DNA from: Bacteroidota bacterium
Lineage (GTDB): Bacteria; Bacteroidota; Ignavibacteria; UBA10030; UBA8401
Length of the DNA stretch: 53,815 nt
Direction of reading: 5' to 3'
NCBI GenBank assembly: GCA_019455105.1
Contig: JACFMZ010000001.1
Coordinates: forward strand, 1-53,815
Below are positions 1 to 53,815 of this stretch, one piece after another. The notes beneath the pieces are model-generated. The model was not told the origin of the DNA. It saw nothing but the letters and a program-made list of their open reading frames with translations, and ran no database searches. The first letter of the stretch is position 1. Each line of letters begins with the position of its first letter. Made by a program: the position numbers and the translations under genes.

Positions 1-2
1 TC

Positions 3-371
3 GAAAAGATTTATAGCAGTATTTGGACAGGGGGTTTACAATCAGATATTAGTCTGATTGACAAAGAAGTCTATTTTATACTTGGTAACAGGATTGCAAA
101 AAGGGTAAATGGTCAGTTCCAAACTTTTCTACAAGTAGATAATCCAGAGTTTTATCAGCGAATATGGGGAAGAAATTCTAAAGATATTTTTCTTTTGATG
201 ATAGATGGTTTAGCACATTATAATGGAACAGATATTCAATATTTATTTTATTTCAACAAAGTACCAAGAACTCAAATTTATGGAGCCGCCTTATTTGATA
301 AAGATGCATTTTTTCTTGTTTATGAAAGTCAAACAGGTTTAAATCTTATTTATCACGGTAAATTAAATTAG
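3..371 (+). CDS. C-terminal fragment of a beta-propeller-like protein (5' end outside window)
   Basis: An open frame enters from the left edge and ends at TAG 369-371, giving about 122 residues with no start in view. The stretch W-G-R-N-S-K-D-I-F-L-L-M-I-D-G-L-A-H-Y-N-G-T resembles the 'WGSSxxDVFxVGxxGxIxHYDGT' blade pattern of bacterial kelch/BNR-like propellers, so a repeat propeller is my inference. The fragment is visibly more AT-rich in codon choice (AAA, ATT, TTT, AAT) than the genes to its right, which may mean recent transfer or weak expression. The frame is open throughout and the protein has no C-terminal sorting domain. No specific function can be named. Confidence 0.6.
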   Translation, partial: EKIYSSIWTGGLQSDISLIDKEVYFILGNRIAKRVNGQFQTFLQVDNPEFYQRIWGRNSKDIFLLMIDGLAHYNGTDIQYLFYFNKVPRTQIYGAALFDKDAFFLVYESQTGLNLIYHGKLN

Positions 372-629
372 AGGAGGAAGAGCAAAATAAAAGATAATAA
401 TTACCATTGAGAAATGATGTTGGCGCACCATCTCTCTTTATTGAATAACTCATCAGGCTTGCTACCTAAGTTTTATTAAAATAAAACAGAGCTATTCTAT
501 TTTAAAGTAACAGCAGCTTCCGCCGGATAAGAACCAAAAGCCAACAGCGCTTTGAATATATAGAGGCGCGAACTTCTTCGTATAAATTCTGCTGAATTTT
601 TTCTATCTTAAAGAAAAAATTTTTGCCCT
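372..629. other. Intergenic region, AT-rich, no gene seen
   Basis: This 258-bp gap separates the AT-rich fragment from the VWA gene. Around 410-441 there is an imperfect inverted repeat (GAGAAATGATG / CACCATCTCTC, 9 of 11 pairs) followed by TTTATTG, which could be a degraded terminator for the upstream gene. I see no clear promoter or ribosome-binding site before the TTG start at 630. Confidence 0.35.
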
Positions 630-2795
630 TTGAATATTTCCTTTCAAACATCGCTGTTCATTGTCGTGCTGCTGGCTCTTTCTGCTTTTGCAGCCGCCGT
701 AATAATGTACCGCTACACTGTTCCTCCTGTTTCACCGGGAAGAAAACGACTGTTAATGTTGCTGCGCGGAACGGCGCTGGCGGCAATTCTTCTCGCAATG
801 TGTGAACCGCTTTTGCAGTTTGTTTCGCACGCTGTTGAGCCGCCGGTTATTGCCGTTGCTGTTGATGCTTCGCTCAGTATGACGCAGAACGATAAGAATG
901 TCAGCCGTGATGTTCTGACGCGCGAAATTTTAAATAGCAATGCAGTTCACTCTCTTTCAGCAAAGGCAGCAATACAATGGTGGAAATTCTCGGTTGCCGC
1001 TTCGCGTACATCCCCGGATTCAATTCTTTTTAACGGCGCCGCAACAAATATTACTCAGGCGCTTACAACAATTGTACAAAATCCTGCGCCGAATCTTCAG
1101 GGCATTCTTCTTCTTACCGACGGCAATTATAACCTCGGCTCAAATCCTCTTTATACCGCCGAAAAACTTCGCGTGCCTCTTTTTATTATCGGCATCGGAG
1201 ATACGGTTGAACAAAAAGATGTTTCTATTTCAAAACTTATTGCCAATTCCGTTGCGTATGTTGAAACATCTCTTCCGGTAGAAGGAGCGTTGAAAGTTAC
1301 CGGAATCGGAAAAACGACGCTGACCGTTTCGCTGTTTGAAGAGAATGATCTGCTTGCCAGCAAGTCAATTGAAACTTCCGCTTCTGATGACATTACGGAA
1401 TATCCGTTTCAGTTTTCATACACGCCTGAATCCGCCGGAACAAAAAAACTCCGCGTTACGGTGAGCTCCGTCAGCGGAGAGCTTACCGAAAAAAATAACA
1501 GCCGCTCCGTTATGATAAAGGTTTTAAAAAATAAACTGCGCATTGTTCTTCTTGCCGGCGCTCCCAATGCTGATGTTTCCGCCGTAACAGGAACATTGGA
1601 AGAAGATAAAAATATTGAAGCGGTTCTTTTTTTACAGAAACCGAACGGCGAGTTTCAATCATTCCCCGAAGAAAAAAAATTACAACAGATTCTTCCTTCT
1701 GCCGACTGCGTGATGCTGCTCGGTTTTCCTTCTCAGTGGACGACACTTTCGACCCTGCAATTTCTTACGGAAACGATTAAGAATCGGCAGCTTCCGCTGT
1801 TGTTTATTGCATCGCGCACTCTCGATCTTTCAAAAACACGGCAGATAGAATCTCTTCTTCCGTTCACGATTGCATCAGAACGGATAGATGAACAGCCGGT
1901 CTTTGCAGTTCCGGTAAAAACAATGTTGTATCATCCTCTTCTTTCTCTTTCGGGAAATACGGAAACGGTGTGGGAAAAACTTCCGCCGGTTTATTATTCC
2001 ATTTCCACCTTCAAAGCAAAGCCGGAAGCAACGGTATTATTTACTGTAAAGCTGCAAGGAATTCCGATCGCATCTCCCTTTATGCTGATGAGAAGCACTG
2101 CCGGAAGCCGTACGCTGGCAATAACAGGATATGGGATTTTTCGCTGGAAGTTATTGGCGGCGGCAAGTGAAGAAACAAAAAACTTTTTTCCTCAATGGTT
2201 TGCCGCCGTTACCCGCTGGCTTTCAGTGCGAGATGCGGATAAAAGACTGCGCATAGCGCCGGAAAAAGAATTTTTTGCGCAGGGAGAGCCGATTGATTTC
2301 TCCGCGCAGGCGTATAATGAAAGTTTCGAGCCGGTTGATAATGCCGATATTTCCCTGACTCTTCACTCGCTGAACAACACACACAATGAAACCGCAATCA
2401 CTTTTCAATCAAACGGCACGGGATTATATTCTGCATCTGCCGGCGCACTGCCGGAAGGAGATTATTCTTTTCTGGGAATTTCGTCACTTGACGGAATAGC
2501 AATGGACAGCGTACGAGGAAGATTTACCGTCGGCGAGCAGCAATTGGAATTTACAGAGACAAAAATGAACAAACCGCTGTTAATACAAATGGCGGAACGT
2601 TCCGGTGGAATGTTCGCCGATGAGCGTCATGCCGGCGAGATGATACAGAAGATTCACGAAATGAAAACATTGCTTCCGCAGGAAAAAAGTTCTGTTCATG
2701 AATTTGAACTGTGGAATCTGTCGATATTTTTATCCGTTATCATTTTACTGTTCGGTATCGAGTGGTTTCTGCGAAAGCGTTTCGGAATGCTTTAA
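630..2795 (+). CDS. Large membrane-anchored von Willebrand factor A domain protein
   Basis: This 721-residue protein has two N-terminal membrane segments (about 7-27 and 42-62). A VWA domain follows with an intact MIDAS: D79-A-S81-L-S83, a threonine near 142 and T-D-G at 163-165. A long extracytoplasmic region comes next, and a single membrane helix at about 695-715 ends in basic residues. The arrangement matches the VWA/DUF4159-neighbourhood membrane proteins often found beside BatA/MoxR genes, but no MoxR or BatB gene is in view, so the partners are unknown. The only in-frame start that keeps the first helix is TTG at 630; an in-frame stop at 609 excludes anything earlier, and no good Shine-Dalgarno precedes it. 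A role as a metal-dependent adhesion or assembly scaffold is inferred from the domain alone. Confidence 0.8.
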   Translation: MNISFQTSLFIVVLLALSAFAAAVIMYRYTVPPVSPGRKRLLMLLRGTALAAILLAMCEPLLQFVSHAVEPPVIAVAVDASLSMTQNDKNVSRDVLTREILNSNAVHSLSAKAAIQWWKFSVAASRTSPDSILFNGAATNITQALTTIVQNPAPNLQGILLLTDGNYNLGSNPLYTAEKLRVPLFIIGIGDTVEQKDVSISKLIANSVAYVETSLPVEGALKVTGIGKTTLTVSLFEENDLLASKSIETSASDDITEYPFQFSYTPESAGTKKLRVTVSSVSGELTEKNNSRSVMIKVLKNKLRIVLLAGAPNADVSAVTGTLEEDKNIEAVLFLQKPNGEFQSFPEEKKLQQILPSADCVMLLGFPSQWTTLSTLQFLTETIKNRQLPLLFIASRTLDLSKTRQIESLLPFTIASERIDEQPVFAVPVKTMLYHPLLSLSGNTETVWEKLPPVYYSISTFKAKPEATVLFTVKLQGIPIASPFMLMRSTAGSRTLAITGYGIFRWKLLAAASEETKNFFPQWFAAVTRWLSVRDADKRLRIAPEKEFFAQGEPIDFSAQAYNESFEPVDNADISLTLHSLNNTHNETAITFQSNGTGLYSASAGALPEGDYSFLGISSLDGIAMDSVRGRFTVGEQQLEFTETKMNKPLLIQMAERSGGMFADERHAGEMIQKIHEMKTLLPQEKSSVHEFELWNLSIFLSVIILLFGIEWFLRKRFGML

Positions 2796-2819
2796 AAAAA
2801 TTCTACGCTGATAAAAATA

Positions 2820-2846
2820 AAAAAGGAGGAACGAGTCCTCCTTTTT
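2820..2846. terminator. Bidirectional terminator between convergent genes
   Basis: A perfect 11-bp stem, AAAAAGGAGGA / TCCTCCTTTTT, with loop ACGAG sits between the VWA gene (plus) and the DUF3332 gene (minus). The A-tract and T-tract lie on the two arms, so it can act in both directions. Confidence 0.85.
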
Positions 2847-2867
2847 CAAAAATTTGTTCCTATACAA

Positions 2868-3374
2868 TTAATGCGAAGCCATCAATTCGGCAACCTGTTC
2901 GCCGGTTTGGCGGCTGAGAATATTTCCCTGCATATCCTTAATCACCATTCCGCCGTCTTCAGCAGATTCGGCATAGGCAATGACTTCGCCGTTTTCATTC
3001 TTCACTGTTGCTTTGCCGTCTTCCATAGCAACAATAAATTTCTTATCGGCATAGCTGATTGTCATTTCCTTTTTCTCTGCATTAAACGCTACCGAGGTTC
3101 CGTCATCCGTGGTAATATTTGATGCCATCGGATTATTTCCGGTCCAGAATTCGATGGTATTTAAAATAACTGCGTCAATTCCTCCGGCAATACCATAAAC
3201 AGGAACTACGTTGAGAACAATAAAGACAATTTCTTTCACCCATTTATTTCCCATGCTGCCGTTCCAATTGTACACTTTTTTCGTAAGATTGAATGAACCG
3301 TAACATCCCACTGACATTACTGCCATTGAGGCAATAAGAAGACCAACAACAACCAATTTTAAAATATTTTTCAT
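2868..3374 (-). CDS. DUF3332 family lipoprotein
   Basis: This is a 168-residue protein with a lipoprotein signal (basic start, hydrophobic core, M-S-V-G-C near residue 24). A second hydrophobic stretch (I-V-F-I-V-L-N-V-V-P-V-Y-G-I-A-G-G-I-D) is followed by a hydrophilic C-terminal half. The order 'GSFxLTxKVYxWNGxxGxKWVxEIVFxxLxxxPVYGxAxxxDxxxLNxIEFWTG' is what I recognise as DUF3332. No function is established for this family. Start choice is supported by AAGGAG eight bases before the ATG. The gene stands alone, convergent with the VWA gene and divergent from the Bax-inhibitor gene. Confidence 0.82.
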   Translation of the reverse strand: MKNILKLVVVGLLIASMAVMSVGCYGSFNLTKKVYNWNGSMGNKWVKEIVFIVLNVVPVYGIAGGIDAVILNTIEFWTGNNPMASNITTDDGTSVAFNAEKKEMTISYADKKFIVAMEDGKATVKNENGEVIAYAESAEDGGMVIKDMQGNILSRQTGEQVAELMASH

Positions 3375-3624
3375 AAGAAAATCTCCTTAATGTTTTTAAA
3401 ATGAGCGAATTATGTTTTAACAAGAAAGCTTTGTTTGAGTATACGCTATTTCAATATTCAAATCAAGAATTAAGACTGAAGTAATATATTTGTAACCTTT
3501 TTAATCTCTCTTTCTAAAAAGATCGTTTTATTTATGTCTTTTTCTATTTTTGATTTATTGAGAATGATGTTATATTGAGACTATTCAGAAGATAAAACTA
3601 TATTTACAAAAGGAGAAATGCTCT

Positions 3625-4368
3625 ATGATGCGCACAGCAAATCCTGCTTTAAATAATAAAACATTTCAGCAGGTAATTCCACAGCAATATTCCGATGCCA
3701 TGACACTGCAGGGAACGGTCAATAAAACAATGATCATGCTTTTTCTTGTCATTGTCGGTGCGGCGTACACGTGGGGAATGTTTCTGGAACAAAATCTTCA
3801 AGGCGTACTCATCTGGATGCTGGCGGGGGCAATTGGCGGCTTTATTGTTGCCATGGTAACGGTATTTAAAAAAGAATGGTCTCCGGTAACGGCGCCGATT
3901 TATGCAATACTGGAAGGATTTTTTCTCGGCGCAATTTCATCCTCATTAAATGCAGAATTTCCCGGAATTGTTGTGCAGGCGGTGGCACTCACCTTCGGCA
4001 CCGCCGGCTGCCTGCTTTTTGCGTATAAATCAGGGCTGATTAAGGCAACAGAGAATTTCAAGCTCGGCGTTTTTGCGGCAACAGGCGGAGTAGCGCTGGT
4101 ATATTTGGCAACAATTGTGTTGGGATTTTTCCATATCTCAATTCCTTATATTCACGATTCGGGAATTATTGGTATCGGATTCAGCCTGCTTGTGGTGGTT
4201 ATTGCGGCATTAAATCTTGTGCTTGATTTTGATTTTATTGAAAAAGGAGCCGAACAGGGAGCGCCGAAGTTTATGGAATGGTACGCCGCCTTCGGTTTAA
4301 TGGTAACATTAATCTGGCTTTATCTGGAAATTCTCCGGCTGCTTTCAAAATTAAACAGCAGAAGATAG
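3625..4368 (+). CDS. Bax inhibitor-1 / YccA-like integral membrane protein
   Basis: The 247-residue protein has a soluble N-terminus (M-M-R-T-A-N-P-A-L-N) and seven predicted hydrophobic helices with Gly-rich faces. Both the N-terminal 'RTANPALN' segment and the overall pattern fit the bacterial Bax1-I/YccA branch (PF12811 type) rather than E. coli YbhL. Eukaryotic and bacterial relatives are pH-sensitive calcium-leak channels; that activity is known for the family but not shown here. AAAGGAG lies 12-18 bases before the ATG pair at 3625/3628, so the second ATG is equally possible. It is transcribed alone, with a strong hairpin after it at 4400-4444. Confidence 0.88.
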   Translation: MMRTANPALNNKTFQQVIPQQYSDAMTLQGTVNKTMIMLFLVIVGAAYTWGMFLEQNLQGVLIWMLAGAIGGFIVAMVTVFKKEWSPVTAPIYAILEGFFLGAISSSLNAEFPGIVVQAVALTFGTAGCLLFAYKSGLIKATENFKLGVFAATGGVALVYLATIVLGFFHISIPYIHDSGIIGIGFSLLVVVIAALNLVLDFDFIEKGAEQGAPKFMEWYAAFGLMVTLIWLYLEILRLLSKLNSRR

Positions 4369-4399
4369 CTTTTTAAAAAAATACGTTCAACGAATATTT

Positions 4400-4444
4400 G
4401 AAGCGGCATCTTTAAGAGTTTTCTGCTGAAAAGATTGCCGCTTC
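4400..4444 (+). terminator. Long interrupted hairpin after the Bax-inhibitor gene
   Basis: GAAGCGGC (4400-4407) pairs with GCCGCTTC (4437-4444), and TCTTT (4409-4413) with AAAGA (4430-4434), across a small A/TT internal loop. No U-run follows, so it is either a 3'-end stabilising stem or part of the leader of the next gene rather than a classic intrinsic terminator. Confidence 0.5.
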
Positions 4445-4481
4445 AGCATTCAGAGCTGTTGCAAGCTTCATTTTACTATAC

Positions 4482-4534
4482 CGTTCTCTCCGCCGAGAGG
4501 AGTGATTTATTCAAATCACAAAATCACGAGAACG
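4482..4534 (+). promoter_or_regulatory. Structured leader with mutually exclusive stems ahead of the GT2 gene
   Basis: Three overlapping pairings are visible. CGTTCTC (4482-4488) can pair with GAGAACG (4528-4534). CTCTC (4486-4490) can instead pair with GAGAG (4495-4499). GTGATTT (4502-4508) can pair with AAATCAC at 4513-4519 or with the direct copy of AAATCAC at 4521-4527. Because the first two share bases, the RNA can adopt alternative folds. It lies about 70 bases before the GT2 start. This may be a regulatory leader, or simply an AT-rich region with chance pairing; no known riboswitch is recognised. Confidence 0.35.
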
Positions 4535-4606
4535 TATCGCTTCTGCGTTGCTTCTCGCTCTCTTTTGTGCTACATTGAATTCGGTAAATCTTAACATTAA
4601 GGGAAT

Positions 4607-5734
4607 ATGGCAGAAGAAACATCAGGGCTTCAGGAACAGCCGGGCGAACAGAAAAAAGAAAATCCGTTTCGCCGTAAAAGTTTCCATAAAAATTTTAGAA
4701 AACCCGTTACAGCGCCGAAGCAGGAACCGCCGCATGAGCAGGGTGAATCCGGACCGCTTCCTGTGGTTGAACAACAGAAAATGCCGCATCCCCGCCGGCA
4801 GCAAAAACCGTATATTTCCGTTGTTATTCCCCTTTTAAATGAAGAGGAATCACTGCGCGAACTGCACGAACAATTAAAATTTTCTCTTTCAAAATTCGGC
4901 GGCAACTACGAGCTTATTTTTATTGACGATGGCTCAACGGATAATTCATTCAAAGTTCTGCGTGAGCTGCGCCAGCGAAATAACCGCATTAAGATTATCC
5001 GCTTTCGAAGAAACTACGGAAAAAGCGCCGCGCTGGCAGTCGGTTTCCAAAAAGCGCAGGGAGAATTTGTCATTACCATGGATGCGGATTTACAAGATGA
5101 TCCGGCAGAAATTGGAAACCTTGTTCACCAGATGAAAAGCGGTTTTGATGTTGTTTCCGGATGGAAAAAGCGCCGGAAAGATCCGCTGAACAAAACGCTT
5201 CCTTCAAAATTTTTTAATTTCGTAACGGCAAAAGTTACCGGTGTTAAAATTCATGATTTTAATTGCGGCTTAAAAGGATATAAACAAGATGTGGTAAAAA
5301 GCGTTCATGTGTACGGCGAACTGCACCGCTACATTCCGGCATTAGCGCATTGGCTCGGCTTCAAAGTCGGTGAAACGGTTGTCAATCACCGCCCGCGCAG
5401 ATTTGGAAAAACAAAATTCGGCATGGCGCGTTACTCCCGCGGATTTCTAGATCTTCTTACCGTTATTTTTACTACGCGCTATGTTTCCCGCCCGCTCCAT
5501 TTGTTCGGCGGCTGGGGAATTTTATCATCGCTCATCGGATTGTTAGTATTCTTCTGGCTGACCTATGAAAAATTTGTAAACGGCGAACCGCTCAGCAACC
5601 GCCCGCTGTTTCTTGTCAGTTTAATAATGATTATTGTCGGCGTGCAGTTTATTTCAATGGGTTTGTTGGGCGAGTTAATTACGCGCAATCAACAAGTGGA
5701 AAAGGAATATTCCATTAAAGAAGAAATACAATAA
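4607..5734 (+). CDS. Membrane-anchored family 2 glycosyltransferase (polyprenyl-phosphate glycosyltransferase type)
   Basis: This 375-residue protein has a GT2 catalytic domain starting at about residue 69 (Y-I-S-V-V-I-P-L-L-N-E-E), with I-D-D-G-S-T-D and the donor/metal motif M-D-A-D-L-Q-D-D. Two C-terminal membrane helices (about 295-320 and 330-355) end in a short cytoplasmic tail. This is the DPM1/GtrB/ArnC layout, which moves a sugar from a nucleotide donor to undecaprenyl phosphate at the inner face of the membrane. The first 68 residues are an unusual hydrophilic extension rich in K, R, Q, E and P, absent from standard family members. It is followed 69 bases later by a GT4 and then a methyltransferase, suggesting a small glycan or glycolipid cassette. 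The sugar is not predictable. Confidence 0.87.
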   Translation: MAEETSGLQEQPGEQKKENPFRRKSFHKNFRKPVTAPKQEPPHEQGESGPLPVVEQQKMPHPRRQQKPYISVVIPLLNEEESLRELHEQLKFSLSKFGGNYELIFIDDGSTDNSFKVLRELRQRNNRIKIIRFRRNYGKSAALAVGFQKAQGEFVITMDADLQDDPAEIGNLVHQMKSGFDVVSGWKKRRKDPLNKTLPSKFFNFVTAKVTGVKIHDFNCGLKGYKQDVVKSVHVYGELHRYIPALAHWLGFKVGETVVNHRPRRFGKTKFGMARYSRGFLDLLTVIFTTRYVSRPLHLFGGWGILSSLIGLLVFFWLTYEKFVNGEPLSNRPLFLVSLIMIIVGVQFISMGLLGELITRNQQVEKEYSIKEEIQ

Positions 5735-5764
5735 ATCAACAACAGTCATTCAGAATATTTTTTT

Positions 5765-5787
5765 AGAGGCGCAGGTACTGCGTCTCT
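5765..5787. terminator. Short hairpin between the GT2 and GT4 genes
   Basis: AGAGGCGCAG / CTGCGTCTCT (one G-U pair) with loop GTA. It is preceded by a T-run and followed by AAAGTTTTAA, so on the plus strand it would be at best a weak terminator or an attenuating element between the two glycosyltransferases. Confidence 0.45.
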
Positions 5788-5803
5788 AAAGTTTTAAAGA
5801 ACA

Positions 5804-6931
5804 ATGAAGATCCTTCTTTTCGGTCCTGCCTATCCGCTGCGAGGCGGCATGGCGCATTTTATTGCGCTGTTGTACACGCATCTTGTAAAAAACGGACACG
5901 ATGTTGAGATTATTAATTTTACCAGACAATATCCCAAGCTGCTCTTTCCCGGGAAAACACAGGAAGAGAGCGGTGAAGCGGGTCTTCCCGTTCCCAGCAC
6001 GTCGTTAATTGATTCCGTTAATCCGTTCAATTGGTTATGGAACGGTATTCGTTTGCGAAAAAAAAATGCCGATCTCGTTATTTCAACATACTGGCTTCCG
6101 TTTTTCGGTCCGAGCACGGGAACGCTTCACGCACTGCTTCGTTTCAGGAAAAAAACGAAAGCATTAACCATTCTGCATAATCTTATTCCGCATGAGCGCA
6201 GACCCGGCGATATTATTTTTACGCGATTCGTTACCTGTTTTACCGATTATTATATTGCTCAGTCCGAATCCGTTGAAAAAGAACTGCGCCGGTTTGTTCC
6301 GAAGGCAGTGTATAAGCGGGTATCGCTTCCCATGTTTTCGCTGTTTAAAGAACGGATTCCGAAAGATGAAGCAAGGAAGCTGCTCGGCATTACGGATGAA
6401 AAAGTCATTCTCTTTTTCGGTTACATTCGCCCGTACAAAGGTCTGCATGTATTAATTGATGCAATGAAAATTTTAAAAGAGAAGATGAAGCTCCGTCTGC
6501 TTGTCTGCGGCGAATATTACGGCGATGAAGAAAAATACCGCCGGCATATTCAGGAAGCAGGAATTGAACACTGCACAACGGTGATTTCCAATTATATTCC
6601 TAACGAAAAAGTTCATATCTTCTTTTCAGCCGCCGATGTTGTCGTGCAGCCGTATCGTTCGGCAACGCAGAGCGCCATTGCACAGATTGCGTATTTCTTT
6701 TCATCGCCGATTATTGCCACCAATGTGGGCGCGCTGCCGGAAGTTGTGATTGATGGAAAATCGGGATTGATTGTTCCGCCGGATAATCCTGAGGCGCTGG
6801 CGGAAGCTGTAATGAAATTTTACAACGAAGATCTGGAGCAAAAACTTACCGCCGGCGCAGCGGAAGAGCGAAAGAAATATTCATGGGAAACAATGGTTGA
6901 CGCCGTTGAAACATTAACAACAAAGGAATAA
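5804..6931 (+). CDS. GT-B fold glycosyltransferase, family 4 type
   Basis: A 375-residue two-domain enzyme. The N-terminal Rossmann domain carries the G-G-M-A-H loop that contacts the acceptor in GT4 enzymes. The C-terminal domain begins near residue 195 (K-V-I-L-F-F-G-Y-I-R-P-Y-K-G-L) and carries the nucleotide-sugar signature around V-V-Q-P-Y-R-S-A-T-Q-S and A-T-N-V-G-A-L-P-E-V-V. The usual E-x7-E motif is altered in its first position, which is common. No signal peptide or membrane helix is obvious, so it is probably cytoplasmic or peripheral. It follows the GT2 gene and lies 19 bases before the methyltransferase, so the three probably act on the same glycoconjugate. Donor and acceptor are unknown. 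Confidence 0.88.
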   Translation: MKILLFGPAYPLRGGMAHFIALLYTHLVKNGHDVEIINFTRQYPKLLFPGKTQEESGEAGLPVPSTSLIDSVNPFNWLWNGIRLRKKNADLVISTYWLPFFGPSTGTLHALLRFRKKTKALTILHNLIPHERRPGDIIFTRFVTCFTDYYIAQSESVEKELRRFVPKAVYKRVSLPMFSLFKERIPKDEARKLLGITDEKVILFFGYIRPYKGLHVLIDAMKILKEKMKLRLLVCGEYYGDEEKYRRHIQEAGIEHCTTVISNYIPNEKVHIFFSAADVVVQPYRSATQSAIAQIAYFFSSPIIATNVGALPEVVIDGKSGLIVPPDNPEALAEAVMKFYNEDLEQKLTAGAAEERKKYSWETMVDAVETLTTKE

Positions 6932-6950
6932 AACGTTTACAGACTCTCTT

Positions 6951-7760
6951 ATGCAATACGACCCGATTAAAAATATTCTCGGCAACGCCGCAAAAAAAAC
7001 TCCTCTCTTTCGAAAAATATTTTACTCGCTGCTGGGGGTTATGTTCCTTCGCACCTGGTACGTAAAACGGGCGCTGCGCGAACTGCTTGCCGGAAAAACT
7101 ACTTCTTTTGAATTGTTCGATGCCGGAAGCGGCTTCGGACAGTATTCGTATTTTCTTGCGAAAAATTTTCCGAATGTTTCCATTCACGCCATTGATGTTA
7201 AGGAAGATTATATTGAAGACTGCCGGCAGTTTTTTGCACAGGCGGGAATTCACAATGTGCAATTCGGCGTGGAAGACCTGACCGTACCCACTCATGTGAA
7301 CCGTTTCGATTTTATTCTTTCCGTTGATGTGATGGAACATATTGAAGATGATGTGCAGGTTTTTAAAAATTTCTATGCCGCAATGAAAAACGGCGGACGG
7401 CTGCTCATTCACACCCCTTCAAATCTCGGCGGCTCGGATGTGCATAAAGAAGGCGATAAAAGTTTTGTGGAAGAACATGCGCGCGATGGCTACGATGTGA
7501 ATGACCTTCGGACGAAATTAGAAAATGCCGGATTTCATGTTCTCTTTACAAAATATTCATACGGACCAATCGGTACCGTTGCCTGGCGCATGGGAATTAA
7601 ATATCCGTTACTGATGCTGAATGCCGGCAAAGTATTCTTTCTTCTTCTTCCGTTGTACTACCTTGCCACGCTGTGGCTGACGCTTATTTTTATGTGGATT
7701 GATTTCCATTCCAATAACAAGCGCGGAACCGGTTTATTGGTAGCGGCAGAAAAGAAATAA
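6951..7760 (+). CDS. Class I SAM-dependent methyltransferase with C-terminal membrane hairpin
   Basis: This is a 269-residue protein. The SAM-binding core starts near residue 55 with F-D-A-G-S-G-F-G-Q (motif I), then A-I-D-V-K-E-D-Y (motif II, acidic D), and later S-V-D-V-M-E-H-I and N-G-G-R-L-L-I-H-T-P. The family fold is methyltransferase type 11/12. Residues about 220-258 form a long hydrophobic hairpin, so the enzyme is probably tethered to the inner membrane, which suits a lipid-linked glycan substrate. It lies 19 bases after the GT4 gene, consistent with co-transcription. The methyl acceptor cannot be predicted. Confidence 0.82.
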   Translation: MQYDPIKNILGNAAKKTPLFRKIFYSLLGVMFLRTWYVKRALRELLAGKTTSFELFDAGSGFGQYSYFLAKNFPNVSIHAIDVKEDYIEDCRQFFAQAGIHNVQFGVEDLTVPTHVNRFDFILSVDVMEHIEDDVQVFKNFYAAMKNGGRLLIHTPSNLGGSDVHKEGDKSFVEEHARDGYDVNDLRTKLENAGFHVLFTKYSYGPIGTVAWRMGIKYPLLMLNAGKVFFLLLPLYYLATLWLTLIFMWIDFHSNNKRGTGLLVAAEKK

Positions 7761-7893
7761 GCGGATAACAGCAGCCATTCGCCGAATTTCAAAGAAGAAG
7801 ATACCTTTTCGCACCTTTTTTTCCATTTCTTTTCTCCGTACCTTTAATCGCAGCACATCTAAAAAAACCGGACAACCATCATTTCAATTTTTT

Positions 7894-9552
7894 ATGCAAT
7901 CTCTCATTAATCTTCTGGCAGAAAACCAACTGCTTCTGCTCTTTACCGTTATCGGACTCGGATATTTAATCGGAAATATAAAAATATCAGGTTTCTCGCT
8001 CGGCATTACCGCCGTGCTGTTTGTCGGCATGGCGTTCGGAGCGCTCGATAAACGTCTTGCGCTGCCGGAATATATTTATGTTATCGGTTTAGTTCTTTTT
8101 GTGTACGCTATCGGCTTGCATGCCGGACCGAATTTTTTTGCTTCGTTTAACAAACATGGAATTCGTTCAAATATTTTTGCTCTTATCGTCATCATCATCA
8201 GTGCGCTTGTTGCCGTGGGAATTTCTACTCTGGCAGATCTTCCGGCGTCCATAATTTCCGGGATTTATTGCGGCGCCTTAACCAACGCGCCTGCGCTTGC
8301 CGCGTCGGTGGAAACCGTAAAATCTCTCACCTCATCGCTTCCTGTTTCAGCGCAGGATACGCTGGTCAATAATTTTGTTGTTACCTTCGGTCTTACGTAT
8401 CCGTTCGGCGTGCTGGGATTAATTCTTTGGTTTTATCTTTTCATAAAAATTTTTAAAGTGGATTTGGTAAAAGAAGAAGCGCAGCGAATTCAAGAATCGG
8501 GCGACACAACCATTCAGAGCTATACGTTCCGCATTATTAATCCTGCCGTTGCCGGAAAATCGGTAGAAGCGGTAATGCAGACCATTGAAAAGCCGGGGTT
8601 CGTCTTAAGCCGAATAAAAAAAGAAAATTCCATTCTTGTTGTTACGCCAAATATTATTCTTTCGCCGAATGACGAAATTGTTGCCGTAGGAACGGAAGCG
8701 GCGTTACGAAGGGCGCACATTCTTTTCGGCGAACGGCTGCCGTACGATTTGGATCCTGAAAACGACGGCATTGAATACCGCCGGATTTTTGTTTCCAAAC
8801 AAAATATTGCCGGAAAAAAAATCTATCAATTGGAATTAGAAAAAAAATTCGGCGCTACCATAACGCGTCTGCGGAGAGGCGATATTGATTTTGTTCCGTC
8901 GCAGGATACCATGCTTGAACTCGGCGACCGCGTGCGGGTTGTTGCGAGACAGGAAAATTTCACCGAGATTACGAAATTTTTCGGCGATTCCATGAAAGGA
9001 ATTTCCGAAACAGATTTTCTTTCCATTTCTTTCGGCATTGTGCTCGGCGTGTTTGTCGGCATGTTTCCGATTCCTCTTCCGAACGGCACTTCGTTTCAGC
9101 TCGGGTTTGCCGGCGGACCGCTTGTGGTGGCGCTCTTCTTAGGAAGAATACAGCGGACCGGCTCAATTATTTGGACTCTTCCCTTCGGCGCCAATATGGT
9201 GCTGAGACAGATTGGATTAATTTTCTTTCTTGCGGGCATCGGAACAAAAGCCGGATACGGTTTCGGCGGAACGTTTGCTTCCGGCGGATTTACTTACATC
9301 ATCGCCGGCGCGCTCATTACCACATTTGTTGCCGTTGTTACAATTTGGATTGGCTATAAATTTTTGAAAATGCCGATGACCGCATTAATGGGAATTGTGA
9401 GCGCCATTTCAACACAGCCGGCGGCGCTGGCATACGCAAACCAGCAGACGCAGAATGAACAGCCGAATTTATATTACACCAGCGTATACCCTGCGGCAAC
9501 TGTAGCGAAAATTATTCTTGCTCAAATTCTCGTTACGGCATTATGGAAATAA
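7894..9552 (+). CDS. AspT/YidE/YbjL-type transporter with two TrkA-C domains
   Basis: The 552-residue protein has five N-terminal membrane helices, a central cytoplasmic part with two consecutive TrkA-C (RCK-C) domains (about 205-285 and 290-370), and five or more C-terminal helices. This is the layout of the aspartate:alanine exchanger family (AAE; AspT, YidE, YbjL). Conserved Gly/Pro-rich helices such as Y-C-G-A-L-T-N-A-P-A-L-A and S-A-I-S-T-Q-P-A-A-L-A-Y-A contain the family's GxxTNxPAL and STQPAALA signatures. AspT itself exchanges aspartate for alanine; the substrate here is unknown. No decarboxylase gene is adjacent. A strong terminator follows directly. Confidence 0.88.
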   Translation: MQSLINLLAENQLLLLFTVIGLGYLIGNIKISGFSLGITAVLFVGMAFGALDKRLALPEYIYVIGLVLFVYAIGLHAGPNFFASFNKHGIRSNIFALIVIIISALVAVGISTLADLPASIISGIYCGALTNAPALAASVETVKSLTSSLPVSAQDTLVNNFVVTFGLTYPFGVLGLILWFYLFIKIFKVDLVKEEAQRIQESGDTTIQSYTFRIINPAVAGKSVEAVMQTIEKPGFVLSRIKKENSILVVTPNIILSPNDEIVAVGTEAALRRAHILFGERLPYDLDPENDGIEYRRIFVSKQNIAGKKIYQLELEKKFGATITRLRRGDIDFVPSQDTMLELGDRVRVVARQENFTEITKFFGDSMKGISETDFLSISFGIVLGVFVGMFPIPLPNGTSFQLGFAGGPLVVALFLGRIQRTGSIIWTLPFGANMVLRQIGLIFFLAGIGTKAGYGFGGTFASGGFTYIIAGALITTFVAVVTIWIGYKFLKMPMTALMGIVSAISTQPAALAYANQQTQNEQPNLYYTSVYPAATVAKIILAQILVTALWK

Positions 9553-9555
9553 ATA

Positions 9556-9591
9556 AAAAAAGGAGTTTATCGTTACGATAAACTCCTTTTT
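9556..9591. terminator. Strong bidirectional terminator
   Basis: AGGAGTTTATCGT and ACGATAAACTCCT flank a single T, preceded by six A and followed by T4-C-T-G. It sits between the convergent transporter (plus) and nuclease (minus) genes. Confidence 0.9.
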
Positions 9592-9609
9592 CTGTTTTAG
9601 TGTAATATG

Positions 9610-10947
9610 TTACTGATTATCTACTCGCGCTTCAATCACCGTTTGAATTGCCGGATCAACTTTTCCGAGAAAATTATATCCTGTCGCCGCTTCAATGGCA
9701 TCCACGCTGACGCGGAATGATTTCCAATCTGCTGAACGGCTGATCAGCGCATCATCATTCGGCATGTTTACGGAAATAACGCGTGTTGATGTGGTAACGC
9801 GGCTTAAATCATTATTGCCGTTCGTAAGCACAACAGCAATCTTCCAAGTGTTTGTCGGAACATTCACATGCCCGTTATTGATTGTTCCTTTTGATCCGTA
9901 TCCGCCGGAATAAATATACAATTCATTACCGACTGTAACGAGCGTGCGAAGATAATCTTCAAATTTTGCCCACGGTCCTTGATTGTTATTCGCTGCCTGC
10001 GGAATCATGTTCGTCATCAGGAATGTTGCGGAATTGTCTGTCGTTGAAGAAGTGCGATCGGCTGAAGGACACATATGGCCGCGATCGTATCCGCTGCCGC
10101 TGTAGCTGTTTCCCTGCACTTGATACCAGCCGGAAGGAAGAGTGTTATCGGCGCGGAAATTATCCTGACGCGCCGCACTGCCGAGCCACGTTGAACTTAA
10201 ATGCCAGGCAACCCAATTTGCTTCACCTTTATCCCGATTGTAGGAAATGACATACTGCGGTTTTTCCATTAAATAATTTGCGTAATTGCTGACATTTGTC
10301 GTTGCACTGCTCGGGTTTCCAAGAACCGTGTGCTCGCTGGCTGAAGTGGTGGTATCAACTTCGCCCGTTGAATAATCCTGCTGCGAGAAATCATCTATAT
10401 TAATTCTGTTTGCGCTTCCATCGGTTTTACGAATTTCAAAGCGTACTGTTCCGGCGACATTTACGGTAAATGATGCCGTGGTTAAACTTGTTGATGAAGT
10501 GGTGATGGTTGAACCGGTCTGTTTCCACGTGCTGCCGCTGTTGGTTGAATACCATAACTGCCAGGTGGAATTTCCGTCCGTTCCATATTTTGCATGTTTT
10601 ATGGTAACAACGCCGGCTCCGTCGGTTTTATTAAACTTCATTGTCAGTTTTCCGCTGTTGCGCAGGCGGATACTTTTACTTCCGTTTTTTCTGTCGCTAG
10701 TTGAAGTTCCGACCAGCGCATCATTTAAATTCCATACACCGGAAGAAAATGTTACATCGCCGGCAGCATACGCGGTTTTAGAACCGGCTTCAAAATCTTC
10801 CGAAACGGTAACTTTTTTTAATGACTGAACGGAGGAACCGATTTGTAGGTTTTGCTGCGCTTCAGGAGCGGAGGGATTTTGACACGAAGAGAAAAGTAAC
10901 AACAATACAGCAGAAAACAACAACGGGAAACGAAGAACAGACTTCAT
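9610..10947 (-). CDS. Secreted lipoprotein DNA/RNA non-specific endonuclease (NUC, beta-beta-alpha-Me) with extra N-terminal domain
   Basis: The 445-residue protein begins with a lipoprotein signal (L-L-F-S-S-C near residue 22). An all-beta region (about 45-190, ending N-R-I-N-I-D-D-F) resembles jelly-roll modules found on secreted nucleases. The catalytic NUC domain (about 205-440) carries D-R-G-H-M-C-P-S-A-D-R-T with the catalytic His, then the metal-binding N-M-I-P-Q-A-x-N-N-x-x-P-W. Enzymes of this family cut DNA and RNA outside the cell for nutrient or biofilm purposes. Start is supported by AAAGGAGA six bases upstream of the ATG. The next gene encodes a second NUC nuclease without the beta module, so the pair is probably a local duplication. 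Confidence 0.9.
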   Translation of the reverse strand: MKSVLRFPLLFSAVLLLLFSSCQNPSAPEAQQNLQIGSSVQSLKKVTVSEDFEAGSKTAYAAGDVTFSSGVWNLNDALVGTSTSDRKNGSKSIRLRNSGKLTMKFNKTDGAGVVTIKHAKYGTDGNSTWQLWYSTNSGSTWKQTGSTITTSSTSLTTASFTVNVAGTVRFEIRKTDGSANRINIDDFSQQDYSTGEVDTTTSASEHTVLGNPSSATTNVSNYANYLMEKPQYVISYNRDKGEANWVAWHLSSTWLGSAARQDNFRADNTLPSGWYQVQGNSYSGSGYDRGHMCPSADRTSSTTDNSATFLMTNMIPQAANNNQGPWAKFEDYLRTLVTVGNELYIYSGGYGSKGTINNGHVNVPTNTWKIAVVLTNGNNDLSRVTTSTRVISVNMPNDDALISRSADWKSFRVSVDAIEAATGYNFLGKVDPAIQTVIEARVDNQ

Positions 10948-11024
10948 AGAACTTCTCCTTTGTATAGTGAGAAAATAACAACCGAGAATAAGTATGGTAT
11001 TTTATAAAATGTACAACGTTGTGT

Positions 11025-11825
11025 TCAATTTTTATCTATAACGTGTTCTATTCTTTTCTGGATATCAGCCGGCAGATTAGGAAATAAATTGAAGCCGGTT
11101 TTCTTTTCAATTTCATCAATGCTCACGCGAAATGATTTCCAATTGTTTCCTATTGAAATGCGGGAATTCGAATTCGGCATAATGACGCCGATTGTTCGTG
11201 TGGAATCGGTTACCCGCTGCAGATCATTTTCTCCCGCATCCAATACCAGCACTGCTTTCCACGTATAGGCGGGAATTTTTACTCTTCCGCTGTCAAGATA
11301 TCCCTGCTCGCCGAATCCTCCGGAGTAGATGTATAATTCTTTTCCCTGCTTAACAAGATCGCGGCAATAGATTTCAAACTGCGCCCACGGACCTCGATTG
11401 TTATTCGGCGCTTGCGGAATCATATTCGTCATAAGAAAGGTTAAGGAATTATCTTCCGCCGTATTAGTCCGGTCGCCGGAAGGACACATATGTCCGCGGT
11501 CGTATCCGCTGCGGCGGTAACTGTATTGATGAACATGATACCAATTTGCGGGGAGCATACTGTCCGCACGAAAATCATTTTGACGGTGAATGTCGCCGAG
11601 CCAGGTGCTGTCTGTATGCCAGGCAACCCAATTCGCCGTTCCGAAAAAACGATTATAGGAAAGAACATACTGTTTCTTCGCCATTAAATAATTATCCGGA
11701 GCAAGGAGAGAAACGGAGGCATTACTGGGATTACCCATGGCGAGATGTTCGGCAAGATAGACCGAATCTTGTTGAGCAAAGAGATTAAATGCAAGAAAAA
11801 GAAGAAAGATTCCCCGATGAATCAT
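11025..11825 (-). CDS. Secreted DNA/RNA non-specific endonuclease (NUC family)
   Basis: A 266-residue protein with a Sec signal peptide (M-I-H-R-G-I-F-L-L-F-L-A-F-N-L-F-A-Q-Q). A single NUC domain carries the D-R-G-H-M-C-P-S-G-D-R-T active site and the N-M-I-P-Q-A-P-N-N-R-G-P-W metal/structural motif. It aligns by eye along its whole length with the catalytic part of the neighbouring 445-residue nuclease (H-L-A-M-G-N-P-S, Y-V-L-S-Y-N-R, W-V-A-W-H, W-K-S-F-R-V-S), so the two are paralogues. It ends 77 bases before the start of the other gene on the same strand; that gap holds an independent ribosome-binding site and room for a promoter. No inhibitor gene is visible, as expected for an exported enzyme. 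Confidence 0.9.
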   Translation of the reverse strand: MIHRGIFLLFLAFNLFAQQDSVYLAEHLAMGNPSNASVSLLAPDNYLMAKKQYVLSYNRFFGTANWVAWHTDSTWLGDIHRQNDFRADSMLPANWYHVHQYSYRRSGYDRGHMCPSGDRTNTAEDNSLTFLMTNMIPQAPNNNRGPWAQFEIYCRDLVKQGKELYIYSGGFGEQGYLDSGRVKIPAYTWKAVLVLDAGENDLQRVTDSTRTIGVIMPNSNSRISIGNNWKSFRVSIDEIEKKTGFNLFPNLPADIQKRIEHVIDKN

Positions 11826-11872
11826 GAAGTGAAATTACAATAAATCAATTTTTTATCCAAGAAGAATGTATG

Positions 11873-11902
11873 AGAGAGTGAAAAATATTTTTTTCACTCT
11901 CT
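11873..11902 (-). terminator. Hairpin after the acyltransferase gene
   Basis: AGAGAGTGAAAAA and TTTTTCACTCTCT form a 13-bp stem with loop TATT, lying between the end of the acyltransferase and the start of the second nuclease. The T-run is inside the stem rather than after it, so termination strength is uncertain. Confidence 0.6.
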
Positions 11903-11924
11903 AACGCCGCCTTAATAATTTTCT

Positions 11925-13073
11925 TTAAACTTTTATAAACCATTTCTTTTTATACATTACCCACACAATAAGGTACATAGAAAGCATCCAGCAGACGGCA
12001 TGCATTAAGGAAGCATTAAGCGGCGAAGAGTACGGCTCAAAAATAGTTTGAACAAGTAATCGCTGAAGTGAAACTGTTGCTGCGGTACCGTCGGCCGCCT
12101 GCACGGTAAATTTCCATAAGCCCATTGTTCTTCCCACAATGCCGGAAAGAACAAAAATAAAAATGGCATTCATGCCGTACACAACGAACGGGTACGCCCA
12201 TTTTTTAATTCCTTTGGCATCAATTAAAAAATAAAATATTCCGAAAATACATAACGCCCACCCTGCCATGAAAACGGAATAAGAAACGGTCCAGATACTT
12301 TTGTTAATCGGCATCCACATATCAAACAGCGCGCCGAGCAGCAGCAGTCCGGCGCCGAAGACGAACATCCAGGCAGATTTTTCAATTTTGCTCTGTTGTG
12401 AAATACGAAGATAATCTCCTGTAATTACTCCAAAGAGCGTTGTGGCAACAGCAGGAAGCGTGCTGAAAATTCCTTCCGGATCCCAGGTTTTGGTTGCGCC
12501 CCACATGTGCCCCGAGAGAAAAAGAGAATCAATATACGCAGAAAAGTTTTTTCCTTTTTCAAAAAGTCCGGCGCCGAGTTCCGGAACAGGAATGTAAAAC
12601 ATGCCGATGCTGTACAGCAAAAAAACAATGCCGATTGCGTAAATTTGTCCGCGCGTTGAGGTGTATAAATAAATAACCGAAGAAATAAAATAACAGACGG
12701 CGATTCGCTGCAGCACTCCGGGAATACGAATTGATGACCATTCAAAGTGATGCCCCCACAACAACCCGAACGGAAAGCCGGCAAGAAAAAGTCCGAGTCC
12801 GAAAATAATTGCCGCACGGCGCAGCACGTTGAGAATAAGTTTCTTATTGGTGTCTCCTTTGGCTCTTCTGGCATCAAAGGAAAACGTCATGGAAACGCCG
12901 ACAATCCAGAGAAAGAACGGAAAAATCCAATCGGTAAAAGTCCAGCCGTTCCAAGAGGCGTGCGCTAATTGAGGATAAATATGGCTCCAGGAGCCGGGGT
13001 TATTCACAAGTATCATTCCGGCAATGGTAAATCCGCGGAATGCATCGAGCGAAAGAAGACGTTCGTGTTTCAT
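11925..13073 (-). CDS. NagX-like / heparan-alpha-glucosaminide N-acetyltransferase family membrane protein (DUF5009 type)
   Basis: The 382-residue polytopic protein opens with R-L-L-S-L-D-A-F-R-G-F-T-I-A-G-M-I-L-V-N-N-P-G-S-W. This is the hallmark of the HGSNAT/NagX branch of membrane acyltransferases, with the conserved D-x-x-R-G and the N-N-P-G loop. About ten membrane helices follow, with H-A-x-W-x-G-x-x-x-x-D-x-x-F-P-F-F-L-x-x-V-G after helix 1. Family members acetylate amino sugars across the membrane (HGSNAT acetylates terminal glucosamine) or accompany N-acetylglucosamine uptake. The GH13 gene upstream on the same strand (gap 73 bases) suggests glycan use, though its substrate is an alpha-glucan rather than an amino sugar. 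Confidence 0.87.
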   Translation of the reverse strand: MKHERLLSLDAFRGFTIAGMILVNNPGSWSHIYPQLAHASWNGWTFTDWIFPFFLWIVGVSMTFSFDARRAKGDTNKKLILNVLRRAAIIFGLGLFLAGFPFGLLWGHHFEWSSIRIPGVLQRIAVCYFISSVIYLYTSTRGQIYAIGIVFLLYSIGMFYIPVPELGAGLFEKGKNFSAYIDSLFLSGHMWGATKTWDPEGIFSTLPAVATTLFGVITGDYLRISQQSKIEKSAWMFVFGAGLLLLGALFDMWMPINKSIWTVSYSVFMAGWALCIFGIFYFLIDAKGIKKWAYPFVVYGMNAIFIFVLSGIVGRTMGLWKFTVQAADGTAATVSLQRLLVQTIFEPYSSPLNASLMHAVCWMLSMYLIVWVMYKKKWFIKV

Positions 13074-13146
13074 TGTACCCTCTGTACGATGTAAAATGAA
13101 CGATGGAAAACGACAATGCTGTTACTTCTGCCGTCTCTCCACCATG

Positions 13147-14493
13147 TTATTCAACAACAAACACTCTGTATCCGTGTGCAGGAAGAGCGAGCTTCTGCAC
13201 ATTTTTTCTGTCAACTTTTTTTCCGGTAAAGAGATTAATAAATTTTTTCTTCTGTAGGTTTTTCGGCAGGATAAGTTCCGCCGTTCTTTCACCGCTGGCA
13301 AAATTGAATGCCGCCAGCACAACATCATTTCCTTTTTTACGAAGAAACGTATAAACTTTTTCCGGATGATTATTCTTTACTATCGCATACGTTCCTTCTT
13401 CCAGCGCCGGATGCTGTTTTCGGATTGCAAATAATTTTGTATAGAATTCAAAAAAATCTTTCCCCTGATTCCAATTAATTTCAAATTTATCGAACAAGCC
13501 GAGCTTCTGATCGCTGCCGACTTCTTGTCCGTTATATAAAAGCGGTACGCCGGGATACGTAGAAACAAGCACGGCAGCAAGTTTTGCTCCCTCTTTTCCA
13601 TATTTCACCACATCGGAATTATCCCACGCATTTTCATCATGATTGGAACTGAACAACATTCTCAGCGAACCTTTGGGAAATTGTACTGCTTCTTCTTTCA
13701 GCAAAGAATCTAAGGAAGAAGCGTGGCGTGTTCCTTTTATAATTTCGGACATTCTATTGTAAAAATTCCAGCTGTAGGTAAGATCGAAGGCTTTAAGATG
13801 TTCTTCCGGAAGCTGTCCTTCTGCCAGCATGATAATCGGTTTTATGGAATCGAGCGCCGCGCGCGCTTCATTCCAAAAATCAATCGGAACCATTTCCGCT
13901 ACATCGCATCGATATCCGTCAATGCCGATATCGCGCACCCAGTATTTCAGCATGTCAATCATGTAGCGGCGAAGTTCGGGATTTTCATAATCTAAATCGG
14001 CAACATCGGACCAATCGGCAATGGGAGGAACAATCATTCCCAGCTCGTTGCGTGTGTACCAGCGGGTATGATTTTTTGCCATTTCATTATCCCACGCCGT
14101 ATGATTGGCAACCATATCAATAATAATTTTCATCCCTTGATTGTGTACGGCATGCACCAGCGTTTTAAAATCATTCAGCGTGCCGTATTCGGGATTGATG
14201 CCGTAATAATCTTTTACCGAATACGAACTGCCGAGTGTTCCTTTTCGCTTTTCAATTCCAATGGGATGAATAGGCATGAGCCAGAGAATGGTAACGCCGA
14301 GTTTTTTTAATTCCGGAAGACGTTTTTCTATACCGGCAAAGTTTCCTTCTTTTGAAAACGCGCGAGGGTAAATTTCGTAAATAATTCCGTCCTTCACCCA
14401 CGGTTCGGAACGGCGCGCTGTTTCACCGGAATAGGAAACCTGTGCCTGCACATAACAGGAAAATGCAAGAATACAGCAGAAAAGTTTTTTCAC
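13147..14493 (-). CDS. Secreted GH13 alpha-amylase family enzyme
   Basis: The 448-residue protein has a signal peptide ending near residue 18 (Y-V-Q-A-Q). The TIM-barrel catalytic domain has all four GH13 regions. Region I is D126-M-V-A-N-H131; region II is G-Y-R-C-D197-V-A-E with the nucleophile D197; region III has the acid/base E225 in M-L-A-E-G-Q; region IV is S-S-N284-H285-D286-E. A C-terminal beta domain (about 370-448) closes the chain. It should hydrolyse or rearrange alpha-1,4/1,6-glucans in the periplasm or outside. Exact specificity (amylase, neopullulanase, cyclomaltodextrinase) is not certain. The start is GTG at 14493, preceded by AAGGA. It is 73 bases upstream of the acyltransferase gene. 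Confidence 0.9.
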   Translation of the reverse strand: MKKLFCCILAFSCYVQAQVSYSGETARRSEPWVKDGIIYEIYPRAFSKEGNFAGIEKRLPELKKLGVTILWLMPIHPIGIEKRKGTLGSSYSVKDYYGINPEYGTLNDFKTLVHAVHNQGMKIIIDMVANHTAWDNEMAKNHTRWYTRNELGMIVPPIADWSDVADLDYENPELRRYMIDMLKYWVRDIGIDGYRCDVAEMVPIDFWNEARAALDSIKPIIMLAEGQLPEEHLKAFDLTYSWNFYNRMSEIIKGTRHASSLDSLLKEEAVQFPKGSLRMLFSSNHDENAWDNSDVVKYGKEGAKLAAVLVSTYPGVPLLYNGQEVGSDQKLGLFDKFEINWNQGKDFFEFYTKLFAIRKQHPALEEGTYAIVKNNHPEKVYTFLRKKGNDVVLAAFNFASGERTAELILPKNLQKKKFINLFTGKKVDRKNVQKLALPAHGYRVFVVE

Positions 14494-14568
14494 AAATTAT
14501 TCCTTGAATCAAGATAGTTTACCTTTCAAAAGTAGCGAAAGATAAGCCGTGATGCAAGATGAAGATTT

Positions 14569-16038
14569 TTAGAGCGCCTTTTTCTGTTTCGTAAAAATTT
14601 CTTTCACATTCGGGAGATTTGTTTTGTTCACCAGCACCAGCAGCGTATCTCCTGCCTGCAAAATTGTTCCGCCGCTCGGCACAAGATATTCGCCGTTTCG
14701 GTTTATCAGTACAATTAAACTATCCGGCGGCATTCCAAGTTCTACCACGGAACGCCCGGCGGCATCGGCATTAAAGGAAAGAATAATATCAATAATTTCG
14801 GCATCCGTTCCTTTCAGCTGTTCAAACTCCAGCGGAGAGTGTTCTGTTTTTTCTTCGTACGAATGAACGCCGAGCGCTTTGGCAACGAGCGGAATCGTCC
14901 AGCCCTGCAGCAATGCCGAAGTGAGCACAATAAAAAAAACAATGTTAAAAATTAAATCCGCCGAATCGACTCTTGCAATCAGCGGAAATGTTGCCAGCAC
15001 AATCGGCACGGCACCCCGCAGACCGACCCAGGAAATAAATATTTTTTCTCTCCACAACATCGGCGAAAAAGCAAGCCCCGCCAGCACGCTGACCGGACGC
15101 GCAATAAACATTAAAATAAATGAAATCAATAAACCAGAACCGGTTATCAGCACCAGCTCCGACGGGAAGACAAGAAGTCCGAGCGTAAGAAACATCGTAA
15201 TTTGTCCGAGCCATGCCAGACCGTCGAAGAAACGAAGAAGACTTCGCTTCTGCACAATATCGCTGTTGGAAATAATTATTCCTGCAATATACACGGCAAG
15301 AAATCCGCTTCCGCCGATGCTTGCCGTAACGGCGTAGGTGAATCCCGCTCCCGCAAGAGTAAAAACAGGATACAATCCTTCATACGCCACGCGAAGATGA
15401 TTAAGCGTAAATACAATTCCTCTGCCGATAGCAAAACCGAACACCGCCCCTAAACCCATCTGCAGTAAAAATATTTCTACAATGCGAAATAACGGCGCAT
15501 CAGGGAGCTGAATAATTTGAATAATTCCGATTGTTAAAAATACCGCCATCGGGTCGTTGCTTCCAGATTCTAATTCCAGAAGCGGTTTTAAATTTCCTTT
15601 TAAATGAACATTATGCGAGCGCAGCACCGCAAACACCGCCGCCGCATCGGTTGAAGAAGTAATGGCGCCGATGAGAAGCGACGTCAAAAGAGGAAGATGA
15701 AGAAAATAATAAATACCGAAACCGACAATTGCCGCCGTTATCAACACGCCGAATGTTGCAAGCGTTATTCCTTCTTTTACCACCGGGCGCACCGAACGCC
15801 ACTGTGTATCCATTCCGCCGGCAAAGAGAATAACCACCAACGCAATAATTCCCACCGACTGCGACAGAGCGGCATCATCAAAAAATATTCCGCCGGGACC
15901 TTCAAAACCGGCAAGCATGCCGATGCCGAGAAACAGCAGCAGCGACGGAACGCCGAGGTTATCCGTTAAGCGCGCAATAATAATGCTGAAAAGAATCAGC
16001 ACCGAACCGATGAGAAGAATATATTCAATGGAAAGCAT
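14569..16038 (-). CDS. K+/H+ antiporter, NhaP2/CvrA type
   Basis: This is a 489-residue protein. The cation:proton antiporter-1 domain has about 12 membrane helices; helix motifs include G-A-I-T-S-S-T-D-A-A-A-V-F (the conserved T-D of the CPA1 transport site) and E-x-x-S-x-x-N-D-P-M-A-V (the N-D pair). A C-terminal TrkA-C/RCK domain (about 400-480) has A-G-R-S-V-V-E-L and the terminal G-D-T-L-L-V-L. This architecture is the potassium/proton antiporter NhaP2 (CvrA), which exports K+ in exchange for protons under osmotic or alkaline stress. The gene is divergent from the RND operon across 144 bases. Confidence 0.88.
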   Translation of the reverse strand: MLSIEYILLIGSVLILFSIIIARLTDNLGVPSLLLFLGIGMLAGFEGPGGIFFDDAALSQSVGIIALVVILFAGGMDTQWRSVRPVVKEGITLATFGVLITAAIVGFGIYYFLHLPLLTSLLIGAITSSTDAAAVFAVLRSHNVHLKGNLKPLLELESGSNDPMAVFLTIGIIQIIQLPDAPLFRIVEIFLLQMGLGAVFGFAIGRGIVFTLNHLRVAYEGLYPVFTLAGAGFTYAVTASIGGSGFLAVYIAGIIISNSDIVQKRSLLRFFDGLAWLGQITMFLTLGLLVFPSELVLITGSGLLISFILMFIARPVSVLAGLAFSPMLWREKIFISWVGLRGAVPIVLATFPLIARVDSADLIFNIVFFIVLTSALLQGWTIPLVAKALGVHSYEEKTEHSPLEFEQLKGTDAEIIDIILSFNADAAGRSVVELGMPPDSLIVLINRNGEYLVPSGGTILQAGDTLLVLVNKTNLPNVKEIFTKQKKAL

Positions 16039-16182
16039 ACGGTTAAGTATAATAAATTTTAGCGTAAGGAAACATTAGAAAAGGAACAATTTCAATAAAA
16101 ATTTGTTACAATTATATCGTATATTAAACGAAACACCTTGCTGCGTGTCAAAATATTTTGTTTTATCAATCAATCATAAACT

Positions 16183-17238
16183 ATGAAGTTAAAATCTTTT
16201 TTCGCTACCCTCTGTTCTATTTCTTTTATTCTCCTCTTCTCCTCCTGCGGCGCAAAGAAAGAAGACCCAAAACAGCCGGCTGTTTCTGCCGCACGGAGCA
16301 ATATCTTAACCGTCAGCGGTATTATTGTAAAACCTCAACAGTTGGAAAATATTGTCCGCTCTTCCGGTACAGTGCTGGCATCCGAATCGGTTGATTTGGC
16401 GGCTGAAACCGCCGGACGCATCGATAAAATTCATTTTAAGGAAGGGGCGCACGTTACCAAAGACCAGCTTCTCATCAGCATTAACGACGATGATCTGAAG
16501 GCGCAGCTGAAAAAAACAGAACTGCAGATTCAGCTTGCCGAAGAACAGCTGACGCGCCAGAAACAATTGTATGATATTAACGGCATCAGCAAGCAGGATT
16601 ATGATATTGCGCTCAACAGCGTAAATACTTTAAAGGCGGATAAAGAAAATCTTATCGCCGCCATTCGCAAGAAAGAAATCCGCGCGCCGTTCGACGGGCG
16701 CATCGGTCTGCGGTACGTCAGCGAGGGAAGTTATGTTTCACAGGCAACCCGCATTGCGTCCATTCAAAAAGTCAATCCGTTAAAAATTGATTTCTCCATT
16801 CCTGAAAAATATGCCGATCAGGTTTCCGTCGGCGATGCCGTTTATTTCAGCGGCGACGAAACAAAACAAAATTTTACCGGTACGGTGTATGCCGTTGAAC
16901 CGAAAATTGACCCTGCCACACGAACGCTGCAGCTGCGGGCATTGTGCGAAAATAAAAATGAAAAAATTTTTCCCGGCTCGTACGTGAACATTGAATTACG
17001 GCTGAAGAAAATTCAAAATGCGTTAATGGTTCCCACACAGGCAATTATTCCCGTCTTAAAAGGGCAGACAATTTTGGCGAAAAAGAACGGCGTTGCGGCT
17101 TCTGTGCCGGTAACGCTGGGTATTCGCACCGCTTCTTCTGTTCAAATCATCAGCGGCATTTCTGCCGGAGATACCGTTATTACCACCGGCATGATGCAGC
17201 TGCGCAACGGTTCGCCGGTTAATGTAGAATTACAATAA
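16183..17238 (+). CDS. RND efflux periplasmic adaptor (membrane fusion lipoprotein)
   Basis: The 351-residue lipoprotein (L-L-F-S-S-C-G near residue 23) has the adaptor order. A barrel-sandwich half (about 60-100, A-G-R-I-D-K-I-H-F-K-E-G-A-H-V) is followed by an alpha-helical hairpin (about 105-155) and the returning lipoyl half (I-R-A-P-F-D-G-R-I-G). A beta-barrel domain and a membrane-proximal domain complete it. It bridges the inner-membrane pump to an outer-membrane channel. The pump gene begins 41 bases downstream, so the two are an operon. No TolC/OprM-like gene is present in the window, so the channel must be encoded elsewhere. The start is ATG at 16183 with only a weak Shine-Dalgarno. 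Confidence 0.92.
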   Translation: MKLKSFFATLCSISFILLFSSCGAKKEDPKQPAVSAARSNILTVSGIIVKPQQLENIVRSSGTVLASESVDLAAETAGRIDKIHFKEGAHVTKDQLLISINDDDLKAQLKKTELQIQLAEEQLTRQKQLYDINGISKQDYDIALNSVNTLKADKENLIAAIRKKEIRAPFDGRIGLRYVSEGSYVSQATRIASIQKVNPLKIDFSIPEKYADQVSVGDAVYFSGDETKQNFTGTVYAVEPKIDPATRTLQLRALCENKNEKIFPGSYVNIELRLKKIQNALMVPTQAIIPVLKGQTILAKKNGVAASVPVTLGIRTASSVQIISGISAGDTVITTGMMQLRNGSPVNVELQ

Positions 17239-17279
17239 TCGTTTCTGTTAAAATTAAAAAATTATAGTGTTAAAAAATA

Positions 17280-20200
17280 ATGAGTCTTGCTTCTGTAAGT
17301 ATTAAACGTCCCGTGCTGGCAATTGTAATGTCGCTGACGATTGTTTTGTTTGGAATCATCAGCTTTAATTTTCTCGGCGTGCGCGAATATCCTGCCATTG
17401 ATCCTCCGGTAATTTCCGTCCGCACAAATTATACCGGCGCCAATGCGGATGTTATTGAATCGCAAATTACCGAACCGCTGGAAAAAGCCATTAACGGTAT
17501 TGCCGGCGTGCGGAATATTTCTTCTGCCAGCAGCCAGGGCGTAAGCAGCATTACCGTTGAATTTAATCTCGATGCCAATCTTGAAGCCGCCGCCAACGAT
17601 GTGCGCGATAAAGTTGCCGGCGCGCAGCGTCAGCTTCCGCAGGATATTGACGCGCCCCCGGTAGTAACCAAAAGCGATGCTAACGCCGATGCAATTATTT
17701 CTCTCACCATTCAAAGCGATACAAAAAATCAATTGGAGCTGAGCGATTATGCAGAAAATGTTATTGCACAAAATCTGCAGACAATTCCCGGCGTCAGCTC
17801 CACTCAAATTTGGGGGCAGAAACGCTACGCCATGCGTATCTGGATGAATCCCGCGAAACTTGCCGCCTACGGCTTAACACCGCTGGATATTAAAAGCGCA
17901 CTTACAAAAGAAAATGTTGAACTCCCTTCGGGAAAAATTTCCGGAAATCAAACGGAGCTTATTGTTAATACCAAAGGAAGATTAAAATCCGTTGATGATT
18001 TTAATAACCTTATTGTGAAGTCCGACGGAACCAATATTGTGCGCATCAGCGATATCGGCTTTGCCAATCTCGGACCTGAAAACGAAGAAACAATTTTAAA
18101 ACAATCGGGCACGCCGATGGTTGCCGTTGCTATCGTTCCTCTTCCGGGAAGTAATTATCTGGATATTGCCAAAGAATTTTATAAACGGTTAGACCAAATA
18201 AAAAAAGAACTTCCTGCCGATTACAAACTTGATATTGCCATGGATAATACGCTCTTCATTAGAAAATCGGTTGATGAAGTGCAGGAAACAATTATCATCG
18301 CTATTATATTGGTTATTGCAATTATTTATCTCTTCTTCCGTGAATGGATTATTGCGTTTCGCCCGTTGATTGATATTCCGGTCTCGCTTATCGGTGCATT
18401 CTTTATTATGTATCTAATGGGATTTTCCATTAACGTGCTGACGCTGCTGGCAATTGTGCTGGCAACAGGATTAGTGGTTGACGACGGAATTGTGGTTACA
18501 GAAAATATTTTTAAAAAAGTTGAAGAAGGTCTTCCGCCGCTGCAAGCCGCTTTTGTCGGTTCGCAGGAAATTTTCTTCGCCGTTATTTCTACTTCCATAA
18601 CATTAGCGGCGGTTTTTCTTCCGGTAATTTTTCTTCAAGGCTTTGTCGGACGGTTATTCCGTGAGTTCGGCGTGGTGATTGCCGGCGCGGTTTTAATTTC
18701 TGCGTTTGTTTCTCTTTCCCTCACGCCAATGTTGAATGCACGACTGATTAAGAGAGATCGTGCACACAGTTCGTTTTATAAAATGACAGAACCATTTTTT
18801 GTCTGGCTGAATAATTTCTACGACCGTACTTTGTCGGCTCTTATGAAGCGCCGCTGGCTGGCAACCGCCATCATCGGCGGTTCATTGCTTTTAATTGTCG
18901 TTCTCGGTTCTACGCTGCAATCCGAACTGGCGCCACTGGACGACCGCAATATGCTTCGTCTGCAGGTAACGGCGCCGGAAGGAGCTTCGTTTGAATACAC
19001 CGATGCGTTTATGGATCGTCTGGTAAAATTTGTCAGCGATTCAATTCCTGAAAAAGAGGTTGCGCTCAGCGTAACGGCACCCGGATGGGGCGGCAGTGCC
19101 GTCAATTCCGGATTTGTCAATCTGCGCTTAACCGAATCTTCCGAACGTAAACGCTCACAGCAGGAAATTTCGGATTATCTTTCGGCGAAGGCACAGCAGA
19201 TGACCGAAGCCCGCGTTTTTGTTTTTCAACAGCAGACTATTTCTGCGGGACGCGGCGGCAGAGGATTTCCGATACAATATGTTTTGGAAAATCAGAACTT
19301 TAACAAGTTTCGGGAATTCGTTCCGAAGTTTATGGAAGAAGTCAACAAGAGCAGCGTCTTTCAAGGCTCGGATGTAAATTTAAAATTCAATAAACCGCAA
19401 ATTGACCTTTCCATTGACCGGAACCGCGCACGCACGCTCGGTGTTTCGGTGATTGATATTGCCCAAACATTGCAGCTTGCCTTCAGCGGACAGCGGTTTT
19501 CGTATTTTGAAATGAACGGCTTTCAGTATCAGGTTATCGGCCAGGTTGACCGCGCCAATCGCGATGAGCCGCTCGATCTTACTTCGCTGTATGTGCGGAA
19601 TAATCAGGGGCAGCTCATTCAGCTTGATAACCTCGTGCAATTGAAAGAACAAAGCGCGCCGCCTCAGTATTATCACTTTAATCGCTTTAAAGCGGCAACT
19701 GTTTCTGCGGGACTTGCACCGGGCAAAACAATCGGCGACGGCATTGCAGAAATGGATCGCATTGCAAAAAAAGTATTGGATGATTCGTTCACCACGGCGC
19801 TGGACGGACCATCGCGCGATTACGCCGAAAGTTCATCGAACATTGTGTTCGCGTTTATTCTTGCTCTCATTCTTATTTATCTTGTACTGGCGGCGCAGTT
19901 TGAAAGCTTCATTGATCCGTTTACCATTATGCTTACCGTTCCTTTAGCGCTCGCCGGCGCGCTGCTTTCTTTATGGCTTGCTGGAAAAACTTTAAACATT
20001 TTCAGCGAAATAGGAATTATTATGCTGATTGGTTTGGTAACAAAAAACGGAATTCTGATTGTTGAATTTGCCAATCAGCAAAAAGAGAAAGGATTGAAGC
20101 TGCTGGAAGCAACACACACCGCCGCCGTTTCCCGGTTCCGGCCTATTCTTATGACCTCGCTGGCAACAATGCTCGGCGCGCTTCCTATTGCGCTGGCATT

Positions 20201-20387
20201 AGGAGGAGGAGCGAAGAGCCGTATCTCAATGGGTATAGTTGTTATCGGAGGCGTATTCTTTTCATTAATTTTAACGTTGTTTGTTATTCCTGCCATGCAC
20301 ACATTTTTCTCAAAAGAACTTTCGGCAGAAGAATTGGAACACCGGCACGCGGCAGAAATTTCCGCAGAAAGCGTACAGCACAGCTAA
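17280..20387 (+). CDS. RND superfamily multidrug efflux pump (AcrB/MexB, HAE1 type)
   Basis: The 1035-residue protein has the full RND layout. An N-terminal helix is followed by a large periplasmic loop, helices 2-6 (starting about 335), a second large periplasmic loop and six final helices. Helix 4 carries G-L-V-V-D-D-G-I-V-V-x-E-N, the DD pair of the proton relay, and helix 10 the matching lysine region (G-L-V-T-K-N-G-I-L). The N-terminus (S-I-K-R-P-V-L-A) and 'SSASSQGVSSITVEF' match hydrophobe/amphiphile pumps rather than metal pumps (CusA/CzcA), so drugs, dyes or detergents are likelier substrates. The next gene overlaps its stop by one base (TAATG). Confidence 0.94.
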   Translation: MSLASVSIKRPVLAIVMSLTIVLFGIISFNFLGVREYPAIDPPVISVRTNYTGANADVIESQITEPLEKAINGIAGVRNISSASSQGVSSITVEFNLDANLEAAANDVRDKVAGAQRQLPQDIDAPPVVTKSDANADAIISLTIQSDTKNQLELSDYAENVIAQNLQTIPGVSSTQIWGQKRYAMRIWMNPAKLAAYGLTPLDIKSALTKENVELPSGKISGNQTELIVNTKGRLKSVDDFNNLIVKSDGTNIVRISDIGFANLGPENEETILKQSGTPMVAVAIVPLPGSNYLDIAKEFYKRLDQIKKELPADYKLDIAMDNTLFIRKSVDEVQETIIIAIILVIAIIYLFFREWIIAFRPLIDIPVSLIGAFFIMYLMGFSINVLTLLAIVLATGLVVDDGIVVTENIFKKVEEGLPPLQAAFVGSQEIFFAVISTSITLAAVFLPVIFLQGFVGRLFREFGVVIAGAVLISAFVSLSLTPMLNARLIKRDRAHSSFYKMTEPFFVWLNNFYDRTLSALMKRRWLATAIIGGSLLLIVVLGSTLQSELAPLDDRNMLRLQVTAPEGASFEYTDAFMDRLVKFVSDSIPEKEVALSVTAPGWGGSAVNSGFVNLRLTESSERKRSQQEISDYLSAKAQQMTEARVFVFQQQTISAGRGGRGFPIQYVLENQNFNKFREFVPKFMEEVNKSSVFQGSDVNLKFNKPQIDLSIDRNRARTLGVSVIDIAQTLQLAFSGQRFSYFEMNGFQYQVIGQVDRANRDEPLDLTSLYVRNNQGQLIQLDNLVQLKEQSAPPQYYHFNRFKAATVSAGLAPGKTIGDGIAEMDRIAKKVLDDSFTTALDGPSRDYAESSSNIVFAFILALILIYLVLAAQFESFIDPFTIMLTVPLALAGALLSLWLAGKTLNIFSEIGIIMLIGLVTKNGILIVEFANQQKEKGLKLLEATHTAAVSRFRPILMTSLATMLGALPIALALGGGAKSRISMGIVVIGGVFFSLILTLFVIPAMHTFFSKELSAEELEHRHAAEISAESVQHS

Positions 20388-20866
20388 TGTATCCGATTCA
20401 ATACTCGCAGCGATCGCGATTTGTTACCGTGCTGGCAATTGTTTCCCTTGCGAGCGCATTTTTTTCTCTTGCGCAAAATTTTTCTACGCTTTCAATGCAG
20501 TCATCTTCAGAGTTTGAGATAGTGCAGTCGCTTCTTCCTTCCGGAATGATTCCTGCAACGGAAGTTTATTTTGAAATACTATTGAATATTGCGGCATTAA
20601 TTGTTTCCGTTGCGCTGTTTATGCGCTCACGCAAGGGAAGAATTGCCTATATGATTGTGCTGGGAATCTATGCGGTGTGGGAATTGTATTCCGGAATTTC
20701 TTCGTATTACCGGTACAACGATCTTCTCGCTGGAATGGGATTTGGCAAACCTCTTTCTCTCATTCTTTTCTGGTCCGTCATCGGAATGGGAATGGCTGTT
20801 TTTATTTTATGGAAACTTTCTACCCCCGAAATAAAAAGCGAGTTTGAGAATTATTCCAGCGATTAA
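20387..20866 (+). CDS. Small four-helix membrane protein translationally coupled to the RND pump
   Basis: The 159-residue protein has about four hydrophobic segments and short loops; I do not recognise a family. Its ATG shares a base with the pump's stop (TAATG), so it is co-translated with it. The sequence is rich in aromatic and aliphatic residues with few charges until the acidic C-terminus (T-P-E-I-K-S-E-F-E-N-Y-S-S-D). Coupling suggests an accessory to the pump, for example a small modulating subunit (compare AcrZ in role only; there is no sequence similarity), but it could equally be a passenger gene. Confidence 0.65.
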   Translation: MYPIQYSQRSRFVTVLAIVSLASAFFSLAQNFSTLSMQSSSEFEIVQSLLPSGMIPATEVYFEILLNIAALIVSVALFMRSRKGRIAYMIVLGIYAVWELYSGISSYYRYNDLLAGMGFGKPLSLILFWSVIGMGMAVFILWKLSTPEIKSEFENYSSD

Positions 20867-20884
20867 TTCTTTTTGCAATATCCG

Positions 20885-22456
20885 CTAATTTCTTCTCGGC
20901 GGACGATGATGATTTCTTCGACGATGAATTTTTTTCTGCTCCTGCTTTTCTCTCTTTTGCGGAAACACTTCCGGAACCGGTTCTAAATATTTTTCTTCGG
21001 GATAGATACATTCAACTTTCTTTCCGAGAAATTCTTCCAGTTTGGGAATTTCGTGTGCGTCGTATTCATCCGCAAAATTAATGGAAATTCCCGTAGCGCC
21101 GGCTCGCCCTGTGCGTCCGATGCGGTGAACGTATTCTTCCACATCCTGCGGAAGATTGTAATTAATCACATGCGAAATTCCTTCAACATGAATACCGCGC
21201 GCGGCAACATCCGTTGCCACCAGCACGCGTATTTTTCCTTCACGAAAATTTTCTAGCCGTTTAATCCGCTGCCGCTGATCCACATCGCCGGAAAGAAGCG
21301 AGCAGGTAATGCCGTACGCTTCCAAGGTGTCGCGCAGCGAGCGCGCTTCATCTCTTCTGTTCGCAAAGATTAACACCCGTTCAAGATTTAATTTTGTAAT
21401 AAGATTATGCAGCAGCGTAAATTTTTCGCTCTGCGTAGTAATATAGGTAATCTGTTCTACTGTGCTGACGGCAATTTCTTCCGGCATAATGCTGACTTCC
21501 AATGCCTGGCGCGTCCAGGAATCGGCGAGGCGTTTTACTTCGCTCGTCATTGTTGCGGTAAAGAACATTGTCTGCCGGCGCGCTTTCGGCGGGGTTTCGT
21601 ACACAATTTTTCGCACGGAAGGAATAAACCCCATATCCAGCATTCGATCGGCTTCATCCAGTACAAGAATTTCTACTTTGCTGAGATCAACAAGCTTCTT
21701 TCTCATAAAATCAATCAGGCGTCCCGGCGTGGCAATAATAATTTCCGCGGAAGAAGATTTTAAAATATTCTGCTGTTTGTTGTAATCAATTCCGCCGACG
21801 AGAGAAACAATTTCAGCGCCGGTATATTTTCCAAGCTGTTTGGCATCTTTTTCAATCTGCATCACTAGTTCGCGCGTGGGAGCAAGAATTAGAGCACGCG
21901 GTGTGCCGACAGCTTTTGTTTCCTTTGCCGGATTTTTTAGAAGATGATTGAAGATGGTAATAAGAAAAGCGGCGGTCTTTCCCGTTCCGGTCTGCGCTTG
22001 TGCGGAAACATCATCGCCGTTTAATGATTTTGTCAATACTTCCGCCTGCACCGGCGTGCAGTATTGAAATCCGGCGTCAAAAATTCCGTGCAGCACTTCG
22101 TTGGCGAGAGCGAAATCATGAAACCGTGTTTTCCCATCCGCAACAGGAACTTTAAAAACAGAACTGTCCCACGGCTCTGCCGGAAGTATTCGGCGCGGTT
22201 CTTCTTTTGCGGTTTTTAAAATATCGGCATTCTGCTGCTGACGGCGCCGTTCATGGCGCGCTTTATATTCTTCCGGTGTTTCTTTTTTTCGCTGATCGCG
22301 AGGAAGATGCGCGCCGCCGGATTTTTCGCGAGGCAGCGGTTTGCGCCGGTTCGGCGACGGTTTGCTTTCCTTGGCGGTTACGGCGGGCGGTGCCGATACG
22401 GCTTTTACTTTAACGCCGAAAAACGATTTTAGTGTGGAAACAAAGTTTTTAAACAA
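20885..22456 (-). CDS. DEAD-box ATP-dependent RNA helicase (RhlE/RhlB-like)
   Basis: The 523-residue helicase has a basic N-terminal extension (about 1-110, rich in K, R, P, E). The motifs follow in order: F-x-x-x-x-x-x-x-x-x-x-G-F-x-x-x-x-P-V-Q (Q motif), A-Q-T-G-T-G-K-T (I), P-T-R-E-L (Ia), A-T-P-G-R-L (Ib), D-E-A-D (II), T-A-T (III, usual S-A-T), A-T-D-V-A-A-R-G-I (V) and H-R-I-G-R-T-G-R (VI). A short basic tail ends in R-R-R-N-H-H-R-P-P-R-R-N. The order and length fit RhlE/RhlB-type helicases that remodel ribosomal or messenger RNA, often in cold adaptation. The HDOD gene lies upstream on the same strand (gap 91 bases). Confidence 0.92.
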   Translation of the reverse strand: MFKNFVSTLKSFFGVKVKAVSAPPAVTAKESKPSPNRRKPLPREKSGGAHLPRDQRKKETPEEYKARHERRRQQQNADILKTAKEEPRRILPAEPWDSSVFKVPVADGKTRFHDFALANEVLHGIFDAGFQYCTPVQAEVLTKSLNGDDVSAQAQTGTGKTAAFLITIFNHLLKNPAKETKAVGTPRALILAPTRELVMQIEKDAKQLGKYTGAEIVSLVGGIDYNKQQNILKSSSAEIIIATPGRLIDFMRKKLVDLSKVEILVLDEADRMLDMGFIPSVRKIVYETPPKARRQTMFFTATMTSEVKRLADSWTRQALEVSIMPEEIAVSTVEQITYITTQSEKFTLLHNLITKLNLERVLIFANRRDEARSLRDTLEAYGITCSLLSGDVDQRQRIKRLENFREGKIRVLVATDVAARGIHVEGISHVINYNLPQDVEEYVHRIGRTGRAGATGISINFADEYDAHEIPKLEEFLGKKVECIYPEEKYLEPVPEVFPQKREKQEQKKIHRRRNHHRPPRRN

Positions 22457-22547
22457 GAATAGATGCCTTCAAAGTCAGTGAGAGGATACGCAATAATATA
22501 CGAAATTAGATATCAGGAATAAAACATTCGATGACGGTCCGCAGGGA

Positions 22548-23417
22548 TTAGGACATCATGCTGACGATTTCAGAATTGTTGTCGTACACCGTTTTCATAA
22601 TCTGTGCAAACGTATCTGCCGATTCGTTGTGCAGGCGGGGAAAAAAATTTTCCAAAATCTTCCAGCTTTCTTCTTCTTCTAAAATAATTTCCGATGATTG
22701 TTCGCCGATACCAAGTTTCCAGCGCTCGCTTAACAAATCGGCAAAGCGGACAAGCGCGCAAAACGGCCGATTGATGGTTGCTGTTGAAATATCATGGTGC
22801 GAGCGAATAACATCAACGATTAACGGCGGCAGCGCCCATTTTTCCGTTAAGAGTGCGCCGATTTCGCAGTGGTTTATGGCAAGTGATTGTAATTCTGCTT
22901 CAACATCTTTCATTCCAAGTTCAACAACCATTCGCTGCACCAAGGTTAACGATTCGGAAAAATTTTGAGCCAGCACTAACTTTCCAATATCGTGAAGCAG
23001 TCCGGCGGTAAATTCTACGCCGCTGGAAGGCTGGTCAACATAAACCGCCATAAACCGCGCAATCATTGCGGTAGAAACGCCGTGCTTCCATAAGCGGGTG
23101 AGAAATTCTTTTTGTTCGCCGCTGAATAAAAGCAGGCGCTGGCGCATTTCAAACAACAGTATCAGCTGTGAAATTTCTTTAAAGCCAAGCAGCATTACTG
23201 CCCGCTGAACCGTTGTTACGTCTTCTGCAATGCCGTAATAACTTGAATTGGCGGCAGAAAGAATGCGCGTGGTTAGCGCGGCATCGGTTTCTATCATCTG
23301 AACAATTTTTTGCGCCGCTTTATCTTCCTTCATCAGCTCGGAGATGATTTGTCCAATCACCGTCGGAAAGGAAATAATTTCGTTTATTTTTTCAATTTCT
23401 TCTCGAATATCCTGCAT
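22548..23417 (-). CDS. HDOD domain protein
   Basis: The 289-residue protein is a single HDOD domain (about 10-215): I-S-F-P-T-V-I-G-Q-I at the start, R-I-L-S-A-A-N-S-S-Y-Y-G, then the degenerate metal-binding H-D (L-L-H-D-I-G-K-L-V-L), and R-S-H-H after it. HDOD proteins are HD-GYP relatives that have usually lost phosphodiesterase activity and act in signalling and cell-cycle or surface behaviour. Here the H-D pair and a downstream H-H are kept, so some activity is not excluded. The C-terminal 70 residues are helical and acidic, without an obvious output domain. The partner is unknown. Confidence 0.87.
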   Translation of the reverse strand: MQDIREEIEKINEIISFPTVIGQIISELMKEDKAAQKIVQMIETDAALTTRILSAANSSYYGIAEDVTTVQRAVMLLGFKEISQLILLFEMRQRLLLFSGEQKEFLTRLWKHGVSTAMIARFMAVYVDQPSSGVEFTAGLLHDIGKLVLAQNFSESLTLVQRMVVELGMKDVEAELQSLAINHCEIGALLTEKWALPPLIVDVIRSHHDISTATINRPFCALVRFADLLSERWKLGIGEQSSEIILEEEESWKILENFFPRLHNESADTFAQIMKTVYDNNSEIVSMMS

Positions 23418-23507
23418 TTCTTTTCAGTCTGTTCTACGGTTAAACAATAACAATTGCTCTTCTTTTCCGGATCGGAAAAAGAGAAACAAAATAATGCCGT
23501 AAAGAAT

Positions 23508-23539
23508 AAAAAACTCCGTTGCTGTACGGAGTGATTTTT
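23508..23539 (-). terminator. Terminator of the C39-like peptidase gene
   Basis: ACTCCGT / ACGGAGT with loop TGCTGT; on the minus strand the stem is followed by TTTTTTATTC. It lies 46 bases past the stop of the minus-strand C39-like gene, and separates it from HDOD. Confidence 0.8.
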
Positions 23540-23584
23540 CTGTTACTATTTGTACTGTCATAGCTAAAAGTACAAAAATATTTT

Positions 23585-24439
23585 TTATTTATACACCGCA
23601 CGCACGCCGTACTCGCCTGCCGCCCACAGCGAAAGGATTGAAGTAATTCCGGCAATGGCGCGCTTCTCATCTTCTTCATGAATCACTAAACCGTAGGTAT
23701 CGGCAACAAAGTGCATATTGTCCAGAATTTTATTGGCAATGCGCCGCGGAACTCCGCCGTGCCAGAACGTTACCTGATCGAGAATCATTTCTTCATGCCG
23801 TCGTAAAAATTCTCCTAAAGAAAAAACATTTACGCTCAGCACCGTTCGCGGGCGGCATAAGGCAAGCAGGTCTTCAACATACTGATCCCAAAATTGCGCC
23901 AGCGCGCGGTTTTCCGGACGGCGCAGAAATTTTGCGCGGGCAACGGAAAATTTCGCTTTTGTTTGAACGCGAAAGCGCGGCACCACGGGATGAAAATCAT
24001 ATATTGTTTCCCAGTGTTCTTTATCGAATGAATCCCGTTCGTAATAGACCCAGATATTTTTTAACTGACTCCATGTTAATATTTTCAGTACCGCTTTGTC
24101 GCGGCTGTCGAGAATAATAAATTTTCCGGCTTCTGCTTTTACAACGGTTACCCAGTGGCTCCATTCGTACACGCAGATGAGCGAAGGAATTCCTTTGCGA
24201 AGATATTTTAATAACTGCCGCTTTGCAGTTTCCGGATTATGTTTTCGAATCATTAATAAATCGCAATGATATTCGTTGGCAGCGCGTCCCAGCTGCTTTT
24301 CATCGGTGCCGTTTTCTTCGCTTGAACGGGCAAGCCGTGTAATATCTTTTTCATCGGCAAACATGCCGAGCGTTACCATTGCGTGCTTCAGCGCGTACGG
24401 TCCGCATTGCCAGAGGTTCGGTTGTGGTTTAATGCTCAT
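23585..24439 (-). CDS. Papain-like C39-family peptidase/transferase homologue
   Basis: The 284-residue protein starts with Q6-P-N-L-W-Q-C12-G-P-Y-A-L-K-H-A. This is the bacteriocin-processing (C39) papain signature: oxyanion Gln six residues before the catalytic Cys. It continues to S-H95-W-V-T-V-V and L-D111-S-R-D, completing a Cys-His-Asp triad, and T-D-E-K-Q-L matches the family's helix. The second half (about 135-284) is all-alpha with no recognisable domain. There is no signal peptide and no ABC transporter, so this is a free-standing cytosolic enzyme. It is divergent from an ATP-grasp ligase gene. ATP-grasp plus papain-like pairs occur in predicted peptide-conjugation or peptide-metabolite systems, so processing of an ATP-grasp product is my inference. 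Confidence 0.75.
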   Translation of the reverse strand: MSIKPQPNLWQCGPYALKHAMVTLGMFADEKDITRLARSSEENGTDEKQLGRAANEYHCDLLMIRKHNPETAKRQLLKYLRKGIPSLICVYEWSHWVTVVKAEAGKFIILDSRDKAVLKILTWSQLKNIWVYYERDSFDKEHWETIYDFHPVVPRFRVQTKAKFSVARAKFLRRPENRALAQFWDQYVEDLLALCRPRTVLSVNVFSLGEFLRRHEEMILDQVTFWHGGVPRRIANKILDNMHFVADTYGLVIHEEDEKRAIAGITSILSLWAAGEYGVRAVYK

Positions 24440-24598
24440 TGAACTTTCAAAAAAATAATGTTGATAAAACTACCCAAACTTTACTGAAAGTGCAACGATG
24501 TTGTACGCAAAAAGATAATATTTTTAAAATTTAATATCCCCGGCGGCGTTCGGCGTTGATCGGCACGGAATTCTTCCGAAGAAAAAAACTGATTTTGC

Positions 24599-24636
24599 TT
24601 GCCAAATTCAGAGATGTTCAATACTATATAGATATG
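24599..24636 (+). promoter_or_regulatory. Sigma-70-like promoter placing +1 at the ATP-grasp ATG
   Basis: TTGCCA (24599-24604), a 17-base spacer and TACTAT (24622-24627) give a transcription start around 24634, which is the A of the ATG. No Shine-Dalgarno lies before that ATG. If this promoter is used the message would be leaderless. The elements are close to consensus but the region is AT-rich, so chance is possible. Confidence 0.4.
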
Positions 24637-25764
24637 GGAGCCGCCTTAAAGAAAATCTCCGTTGTCGTGCTCTACAATCACATCGGCGACGATATGTATG
24701 AGCAGATTAAGCAGGTCGATCCGGCAACGCTTGATTTTATGCCGGAATATAACATTCACGTTGCCACGGTAAGCGAAGAATATACCGCTATCGTTACGGC
24801 ATTAAAAAAAGAAGGCTATCGCGTTCGGTTAGTCAATATCGCCGAAAACCTCTCTACCCTGCAGAATGTTCTCCGCCGCAATCCGCCGGATGTTATTTTT
24901 AATCTGGTAGAATTCATTCACGACTCGCATTTTCTTGAATCCGCCGTTGCCGGAATGTTTGAGGTGTATAAAATAGCGTACACCGGATGCTCTCCTTTTT
25001 CTCTCGAACTGTGCATGCACAAAGGAATTGCAAAACAATTGCTGCAGGCAAACAACGTTCCAACACCGAAATTTATTTCACTGAACGAACTATCCATTCC
25101 CAAGCAGCACGGGTTAACGTACCCGCTGATTATTAAACCGGCGCTTGAAGATGCCAGCTCAGGCGTTGATAAAGATTCGGTTGTGTATAACTACGAAGAA
25201 CTGACGGCGCGGCTGGAAAAAATATTTAAAGAATTTCATCCCCCGATTTTGGTGGAAGAATATATTGAAGGACGCGAACTTCATGTTTCAATTCTCGGAA
25301 ACAATCCGCCGCGAATTCTTCCGCCGATTGAATTTGATTTTACCGCGCTGCCGAAAGATTTTCCCAACATTATTACGTACGATGCAAAATGGAATCCTTT
25401 AAAAGAAGAATTTCACCGTGTGCACGCTGTCTGTCCGGCGGAACTGACAAAAACAGAAATGAAAAAAGTTGAGCAGGTTTCCCTTGCCGCTTATAAAATT
25501 CTTCAATGCCGGGATTATGCGCGGTTGGATCTTCGGTTGGGAAAAGATCAGAACGTTTATGTACTGGAAGTAAATCCGAATCCCGATTTAACCGAAGGCG
25601 TTTCGTTTATGGAATCGGCGGAACATGCCGGGCTTTCATTTTCAGAAACATTGAGCATGATTGTTGATTTCGCCTATCAAAGAAAACTTCTGCGTCTTCA
25701 TCAAGAATCCGTACAGCGGGAGCTGGCAAAGAAGAAGCTGGTACAAAAGAAAAAAGAATATTAA
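24634..25764 (+). CDS. ATP-grasp ligase of the D-alanine-D-alanine ligase superfamily
   Basis: The protein is 376 residues from the ATG at 24634; an upstream in-frame TTG at 24556 would add 26 residues that are not family-like. The N-terminal pre-ATP-grasp domain is followed by C-M-H-K-G-I-A-K-Q-L-L-Q-A-N. The ATP-binding lid has Y-P-L-I-I-K-P (Lys), then I-L-V-E-E-Y-I-E-G-R-E-L. The Mg/catalytic end has Y-A-R-L-D-L-R and V-L-E-V-N-P-N-P-D-L. The C-terminus is strongly basic. The family joins an amino acid or peptide carboxylate, through an acyl-phosphate, to an amine. The true housekeeping Ddl is normally beside mur genes; here the partner is the divergent C39-like peptidase, so a specialised peptide ligase is more likely. 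The substrate is unknown. Confidence 0.82.
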   Translation: MGAALKKISVVVLYNHIGDDMYEQIKQVDPATLDFMPEYNIHVATVSEEYTAIVTALKKEGYRVRLVNIAENLSTLQNVLRRNPPDVIFNLVEFIHDSHFLESAVAGMFEVYKIAYTGCSPFSLELCMHKGIAKQLLQANNVPTPKFISLNELSIPKQHGLTYPLIIKPALEDASSGVDKDSVVYNYEELTARLEKIFKEFHPPILVEEYIEGRELHVSILGNNPPRILPPIEFDFTALPKDFPNIITYDAKWNPLKEEFHRVHAVCPAELTKTEMKKVEQVSLAAYKILQCRDYARLDLRLGKDQNVYVLEVNPNPDLTEGVSFMESAEHAGLSFSETLSMIVDFAYQRKLLRLHQESVQRELAKKKLVQKKKEY

Positions 25765-25799
25765 AAAATCTATCCTGCTTCATACCATTTTCATTGTAT

Positions 25800-26030
25800 T
25801 TATTTCTCATCAGGAAGGTCGCGGCATCCGATACCGTAATTTGAAATTATATTCATAAGTTGTTGAAGTGAATATCCGAGACATTCCACACGCAGCACTT
25901 TATCGCGGTCGGCAAAATCAAGAGAGGCACGTTTTACCTTATCCATGCGGTTTAACTGCATAAGAATAAATTCTTTTTCGTCAAACGATTCAATATCCGT
26001 CTGTAAAATATAAATATTTGGCTGCTCCAT
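25800..26030 (-). CDS. Small protein with ferredoxin-like/HMA-like pattern, no CxxC
   Basis: This 76-residue protein has a predicted beta-alpha-beta-beta-alpha order (N-I-Y-I-L-Q-T, then helix D-E-K-E-F-I-L-M-Q-L-N-R-M, V-K-R-A-S-L-D-F, V-L-R-V-E-C-L, helix S-L-Q-Q-L-M-N-I-I-S, then G-C-R-D-L). This is the heavy-metal-associated domain pattern, but the metal-binding CxxC loop is absent. The two cysteines (in V-E-C-L and G-C-R-D) do not form it. It is tail-to-tail with the ATP-grasp gene. A Shine-Dalgarno (AAAGGATATG) reads straight into the ATG. The function is unknown; a protein-interaction or degenerate copper-chaperone-like role are possibilities. Confidence 0.55.
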   Translation of the reverse strand: MEQPNIYILQTDIESFDEKEFILMQLNRMDKVKRASLDFADRDKVLRVECLGYSLQQLMNIISNYGIGCRDLPDEK

Positions 26031-26078
26031 ACATATCCTTTTTGTTCCTGTTGAAAACTACAATACAAAAATACGCAT

Positions 26079-26093
26079 ACTCTCGCCGAGAGT
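26079..26093. other. Perfect short inverted repeat
   Basis: ACTCTCGCCGAGAGT reads the same on both strands apart from its central base. It lies upstream of the small protein and downstream of the GDSL gene. It could be an operator or a stem; there is no T-run on either side, so it is not a standard terminator. Confidence 0.3.
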
Positions 26094-26203
26094 TGCAGTA
26101 CAATTCGGTGAACGGCGGAAATTTTAGGATGAACGGCTCCGAAACGTGAAAAATTTGCGGCGGATAAAGGAAAATAATTCCCGGTGTTACTGCGCGGTAG
26201 ATG

Positions 26204-26911
26204 TTACTGAATGATAGATTTCTTTAACGACGCCAAAATCTGCTGAGCAGCTAAGCGGTTTCCTTCATCGCTTAGATGAACGCCGTCGTAGGTAAGAATT
26301 CCTTTTTCTTTATTTTCGGTATTATGCAGAGCTAAATATTCCTTAAATGCCGTGCGAAGATCGCACAGCGGTATGTTTTCTTTTTCTGCCGTCTCTCTGC
26401 TAACGGCGGAATATTCATCAAGCATAGCATCATACGTATTTGCTCCGCCGGTTTTTTCCCCAATAACGCTCGGGGTGCAGAGAAGAACGCGGATATTTTG
26501 CGATTTCAATGTTTCAATCAGCGTCGATAATCCTTCTCGAAAGACCGGTTTCGGCGTTCCGGATAATCCGCGGGAAGCGAAGGCAAAATGCCAGACATCA
26601 TTAATGCCGATATAAATTACCACAATGCCGGGATTTTTTGAAAGCACATCGCGGTCAACGCGCGCCAGCAGATCGGAAATTTTATTTCCGCTTACGCCGG
26701 CGCCGATAATCTCATACGGCGTGTTCTGCTGAGCAAGCGAATCGCGAAGAAGTGTTACATAGCCGTTCGGCTTCACTCCCAGTTCTGTTATTGAATCGCC
26801 GAAAAAGATTATGCGCTTCTGTTCATTCATCAGCGATTGAGATGAACAGCCCGCAAAAATAACTATACCGGCAAAAAAAATACAAAACCAAATGAAAAAA
26901 TATTTTTTCAT
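26204..26911 (-). CDS. SGNH/GDSL hydrolase lipoprotein
   Basis: The 235-residue lipoprotein (F-A-G-C22) carries all SGNH blocks: I-I-F-F-G-D-S40-I-T-E (block I, nucleophile Ser), G-V-S-G-N-K (block II Gly), I-G-I-N-D-V-W (block III G-x-N-D) and Y-D-G-V-H-L-S (block V, Asp-x-x-His). Enzymes of this fold remove acyl or acetyl esters from lipids or polysaccharides; the envelope location suggests carbohydrate or lipid deacylation. Its ATG directly follows the stop of the DinB gene (TAAATG), so the two are translationally coupled, although no functional link is evident. Confidence 0.87.
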   Translation of the reverse strand: MKKYFFIWFCIFFAGIVIFAGCSSQSLMNEQKRIIFFGDSITELGVKPNGYVTLLRDSLAQQNTPYEIIGAGVSGNKISDLLARVDRDVLSKNPGIVVIYIGINDVWHFAFASRGLSGTPKPVFREGLSTLIETLKSQNIRVLLCTPSVIGEKTGGANTYDAMLDEYSAVSRETAEKENIPLCDLRTAFKEYLALHNTENKEKGILTYDGVHLSDEGNRLAAQQILASLKKSIIQ

Positions 26912-27388
26912 TTACCAATCCATTTTTTCTCTCAATCCCATAATATGGGCGCAGTGTTTCTCGCCGTGAAAACTGTACGTTTCCAGCATCGAATCCAGCG
27001 AAACATCTCCCCGCTCCGGATGTTTTCCCGATCGGCTCCATTGCTCTTCGGTCAGCGAATCAAGAAGAAACGCCCAGCGTTCGTGCAAGCCGCGAAGCAG
27101 TGCAACTGCGCCGTGAATATTCAGCCGGTACTCCGGCGTTACCGCCCAATCATCCTGGTTATACGTTTTCATTGCCGGCTGGTCTTCCACGACAATCCAT
27201 TTGCAGCGAAGAAATGCATTCATGTGAGCATCGCATAAGTGATGAACGACCTGCCGTACGGTCCATCCGCCGTCGCGGTACGGAGTATCGAGCTGCGCTT
27301 CGGAAAGACCTTCTAATGTTGCTTCAAGAATTCCTGGTAAAGATTTTATTTTTTGAATTTTTAATCGCCGTTCATCCATTGTGGGCAT
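26912..27388 (-). CDS. DinB-superfamily metal-dependent enzyme, YfiT (BstA-like)
   Basis: This 158-residue protein forms a four-helix bundle. The metal ligands expected for the DinB/YfiT fold are present: His50 in Q-V-V-H-H-L and the H-G-E-K-H pair at 141/145. W-T-V-R-Q-V-V-H-H-L-x-D-A-H-x-x-A is the YfiT signature (bacillithiol S-transferase/putative hydrolase). In Firmicutes and Bacteroidota these enzymes conjugate bacillithiol to electrophiles; thiol type is unknown here. The stop abuts the start of the GDSL gene, making a two-gene unit. Confidence 0.85.
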   Translation of the reverse strand: MPTMDERRLKIQKIKSLPGILEATLEGLSEAQLDTPYRDGGWTVRQVVHHLCDAHMNAFLRCKWIVVEDQPAMKTYNQDDWAVTPEYRLNIHGAVALLRGLHERWAFLLDSLTEEQWSRSGKHPERGDVSLDSMLETYSFHGEKHCAHIMGLREKMDW

Positions 27389-27470
27389 CGGAACATCTCC
27401 TTTAATAATATTTTTAATAGTAATTTACCAAAGGTAGAAAATGAAAAAAGATATTTCCAATAATAAAAAT

Positions 27471-27498
27471 AAAAAAGTCCGTAAAATACATACGGACT
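27471..27498 (-). terminator. Terminator of the RRM gene
   Basis: AGTCCGTA / TACGGACT with loop AAATACA; reading the minus strand, the stem is followed by a long T-rich tract (T6-A-T5). It lies 60 bases past the stop of the RRM gene. Confidence 0.88.
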
Positions 27499-27558
27499 AA
27501 GGTGAAACGATAATATTTTTTACTGTTGAACGTCTGGTGTTCAAAAAAATCACGGAGA

Positions 27559-27819
27559 TTATTTTCTTCCGGAGTTTCCCTTCGGGCGCGCTTCATTAAC
27601 AATAATGTTCCGGTTCATAAACCGTGATTCGTGAAGGTCTGAAATGGCACGCTTCGACTGTGACTCGTCCGCCATTTCAATAAATCCAAATCCCTTGGAG
27701 CGTCCGCTCGCCGCATCGGTAATAAGTTTTGCGGATGTTACTTCTCCGAATTGTGAAAAGAGTTCTTTTAAATCGTGCTCATCGGCATCGTAGCTGAGAT
27801 TGCCAACATAAATAGTCAT
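27559..27819 (-). CDS. RNA-binding protein with a single RRM domain
   Basis: The 86-residue protein is essentially one RNA recognition motif: RNP2 I-Y-V-G-N-L at residues 3-8 and RNP1 K-G-F-G-F-I-E-M at about 41-48, with the F-S-Q-F-G-E-V helix-turn between them. A short basic tail ends in P-K-G-N-S-G-R-K. Bacterial stand-alone RRMs of this kind (the cyanobacterial Rbp type) bind single-stranded RNA and are often cold-induced. It has its own upstream gap of 180 bases and its own terminator, so it is expressed by itself. Start supported by AAGGA upstream of the ATG. Confidence 0.93.
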   Translation of the reverse strand: MTIYVGNLSYDADEHDLKELFSQFGEVTSAKLITDAASGRSKGFGFIEMADESQSKRAISDLHESRFMNRNIIVNEARPKGNSGRK

Positions 27820-27999
27820 AACATTTTCCTTGTGCGCTTGTGAATAAAAATATGAATTAATGAGAGAAGGCGAACAGCAGGAACCTGAACGAAGGAGAAT
27901 GATAACCAGTGCTACTGAAATGCCGTCAAATCACTACTAAGATACGAATTTGGATTGATATTACCAATGAGTTTATGGCGCACAGGTTGCCATTGAGCG

Positions 28000-28599
28000 T
28001 TAGATTATTTTCTTCCCTGCAAACCGCGCCACTGCCGCCTTTCCTTGATGAAATGGTCCTTCGTTCAGCACAATTTCCGTATCGTAACATCCCAGAATTT
28101 CCAGCGATGCAAATTCTTCCCGCAGCATCTCCGAACTTTGCAGCAGCGAACGTTCCTTCGGACCGCCGGAGGAATACCGCAGTTGTTCCGGTGAAAACAA
28201 CTCAGCGGAAATTCTTCCTCCCGGCTTTAACGATGCAAGAAGATTTTTATAAAACGTGCTGCGAAACGATGCCGGCAGATGAACATACGTCAGCGAGATA
28301 AGATCATACTGTTCGGAATCGGCAGTAAAATTTTCAGCATCCAGCACTTCATATTGAATTGAAACATTCTGTTCTCCGGCAAGCGCCAGCGCTTTTTCTT
28401 TTCCTGCTTCGCTCCAATCAAAAGCATCAACCTTCCAGCCTAACGTGGCGGCATAAACGGCATCGCGTCCTTCGCCCGCGCACGGAAGAAGAATTTTCCC
28501 TGCCGGCAGCGCTCGTATTATCGATTGAAAAAATTCATTCGGCGATTTTCCGTAGGCGTATTCTCTTTGCGAATAGCGTTCGTTCCAAAAGTTACTCAT
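28000..28599 (-). CDS. Class I SAM-dependent methyltransferase (TehB/thiopurine-like)
   Basis: A 199-residue enzyme starting [24 protein letters not shown]. This is the recognisable N-terminus of small TehB-like methyltransferases that act on tellurite, selenite or thiol-containing compounds. Motif I is L-L-P-C-A-G-E-G-R-D-A, followed by F-D-W-S as the acidic post-strand residue, and K-P-G-G-R at motif IV. Its ATG overlaps the stop of the sensor kinase gene by four bases (ATGA), so the two are translationally coupled; this suggests either a regulatory link or simply compaction. The physiological substrate is unknown. Confidence 0.82.
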   Translation of the reverse strand: MSNFWNERYSQREYAYGKSPNEFFQSIIRALPAGKILLPCAGEGRDAVYAATLGWKVDAFDWSEAGKEKALALAGEQNVSIQYEVLDAENFTADSEQYDLISLTYVHLPASFRSTFYKNLLASLKPGGRISAELFSPEQLRYSSGGPKERSLLQSSEMLREEFASLEILGCYDTEIVLNEGPFHQGKAAVARFAGKKII

Positions 28600-31500
28600 T
28601 GTGCACTATTCAACACTTCTCTGACGACACGGGCAATTTCATTTGATTCGTACGGTTTTTGAACAAATGCTTTTACGCCTAACTTAAGTAATTCAGATTT
28701 GATGTGCGGTTCAAAGAAGCCGCTGGCACAGATAACTCTTACTTCCGGATTTATCTGCCGCAGTATTTTATATTCTTCAACGCCGGAGATTTTCGGAAGC
28801 CCCATATCCGTTACCACCAAATCAATTTCCTGCTGACGTTCCTTATACACGGCAATTGCTTCTTCGCCGTCTTTTGCATTGAACACCGTGTACCCTTTGT
28901 TTTCAAGAAAGACGTGAAGCATATTTCGAAGCGTTTCTTCATCTTCCACAATAAGAATTGTTTCGGTGCCTCTGAGACTCATGACATTTTTCTTCCCATT
29001 TTCAATTTCGGCTTCCACATGATGTTCAGAAACCGGAAGATAGAGATGGAAGGTTGTTCCTTTTCCCTCTTCACTTTCAACATCAATCACGCCGTCATGC
29101 GCCTGAACAATGCCGTACACTACCGATAAGCCGAGCCCTGTTCCTTTACCGGGATCTTTTGTTGTAAAGAACGGATCGAAGATCTGTGATTTTATATTTT
29201 CATTTATTCCCGTGCCGGTATCGGAAACGGAAACATCAAGATAGACATTATGCTTTACTTCTTTATACCGTTCCAATAATTTTTCTTTTTTAATTTTTCT
29301 GATTTTAAAAGTTAACGTTCCTCCTTCCGGCATGGCATCGCGCGCATTCACGCTTAAGTTTAACAGCGCCTGGTGAATCTTTGTTCTGTCGGCGTAAATG
29401 TACGGTATTTCCGGTTCAAAGGATTCCGATATGGTAATCAGTTTCGGGAATGTCTGCCGCAGCATGGAAATTAATTCGCGAATGACTTCCTTAATGCTGA
29501 GCGGAAGAATAGAGGTATCGGTTTTGCGGGCAAAGGTTAAAATCTGCCGGACAAGCCCCGCGCCGCGATCGACGGTTCGTAAAATAATTTCCAGCGAATC
29601 GTGCACCTTCTCCGGATTATGTTTATTTCTTCCGATGACTTCGGCGTAGCCCAAAATTATGCCGAGCACGTTGTTAAAGTCGTGGGCAATGCCCGCCGCC
29701 AGCGTGCCGATGCTTTGAATTTTCTGCGATTGCAGAAGCTCTCGTTCAAAATTCTTTCTTTCGGTTACATCTACTTGTATGGCGATATAATGCGTAATAA
29801 CATTAAACTCATTTTTAATCGGAGAAATTGTTACTTCTTCCCAATATAATTCGCCGTTCTTCCGGCGGTTCTGTATTTCACCGCGCCAGCTGCTGCCCGC
29901 CGTAATTGTTCCCCACAATTCTTCGTACTTTGATAACGGCGTGGTGCCGGATTGAAGCATATTCGGATTTCGCCCGGCCGCTTCTTCAAAAGAATATCCC
30001 GTGATTTTTGTAAACATCGGGTTAACATATTCTATCGCGCCGGTGGTATCCGTAATAACAACGCTGTTCACGCTTTGTTCAATTGCTAAAGAGAGTTTTC
30101 GAATTTGTTCTTCGGATTTTTTCCGTTCTTCTATGTTGCGGAGATAATTGGTAGCATCAAGAAAATTTCCGTTCTCGTCATAATCAAAATGTGTTGTTTG
30201 TTCAACCCAGAATTTTTCTCCTTTTTTGGTAACAACACGAAGTTCCAGTACCATATCACTTCGTTTTTCTTTCAACCATTGCTTGTATTGAGCAATAACA
30301 TGGGACCGATCCTCTTCGGCAACAAGCCGAAATACGCTGGTGCCGATCAGCTCTTCTTCCGTATAACCGCCGATGTGTAAAATGCCGGGATTGCAGTACG
30401 TAAAGAGCGAACGCGAATCTGCTTCGTAGTATGCTTCACGAACATTTTCGACAAGTTTTCTGTACCGCTCTGCGCTTTCTTTGCTGGCAAACTCTGCCCG
30501 TTTCTGCTCGGTAATATCTGAAAATGTTCTTACGAAACGGTTCTTTTCAATTCGCGAAGTAGAAAGTTTTAACCACTTTTTTATCGATGAAAAATAAATT
30601 TCTTCCTTCATCGATACTGTGCTGTTTCGATGTTTTTCCCAAAATTCTTTAATATAAATCGGTTGAACGGAGTAGACTTCCGTCGCACGTTTGCCAATTG
30701 TTTTGTTCCGCGTGCGTTGAACGATTCTTTCATACGCGGTATTGACTTCTAAAATTTTATAATCAACTGCATTTCCCTCTTCATCAAAAATTAATTCATT
30801 AAGCGCTAAGCCTTCTTCCATAGTATCAAATACCTCGCGTAATTTGTGTTCACTTTCACGCAGCGCAGCTTCTGCTATTTTTCTTTCTGCAATATCGTAC
30901 ACAATTGCATGAACAAATTTTTTACCGTCAATCTCTATTTTTCCGGAAAACACTTCTATATCCCGTATTGATCCGTCGGCAAGCCGGTGCTTAAACTCAA
31001 AGTTGTTTTTTATTCCTGAAGCAGAATTGCTTAAATGTTTATGCGTTTCATTCGGAGGAAGCACATTAAGATCGTAAATCTTCATCTGCGTAAGCTGCTC
31101 GCGGGACCAGCCGTAAAATTTTTCCGCCGCGTGGTTGGCTTCCACAATCTGCTGCGTTTCTAAATCGATAAGTAATTTCACGGCGGCATGATTTTCAAAA
31201 ATTGACCGGTAACGATATTCGCTTTCTTTTAATGAACGCTCTGTCTGCAGGCGTTCTCTTTCCAGCTCGAAGGTATCTAACACAAAAGAAATATCGAGAG
31301 CCATTTCGCGCAGAAGATTGACTTCCCGCATTCCAAAAAAGTTTTCTTCATACGAATATAATGTTAATGCGCCGATCGGAATTTTATTGCAGTGTATCGG
31401 CGTAGATGCCACGGAGCGCAGCCGATGTTCTGCGGCAAGCTTCTCCCATGAAGGAACCGTTTCAGCGTGATGAATATTGTTAACAATAACGGTATCGTCT

Positions 31501-33533
31501 GTTTGGTATGCCTGATGTTCCGGCAGATTGGAAAATTGTTTCCACGCTTGCGCAAAATAATTTTTTTCTTCACCGTTAAACGCTGTTTGCAGCACGCCTT
31601 CTAAATCTTTTTGCTGAATGCTGATGGATGCCATGGGAAATTTTCCGAACTCTTCTGCATACAAACAAATATTTCGGAAGAGTGTATTGCGATCTCTTTC
31701 CCGCACAATTGCCTGATTAGTCTGGCTGAGAAGCGCATACAAACGCTGAAGATGAAGAATGCTTTCCTGTTGTTGTTTTAGCTGCGTAATATCGCGCGAA
31801 ATAGTGACAAACTGTCCCGGTTTATGAGAAAAAATAGAGGTATTCAAATATCTCTTTTGTTCTTCATAATACGTTTCATGTTGAACCGGCGTACCTGTTT
31901 CAACAACGTTTACATAAATATCAAAATATGGCGGGGGATTGATGTTGTGTAATACGGTTCCGAGTTTTCCGATTATTTGTTCTTTAGAAATACCGGAGAT
32001 GCTTGCCGTTTTCTCATTACAATCAATAATACGGTAATCAATCGGCTGGTGATTATCGTTGTACACAAGTTCGTGCACAACTGTCATATCCTCTATCGCC
32101 GAAAAGAGCGAGCGGTACTGTTCTTCGCTGGCTTTTAATTCTTCTTCGTTTTTCTTCCGGTCAGAAATATCTCTGATAATGCTTTGATAATATACTTCGT
32201 TATCGATAGAAAACAGCCGGGCGCTGATTTCTACCGGAAATTCTTTCTCTTCTTTTGTTACATGAATGCTTTCAAAGATTTTTCCTTCTGTTTCGGTAAG
32301 CTGTTCGTAATATTTTTGAATTTGGTTCTGCACCGAAACCGGACGCAGATTGTTTATCGATAATTTTAAAAGCTCTTCTCTGGAATAGCCGTGGCTTTTA
32401 CACGCCTGATCGTTGACTTCAACAATTGTCCCTTCTTTGTTAAAGAGAATAATGATATCGTGAGCATATCGCACCAGATAATCAATCTGTCTGGAAAGCA
32501 GTTGTTTTTCCCGCTCCGATAAAAGTTCTTGTTTATACTGACGGGCACGCAGGTTTCGCCACCATAAACCCATCAGCGCGCCGGCGGCAATAACAATGAG
32601 AGCAATTGTTTGGCTCACTTCGCTGGCTTCTTCTACAATCGGGCGGTTCACTTCATCTTCATTAATCATTGCTGCCATGTACCACGGCGTATTCGGAATT
32701 TTTTTTCCGTATGCGTGCACCCGAACACCGTTGTAGTTCACCCCTTCATAAACATCTTCTGCTCCGCGGGCAAATTGCGCGGTAATAAGCAGCGAATCGT
32801 TGATTGATAATTTAAATACCGACGATTCATTTTTTTTCTGACGCAGCGCGCTGAGATAGACAATGCTGTCTCCTTCAGGCCGGAATAAAAATGTTTCAGA
32901 AGTCGGGCTTTCGGTGGGCCACGACTGTAAAAGCGGAAACAAGGTATTATCCGGTTTTATTCGCAGGTGCACAATTCCGACAAGCTGTGTATCCTTTTCG
33001 GCAGGTATAAACAGCGGCGCAAAGAGATCTAAGTGTGTGCCGGTTGTTACTTCCGAGCTATGAATATCGGTAAGAATTATTTTCTTTTCTTTAACGACTT
33101 TAGCAAATGTTGTACGGGCAAAGGTGCCATACACATTATTTTCCGGGGGATCAGAGAGAAGAACAGTACCGTCCGGATTAATTAATAAAATACTTTCATA
33201 TTCATTACGGTCACGAAATGCCTTCATCCATTGCAGCAGTTCACTTCGAGATTTACCGTTCTTCTTATTTTTAGAATATTCATAAACGTCTCGCGCTAAA
33301 GGGATATTTGCGCGAAGTAATTCGGCATCGTCAAGACGCTCAATTCTCCATTGTTCTATTTGTCGGGACTTTAACTGAACAACAGCTTTCAACTGGTTGT
33401 TCACGCTTTCAAGAATAATTCTTTCCTGCGAACGATAGTAGGAATAGCCGGCAAGACTAAGAGCAAGGATAGAGAGAAGATAAATTCCGAGAAGCGACCA
33501 CGGAATAAATTTTTTTTTCGTTTGCTTTGTCAT
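28596..33533 (-). CDS. Hybrid sensor histidine kinase, six PAS domains, GAF, HisKA, HATPase and C-terminal receiver
   Basis: The protein is 1645 residues. Membrane helices at about 13-31 and 308-325 enclose a periplasmic sensor (about 32-305, Cache-like by pattern). Then come PAS1 (about 350-470), PAS2 (470-595), a GAF domain (600-770), PAS3 (775-895), PAS4 (895-1020), PAS5 (1020-1148) and PAS6 (1148-1268), most ending with the D-I-x-x-R/Q-K linker. HisKA has the phosphoacceptor His at 1284 (A-G-I-A-H-D-F-N-N). HATPase has [10 protein letters not shown] near 1390 and D-T-G-T-G-I near 1438. The receiver (1522-1645) has Asp1576 in V-V-T-D-M-G-L-P. There is no output domain, so signalling should pass to an unlinked response regulator or Hpt protein. 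The H-D-F-N-N class implies HisKA/HisKA_2-type chemistry. Confidence 0.95.
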
Positions 33534-33861
33534 AATGGTTTCGCTTAATGAACCAAAAACCTATTGTTCATATTCTTTGAAAAACGGGAATGATGAATTC
33601 TCTTATTTTAAAGTAATACAGCGTACCAACAAACAATCAAAATGTCAATACGCTATACAGCGTATATGGCGGGAGTATGCAGTTTTTTAGTTATTCAAAA
33701 GAAAGATATAATGTATCAATCTTTTCAGCGGAAAATTTACTGACAAAAAATAACACGGCAGAGGGGTGTAGTCGGTATTGAAAAAAATTTCAAAATACGG
33801 AGAAAAAAAATATCCTTGTCAAGAAAATACCGTCTTGACAAGGATATTCATGATGATATTT
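33534..33861. other. Intergenic region between kinase start and M28 stop
   Basis: This gap of about 330 bases holds the kinase promoter region and the M28 terminator (33809-33848). Near the kinase end it contains TACAGCGTA twice (33617-33625 and 33656-33664) and an inverted repeat ATACGCT-ATAC-AGCGTAT at 33648-33665. These may be binding sites for a regulator of the kinase gene. I see no gene in it. Confidence 0.45.
33809..33848. terminator. Strong terminator after the M28 peptidase gene
   Basis: AATATCCTTGTCAAGA and TCTTGACAAGGATATT form a perfect 16-bp stem with an eight-base loop. The A-run at the left end reads as a T-run on the minus strand, so it ends the six-gene minus-strand operon. 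Confidence 0.93.
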
Positions 33862-35442
33862 TTATTTTTTTTCCGGTTTATGCGGGAGTTTTTCGTCTCG
33901 CATAGCCGCATTGTAAGCAAATGCCGCCATAATAATTGCCGCTTGTTTTATATCATCAATCTGAACGCGGTCGAACAAATCCATGGTGGTATGATGCGTG
34001 CGCGATTCATATTCAATTTCATCCTGAATAAATTGAAATCCCGGAAGTCCGATGGCATCAAACGACAGATGATCTGTTCCGCCGGTATTTTGAAGCGTTA
34101 ATGTTGACGCTCCCATATCTTTGAACGGCGCCAGCCATGCGCGGAAAATCGGACGAACGGCTTCGTTTCCCTGCATATACACGCCGCGGACTTTTCCGCT
34201 TCCGTTATCGTTGTTAAAATAAGCGGCAAATTTTTCTGCATCAGGTTTCAGCGAATCTTTTGTGCCGAAATGTTCTTTTACATACGCTTCCGAACCAAGC
34301 AGTCCCTGCTCTTCCGCTCCCCACAAACCGATGCGAATAGTTCTGCGCGGCTGCAGCCCTGCGGCTTTTAAAATTCTCATGGCTTCCAGGCAAACAGCAG
34401 AGCCTGTTCCGTTATCGGTAGCGCCGGTTCCGCCGTGCCACGAATCGAAATGTCCGCCGATCATCACCACTTCATTTTTTAAATCCGTGCCGGGAATTTC
34501 TCCGATGATGTTATAACTGTTTTCATCTTTCGTCCCCATAGCAACTTCTAGTTCAACGGCAAGTTTCACTTTTTCGCCGCGCTGCGCTAAGCGCACCAAG
34601 CGGTTGTACGCTTCGCCGCCGACTTCAATCTGCGGAGGAATTTTCGGTGCATTGGCTTTTTGAACCTGCACGCGATAGGGCGACATAAAAGAAGTATCCG
34701 GATGATTCGGAACGTATGCCTGCTGCACGCCGATACTGCCGCCGAGATTTCTTGTTGAGAATGAAGAGGTAAGCACCGCCGCAGGATTTTCATTCATAAT
34801 GAACTGCCATTTTTCATAATTCAGCATCATCATTTTTTTCCATGCCGGAGGAAGCTGAAAGTTCCACCCTCTGCCGGAAGGAAAATCGGCGTTGGCTAAT
34901 TTCAACAGCGACGAATCCGGTTCGCGCGATGCAAGCGGTTTCCAGTACGCTTCCACTTCTCCCGGTTTTGAAAGAAGCACAAACTTTCCTTTCAGCTTTC
35001 CTTTGTACTGCTGAAGCTGTTCCGCCGAATCAGCATCAAGATACACCACTTCGGCTTCTACTTTTCCTTTTAATCCCGGCGACCATGCTTTCGGGTACGA
35101 ATTGAGCGGCTGAATCTGCCTGCCGAGAACCGTTGCGGAATATTTTTTTAATTCCCAGCTTTTGCCGAACGGACCCCACGCTTCGAGATGAGCATTTTCC
35201 AAACCGATGGATTTCATTTTTTCTGCCGCCCATTTTGCCGCTTCGTTATATTGCGGCGAGCCGGCTAAGCGCGGACCGTACACTTCGGAAATGTACCAGA
35301 GAATATCTTTTATCTGCGAGCGATTCCATCCTTCATCGCGGATTTTTGCGATTGCTGAGGTATCAATTTTTTCTCTTTCCTGCGCAAATGACGGGGAGAT
35401 AAACAGAAAGGCAAAGAAAAATAATGCTGTCCATGTTTTCAT
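33862..35442 (-). CDS. Secreted M28-family zinc metallopeptidase (carboxypeptidase Q-like)
   Basis: The protein is about 526 residues with a signal peptide (W-T-A-L-F-F-F-A-F-L-F-I-S-P-S-F-A-Q). A PA-like insert lies in the first half. The M28 catalytic region has G-G-H-F-D-S-W (zinc ligand and active-site Asp), T-D-N-G-T-G, W-G-A-E-E-Q-G (general base and zinc Glu), N-N-D-N-G-S-G and T-G-G-T-D-H-L-S (zinc His). Carboxypeptidase Q-type enzymes clip amino-terminal or dipeptide ends. A GTG at 35451 would add three residues ahead of the ATG at 35442; the ATG gives a cleaner signal peptide. It is the last gene of the msrA operon, nine bases after the lipoprotein stop when GTG is used. Confidence 0.9.
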   Translation of the reverse strand: MKTWTALFFFAFLFISPSFAQEREKIDTSAIAKIRDEGWNRSQIKDILWYISEVYGPRLAGSPQYNEAAKWAAEKMKSIGLENAHLEAWGPFGKSWELKKYSATVLGRQIQPLNSYPKAWSPGLKGKVEAEVVYLDADSAEQLQQYKGKLKGKFVLLSKPGEVEAYWKPLASREPDSSLLKLANADFPSGRGWNFQLPPAWKKMMMLNYEKWQFIMNENPAAVLTSSFSTRNLGGSIGVQQAYVPNHPDTSFMSPYRVQVQKANAPKIPPQIEVGGEAYNRLVRLAQRGEKVKLAVELEVAMGTKDENSYNIIGEIPGTDLKNEVVMIGGHFDSWHGGTGATDNGTGSAVCLEAMRILKAAGLQPRRTIRIGLWGAEEQGLLGSEAYVKEHFGTKDSLKPDAEKFAAYFNNDNGSGKVRGVYMQGNEAVRPIFRAWLAPFKDMGASTLTLQNTGGTDHLSFDAIGLPGFQFIQDEIEYESRTHHTTMDLFDRVQIDDIKQAAIIMAAFAYNAAMRDEKLPHKPEKK

Positions 35443-35459
35443 ATGATTCACTTTTAATG

Positions 35460-36026
35460 TTAATGGTTATTAGGTTGTTCCTGCGGAAAACTTTCTTCTT
35501 GATTTTCATCTTGCAGCGGTTCTTCATCCGGCAATTGTGCGCCCGGCTGCGCCTGTTTAAGAGAATCCGTTGATGGTTGTTTTGTTTTCGGTTTCTTTAT
35601 GCTGAGAGAATTTTCAAAATCTCTCCGCATATTTGCCGCCACACGCGTATCGGATCCGTTCATCCAAATTTTTCCTTCAAAGACCTGCGATTCAATTTTA
35701 AATTCCAATTTTTTTTTATCCGGAGTAAATTTTGCCACAATACGCACCTGGTATTTATTATTACCGATCACATCGGAAAAATACGACGGACCGTACTGTG
35801 AACGCGCATAGCCGTCTTCTTTTGAAATCATATCGAGTTCAAATTTTTTTGTAATAATATAAATAACTCTCTGCCATGCCATATCGTACGATAATTTCGG
35901 ATCAATGACGATGGTCTCCCAGTATTGGCGGGTCATCGGCATAAACGAATCCGGCGCGCCGGTACCGCAGCCGAAGATTCCGGTAAGCGAGAGAAAAGTA
36001 ACAAGGTAAAAAAGATATTTTTTCAT
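35460..36026 (-). CDS. Uncharacterised lipoprotein with Gln/Pro/Glu-rich tail
   Basis: The 188-residue protein has a lipoprotein signal (G-I-F-G-C-G-T near residue 20). A folded part (about 25-135) contains Y-D-M-A-W-Q-R-V-I-Y-I-I-T-K-K-F-E-L and V-R-I-V-A-K-F-T-P-D. A low-complexity tail rich in Q, P, E, D and S ends in E-Q-P-N-N-H. I do not recognise a family, although the Y-x-x-A-W-x-x-V spacing is reminiscent of small envelope lipoproteins that precede peptidases. It lies between the OsmC gene (79-base gap) and the M28 gene. Confidence 0.6.
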   Translation of the reverse strand: MKKYLFYLVTFLSLTGIFGCGTGAPDSFMPMTRQYWETIVIDPKLSYDMAWQRVIYIITKKFELDMISKEDGYARSQYGPSYFSDVIGNNKYQVRIVAKFTPDKKKLEFKIESQVFEGKIWMNGSDTRVAANMRRDFENSLSIKKPKTKQPSTDSLKQAQPGAQLPDEEPLQDENQEESFPQEQPNNH

Positions 36027-36105
36027 AGCGGCTCTTATTCTATTTTTAAAGTAGTTAGAATATAAGATTTTTCAATACGAATGACAGCAGCAAATTGAAA
36101 AATTT

Positions 36106-36516
36106 TTAATCCGGAAAATGATACTTAATTTCCTGCACCACATCCGGATGAAGGCTTTTTGCCACGGGGCAGCCGTCCCCTATTTCTTTAATTTTTTCCC
36201 TGTATTCATGAAAAATTCCGGAAGGAAATGAAAGCTTTACGACAATTTTTGCAATACGGCGGGGAAGATCGGCGCTCATATGTTTTTCAACCTGCACAGT
36301 CGTTCCGTCAATATTTACTTTTACCAGCCGCAGCTTAATGCCGATGGTAGTAATAATGCAGGTGCCGAGCGCAACGGCAACAAGATCCGAAGCGGAATAA
36401 CTTGTTCCTTCTCCGAAATTATCTTTGGGCGCATCGGTAAGAAGCGCCGCTTTGTTATCATTGTGGGTAACATCGCATCGAAGTTTTCCTTTGTACAAAA
36501 TTGAATATGAAACCAT
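36106..36516 (-). CDS. OsmC/Ohr-family peroxiredoxin-like protein
   Basis: A 136-residue OsmC-fold protein. The peroxidatic cysteine is C53 in A-L-G-T-C-I-I-T-T-I, preceded by S-A-S-D-L-V-A-V, and the second cysteine C116 is in G-D-G-C-P-V-A-K-S-L. Both conserved cysteines are therefore intact. Such proteins reduce organic or fatty-acid hydroperoxides, taking electrons from a dihydrolipoyl partner in Ohr. The start codon has TAGGAGAGG directly upstream, where the TAG is the stop of the preceding lipoprotein gene, so translation is coupled. Confidence 0.92.
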   Translation of the reverse strand: MVSYSILYKGKLRCDVTHNDNKAALLTDAPKDNFGEGTSYSASDLVAVALGTCIITTIGIKLRLVKVNIDGTTVQVEKHMSADLPRRIAKIVVKLSFPSGIFHEYREKIKEIGDGCPVAKSLHPDVVQEIKYHFPD

Positions 36517-36524
36517 TGCCTCTC

Positions 36525-37400
36525 CTACGGTTTAATAAGTTGGATATTTCCATGAAGCTCAAGAATATTATTTTTTGCCGACGCACCGACTCCCGATAAG
36601 CGCAGCTCTCTGGTAACAAATTCTACTTTTTCAGAACCGTATTCTTTCGCCGGCAGCGGAAACGCAACCTGCGAACTTAATGATACCGGAATGCGAATCG
36701 GTTTTATTATTTCGGCAGCCTGCAGGGGAATTTCTTTGTAAAACGGAATTTCCCATTTTAAAAGGTTCACGGTTGCTTTGGCTTTCAGCAGAAGGGTTTT
36801 GGGCTGCGGCGTCAGCACCAGCGATTCGGAATCCGCAGCAATGGTAAATAAAATATTTTCATTCAAATAACAGTACAGCTGAGGCGAAGCGGAAGCCGAA
36901 ATGCCGCTGTACGTTCCGGAGACGGAAATATTTCCCTTTCCTTCAATTTCAATTTCGGCATTCAGCGTATTATTCATTCCCCATTTGAACCGAAATTTTT
37001 TGATATCAATGGAAAACATTCCGCCGTTGATATTTATTTGATTGGTGTAGCCCATGCCGAGAATTTTCTTTTCTTCTTTCCACAGCGCCGGAGTCGACAG
37101 AAACGTCAGCTGAATATCGTTTGTCTGCGCCTGTGCAAAACAATCCAGCAGCCGGTCAATACCATCGATCGAGAGATGAACGGAAAAATTATTTTTTACC
37201 GGAACGGCTTTCGTGCGGAGCGCAACGGCTTCATCCAGCGAATCTAACTGCGGTGATATTTCGGCAATTTTCTGCCGCGATTCTTTCGTCGGCGGAAAGA
37301 GCGAGGAAGCCGATGAACCGCACCCGGCGGCAAGAAGCGAAAAAAGAAAAACAAGAATAGACTGGTTCAGCACAGCCGGAGGAAAGTATCTTCTGTTCAT
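36525..37400 (-). CDS. Uncharacterised lipoprotein (related-looking partner 1)
   Basis: The 291-residue protein has a lipoprotein signal (L-A-A-G-C-G-S near residue 26) and an almost all-beta, alternating hydrophobic body with many V/I/L strands, no cysteine after the lipobox and no recognised motif. The N-terminal half contains D-G-I-D-R-L-L-D-C-F, and the middle G-G-M-F-S-I-D-I-K-K-F-R-F-K-W. Length, strand density and the matched upstream lipoprotein suggest a lipid-carrying (TULIP/BPI-like) fold, but this is pattern reading, not homology. Its ATG overlaps the stop of the upstream lipoprotein by four bases (ATGA). Confidence 0.6.
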   Translation of the reverse strand: MNRRYFPPAVLNQSILVFLFSLLAAGCGSSASSLFPPTKESRQKIAEISPQLDSLDEAVALRTKAVPVKNNFSVHLSIDGIDRLLDCFAQAQTNDIQLTFLSTPALWKEEKKILGMGYTNQININGGMFSIDIKKFRFKWGMNNTLNAEIEIEGKGNISVSGTYSGISASASPQLYCYLNENILFTIAADSESLVLTPQPKTLLLKAKATVNLLKWEIPFYKEIPLQAAEIIKPIRIPVSLSSQVAFPLPAKEYGSEKVEFVTRELRLSGVGASAKNNILELHGNIQLIKP

Positions 37401-38236
37401 TGTGCGGCGCTCACTTTCGTGAGATTCATTCCCACCATTACCGCATTTTTTAGAATGAGAATTTCTTTTAATTGAAGCGCGTACGCAATTGTTTTTCCGG
37501 AAACAACAATATCCGTATTGATGCCGCTGCGCAGAGAAAACGAATTCTGCGGTATCGGAAATTGATTTTCAAAGTCAATCGGCATTTCAATGGTCGGCAG
37601 CTGCCGGCTCATTTCGGAAATTTTTAATTCAATAAGATCGGCGATAATATCATTTAAAATTCCTGCCGCACCGGAGGCGCTGACGGAAGGCGAAAGAGAA
37701 AACGGTTCAAAGCGGGCGTAGAGCTTTCCGTTTTCAACGGAAAAATCCAGAAGGCAGTCCGCCAGCATATCAACATTCACATTGTGTTGATGATTAAAAA
37801 CGGAAAGATCCAGCGTGGCAATGGCGGAGCCGTTATTAAGCGCAATGCGGATGGAGCGGATAAAAAATGAATTCAGCGAATCAATCCAGCCGGTGGTTTG
37901 ATCCAGCTGCGACGCAACGGTGTTGAACATCTCTTGATTAAAAGAAAATGTAAAATCAGAATTTTCTATCGGCTGATTGGAAGCAAGGCGCTGCTGCAGA
38001 CGGCGCGCCGCTTCTAAGCGCACTTCATACATTTTTGCTTCGCGCGCTTTGGCAACCTGCTCTTTATCATAGTTTGCGCCGGCAACGGGTCGAAGAATAA
38101 AACAGCCGGAAGAAAAAACAGAGAGCGCCGCAAGAAGAAAAATCCTTCCTTGAAGCCGGCAGCCGGATAAAAAAGAAAAAGCGAACAATCCATTTCGACT
38201 CTTCGCTCTTTTTACTGCAGAATATGTTTTCATCAA
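37397..38236 (-). CDS. Uncharacterised lipoprotein (related-looking partner 2)
   Basis: The 279-residue protein has a long basic N-terminus, then a lipobox (V-F-S-S-G-C near residue 45). A following helix has [25 protein letters not shown], and a strand-rich body contains a central amphipathic helix ([17 protein letters not shown]). That helix inside a beta body again fits a lipid-binding TULIP-like fold. The ATG overlaps the msrA stop and its own stop overlaps the next lipoprotein start, both by four bases. A shorter start about 28 residues in is possible. Confidence 0.6.
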
Positions 38237-38856
38237 TGTTCCTTTTTCAGCTTCTGCTGAAACTCTTTTTGAAATTTTACCAGCTTTGGATTGATGACAA
38301 GCCGGCAGTACGGCTGATCGCCGTGTGTATTATAATAATTTTGATGATAATTTTCAGCACGATAAAATTGTTTAAACGGCGTAATTTCCGTAACAATGGG
38401 GTCGCTCCAGATTTTTTCTTCCGTTAATTCTTTTTTATACGCTTCGGCAATTTGTTTCTGTTCTTCGTTATGATAAAAAATAACTGAGCGGTACTGCGTG
38501 CCAATATCGTTTCCCTGCCGGTTCAGCGTTGTCGGGTCGTGAGTTTTCCAAAAGACATGAAGAATTTCCCGGTAAGAAATTTTTTTCGGGTCAAAGGTAA
38601 TCTGTGAAACTTCCGCGTGGTCCGTTGTTCCGGTGCAGACCTGCTCATACGTCGGATTAGGAACCGTTCCGCCGGAAAATCCCGACACCACCGATATCAC
38701 CCCTTCGAGCCGCTGAAACACGGCTTCCGAACACCAATAACAGCCGTTTCCGAGCGTTGCTGTTTCATATTGTTCCATTGGTTTTCCTTTCGTTGAAATT
38801 TTTGTTTGTGAAAATGCAGCAACGCTGCACAGCGCAATTGTTAAGAGTATTTTCAT
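38233..38856 (-). CDS. msrA: Exported peptide-methionine (S)-S-oxide reductase MsrA
   Basis: The 207-residue protein has a signal peptide ([17 protein letters not shown]) and an MsrA domain starting at about residue 30. The active site is G-N-G-C39-Y-W-C42-S-E; most MsrA enzymes have G-C-F-W, here G-C-Y-W. E43 and the downstream [13 protein letters not shown] (H-A-E) and D-P-T-x-L-N-R-Q-G-x-D-x-G-x-Q-Y-R-S are conserved. It repairs oxidised methionine in envelope proteins and needs an electron donor from outside this operon. It heads a six-gene operon with two lipoproteins, OsmC, another lipoprotein and M28, a plausible envelope oxidative-stress unit. Confidence 0.93.
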
Positions 38857-38922
38857 GCTTCCTCCTGTTCGTTACAACATCGCAGCGCCGGAAAAAATTC
38901 TCGGGATATAAAAATATTCTTG

Positions 38923-40083
38923 TCATTTAATGAAAAGAAGTTTTTTCGTTTCGCTGTTTCTCCCTGCTTCCAACCGGTAGAAATACATTCCGCTCGGCAG
39001 AGACGACGCATTAAACGACACGGAATACGTTCCTTCTTCCTGCATTTCGTTTACCAGTTCGGCAGCTTTTTGTCCAAGGGAATTGTACACTGTTAATGTT
39101 ACCGGTATTCTTTTTTCGCTTCCATCAGAACGAGAATTTCTAGAAAGCGAATATTGAATTGTGGTTGCCGGATTAAACGGATTAGGAAAATTTTGCTCTA
39201 AAGAAAAAATAACCGGAACCGTATTTTCCCGGCGAACAGCAGTCGGCGGAAAAACTTTTATAATGGTAAAATCAACCCAGAAGAGCGCGCTCAACGTTGA
39301 AATGTTGGCGCTTAATGCATCGCCGATTGTCTTCATGGGATCGGAAAAATTTTTCCACCAAACGGAATCCGCTGCGTAACCGAATTGAAATGCTGATGCA
39401 TTCGGAGAAAATTTACCTGCCCAGCTTTTAAATTCCGAAACCATTGCGTTAAAAGGATTTTGAGCAAAATTAAAATTCTGACTATCATCAACAAAAAGAA
39501 TTTTTCCGCGGTACTTCGGCGGCATCCAGCTTTGCGCGTAATGCTTCAGAAACAATGTGTATGAAGAGTCGATTGCGCGTACTTTTTCATCCCATCGCTG
39601 TGCAAGAGAATCCGGAACTTTCGCATTATTTCTATACCATTCAACATCAATGCCGAACCCGATGACCGACGGATGATGCTTATAACGATTCAGCACAATA
39701 GAAATCAGCGTGTCAATCTCTGCATTGCCCGGCTCAATCTGAAGCCAGACTTTTATTCCTGTGGTATCGAAATGTTTAAGGTATGTTTCGTTTTGGTCCG
39801 TTGAAATAAAATTCACATTCGGAAGCGAAATTCCGCCGGAAGGAAAATTACATTGAGTGATGCCTTTATCAATATAAAGACTGACTATCCAGATTCCCGC
39901 GGGCTGCGAACCGGGAAATTTTTGTGCAATCTGTTTTGCCGTGCTGCTCCAATACTGCGGCGTTGGGAATACTCTGTTAGGATAACTATTTAAAATTCGT
40001 GATGCGCGGAATCCGGCGTAAGACGGCGTTCCGGCTTGTGTCTGCGCCGCACAGAACAAAAAAAGGATAAGAAGATAGTTCAT
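38923..40083 (-). CDS. Secreted TIM-barrel-like protein with T9SS-type C-terminal sorting domain
   Basis: The 386-residue protein has a signal peptide (L-F-C-A-A-Q-T-Q-A-G). The body of about 270 residues has barrel-like periodicity, including V-W-L-Q-I-E-P-G-N, F-G-I-D-V-E-W-Y, and K-I-L-F-V-D-D; D-x-E in the second is reminiscent of GH18-like catalytic acids. The C-terminal sorting domain has N-F-P-N-P-F-N-P-A-T-T-I-x-Y-S-L at about residue 300, then V-Y-N-S-L-G-Q, and ends K-K-L-L-F-I-K. This is typical of proteins exported by T9SS in Ignavibacteria and relatives. No glycosidase family can be assigned with confidence. Confidence 0.82.
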   Translation of the reverse strand: MNYLLILFLFCAAQTQAGTPSYAGFRASRILNSYPNRVFPTPQYWSSTAKQIAQKFPGSQPAGIWIVSLYIDKGITQCNFPSGGISLPNVNFISTDQNETYLKHFDTTGIKVWLQIEPGNAEIDTLISIVLNRYKHHPSVIGFGIDVEWYRNNAKVPDSLAQRWDEKVRAIDSSYTLFLKHYAQSWMPPKYRGKILFVDDSQNFNFAQNPFNAMVSEFKSWAGKFSPNASAFQFGYAADSVWWKNFSDPMKTIGDALSANISTLSALFWVDFTIIKVFPPTAVRRENTVPVIFSLEQNFPNPFNPATTIQYSLSRNSRSDGSEKRIPVTLTVYNSLGQKAAELVNEMQEEGTYSVSFNASSLPSGMYFYRLEAGRNSETKKLLFIK

Positions 40084-40299
40084 TGAGAAAAGAGAAAAAA
40101 TGAATGGTAAAGAAATTCTTTACATAAGTATAGAAATCATTTGCGAAAAAGTCTATATTAAAGCAGGCGTTGTTTTCAACTTACTGTAAAAAATTTTTTC
40201 AGGTATGAAGAATAAACGTTTCCCTTCTTATTGCGTTTTGTGTTTTCCTTTCTTACAATCAACAGTATTTCATCACTTCAAAACAATGGAGATGATCCA

Positions 40300-40743
40300 A
40301 TGATACTCGATCGCCTTTCCCGAGCAGAAAAGTATTATGCGCTTCACCCGAATTTCCGGCAGGCATTTGATTACTTAAAGAAAAACGATGTCGCCTCACT
40401 CGCACCGGGAACATATCCCGTTATTAAAGATGATATCTATCTGATTATTTCCGCCGATGAGCCGGGAACAGAACGGCGGAAACTTGAAACGCACCAAAAA
40501 TTTATCGACATTCAGCTGGCGTTGAACGGTTCGTTTTCCTTAGAATGGCGCGATGAAGATTCGTGCCGCGATATTTTTCAAGAATATCACAATGAAAAAG
40601 ATCTGATGCTGTATAATGATTCGCCGTTATTTACGGTAACGTTACACTCCGATTTGTTTGCGGTTCTTTTTCCTGAAGATGCGCATGCACCGCAGCGCCC
40701 AGTTTCCACCGTAAAAAAAGCGGTGGTAAAGGTCGCTTTATGA
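40300..40743 (+). CDS. YhcH/YjgK/YiaL family cupin-like protein
   Basis: The protein is 147 residues from ATG 40300, chosen because GGAG lies eight bases upstream; an in-frame TTG at 40231 would add 23 unconserved residues. It contains E-T-H-Q-K-F-I-D-I-Q-L-A-L-N-G and D-L-M-L-Y-N-D, plus F-P-E-D-A-H-A-P near the end, which matches the His/Glu-containing DUF386 (YhcH/YjgK/YiaL) barrel. Family members are metal-binding sugar-processing proteins (YiaL, beta-galactosidase subunit beta). It heads a three-gene operon with GNAT and Nudix genes; the next ATG overlaps its stop by four bases (ATGA). Confidence 0.85.
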   Translation: MILDRLSRAEKYYALHPNFRQAFDYLKKNDVASLAPGTYPVIKDDIYLIISADEPGTERRKLETHQKFIDIQLALNGSFSLEWRDEDSCRDIFQEYHNEKDLMLYNDSPLFTVTLHSDLFAVLFPEDAHAPQRPVSTVKKAVVKVAL

Positions 40744-41252
40744 TCGTGCGATTAACAAGAAGCACTCTCCGTCCGTGGCAGGCGGGAGATCAGCCCTCTT
40801 TAATGTATCATGCAAACAACCGAAATATTTGGATAAACGTACGGGACAATTTTCCTTTTCCATACACGTTTATGGATGCCGAACGCTGGGTGCTTCACGC
40901 TTCTTCCAATCTGCGCGATCTTGCCTTTGCTGTTACCGTTGATGATATCGCAGTGGGAGGAATCGGGCTGATTCCGAAAGATGATGTATATCGCAAGACA
41001 ATGGAAATTGGATATTGGCTGAGCGAAGAATACTGGGGACGAGGCATTACCAGCGAAGCAGTCGGCGCCGTGCGCGATTATGCTTTCTCGCATTTTGATA
41101 TTGTTCGTTTGTTCGCCGAAGTGTTTGAATGGAACAGCGTATCAATGCACATTCTGGAAAAAAATAAATTTAAATGTGAAGCGCGCCTTCATAATGCCAT
41201 TATTAAAGATGAAAAAATTGGCGACGTGATGATTTATGCAATTACCAAATAA
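40740..41252 (+). CDS. GNAT-family N-acetyltransferase, RimJ/RimL type
   Basis: The 170-residue acetyltransferase starts L-T-R-S-T-L-R-P-W-Q-A-G-D. The core has I-G-Y-W-L-S-E-E-Y-W-G-R-G-I-T-S-E-A-V, the RimJ/RimL/SpeG-like acetyl-CoA loop (W-G-x-G-x-x-x-E-A). V-R-L-F-A-E-V-F-E-W-N-x-x-S-x-x-I-L-E-K-N-K-F supplies the final strand and helix. The likely substrate is a ribosomal protein N-terminus, polyamine or small amine; it is not determined. Overlaps the YhcH-like gene by four bases. Confidence 0.87.
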   Translation: MIVRLTRSTLRPWQAGDQPSLMYHANNRNIWINVRDNFPFPYTFMDAERWVLHASSNLRDLAFAVTVDDIAVGGIGLIPKDDVYRKTMEIGYWLSEEYWGRGITSEAVGAVRDYAFSHFDIVRLFAEVFEWNSVSMHILEKNKFKCEARLHNAIIKDEKIGDVMIYAITK

Positions 41253-41258
41253 TTTTTT

Positions 41259-41795
41259 ATGCAGCCCTGGAAAACATTAGAACGAAAACTTATACTTCAC
41301 CACAGCAAATGGCTTTCCGTTGAAGACCATACGCTTCAGCTTCCGGACGGAACACAGATTGAGCAATGGCCCTGGATTATTTCCCCCGACTACGTTAATG
41401 TTGTTGTGCAGGAGATCGGCGGCGCGTTCATCTGTTTTCGCCAGACAAAATATGCCGTTGAAGGAATTTCGCTGGCGCCCGTCGGCGGATATCTTGAACC
41501 GGGCGAAGAACCGCTGGCGTGCGCAAAGCGCGAGCTGCGGGAAGAACTCGGCTGTGAAGCAAAAGAATGGATTCCTCTCGGTTCGTTTCCGTGCGACGGT
41601 AATCATGGAAACGGAACCGCGCATTTATTTTACGCCAGAGGAGCGGAAAAAACCGGCGAAATATTTGCGGACGATTTGGAAGAACAGGAAATTGTTCGGC
41701 TGACGCGAAGCGAGCTTCGCAGCGCGTTAGTGAATAAAGAGTTCAAAGTCCTTTCCTGGACTACAGCTGTTGCGCTGGCATTGATGTGTGAGTAA
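41259..41795 (+). CDS. Nudix hydrolase (ADP-ribose pyrophosphatase-like)
   Basis: The 178-residue protein has a perfect Nudix box at about residues 78-100 (G-x5-E-x7-R-E-x-x-E-E-x-G, read as G-Y-L-E-P-G-E ... R-E-L-R-E-E-L-G), and flanking strands typical of ADP-sugar pyrophosphatases. It hydrolyses X-linked nucleoside diphosphates such as ADP-ribose. It begins seven bases after the GNAT stop, so the three genes form a small housekeeping operon. A bidirectional terminator follows. Confidence 0.9.
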   Translation: MQPWKTLERKLILHHSKWLSVEDHTLQLPDGTQIEQWPWIISPDYVNVVVQEIGGAFICFRQTKYAVEGISLAPVGGYLEPGEEPLACAKRELREELGCEAKEWIPLGSFPCDGNHGNGTAHLFYARGAEKTGEIFADDLEEQEIVRLTRSELRSALVNKEFKVLSWTTAVALALMCE

Positions 41796-41812
41796 AAGTA
41801 TTTATCATAAAC

Positions 41813-41846
41813 AAAAAAGCGCCTGTGTTCTGCCGGCGCTTCTTTG
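41813..41846. terminator. Bidirectional terminator between Nudix and cupin genes
   Basis: AAGCGCC / GGCGCTT with an 11-base loop, preceded by six A and followed by CTTTGT. It lies between the plus-strand Nudix gene and the minus-strand cupin gene. Confidence 0.75.
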
Positions 41847-41868
41847 TATTGCATCTTAAAGAGTTTAT

Positions 41869-42198
41869 CTATTTAATCATCGTCAGCAGCATTTTTGATT
41901 TTTCTACGGCACGCAATGCGTGGGGCGTATTGGGAGGCATAATAATAATCTCGCCCGCTTTTACCGTAAATGGTTTTCCGCCGATAGTGATTTCCATTTC
42001 GCCGTCAATAACATTTACAAATGCTTCGTACGGCGAGGTGTGTTCGGTTAGAGATTCCTCTTTATCAAACCCGAAGAGTGTAATATTACCGTTCGGTTTT
42101 TTAATCATCTGTTTGCTGACAACAGAACCTTCCTGATACGCAATGCTCTCAAGAAGTTTTTCGTGTTTAATGGAATCGGACATTGTATTTCCTTTCAA
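41869..42198 (-). CDS. Small cupin-domain protein
   Basis: The 109-residue protein is one cupin barrel: G-E-x-L-T-E-H-T-S-P-Y-E-A-F-V-N-V-I-D-G-E-M-E-I-T-I-G-G is motif 1 and A-G-E-I-I-I-M-P-P-N-T-P-H motif 2, with the expected His and Glu metal ligands. The function is not predictable. It lies 21 bases after the formate-THF ligase stop on the same strand, so it is probably co-transcribed. The start has GAAAGGAAAT upstream of the ATG. Confidence 0.88.
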   Translation of the reverse strand: MKGNTMSDSIKHEKLLESIAYQEGSVVSKQMIKKPNGNITLFGFDKEESLTEHTSPYEAFVNVIDGEMEITIGGKPFTVKAGEIIIMPPNTPHALRAVEKSKMLLTMIK

Positions 42199-42219
42199 AA
42201 AATATTCGTTGAAGAAATC

Positions 42220-43902
42220 TTAAAACAACCCGAGAATTTCGCCGTCATCGGTAACATCCATATTAACGGCGGCAGGAATTTTCGGCAGCCCCGGCATCAG
42301 CATCATATCGCCGCAAATCACCACTAAAAATCCCGCGCCGGCAGAAAGATTAACATCCGTAACGGTCAGCACCCATTCATCGGGAACGCCGTATACTTTC
42401 GGATTATCCGAAAGAGACATTTGCGTTTTGGCAATACAAACAGGAAGATTGCCGAATCCGGAGTTGACGAACTTTTCTATTTTTATTTTTGCTCGTTTTT
42501 CAAAATAAACATCTTTTGCTCCGTAAATATTTACCGCCAGTGCCCGTATTTTATTTTCAACGGACATCTCGAGTTCGTACATAAATTTTTTCTGCGGCTT
42601 CACATTTGCTTCGGCAGCAGAAATTGTTTTTTCTGCCAGTTCAAGAACACCTTTTCCTCCTTTGGCGTATGCTTCGTGAGGCGCGCATTCAACCTGTAAT
42701 TCTCTGCACAAGTCGGTAATCATGGCTATTTCATTCGGCGTATCCGAGGGGAACCTGTTAATTGCCACCACAATCGGGGCTCCGAACTTTTTCATGTTTT
42801 CAATATGCACTTTAAGATTGCCTAATCCTTTTTTAAACGCCGCAGGATTTTCTTCATACAACAGCGATTCCGGTTTTGCCTTAACGCCGCCGTGAAATTT
42901 AATTGCCCGGCATGTTGCCACAATAACCACTGCCGAGGGCCACATTGAATTTTTCCGACAGACAATATCAAAAAACTTTTCTGCCCCTAAATCCGAACCG
43001 AAGCCGCATTCGGTAACAACATAATCGCCGAGCTTGAGAGCAATTTTATCGGCAAGAACGCTGTTGGTGCCGTGTGCGATATTGGCAAACGGACCGGCAT
43101 GAACCAGCGCCGGCGTGTTTTCGCTTGTTTGAACAAGATTCGGCATAATCGCTTCGTTCAGCAAAACCGCCATGGCATTGTTGGCTTGAAGATCTTTGGC
43201 GTGAACAATGTTTTGATGATAATCATAACCGACAACGATTTCGCCGAGCCGCCGTTTCAAATCCGAACGAGATTCTGCCAGCGCAAGAATTGCCATTACT
43301 TCGGATGCCGCAGTAATAACGAATCCTGATTCGCGCGGAATGCCGTTCACTCTTCCGCCCAAGCCGACAACAATCTGGCGAAGCGCGCGGTCGTTCATAT
43401 CCATTGTCCGGTTCCACAAAATATTTGTTACATCAATGCCGAGATCGTTACCTTTCAGAATGTGATTGTCCAGCATGGCGGCGAGAAGATTATGCGCCGA
43501 TGCAATGGCGCTCAAGTCTCCGTTAAAGTGCAGGTTAATCATTTCCATCGGCAGCACCTGTGAATGTCCGCCGCCGGCGGCTCCTCCTTTCATGCCGAAG
43601 ACCGGACCGACCGACGGCTCGCGAATGGCGATGATCCCTTTCTTTCCTAACTGATTTAATGCCTGGCCTAAGCCGATAGTTGTTAAGGTTTTGCCCTCCC
43701 CAAAATTCGTGGGACTCATTGCCGTTACTAAAATGAGTTTCCCATCCGGTTGATGTGAAAGTTTATCCAGAACGCTGAGGCGGATTTTTCCGGTATATTT
43801 TCCGTAAAAATCAAAATCGTCTTCGGCAATTCCCAACTGATCAATCAACTCTTTTACATTTTTTAATTGTACTGTTCGTGCAATTTCCAGATCGGTAGGC
43901 AT
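42220..43902 (-). CDS. fhs: Formate-tetrahydrofolate ligase
   Basis: The 560-residue enzyme is full length for the family. The P-loop is S-P-T-N-F-G-E-G-K-T-L-T-T-I-G-L-G-Q, followed by E-P-S-V-G-P-V-F-G-M-K-G-G-A-A-G-G-G. Later conserved stretches are T-E-C-G-F-G-S-D-L-G-A-E-K-F and P-K-V-Y-G-V-P-D-E. It joins formate to THF using ATP to give 10-formyl-THF for purines, fMet-tRNA or one-carbon catabolism. Shine-Dalgarno AAGGA precedes the ATG. A cupin gene follows. Confidence 0.97.
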   Translation of the reverse strand: MPTDLEIARTVQLKNVKELIDQLGIAEDDFDFYGKYTGKIRLSVLDKLSHQPDGKLILVTAMSPTNFGEGKTLTTIGLGQALNQLGKKGIIAIREPSVGPVFGMKGGAAGGGHSQVLPMEMINLHFNGDLSAIASAHNLLAAMLDNHILKGNDLGIDVTNILWNRTMDMNDRALRQIVVGLGGRVNGIPRESGFVITAASEVMAILALAESRSDLKRRLGEIVVGYDYHQNIVHAKDLQANNAMAVLLNEAIMPNLVQTSENTPALVHAGPFANIAHGTNSVLADKIALKLGDYVVTECGFGSDLGAEKFFDIVCRKNSMWPSAVVIVATCRAIKFHGGVKAKPESLLYEENPAAFKKGLGNLKVHIENMKKFGAPIVVAINRFPSDTPNEIAMITDLCRELQVECAPHEAYAKGGKGVLELAEKTISAAEANVKPQKKFMYELEMSVENKIRALAVNIYGAKDVYFEKRAKIKIEKFVNSGFGNLPVCIAKTQMSLSDNPKVYGVPDEWVLTVTDVNLSAGAGFLVVICGDMMLMPGLPKIPAAVNMDVTDDGEILGLF

Positions 43903-44145
43903 AGTATCCTTCTTTCTGTGTGATGTAAGTACGTTTGAATTATTGAGGTTTGTAGTAGAGATGAATTATTTTGTGAATAATTTTTTTTGATTAAGAAAAG
44001 ACTCATTCTGCTTGGAAGAAGCAAAAAGGATTGTTGTCTTTTATTTGTTAAAAGGTACGAAAAAATTAGGCGTGAAGAAAGCGTGAAAAATTGTTATACT
44101 GCACAATAACCACAACGATTATTTTACTTCACTAAACGTTATTGT

Positions 44146-45033
44146 ATGAAAACGATGATCATCTTTTTTGCTGCTGCATTGTTAATTTCCTGTTCTTCCT
44201 TTTACGGCGAAGAGGAAATGCGTTCCCGCGATTTTACCGTAGAAAATCTTTTTACCAAAAACATTGAAGGCCCGGCGTTTGATCGATTCGGAAATCTTTA
44301 CGTTGTTAATTTCCGCGTCAACGGAACGATTGGAATTGTTGACGCCGAAGGGAACTGCAAACTTTTTGTTACGCTTCCCGAAAGCAGCGTTGCCAACGCC
44401 ATTCAGTTTAATTCCAACGGAGAGATGCTGCTCGCGGATTGGACACGACATAATATTCTTCGTGTTAATATGCAGACAAAAAAAATTGATACGCTGTGTC
44501 ATAACGATGCTTTTCATCAGCCGAACGATATCTGCATTAACAAAAACGATCAGCTCTTCGCCTCCGATCCGAATTGGAGAGCATCCACCGGAAAACTCTG
44601 GCGCATTGAACCGAACGGAACAGCCGTTTTGCTAGAAGAAAATATGGGAACCACGAACGGCATTGAGTTAAGCCCCGATGAAAAAACTTTATACGTTAAC
44701 GAAAGCGTACAGCGGAATGTATGGAAATACACCGTTGACGATTCAGGGAATCTTTCCGATAAAAGATTATTGTATCATTTTAATGATTTCGGAATGGACG
44801 GAATGAAGTGCGACAAAAAAGGAAATTTGTACATTGCACGGTTTGAAAAAGGCACCATTGCCGTCATCTCGCCCGGCGGCGTGCTGCTTCGCGAAATTCA
44901 ACTGATTGGAAAAAACTGCACGAACCTTGTGTTCGGCGGCAGCGAAGGAAAAACCGTTTTTGTTACCATGAACGACCGAAAAGGAATTGAGAAGTTTCAA
45001 AATACAATTCCGGGAAAATTATATGGAAAATAA
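44146..45033 (+). CDS. SMP-30/gluconolactonase-like beta-propeller lipoprotein
   Basis: The 295-residue protein has a lipoprotein signal (L-L-I-S-C-S-S near residue 16). The six-bladed SGL propeller pattern shows E-G-P-A-F-D-R-F-G-N-L-Y-V-V at the first blade and N-G-I-E-L-S-P-D-E-K-T-L-Y-V-N-E-S at the fourth. It also has Q-P-N-D-I-C-I-N and M-D-G-M-K-C-D-K-K-G-N-L-Y. The conserved Glu/Asn/Asp metal ligands of lactonases (E in E-G-P, N in P-N-D and N-G-I, D in D-G-M) are present. It may hydrolyse a sugar lactone or similar ester in the envelope. It lies directly before the arsR operon, but that has its own promoter. Confidence 0.87.
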   Translation: MKTMIIFFAAALLISCSSFYGEEEMRSRDFTVENLFTKNIEGPAFDRFGNLYVVNFRVNGTIGIVDAEGNCKLFVTLPESSVANAIQFNSNGEMLLADWTRHNILRVNMQTKKIDTLCHNDAFHQPNDICINKNDQLFASDPNWRASTGKLWRIEPNGTAVLLEENMGTTNGIELSPDEKTLYVNESVQRNVWKYTVDDSGNLSDKRLLYHFNDFGMDGMKCDKKGNLYIARFEKGTIAVISPGGVLLREIQLIGKNCTNLVFGGSEGKTVFVTMNDRKGIEKFQNTIPGKLYGK

Positions 45034-45036
45034 TTC

Positions 45037-45065
45037 TTGAGTTTGTAAATTAATTATCGTAATAT
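45037..45065 (+). promoter_or_regulatory. Promoter of the arsenic operon
   Basis: TTGAGT (45037-45042), 17-base spacer, TAATAT (45060-45065). The -10 box lies inside the palindromic operator, so ArsR binding would block RNA polymerase. Prediction from sequence only. Confidence 0.55.
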
Positions 45066-45075
45066 TACGATAATT
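45052..45075. promoter_or_regulatory. ArsR operator 1 (perfect 24-bp palindrome)
   Basis: The 24 bases read identically on both strands. The core is ATCGTA-ATAT-TACGAT at 45056-45071. It covers the predicted -10 of the arsR promoter and ends 12 bases before the arsR ATG. The same ATCGTA-N4-TACGAT core recurs upstream of arsM. Confidence 0.8.
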
Positions 45076-45087
45076 ACAAGCAAGGTT

Positions 45088-45405
45088 ATGGGACTTTCAA
45101 AAAAAGAAGAATTCAGCATTAAACACAATCGCGTCGCCGACATTGCAAAAGCATTGGCACATCCCGCCCGCATTGCTATTCTTGAGTTTCTTGCATCACA
45201 AAATTCGTGCATGTGCGGCGATATCGTAGAAGAACTCCCCCTTTCTCAATCAACCGTTTCTCAGCATTTGCGCGAATTAAAAAATGCAGGATTGATCAAG
45301 GGCGACATTGAAGGAGCTAAGGTCTGCTACTGCATTAATGAAAAAGCATTTGCCGAAGCGAAAGAATTGCTCGGAAAATTTCTTTCTGTAAAAAGCTGTT
45401 GTTAA
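45088..45405 (+). CDS. arsR: ArsR/SmtB-family arsenic-responsive repressor
   Basis: The 105-residue winged-helix protein has A-L-A-H-P-A-R-I-A-I-L-E-F-L, then S-C41-M-C43-G-D-I-V, which is the C-x-C thiolate pair in the ELCVCDL-type arsenic site, then S-Q-S-T-V-S-Q-H-L-R-E-L-K-N-A-G-L-I as the recognition helix and wing. Two further cysteines close the protein (S-C-C). The C-x-C arrangement binds arsenite or antimonite and releases DNA. Its binding sites are almost certainly the two palindromes at 45056-45071 and 45424-45439, which supports autoregulation and control of arsM. Confidence 0.93.
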   Translation: MGLSKKEEFSIKHNRVADIAKALAHPARIAILEFLASQNSCMCGDIVEELPLSQSTVSQHLRELKNAGLIKGDIEGAKVCYCINEKAFAEAKELLGKFLSVKSCC

Positions 45406-45423
45406 AAAAATTTATCATTATTC

Positions 45424-45439
45424 ATCGTAATTATACGAT
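45424..45439. promoter_or_regulatory. ArsR operator 2, upstream of arsM
   Basis: ATCGTA-ATTA-TACGAT, the same half-sites and spacing as operator 1. It lies between the arsR stop (45405) and the arsM start (45457), so it may control an internal promoter or help loop DNA. Confidence 0.72.
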
Positions 45440-45456
45440 AGGACGAGGAGAACACA

Positions 45457-46257
45457 ATGTCTATAGAACAGGAAGTAAAAGAAATTGTTAAAGAAAAATA
45501 CGGCGCTATCGCTCAACAGATCTCTTCACAAAAAAAATCGTGTTGCTGCGGCACACGTGAGCCGCTCGATTTTTCAATAATGGCAGAAGATTACACAAAA
45601 CTTTCTGGGTATTCACCGGAGGCAGATTTGAAACTTGGATGCGGAATTCCGACTGAATACGCCAACATAAAATCGGGCGACACTGTTGTTGATCTCGGTT
45701 CCGGTGCCGGAAATGATGCATTCGTTGCGCGTTCAATTGTCGGCGATACCGGCAGAGTTATTGGAATTGATATGACCGAGCCAATGATTGAAAAAGCACG
45801 TAAAAACACAAATGCGCTCGGATTTACAAATGTTGAATTTCAACTCGGCGATATTGAAAACATTCCGGTTGAAGAAAATATTGCCGATGTTGTTATCAGC
45901 AATTGTGTAATGAATCTTGTGCCGAACAAACAACAAGCATTTTCTGAAACATTCCGCATCTTAAAACACGGCGGACATTTTTCAATTTCGGATATTGTTC
46001 TTGTCGGCGAACTTCCTACGGACTTCAAGAGGGAGGCTGCGTTGTACGCCGGTTGTGTTTCCGGTGCCGTGCAACAAGAAGAGTATTTGGCTGTAATTAA
46101 CAATTCCGGATTTAAAAATATTGTTGTACAAAAACAACGTGCTATTGAATTGCCGGAAGAAATTTTACAACAATACTTATCGAAAGATAAATTAGAAGAA
46201 TTCGTACGTCATAAAATTGGAATTTTTAGCATAACGGTGTACGCTGAAAAACCATAA
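45457..46257 (+). CDS. arsM: Arsenite S-adenosylmethionine methyltransferase
   Basis: The 266-residue enzyme has a cysteine cluster S-C29-C-C31-G, then C62 (L-G-C-G-I-P-T), C150 (S-N-C-V-M-N-L-V-P) and C200 (Y-A-G-C-V-S-G-A). The last three are spaced like the arsenite-binding cysteines of characterised ArsM proteins (50 residues between the final two). The SAM motif is V-D-L-G-S-G-A-G-N-D-A, with G-I-D-M-T-E after the next strand. It methylates arsenite stepwise to di- and trimethyl species that are volatile or exported. It sits between arsR and arsC, with an ArsR operator upstream and the Shine-Dalgarno GACGAGGAG. Confidence 0.95.
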   Translation: MSIEQEVKEIVKEKYGAIAQQISSQKKSCCCGTREPLDFSIMAEDYTKLSGYSPEADLKLGCGIPTEYANIKSGDTVVDLGSGAGNDAFVARSIVGDTGRVIGIDMTEPMIEKARKNTNALGFTNVEFQLGDIENIPVEENIADVVISNCVMNLVPNKQQAFSETFRILKHGGHFSISDIVLVGELPTDFKREAALYAGCVSGAVQQEEYLAVINNSGFKNIVVQKQRAIELPEEILQQYLSKDKLEEFVRHKIGIFSITVYAEKP

Positions 46258-46266
46258 CATTATTTT

Positions 46267-46322
46267 CTCACGCAAAGCTGTCAGGAAAATATCTGCCGGC
46301 AGATTTTGCGTCTTTGCGCGAG
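46267..46322. repeat. Intergenic near-perfect inverted repeat between arsM and arsC
   Basis: CTCACGCAAAG (46267-46277) and CTTTGCGCGAG (46312-46322) pair with one mismatch, and the interior contains a perfect palindrome ATCTGCCGGCAGAT (46291-46304). The 'CGCAAAG' with nearby 'GCGTC-TTTGCGCGAG' resembles CGCAAAGACGC-type extragenic repeats seen in many genomes. It may be an mRNA stem separating arsM and arsC expression or a repeat-element relic. Confidence 0.5.
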
Positions 46323-46342
46323 GTACATTTTAACCGAAATCT

Positions 46343-46762
46343 ATGTCGAAACGAGTATTGATTCTTTGTACGGGAAACTCCTGCCGCTCGCAAATGGCAG
46401 AAGGATTTTTAAAATCATTTGATTCATCGTTGGAAGTTTTTTCTGCGGGAACAAAAGCCGCCTCGAAAGTTTCTTCAAAAGCAATTCTTGTAATGAAAGA
46501 AATTGGAGTTGACATCAGCAGCCATTATCCGAAAACTGTAGAGCAATTTCTTTCCGAATCTTTTGATTACGTTATTACCGTCTGCGAAAATGCAAAAGAA
46601 ACATGTCCTGTATTTGTTGGTAACGTACGGCATCGCCGGCACATCGGTTTCGACGATCCGGCAAAGGCAACCGGGGCAGAGGAAGAAATTCTTAATGAAT
46701 TTCGTCGTGTGCGCGATGAAATCAACGTTGAATTCAAAAAGTTTTACGGGGAATTGCAATGA
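46343..46762 (+). CDS. arsC: Thioredoxin-coupled arsenate reductase
   Basis: The 139-residue LMW-phosphatase-fold enzyme has the P-loop C9-T-G-N-S-C-R15 (C-x5-R) and the extra redox pair C80 ... C87 ([10 protein letters not shown]). This places it in the Trx-coupled (S. aureus-type) class. It reduces arsenate to arsenite, the substrate of ArsM and of the Acr3 pump. Its stop overlaps the acr3 ATG by four bases (ATGA). Confidence 0.95.
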
Positions 46763-47805
46763 AATTCCTTATAAAAAAAATTTCTTTTCTTGATCGTTAT
46801 TTAACATTGTGGATTTTTCTTGCAATGTTCATCGGCGTTCTTTCCGGTTATTTATTTCCACAAATTGTCGGGTTTTGGAATTCATTTCAAAGCGAAACAA
46901 CTAATATTCCCATTGCCATTGGTTTAATTGTTATGATGTATCCGCCGCTTGCAAAGGTAAAATATGAAGAACTCGGCGATATTTTTAAAAATAAGAAACT
47001 GTTATTACTTTCACTTTTTCAAAACTGGCTCATTGGACCAGTGTTAATGTTTGTTCTTGCAATAATTTTTCTGCAATCGTATCCTGAATACATGGCTGGT
47101 CTTATTATTATCGGATTAGCGCGGTGTATCGCAATGGTGATAGTGTGGAATCAACTTGCCGGCGGCGATACAGACTATGCCGCAGGGCTTGTGGCATTCA
47201 ACTCTGTATTTCAAGTGTTATTTTTTTCCGTGTACGCATATATCTTTCTCACTGTTCTTCCTTCGTGGTGTGGCTTCACAACTTTTTCCGTTGATATTAC
47301 AATTATGCAAATTGCCAAAAGCGTTTTTATTTATCTTGGAATCCCGTTTATTGCCGGAATAATTACACGCTTTACATTATTAAAACTGAAAAACAAAGAA
47401 TGGTATCAACAAGAATTTATTCCAAAAATTTCGCCGCTGACATTGATGGCTTTGCTTTTTACAATTGTTGTTATGTTTTCATTGAAAGGTGAATACATTG
47501 TAGCGTTGCCGATGGATGTTCTTCGAATTACGTTTCCATTAGTTATGTATTTTGTCGCTATGTTTTTCATTTCGTTTTATCTGAGCAAAAAATCCGGTGC
47601 TGATTATGCAAAATCTGCTACCCTTTCGTTTACCGCCGCAAGCAACAATTTTGAATTAGCAATTGCCGTAGCTATTGCTGTCTTCGGTATTAAATCCGGC
47701 GTTGCGTTTGCGGCAGTTATCGGCCCGCTTGTTGAAGTTCCGGTTTTAATTTCGCTGGTCAATGTTTCATTGTGGATCGAAAAGAAATATTTTTCAGCAG
47801 CATAA
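46759..47805 (+). CDS. acr3: Arsenite efflux permease, ACR3 family
   Basis: The 348-residue protein has about ten membrane helices and an N-terminal [14 protein letters not shown], which is the ACR3 start. The conserved G-L-A-R-C-I-A-M-V cysteine helix carries the catalytic Cys of the pump, and [12 protein letters not shown] appears near the C-terminus. It is the arsenite/H+ antiporter of the bile-acid:sodium symporter (BART) superfamily. Translationally coupled to arsC. It completes the detoxification path arsenate to arsenite to export, with methylation as a second branch. Confidence 0.95.
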
Positions 47806-47852
47806 GCATTGATTATATTTCATAAATAATTGCTATATTGGAGCATTGTTTT

Positions 47853-48245
47853 ATGAAATCATTTTTAATTTATATCTTTTCATTTCATATTTTCTTCGGC
47901 GCTTCTTTTCTGCCGTTCGGGGATTTCACTTCATTGGCAAATCTTCCGGAATGGTATTCACACTGCAAGGCGGCCGAAGATGCCGATATGACACCTATTG
48001 ATTTTATCACCGACCATTTAATAAATATTGACGGTCTGTTTGATAAGCATGATAACGGCGACCACCAGAAACCGCATCAGCCGTTTCACTATACCAATAC
48101 TGCTCCGATTGTCACCGGCGTTCTTCCGTACAGCATCACACTTGCGAATCCACCCGCCAGCCGTATCATAACCGGCGGCAGCCAATTACTTTACGAATTT
48201 CGTTTTACCTCGTCAATTTTTCATCCTCCATTGGTTTCAGCATAA
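47853..48245 (+). CDS. Small exported His/Asp-rich protein, likely metal-related
   Basis: The protein is 130 residues from the ATG 47853, chosen because GGAG lies nine bases upstream; an upstream in-frame TTG at 47838 lacks support. A signal sequence (F-L-I-Y-I-F-S-F-H-I-F-F-G-A) is followed by M-T-P-I-D-F-I-T-D-H-L-I-N-I-D-G-L-F-D-K-H-D-N-G-D-H-Q-K-P-H-Q-P-F-H. That stretch recalls small exported proteins often found next to heavy-metal efflux genes in Bacteroidota (my recollection; not searched). The density of His and Asp suggests metal binding. It begins the downstream envelope cassette 47 bases after acr3. Confidence 0.62.
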   Translation: MKSFLIYIFSFHIFFGASFLPFGDFTSLANLPEWYSHCKAAEDADMTPIDFITDHLINIDGLFDKHDNGDHQKPHQPFHYTNTAPIVTGVLPYSITLANPPASRIITGGSQLLYEFRFTSSIFHPPLVSA

Positions 48246-48320
48246 CAATACATTACAGCTTCTAACGATATTTTTCTTAGAGGTATTTTTTCATTTATTT
48301 ATTAAAACCACGGAGTTATT

Positions 48321-48731
48321 ATGAAAACATCTTTGGCAGTAATTATCTTTGCCTTTTCACAACTATTATTCGCACAGAAAACCATACCGAACGCCGCATT
48401 AAAAGCATTTGCCGAAAAATTTCCCAATTCTTCTGAAGTAAAATGGGAAAAAGAAGGGAATGAATTTGAAGCATCGTTTACAATAAACAACGTAAAAATG
48501 TCCGCAAATTTTTCTTCCGAAGGAGCCTGGAGTGAAACAGAAACCACAATTTCTGCGACAGAACTTCCGGAAGCGGTCGGCAAGGCATTCAAAGAAAAAT
48601 TTCCGAAGCATGAGGTAACGGCGGCGGCAAAAATTGAAACGCCGAAAGGAATAACGTACGAAATTGAGTACAAGAGCGGTAAGAAAACAAAGGAAATTGT
48701 TTTTGATGCGAACGGAAAAACAGTAAAATAA
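48321..48731 (+). CDS. Exported PepSY-like (BLIP-like) protein
   Basis: This 136-residue protein has a signal peptide (V-I-I-F-A-F-S-Q-L-L-F-A-Q) and two PepSY-like repeats. Each has an A-x-x-x-F-x-x-K-F-P motif: A-L-K-A-F-A-E-K-F-P-N near residue 25, and A-V-G-K-A-F-K-E-K-F-P-K near 84. A strand pair ends in F-D-A-N-G-K-T. This matches the PF11396 PepSY-like group common in Bacteroidota envelopes. A role as a periplasmic inhibitor or binding protein is inferred only from the family. It is followed by a terminator. Confidence 0.82.
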   Translation: MKTSLAVIIFAFSQLLFAQKTIPNAALKAFAEKFPNSSEVKWEKEGNEFEASFTINNVKMSANFSSEGAWSETETTISATELPEAVGKAFKEKFPKHEVTAAAKIETPKGITYEIEYKSGKKTKEIVFDANGKTVK

Positions 48732-48744
48732 TTACGACACACAC

Positions 48745-48778
48745 AGCGGGGTTGAAGCTTCTTCAGCTCCGCTTTTTA
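48745..48778 (+). terminator. Terminator after the PepSY-like gene
   Basis: AGCGGGGTTGAAG / CTTCAGCTCCGCT form a 13-bp stem with two G-U pairs and a CTT loop, followed by TTTTTAT. On the plus strand this ends the PepSY-like transcript. Confidence 0.85.
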
Positions 48779-48855
48779 TAAAGAACAACCGGCAGCGTGC
48801 GGTTTTCGTTAACAATTCTTTGAAGGCATTGCGCTCTGCCAAAAAAATTTCAACT

Positions 48856-49578
48856 ATGAAAATAAAAATAATTTTATCATTGCTGCTGTGTGCCTCCGGA
48901 GTCTTGTTTTCCCAGGGAGGAGGCCCGCCGATGCTGACCACCGATCCCGGCACTCCCGGTAACAATCATTGGGAGATTAATACCTCGTTGAATTTTCATT
49001 TTGCCGTGCTGTCCGGCATCCAGCTGCCGGCAACGGAAATAGTGTACGGTATCGGCAGTCATTTTCAGCTTTCAACGCAATTACCAATGCCGAACCTTGA
49101 CCTGAATAAATCTCACTTTACAGCTTTATCACAGCCGCAGGCGGGAATGAAATACCGGATTTTGGATGAAGAGGAAAATTTTGTTTCTCTATCCGTTTAC
49201 CCGCAAATAATACTGCCGATAAAGCGCCGTCAGGACCTGCAGGTTTTTCTTCCGTTTGAGTTTGAAAAAACCATCGGCAGTTTTTGTATCGGCGAAGAGT
49301 TCGGATATTTTGTGCTGAACAATCCGAATGTTTTCTTTAACGGAACACTCATCGGATTTCGTTTTGAGAACAATATTGAACTGATGGGAGAATTTTATGT
49401 TACAGCGGTGCTGAATACCCCGCACTCGACTTCCGGTTTGTTGAATATTGGAATGAGAAAAGAGCTGAACAACAAACACGTTGTGATGATGGCGCAGGTC
49501 GGTACGGAACTGCTTACGCCGCTCAATGAAGACCGGCAGTCTCTCGTCGGTTTGCTCGGCATACAGATTTTATTATAA
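48856..49578 (+). CDS. Exported outer-membrane-barrel-like protein (Phenol_MetA_deg-like pattern)
   Basis: The protein is 240 residues from the ATG 48856; an upstream TTG at 48820 would add 12 residues before a clear signal peptide (I-I-L-S-L-L-L-C-A-S-G-V-L-F-S-Q). After cleavage the chain starts G-G-G-P-P-M-L-T-T-D-P-G-T-P-G-N-N-H-W-E-I-N, the start motif of the MetA-pathway/phenol-degradation-like outer membrane family. About ten alternating-polarity strands follow and it ends in V-G-L-L-G-I-Q-I-L-L. It is likely an outer-membrane beta barrel; any transported substrate is unknown. It lies between the PepSY-like gene and the four-repeat membrane gene. Confidence 0.68.
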   Translation: MKIKIILSLLLCASGVLFSQGGGPPMLTTDPGTPGNNHWEINTSLNFHFAVLSGIQLPATEIVYGIGSHFQLSTQLPMPNLDLNKSHFTALSQPQAGMKYRILDEEENFVSLSVYPQIILPIKRRQDLQVFLPFEFEKTIGSFCIGEEFGYFVLNNPNVFFNGTLIGFRFENNIELMGEFYVTAVLNTPHSTSGLLNIGMRKELNNKHVVMMAQVGTELLTPLNEDRQSLVGLLGIQILL

Positions 49579-49613
49579 GAATAACCGATAAATAATATAG
49601 GAGCAACAACACT

Positions 49614-50396
49614 ATGGAACCCGTTGATGCAAAAAATAAAGTCGCAAAAATTACATTAATCTTTTGGCTGATGAAAATTGTTGCCACCACGCTCGGCGAA
49701 ACACTTGGTGATTTTTTTTCTATGACCTTAAACTTAGGATATACCGTCGGGATAGGCATCACAATGGTGTTTTTTCTTATTGTGTTAATAACCCAGCTGA
49801 AAGTAAAAAGCTATATACCGGCAATTTACTGGCTTGTAATTGTTGGAACTACCACATTGGGAACGGAAATTTCCGATTTCATTGACCGGACGCTTCACGC
49901 CGGCTATGCTGCAGGAAGTCTGCTGCTGATTTCAATGCTGCTTTCCGTTCTTTTTCTTTGGTATAAGAGATTTAAAAATCTGGAAGTCTATCCGATTTTT
50001 GATCCATCAAAAGAATATTATTATTGGATTGCTATTCTTTTTTCCAACAGCTTGGGAACAGCCTTTGGAGATTTTCTCAGTGATAATCTGGGGCTCTCTT
50101 ATCTGCACGGCGCGTTTGTTACAAGCGGTGTTATTCTAATTGTCTTACTGCTGCATTATTTTACCAAAATAAATCATATTATTTTATTTTGGATTGCCTT
50201 TATTTTTACCAGACCGTTTGGAGCAACATTCGGCGACTTTTTGACAAAGCCGCTTGAAAAAGGAGGAATGAATTTAGGAACTCTGCCTTCCTCAATCGTT
50301 TCAATAACGCTTATGGCGCTGTTAATTATTATTGAAACGAGACAGCACAATAATAGCAAACCTGAACTACCGGAGAGTGAAAACAAACAACAATAA
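49614..50396 (+). CDS. COG4705-type integral membrane protein with four internal repeats
   Basis: The 260-residue protein has about eight hydrophobic helices. A motif T-L-G-E-x-x-G-D-F-x-x-x-x-L-x-x-G-Y occurs four times, at about residues 26-43, 81-98, 147-164 and 201-218 (degenerate: T-T-L-G-E-T-L-G-D-F, T-L-G-T-E-I-S-D-F, S-L-G-T-A-F-G-D-F, P-F-G-A-T-F-G-D-F). The pattern resembles the uncharacterised membrane-anchored COG4705 group. Repeated acidic residues within helices suggest a pseudo-symmetric transporter or channel. Its function is unknown; its place after arsenic and metal-type genes makes metal transport a hypothesis. Confidence 0.7.
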   Translation: MEPVDAKNKVAKITLIFWLMKIVATTLGETLGDFFSMTLNLGYTVGIGITMVFFLIVLITQLKVKSYIPAIYWLVIVGTTTLGTEISDFIDRTLHAGYAAGSLLLISMLLSVLFLWYKRFKNLEVYPIFDPSKEYYYWIAILFSNSLGTAFGDFLSDNLGLSYLHGAFVTSGVILIVLLLHYFTKINHIILFWIAFIFTRPFGATFGDFLTKPLEKGGMNLGTLPSSIVSITLMALLIIIETRQHNNSKPELPESENKQQ

Positions 50397-50430
50397 CGTG
50401 CTGCTCCATACAATTTCCGGAAAATTACTT

Positions 50431-50880
50431 ATGACACCCGAAGAACAAACGACATACGAAATCTTTATGCGCACCTGCATTGAACTTGCCCTTGTTGCAA
50501 AAAAACAGGGAGATACGCCCGCCGGCGCTGTGATTGTGCATCAAGGAAAAATTATTGCCGAAGGAATTGAAGCAAACCGTACAAAGAACGATATTACTTT
50601 TCACGCAGAAATTATCGCCGTGCGCAATGCCGTTCAGACGTTACATTCAACGGATTTATCGCAGACGGTGCTGGTAACAACGCACGAACCTTGCATTATG
50701 TGTTCTTACGTTATCCGCCATTACAAAATTTCAACGGTTGTGTTCGGTGTTTCAACGGGAGAAATCGGCGGATGCAGTTCATCGCATCCTTTGCTGACGG
50801 AAAAAACAATAACGCGGTGGAATCCGCCGCCGAAAATTATCAGCGGCATTCTGGAAGATGAATGCCGGGAATTACATTAA
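50431..50880 (+). CDS. Nucleoside/cytidine-type zinc deaminase
   Basis: The protein is 149 residues from ATG 50431; a TTG at 50332 would add 33 residues inside the preceding gene. The zinc site is complete: H58-A-E60 (F-H-A-E-I) and P87-C88-I-M-C91. This fits the CMP/dCMP-guanine-tRNA-adenosine deaminase fold, closest in feel to guanine deaminase/TadA-like proteins. The substrate cannot be fixed from sequence. It begins 34 bases after the previous stop and ends 11 bases before the amidase start. Confidence 0.83.
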   Translation: MTPEEQTTYEIFMRTCIELALVAKKQGDTPAGAVIVHQGKIIAEGIEANRTKNDITFHAEIIAVRNAVQTLHSTDLSQTVLVTTHEPCIMCSYVIRHYKISTVVFGVSTGEIGGCSSSHPLLTEKTITRWNPPPKIISGILEDECRELH

Positions 50881-50891
50881 CGAGGATACGC

Positions 50892-51491
50892 ATGAAATAT
50901 ATTATCTCTTTTCTTTTTATTGCGGCGGCTTTGTCCGGCTGTACATCATCAAAAGAATTTTCCTCCGCACGGTTTGAAGCGGCAATAATTTCCGTTCAAC
51001 AGTGGGGCGGCACGCCTGCCGATTCCCTGCTTGCCCGAAGGCAGACTGTTACGCACATTACGCTCCATCATCAAGGCGAACCGTTTCCACAAGGAAAGGA
51101 TCCGGTGCGTTATCTTCGCAATCTTCAAACATGGTCGCGCAAAACAAAAAACTGGATTGACATTCCCTACCATTACGTTATTGACCTTGACGGAAAGGTG
51201 TATGAGGGAAGAAATATTCTCTACGCCGGAGATACCAATACAGAATACGATCCGGCAGGACATGCATTGATTGAAGTGGTGGGAAATTTTGAAGAAGTAG
51301 AACCCAATCAGCAGCAATTAGATGCTCTGGTAAAAACAATGGCATGGCTGGCAAAAAAATATTCCGTTCCTGTGGATTCAATCCGCTCGCACCGAGATTA
51401 TTCAGCCAACACCGTCTGCCCGGGAAAAAATCTCTACCGTTATCTTGAGAACGGATGGATACGAAGTGAAGTAACTGCGCTTCTTAGATAA
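50892..51491 (+). CDS. Lipoprotein N-acetylmuramoyl-L-alanine amidase (amidase_2 / PGRP type)
   Basis: The protein is 199 residues from ATG 50892, chosen for GAGG nine bases upstream and for a clean lipobox (A-L-S-G-C17). The zinc-amidase motifs are T-H-I-T-L-H-H-Q-G (first His), P-Y-H-Y-V-I-D-L-D-G-x-V-Y-E-G-R, and S-H-R-D-Y-S-A-N-T-V-C-P-G (second His and Cys). It cuts the muramoyl-L-alanine bond of peptidoglycan in the periplasm. A few bases separate it from the deaminase, but the two functions are unrelated. The following 163 bases contain no gene. Confidence 0.9.
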   Translation: MKYIISFLFIAAALSGCTSSKEFSSARFEAAIISVQQWGGTPADSLLARRQTVTHITLHHQGEPFPQGKDPVRYLRNLQTWSRKTKNWIDIPYHYVIDLDGKVYEGRNILYAGDTNTEYDPAGHALIEVVGNFEEVEPNQQQLDALVKTMAWLAKKYSVPVDSIRSHRDYSANTVCPGKNLYRYLENGWIRSEVTALLR

Positions 51492-51657
51492 ATAGAACTG
51501 CCGGGAAAAATTTTGTCCCTCGTCATTGTCTTTTTGCTGTTGTATGGATACATTCAACGTAAGAAATTACAACACTAGAAATAATCAATATTAACCATTC
51601 AAAAACTTACCGGAACAGACTTTAGAGATAAAAACCGGTAGAAAGGAAACGATTTTG

Positions 51658-53487
51658 ATGAAAACTTTTTCTCTTTTTTGTTTTTTGTTTCTCCTTATTG
51701 TTGCCACCTCCGGCACGCTCCATTCCCAATGGATACAAACCAATGGTCCTTACGGCGGCAACGTTAATTGCTTTGCTGTCTCGGGCACGAATCTTTTTGC
51801 CGGAACTAACAGCGGCGGAGTTTTTCTTTCAACCAACAACGGCACAAGCTGGACTGCGGTCAATACCGGCTTAACGAACTTATATATTCGGTCTCTTGCC
51901 GTTTCGGGGACGAATCTCTTTGCAGGGACTGATGGCGGCCTCTTTCTTTCAACCGACAACGGCATAAGCTGGACTGCGGTCAATAACGGTTTGACGAGCT
52001 CTTATATCATGTCTCTTGCCTTCTCCGGCACGAATCTCTTTGTCGGGACTAACGGCGGCGGTGTCTTTCTTTCAACCGACAACGGCGCAAGCTGGACAGC
52101 GATCAATACCAACTTGAAGAACTCTGCTGTCAGATCTCTTGCCGTTTCGGGCACAAATCTCTTTGCAGGGACTTCCGGCGGCGGCGTCTTTCTTTCAACC
52201 AACAACGGCACAAGCTGGACAGCGGTTAGTAACGGCGTGACAAACTCTGATATCCGGTCTCTTGCCGCTTTAAGCACAAATCTCTTTGCGGGAACTTCCG
52301 GCGGCGGCGTCTTTCTTTCAACCAACTACGGCACAAGCTGGACAGCAGCCTGTACCGGATTGATGTACTCTAATGTCTATTCTCTTGCCGTCTCGGGAAC
52401 GAATCTTTTTGCGGGGACTTCCGGCGGTGGCGTCTATCTTTCAACCGACAACGGCGCAAGCTGGACAGCGGTCAATACCGGCTTGACGAACTCTTATGCC
52501 TTGTCTCTTGCCGCCTCGGACACAAATCTCTTTGCTGGAACATTGGGGGGCGGTGTTTTTCTTTCAACCAATAACGGTGCAAGCTGGAAAACAGCAAATT
52601 CCGGCGTGACAAACCTTTATGTCCGGTCTTTTGCTGTCTCGGGTACAAATCTCTTTGCGGGGACTGATGGCGGTGTCTTTCTTTCAACCAATAACGGCGC
52701 AAACTGGACAAAGGTCAATACCGGTTTGACGTACCCTTATGTCACTTCTTTTGCCGTTTCCGGCACAAATCTCTTCGCCGGAACTTCCGGCGGCGGCGTC
52801 TATCTTTCAACCAATAACGGCGCAAGCTGGACAACTGCCAAGACCGGCTTGACGAACTTAACTGTCTTGTCTCTTGCCGTTTCGGATACAAATCTCTTTG
52901 CCGGAACTTATGGCGGCGTCTTTCTTTCAACCAATAACGGCACAAGCTGGACAGCTGCCGATACCGGCTTGACGAACTTAGATGTCAATTCTCTTGCCGT
53001 CTCGGGGACGGATCTTTTTGCCGGGACTGATCACAGCGGTGTTTTTCTTTCAACCAACAACGGCGCAAGCTGGACAGCTGCCAATACCGGCTCGACGAAC
53101 TCTTTTGTCTCGTCTCTTGTCGTCTCCGGTACAAATCTCTTTGCCGGAACTACTGACGGCGTATGGAAACGCCCCTTATCGGAATTTGTTACCTCTGTAA
53201 CAACTCTTTCGCACAAACTGCCGGAGCGATTTGATCTTCAACAAAACTATCCCAACCCATTTAACCCGGCAACAACCATTGGGTTCTCTCTTCCGCAGCA
53301 GTCATTTGTTACGTTAACAATTTATGATGCGTTAGGAAGAGAAGTTTCTTCCCTTGTTTCGGAAGAGTTACCGGCAGGATCATACTCAAAAACGTGGAAT
53401 GCTTCGGGAGTATCGAGCGGAATGTATTTTTACCGGTTGAAGGCAGAAAACTTTATTGAAACAAGAAAACTTCTTTTGATAAAGTAG
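51658..53487 (+). CDS. Secreted Asp-box propeller protein with 12 repeats and T9SS-type sorting domain
   Basis: The protein is about 609 residues with a signal peptide (L-F-C-F-L-F-L-L-I-V-A-T-S-G-T-L-H-S-Q); AAAGGAAA lies ahead of the ATG at 51658. Twelve copies of a 40/41-residue unit follow (S-L-A-V-S-G-T-N-L-F-A-G-T ... G-G-V-F-L-S-T-N-N-G-x-S-W-T-A). Copies 1-11 carry an Asp-box S-T-(D/N)-N-G-x-(S/N)-W; copy 12 breaks off into V-W-K-R-P. The C-terminal 85 residues are the sorting domain: N-Y-P-N-P-F-N-P-A-T-T-I, I-Y-D-A-L-G-R, G-M-Y-F-Y-R-L, R-K-L-L-L-I-K. Expected fate is outer-membrane display via T9SS. No catalytic residues are evident, so a binding or structural role is likely. Confidence 0.92.
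   Translation: MKTFSLFCFLFLLIVATSGTLHSQWIQTNGPYGGNVNCFAVSGTNLFAGTNSGGVFLSTNNGTSWTAVNTGLTNLYIRSLAVSGTNLFAGTDGGLFLSTDNGISWTAVNNGLTSSYIMSLAFSGTNLFVGTNGGGVFLSTDNGASWTAINTNLKNSAVRSLAVSGTNLFAGTSGGGVFLSTNNGTSWTAVSNGVTNSDIRSLAALSTNLFAGTSGGGVFLSTNYGTSWTAACTGLMYSNVYSLAVSGTNLFAGTSGGGVYLSTDNGASWTAVNTGLTNSYALSLAASDTNLFAGTLGGGVFLSTNNGASWKTANSGVTNLYVRSFAVSGTNLFAGTDGGVFLSTNNGANWTKVNTGLTYPYVTSFAVSGTNLFAGTSGGGVYLSTNNGASWTTAKTGLTNLTVLSLAVSDTNLFAGTYGGVFLSTNNGTSWTAADTGLTNLDVNSLAVSGTDLFAGTDHSGVFLSTNNGASWTAANTGSTNSFVSSLVVSGTNLFAGTTDGVWKRPLSEFVTSVTTLSHKLPERFDLQQNYPNPFNPATTIGFSLPQQSFVTLTIYDALGREVSSLVSEELPAGSYSKTWNASGVSSGMYFYRLKAENFIETRKLLLIK
51772..53168 (+). repeat. Tandem coding repeat of 120/123 bp, 12 copies
   Basis: Unit starts, judged from the CTTGCC/TTTGCx motif, are at about 51772, 51895, 52015, 52138, 52261, 52384, 52507, 52630, 52750, 52873, 52993 and 53116. 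The spacing is 120 or 123 bases, the three-base difference being GG versus GGG before V-F-L-S. Units share long identical stretches, which suggests recent slippage or unequal crossing-over. Confidence 0.95.
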
Positions 53488-53500
53488 AAAATCGAATTAC

Positions 53501-53565
53501 AGAAATCTTCTTCTCTTCATAACATTAACGTTTCTTGAAAATGAAGAGAAGAAGATTTCTTTTTG
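53501..53565 (+). terminator. Strong terminator after the propeller gene
   Basis: AGAAATCTTCTTCTCTTCAT (53501-53520) pairs perfectly with the 20 bases at 53541-53560 and is followed by TTTTG. The loop is 20 bases. Confidence 0.93.
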
Positions 53566-53657
53566 TAAGAAAAATTTTTCTTCCCGTTCTTTTCTTCATT
53601 TTACAATCTTTCGTAACAACTTTTTCCCGTTTTCGGTGAATTTCAAGCATTTTTTTA

Positions 53658-53673
53658 TTGGCATAAAATTGGC
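53658..53673 (+). promoter_or_regulatory. Sigma-54-like promoter upstream of the YjfB-like gene
   Basis: TTGGCAT (53658-53664) and TTGGC (53669-53673): the GG at 53660-53661 and the GC at 53672-53673 have the 12-base -24/-12 spacing; six of seven and three of four core bases match TTGGCAC-N5-TTGC. A start at about 53685 leaves about 16 bases to the ATG, including AAGGAGG. Confidence 0.6.
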
Positions 53674-53700
53674 GTTTAAAAGAGAAAAAGGAGGTTTGTT

Positions 53701-53815
53701 ATGATTATTACTGCAGGCGCATCGCTGGCTCCGGCTGTTACGGCGCAGTTTATTTCCGAAAATCCTGTTCAGCAAAAAATTGCCATTACCGTTCTGAAAG
53801 ACCAAATTGAACAGG
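53701..53815 (+). CDS. Start of a YjfB-like putative motility protein (3' end outside window)
   Basis: Thirty-eight residues are visible, M-I-I-T-A-G-A-S-L-A-P-A-V ... V-Q-Q-K-I-A-I-T-V-L-K-D-Q-I-E-Q. The V-Q-Q-K-I-x-I-x-V-L-K pattern resembles the YjfB family of small proteins linked with motility gene sets (PF14070 style). Shine-Dalgarno AAGGAGG lies six bases before the ATG. The gene is cut by the right edge. The sigma-54-like promoter ahead of it fits the sigma-54 control of flagellar genes in many bacteria. Family assignment is moderate given the short segment. Confidence 0.5.
   Translation, partial: MIITAGASLAPAVTAQFISENPVQQKIAITVLKDQIEQ

Follow-up and report, generated by a model that had tools for sequence, protein, structure and literature searches.

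A C39-like papain-fold protein and an ATP-grasp ligase of the D-alanine-D-alanine ligase (Ddl) type are encoded by a divergent gene pair in the window, by which we mean the whole 53,815-nt stretch of DNA that was analysed. The pair is real and conserved, its association is far beyond chance, and the sources searched contain no description of the two genes together. Functional coupling is strong, with C39 present in 100 of the 103 surveyed genomes that have a pair-type ligase. Tentatively, we propose that the two enzymes form a module in the making of an amide (peptide-like) metabolite, extending a more widespread pathway that is encoded elsewhere in the genome by an operon of two ligases (LIGa and LIGb), GNAT and KamA. 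If true, the pair would offer a compact genetic entry to a small peptide or amide that a whole class of little-studied bacteria produces.

Layout and linkage of the gene pair

Both open reading frames that the first-pass annotation had described as a divergent pair were found. The C39-like gene lies on the minus strand (23585..24439, stop codon included; 284 aa) and the ligase gene on the plus strand, from an ATG at 24634 to 25764 (376 aa). The longest ligase frame starts at a TTG at 24556 (402 aa); relatives favour the ATG at 24634. Change relative to the nearest relative (L002) is biased to third codon positions, with differences at positions 1/2/3 of 0.18/0.11/0.57 for the C39 gene and 0.28/0.19/0.60 for the ligase gene, and both genes are therefore coding and constrained.

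To place the pair in its class, 391 genomes sampled from the class were surveyed. A pair-type ligase, called at about 434 bits or more with the A4 profile, was present in 103; this line was chosen to match the tree and, being close to the top score of LIGb (432), may have led to a few borderline assignments. Co-occurrence with C39 gave a Fisher P of 9e-61, a value not corrected for ancestry. The two genes were adjacent in 85 genomes, with a median gap of 100 bp, and all 85 pairs were divergent, bearing out the proposal of a divergent neighbourhood conserved in relatives. A first, overlapping set of distinct loci with both genes gave the same arrangement (49/49 divergent, median gap 109 bp). 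In 15 genomes, including all f15 genomes with the ligase, the genes are unlinked yet both retained. Three ligase genomes were scored without C39, although in one of these (G077) a fragment of C39 lies on a different contig. C39 occurred without the pair ligase in 31 genomes, in one of which (G100) the ligase is cut by a contig end; since about 30 genomes have C39 without the ligase, the ligase is dispensable for C39 function. Separately, in G107 the C39 gene (L096 8173-9157) has a duplicated N-terminal piece and a broken frame, and the ligase is kept on another contig.

A third, small substrate gene, as had been proposed, was not seen: when the flanks of about 40 loci were clustered, no third conserved gene was seen beside the pair, and the flanks differ by lineage (MutS, HslV, isochorismatase-like, HDOD). 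MutS (cluster 2) was the commonest flanking cluster, at 15 loci of about 40. It was rejected as a third partner, being a matter of local synteny only, with HslV, isochorismatase-like and other genes taking its place elsewhere. With small ORFs called crudely, no carrier-protein gene was noticed among the conserved neighbours. No leader peptide candidate was noticed beside the pair.

The intergenic region between the two genes (24440..24633) spans 194 bp up to the ligase ATG. On the minus strand it holds a putative C39 promoter, TTGCAC at 24495-24490 and TAGTTT at 24472-24467, separated by 17 bp. A possible ligase −35 element, TTGTAC at about 24501-24506, lies back to back with it. The TTG..AAAGTTTGGGTAG pattern was found upstream of C39 in many relatives, where TTG and TAG are about 17 bp apart and the spacer AAAGTTTGGG is conserved, whether or not the ligase is present. 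A wider operator regulon was considered and set aside, as the spacer pattern is no commoner in the genome than a reversed control. Within the window (24467-24495), the AAAGTTTGGG spacer is more conserved among relatives than a plain promoter would require.

The two halves of the C39-like protein

The N-terminal domain (residues about 7-156, with Q6, C12, H95 and D111) adopts the C39 papain fold, as judged by structure comparison of an AlphaFold2 model (pLDDT 88; residues 1-10 poorly placed). Its best structural match was the pseudomurein endoisopeptidase PeiR (Z 16.5, 20% identity), followed by the ComA and PCAT1 peptidase domains (Z about 15) and by CtaG (Z 10.6; Foldseek 2.9e-4). PeiR was also the best PDB profile match (5.9e-4). 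The residues on which the first-pass annotation based its C39 reading, the oxyanion Gln (Q6), Cys12, His95 and Asp111, are present and invariant in 47 non-redundant full-length homologues. By profile, the family of 47 is weakly C39/C39_2/BtrH_N; searches of Pfam, NCBIfam, PHROG and PADLOC gave no match of weight for the window protein itself, and nothing at E 1 against the Pfam C39 models. Neither Pfam nor NCBIfam has a model for this papain-fold family.

The C39 peptidases (PF03412, PF13529; ComA, PCAT1) share with this protein the fold and the order and spacing of Gln-Cys-His-Asp. In contrast to them, the protein is stand-alone and cytosolic, at 284 aa, with no ABC transporter and with an added conserved C-terminal domain. 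Its start does not resemble a signal peptide, and no segment looks membrane-spanning (maximum 19-residue Kyte-Doolittle mean 1.2). In agreement with the transporter having been noted as absent, no transporter gene adjoins C39 and the neighbours are not ABC exporters. PeiR, unlike the protein here, acts on the archaeal cell wall, and the remainder of PeiR is unlike the C-terminal domain described below.

The C-terminal half, previously called helical and unexplained, is a conserved, separate helical domain with no assignable known fold (23588..23971, minus strand; residues 157-284). Mean column identity across it is 60%, and modelled alone it reached a pLDDT of 91.8. D190, R213, R214, W226, H227 and Y249 are invariant among the 47 homologues, and since these polar residues do not vary the domain is likely essential for function. 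Comparison with the PDB returned nothing above chance (best E 2.6, best Z 4.5), which leaves a domain without a detectable solved relative and does not in itself prove a new fold. The MgtC profile (PF02308) weakly matches the last helices, at residues 222-281 of the window protein, and does so in 12 of the 47 members (best 4.8e-4). We judged this match to be chance, as it covers one short helix, falls below the cut-off and involves no membrane-like stretch.

The structural matches raise the question of whether C39 is a hydrolase or a papain-fold acyl or peptidyl transferase like CtaG and BtrH, which would form an amide from an activated, possibly carrier-bound donor that the ligase supplies or activates. 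CtaG (closthioamide) and BtrH (butirosin) have the papain fold and a length of about 300 aa, as here, and in the closthioamide pathway the ATP-grasp enzyme CtaD partners the peptidyl transferase CtaG (PMC6772006). BtrH is itself a known papain-fold comparison (PMC10318531), and BtrH_N weakly matches 18 of the 47 family members (best 1.4e-4), although not the window protein. Against these likenesses, CtaG aligns with the N-terminal domain only, the C-terminal half here not being alignable, and C39 peptidases match that domain better (Z 15-16.5). In addition, the ligase is of the Ddl type and, with the crude calling of small ORFs borne in mind, no gene for a carrier protein was noticed next to the two genes. 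We consider a transferase of this kind unlikely.

The ligase and its relatives

Judged from its sequence, the pair ligase is a member of the ATP-grasp ligase superfamily (Dala_Dala_lig_C, PF07478; 2e-34). It had been described as a complete ATP-grasp protein, and both motifs on which this was based are there, D299-L-R301 and E312-V-N-P-N316. K130, K168, E208, R297, D299, E312 and N314 are conserved, with K130, K168, D299, E312 and N314 invariant in the pair-ligase clade, and all ATP/Mg residues are retained.

Its PDB matches are Ddl enzymes, and together with the Dala_Dala_lig_C match this could suggest an ordinary second D-alanine-D-alanine ligase that happens to lie beside an unrelated gene. 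Several results make this hardly credible. On TIGR01205 the pair ligase scored 147.1 bits against a cut-off of 245.65, whereas the genome has its own Ddl, at C196, which scored 364.8 bits and exceeded the cut-off. The HGxxGE motif is also missing from the pair ligase, which shows NPNPD where Ddl has NTxPG, and the linkage of this ligase to C39 is far from random. A maximum-likelihood tree of 99 ligase sequences (midpoint root; the program flags long branches) placed the 26 Ddl sequences on one side (100/100) and the pair ligases in a clade of their own (100/99), which adjoins LIGb, with LIGa further out. This clade also takes in seven relatives that are apart from C39 or lie on contigs cut beside C39. 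The tree, the cut-off and the motifs together rule out a housekeeping Ddl; the first-pass annotation had noted that the gene does not adjoin cell-wall genes.

The pair ligase is closest to LIGb (42% identity), and LIGa and LIGb carry the same ATP and NPNPD motifs. The pair clade differs from them in its own F35 and H261, which are invariant within it and different in LIGa, LIGb and Ddl, and in being linked to C39 instead of KamA and GNAT. The clade-specific F35 and H261, with NPNPD replacing NTxPG, suggest that the amino-acid sites of the ligase are altered. Elsewhere, a short contig labelled Gemmatimonadales (L062 427-2372) holds a C39 gene (61% identical) and a ligase; because that ligase sits within the pair clade of the window's order, this copy reflects bin contamination or (recent) transfer.

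Partnerships of papain-fold and ATP-grasp proteins are known from predicted systems for peptide conjugation or amide metabolites. Predicted DUF3335 (PF11814)/RimK systems of this type were reportedly described by Iyer et al. in 2009. The DUF3335 and RimK partnership is cited in PMC10318531, and RimK/DUF3335 and CDC123-type ATP-grasp systems are predicted protein modifiers (PMC10318531, PMC4431377). In a tagging reading such as the first-pass annotation offered, the ligase would attach an amino acid or a peptide to a protein or to another peptide, and C39 would process a precursor or remove the tag. Isopeptidases and leader peptidases are indeed among the closest folds of C39 (PeiR, Z 16.5; ComA; PCAT1). 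However, no conserved small substrate gene adjoins the pair, the ligase is Ddl-like and enzymes of that class link amino acids or small amines, and C39 is retained without the ligase in about 30 genomes, so that we regard tagging as quite improbable. Nor does the pair follow DUF3335/RimK in detail: DUF3335 matches only two of the 47 C39 members (0.012), there is no GNAT fusion, and the Ddl-like ligase matched the RimK profile at E 0.085 only. The pair resembles the CtaD/CtaG, BtrH and DUF3335/RimK partnerships but fits none of these families in full, and it constitutes a further variation on the papain-fold/ATP-grasp theme.

A predicted metabolite pathway and phage copies of C39

The same genome carries a LIGa-LIGb-GNAT-KamA operon (L106 4999-8848, contig C48) that is widespread in the class and for which a literature search found no description. 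Its KamA is a lysine-2,3-aminomutase-family radical SAM protein that scored 469 bits, just under the AblA equivalog cut-off of 525, and its GNAT is RimI-like. The operon is predicted to make a beta-amino-acid or peptide-like metabolite; linked peptide ligases often carry out successive ligations in peptide-derived secondary metabolites (PMC4431377). No case was seen of the C39-ligase pair lying next to the KamA operon. The distributions are nested, the pair ligase implying C39 and C39 in turn implying the tandem operon. LIGa was present in 40 of 41 genomes with C39, compared with 27 of 354 without it, and in family f14 20 genomes have both C39 and LIGa and two have neither. This nesting, as if each step took the previous product, suggests that the pair extends the operon's pathway, and it would predict both the order of steps and the operon that supplies the substrate. 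It is partly explained by shared ancestry, and co-occurrence does not fix the order of the steps. Of the two alternatives that the first-pass annotation had offered, a peptide-metabolite pathway is favoured by the nested operon, and protein tagging is unsupported.

In the proposed extension of the operon's pathway, the ligase would form a peptide or amide bond with ATP through an acyl-phosphate, by analogy with Ddl-type ATP-grasp enzymes. As a specialised LIGb paralogue, it probably takes an acceptor related to that of LIGb and adds a different residue. C39 would act as a cytosolic thiol enzyme in which Cys12 attacks the amide, Gln6 holds the oxyanion, and His95 and Asp111 activate. The C-terminal domain, with its invariant R213, R214, W226 and H227, probably serves to recognise or cap a small substrate that bears a carboxylate. 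Most likely, C39 would trim a residue from a LIGa/LIGb-type product, or transfer one, and the ligase would then work on what C39 has made. We infer from these comparisons that the substrate is a small molecule, and the step order, the role of the C-terminal domain and the choice between amidase and acyltransferase are likewise our deductions.

C39 is also found in phages. Full-length C39 genes lie on two IMG/VR contigs that carry terminase-like genes and measure 51.6 and 63.7 kb (L207 5001-5831; L208 5001-5834); the proteins show 37-39% identity and have all catalytic and RR/WH residues. No ligase lies near these genes, no ligase relative was present in the viral contigs searched, and no C39 was found in named plasmids and phages. 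Because the phage contigs encode C39 alone, C39 is of use without the ligase, and it may act on something other than this metabolite. On the 5′ side of the phage genes lie a polynucleotide kinase and a DprA-like gene, fused to NADAR in one contig.

This setting is consistent with a part for C39 in defence, counter-defence or stress-triggered turnover that the ligase opposes, as is the finding that single-domain C39 relatives in another phage adjoin NAD-salvage genes. Such a role is nevertheless very improbable: C39 has no PADLOC or PHROG match and no PADLOC-DB family at E 1, the chromosomal copies occur widely and have housekeeping genes as neighbours, which is not the setting of a typical defence island, and a ligase relative is absent from the viral contigs searched. 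A bolder form of the metabolite proposal, which we find doubtful, is an undescribed amide-remodelling pathway in which the C39 proteins, as a new two-domain papain-fold family, act on the operon's product. It would hold that the C39 family removes or transfers a residue of the KamA-GNAT-dual-ligase peptide, that the ligase re-extends it, and that phages captured C39 to interfere with or exploit this step. The C39-bearing phages presumably infect the same hosts that carry the chromosomal pair, and the fact that phages have taken up one enzyme of the pair hints at a product of importance to the host.

Single-domain relatives of C39 were observed in two further viral contigs. One (L211 4902-5507) adjoins NAMPT and a NadR-like/NUDIX gene, and the other (L209 621-1178) adjoins a macro-like gene (PHROG 'phosphatase').
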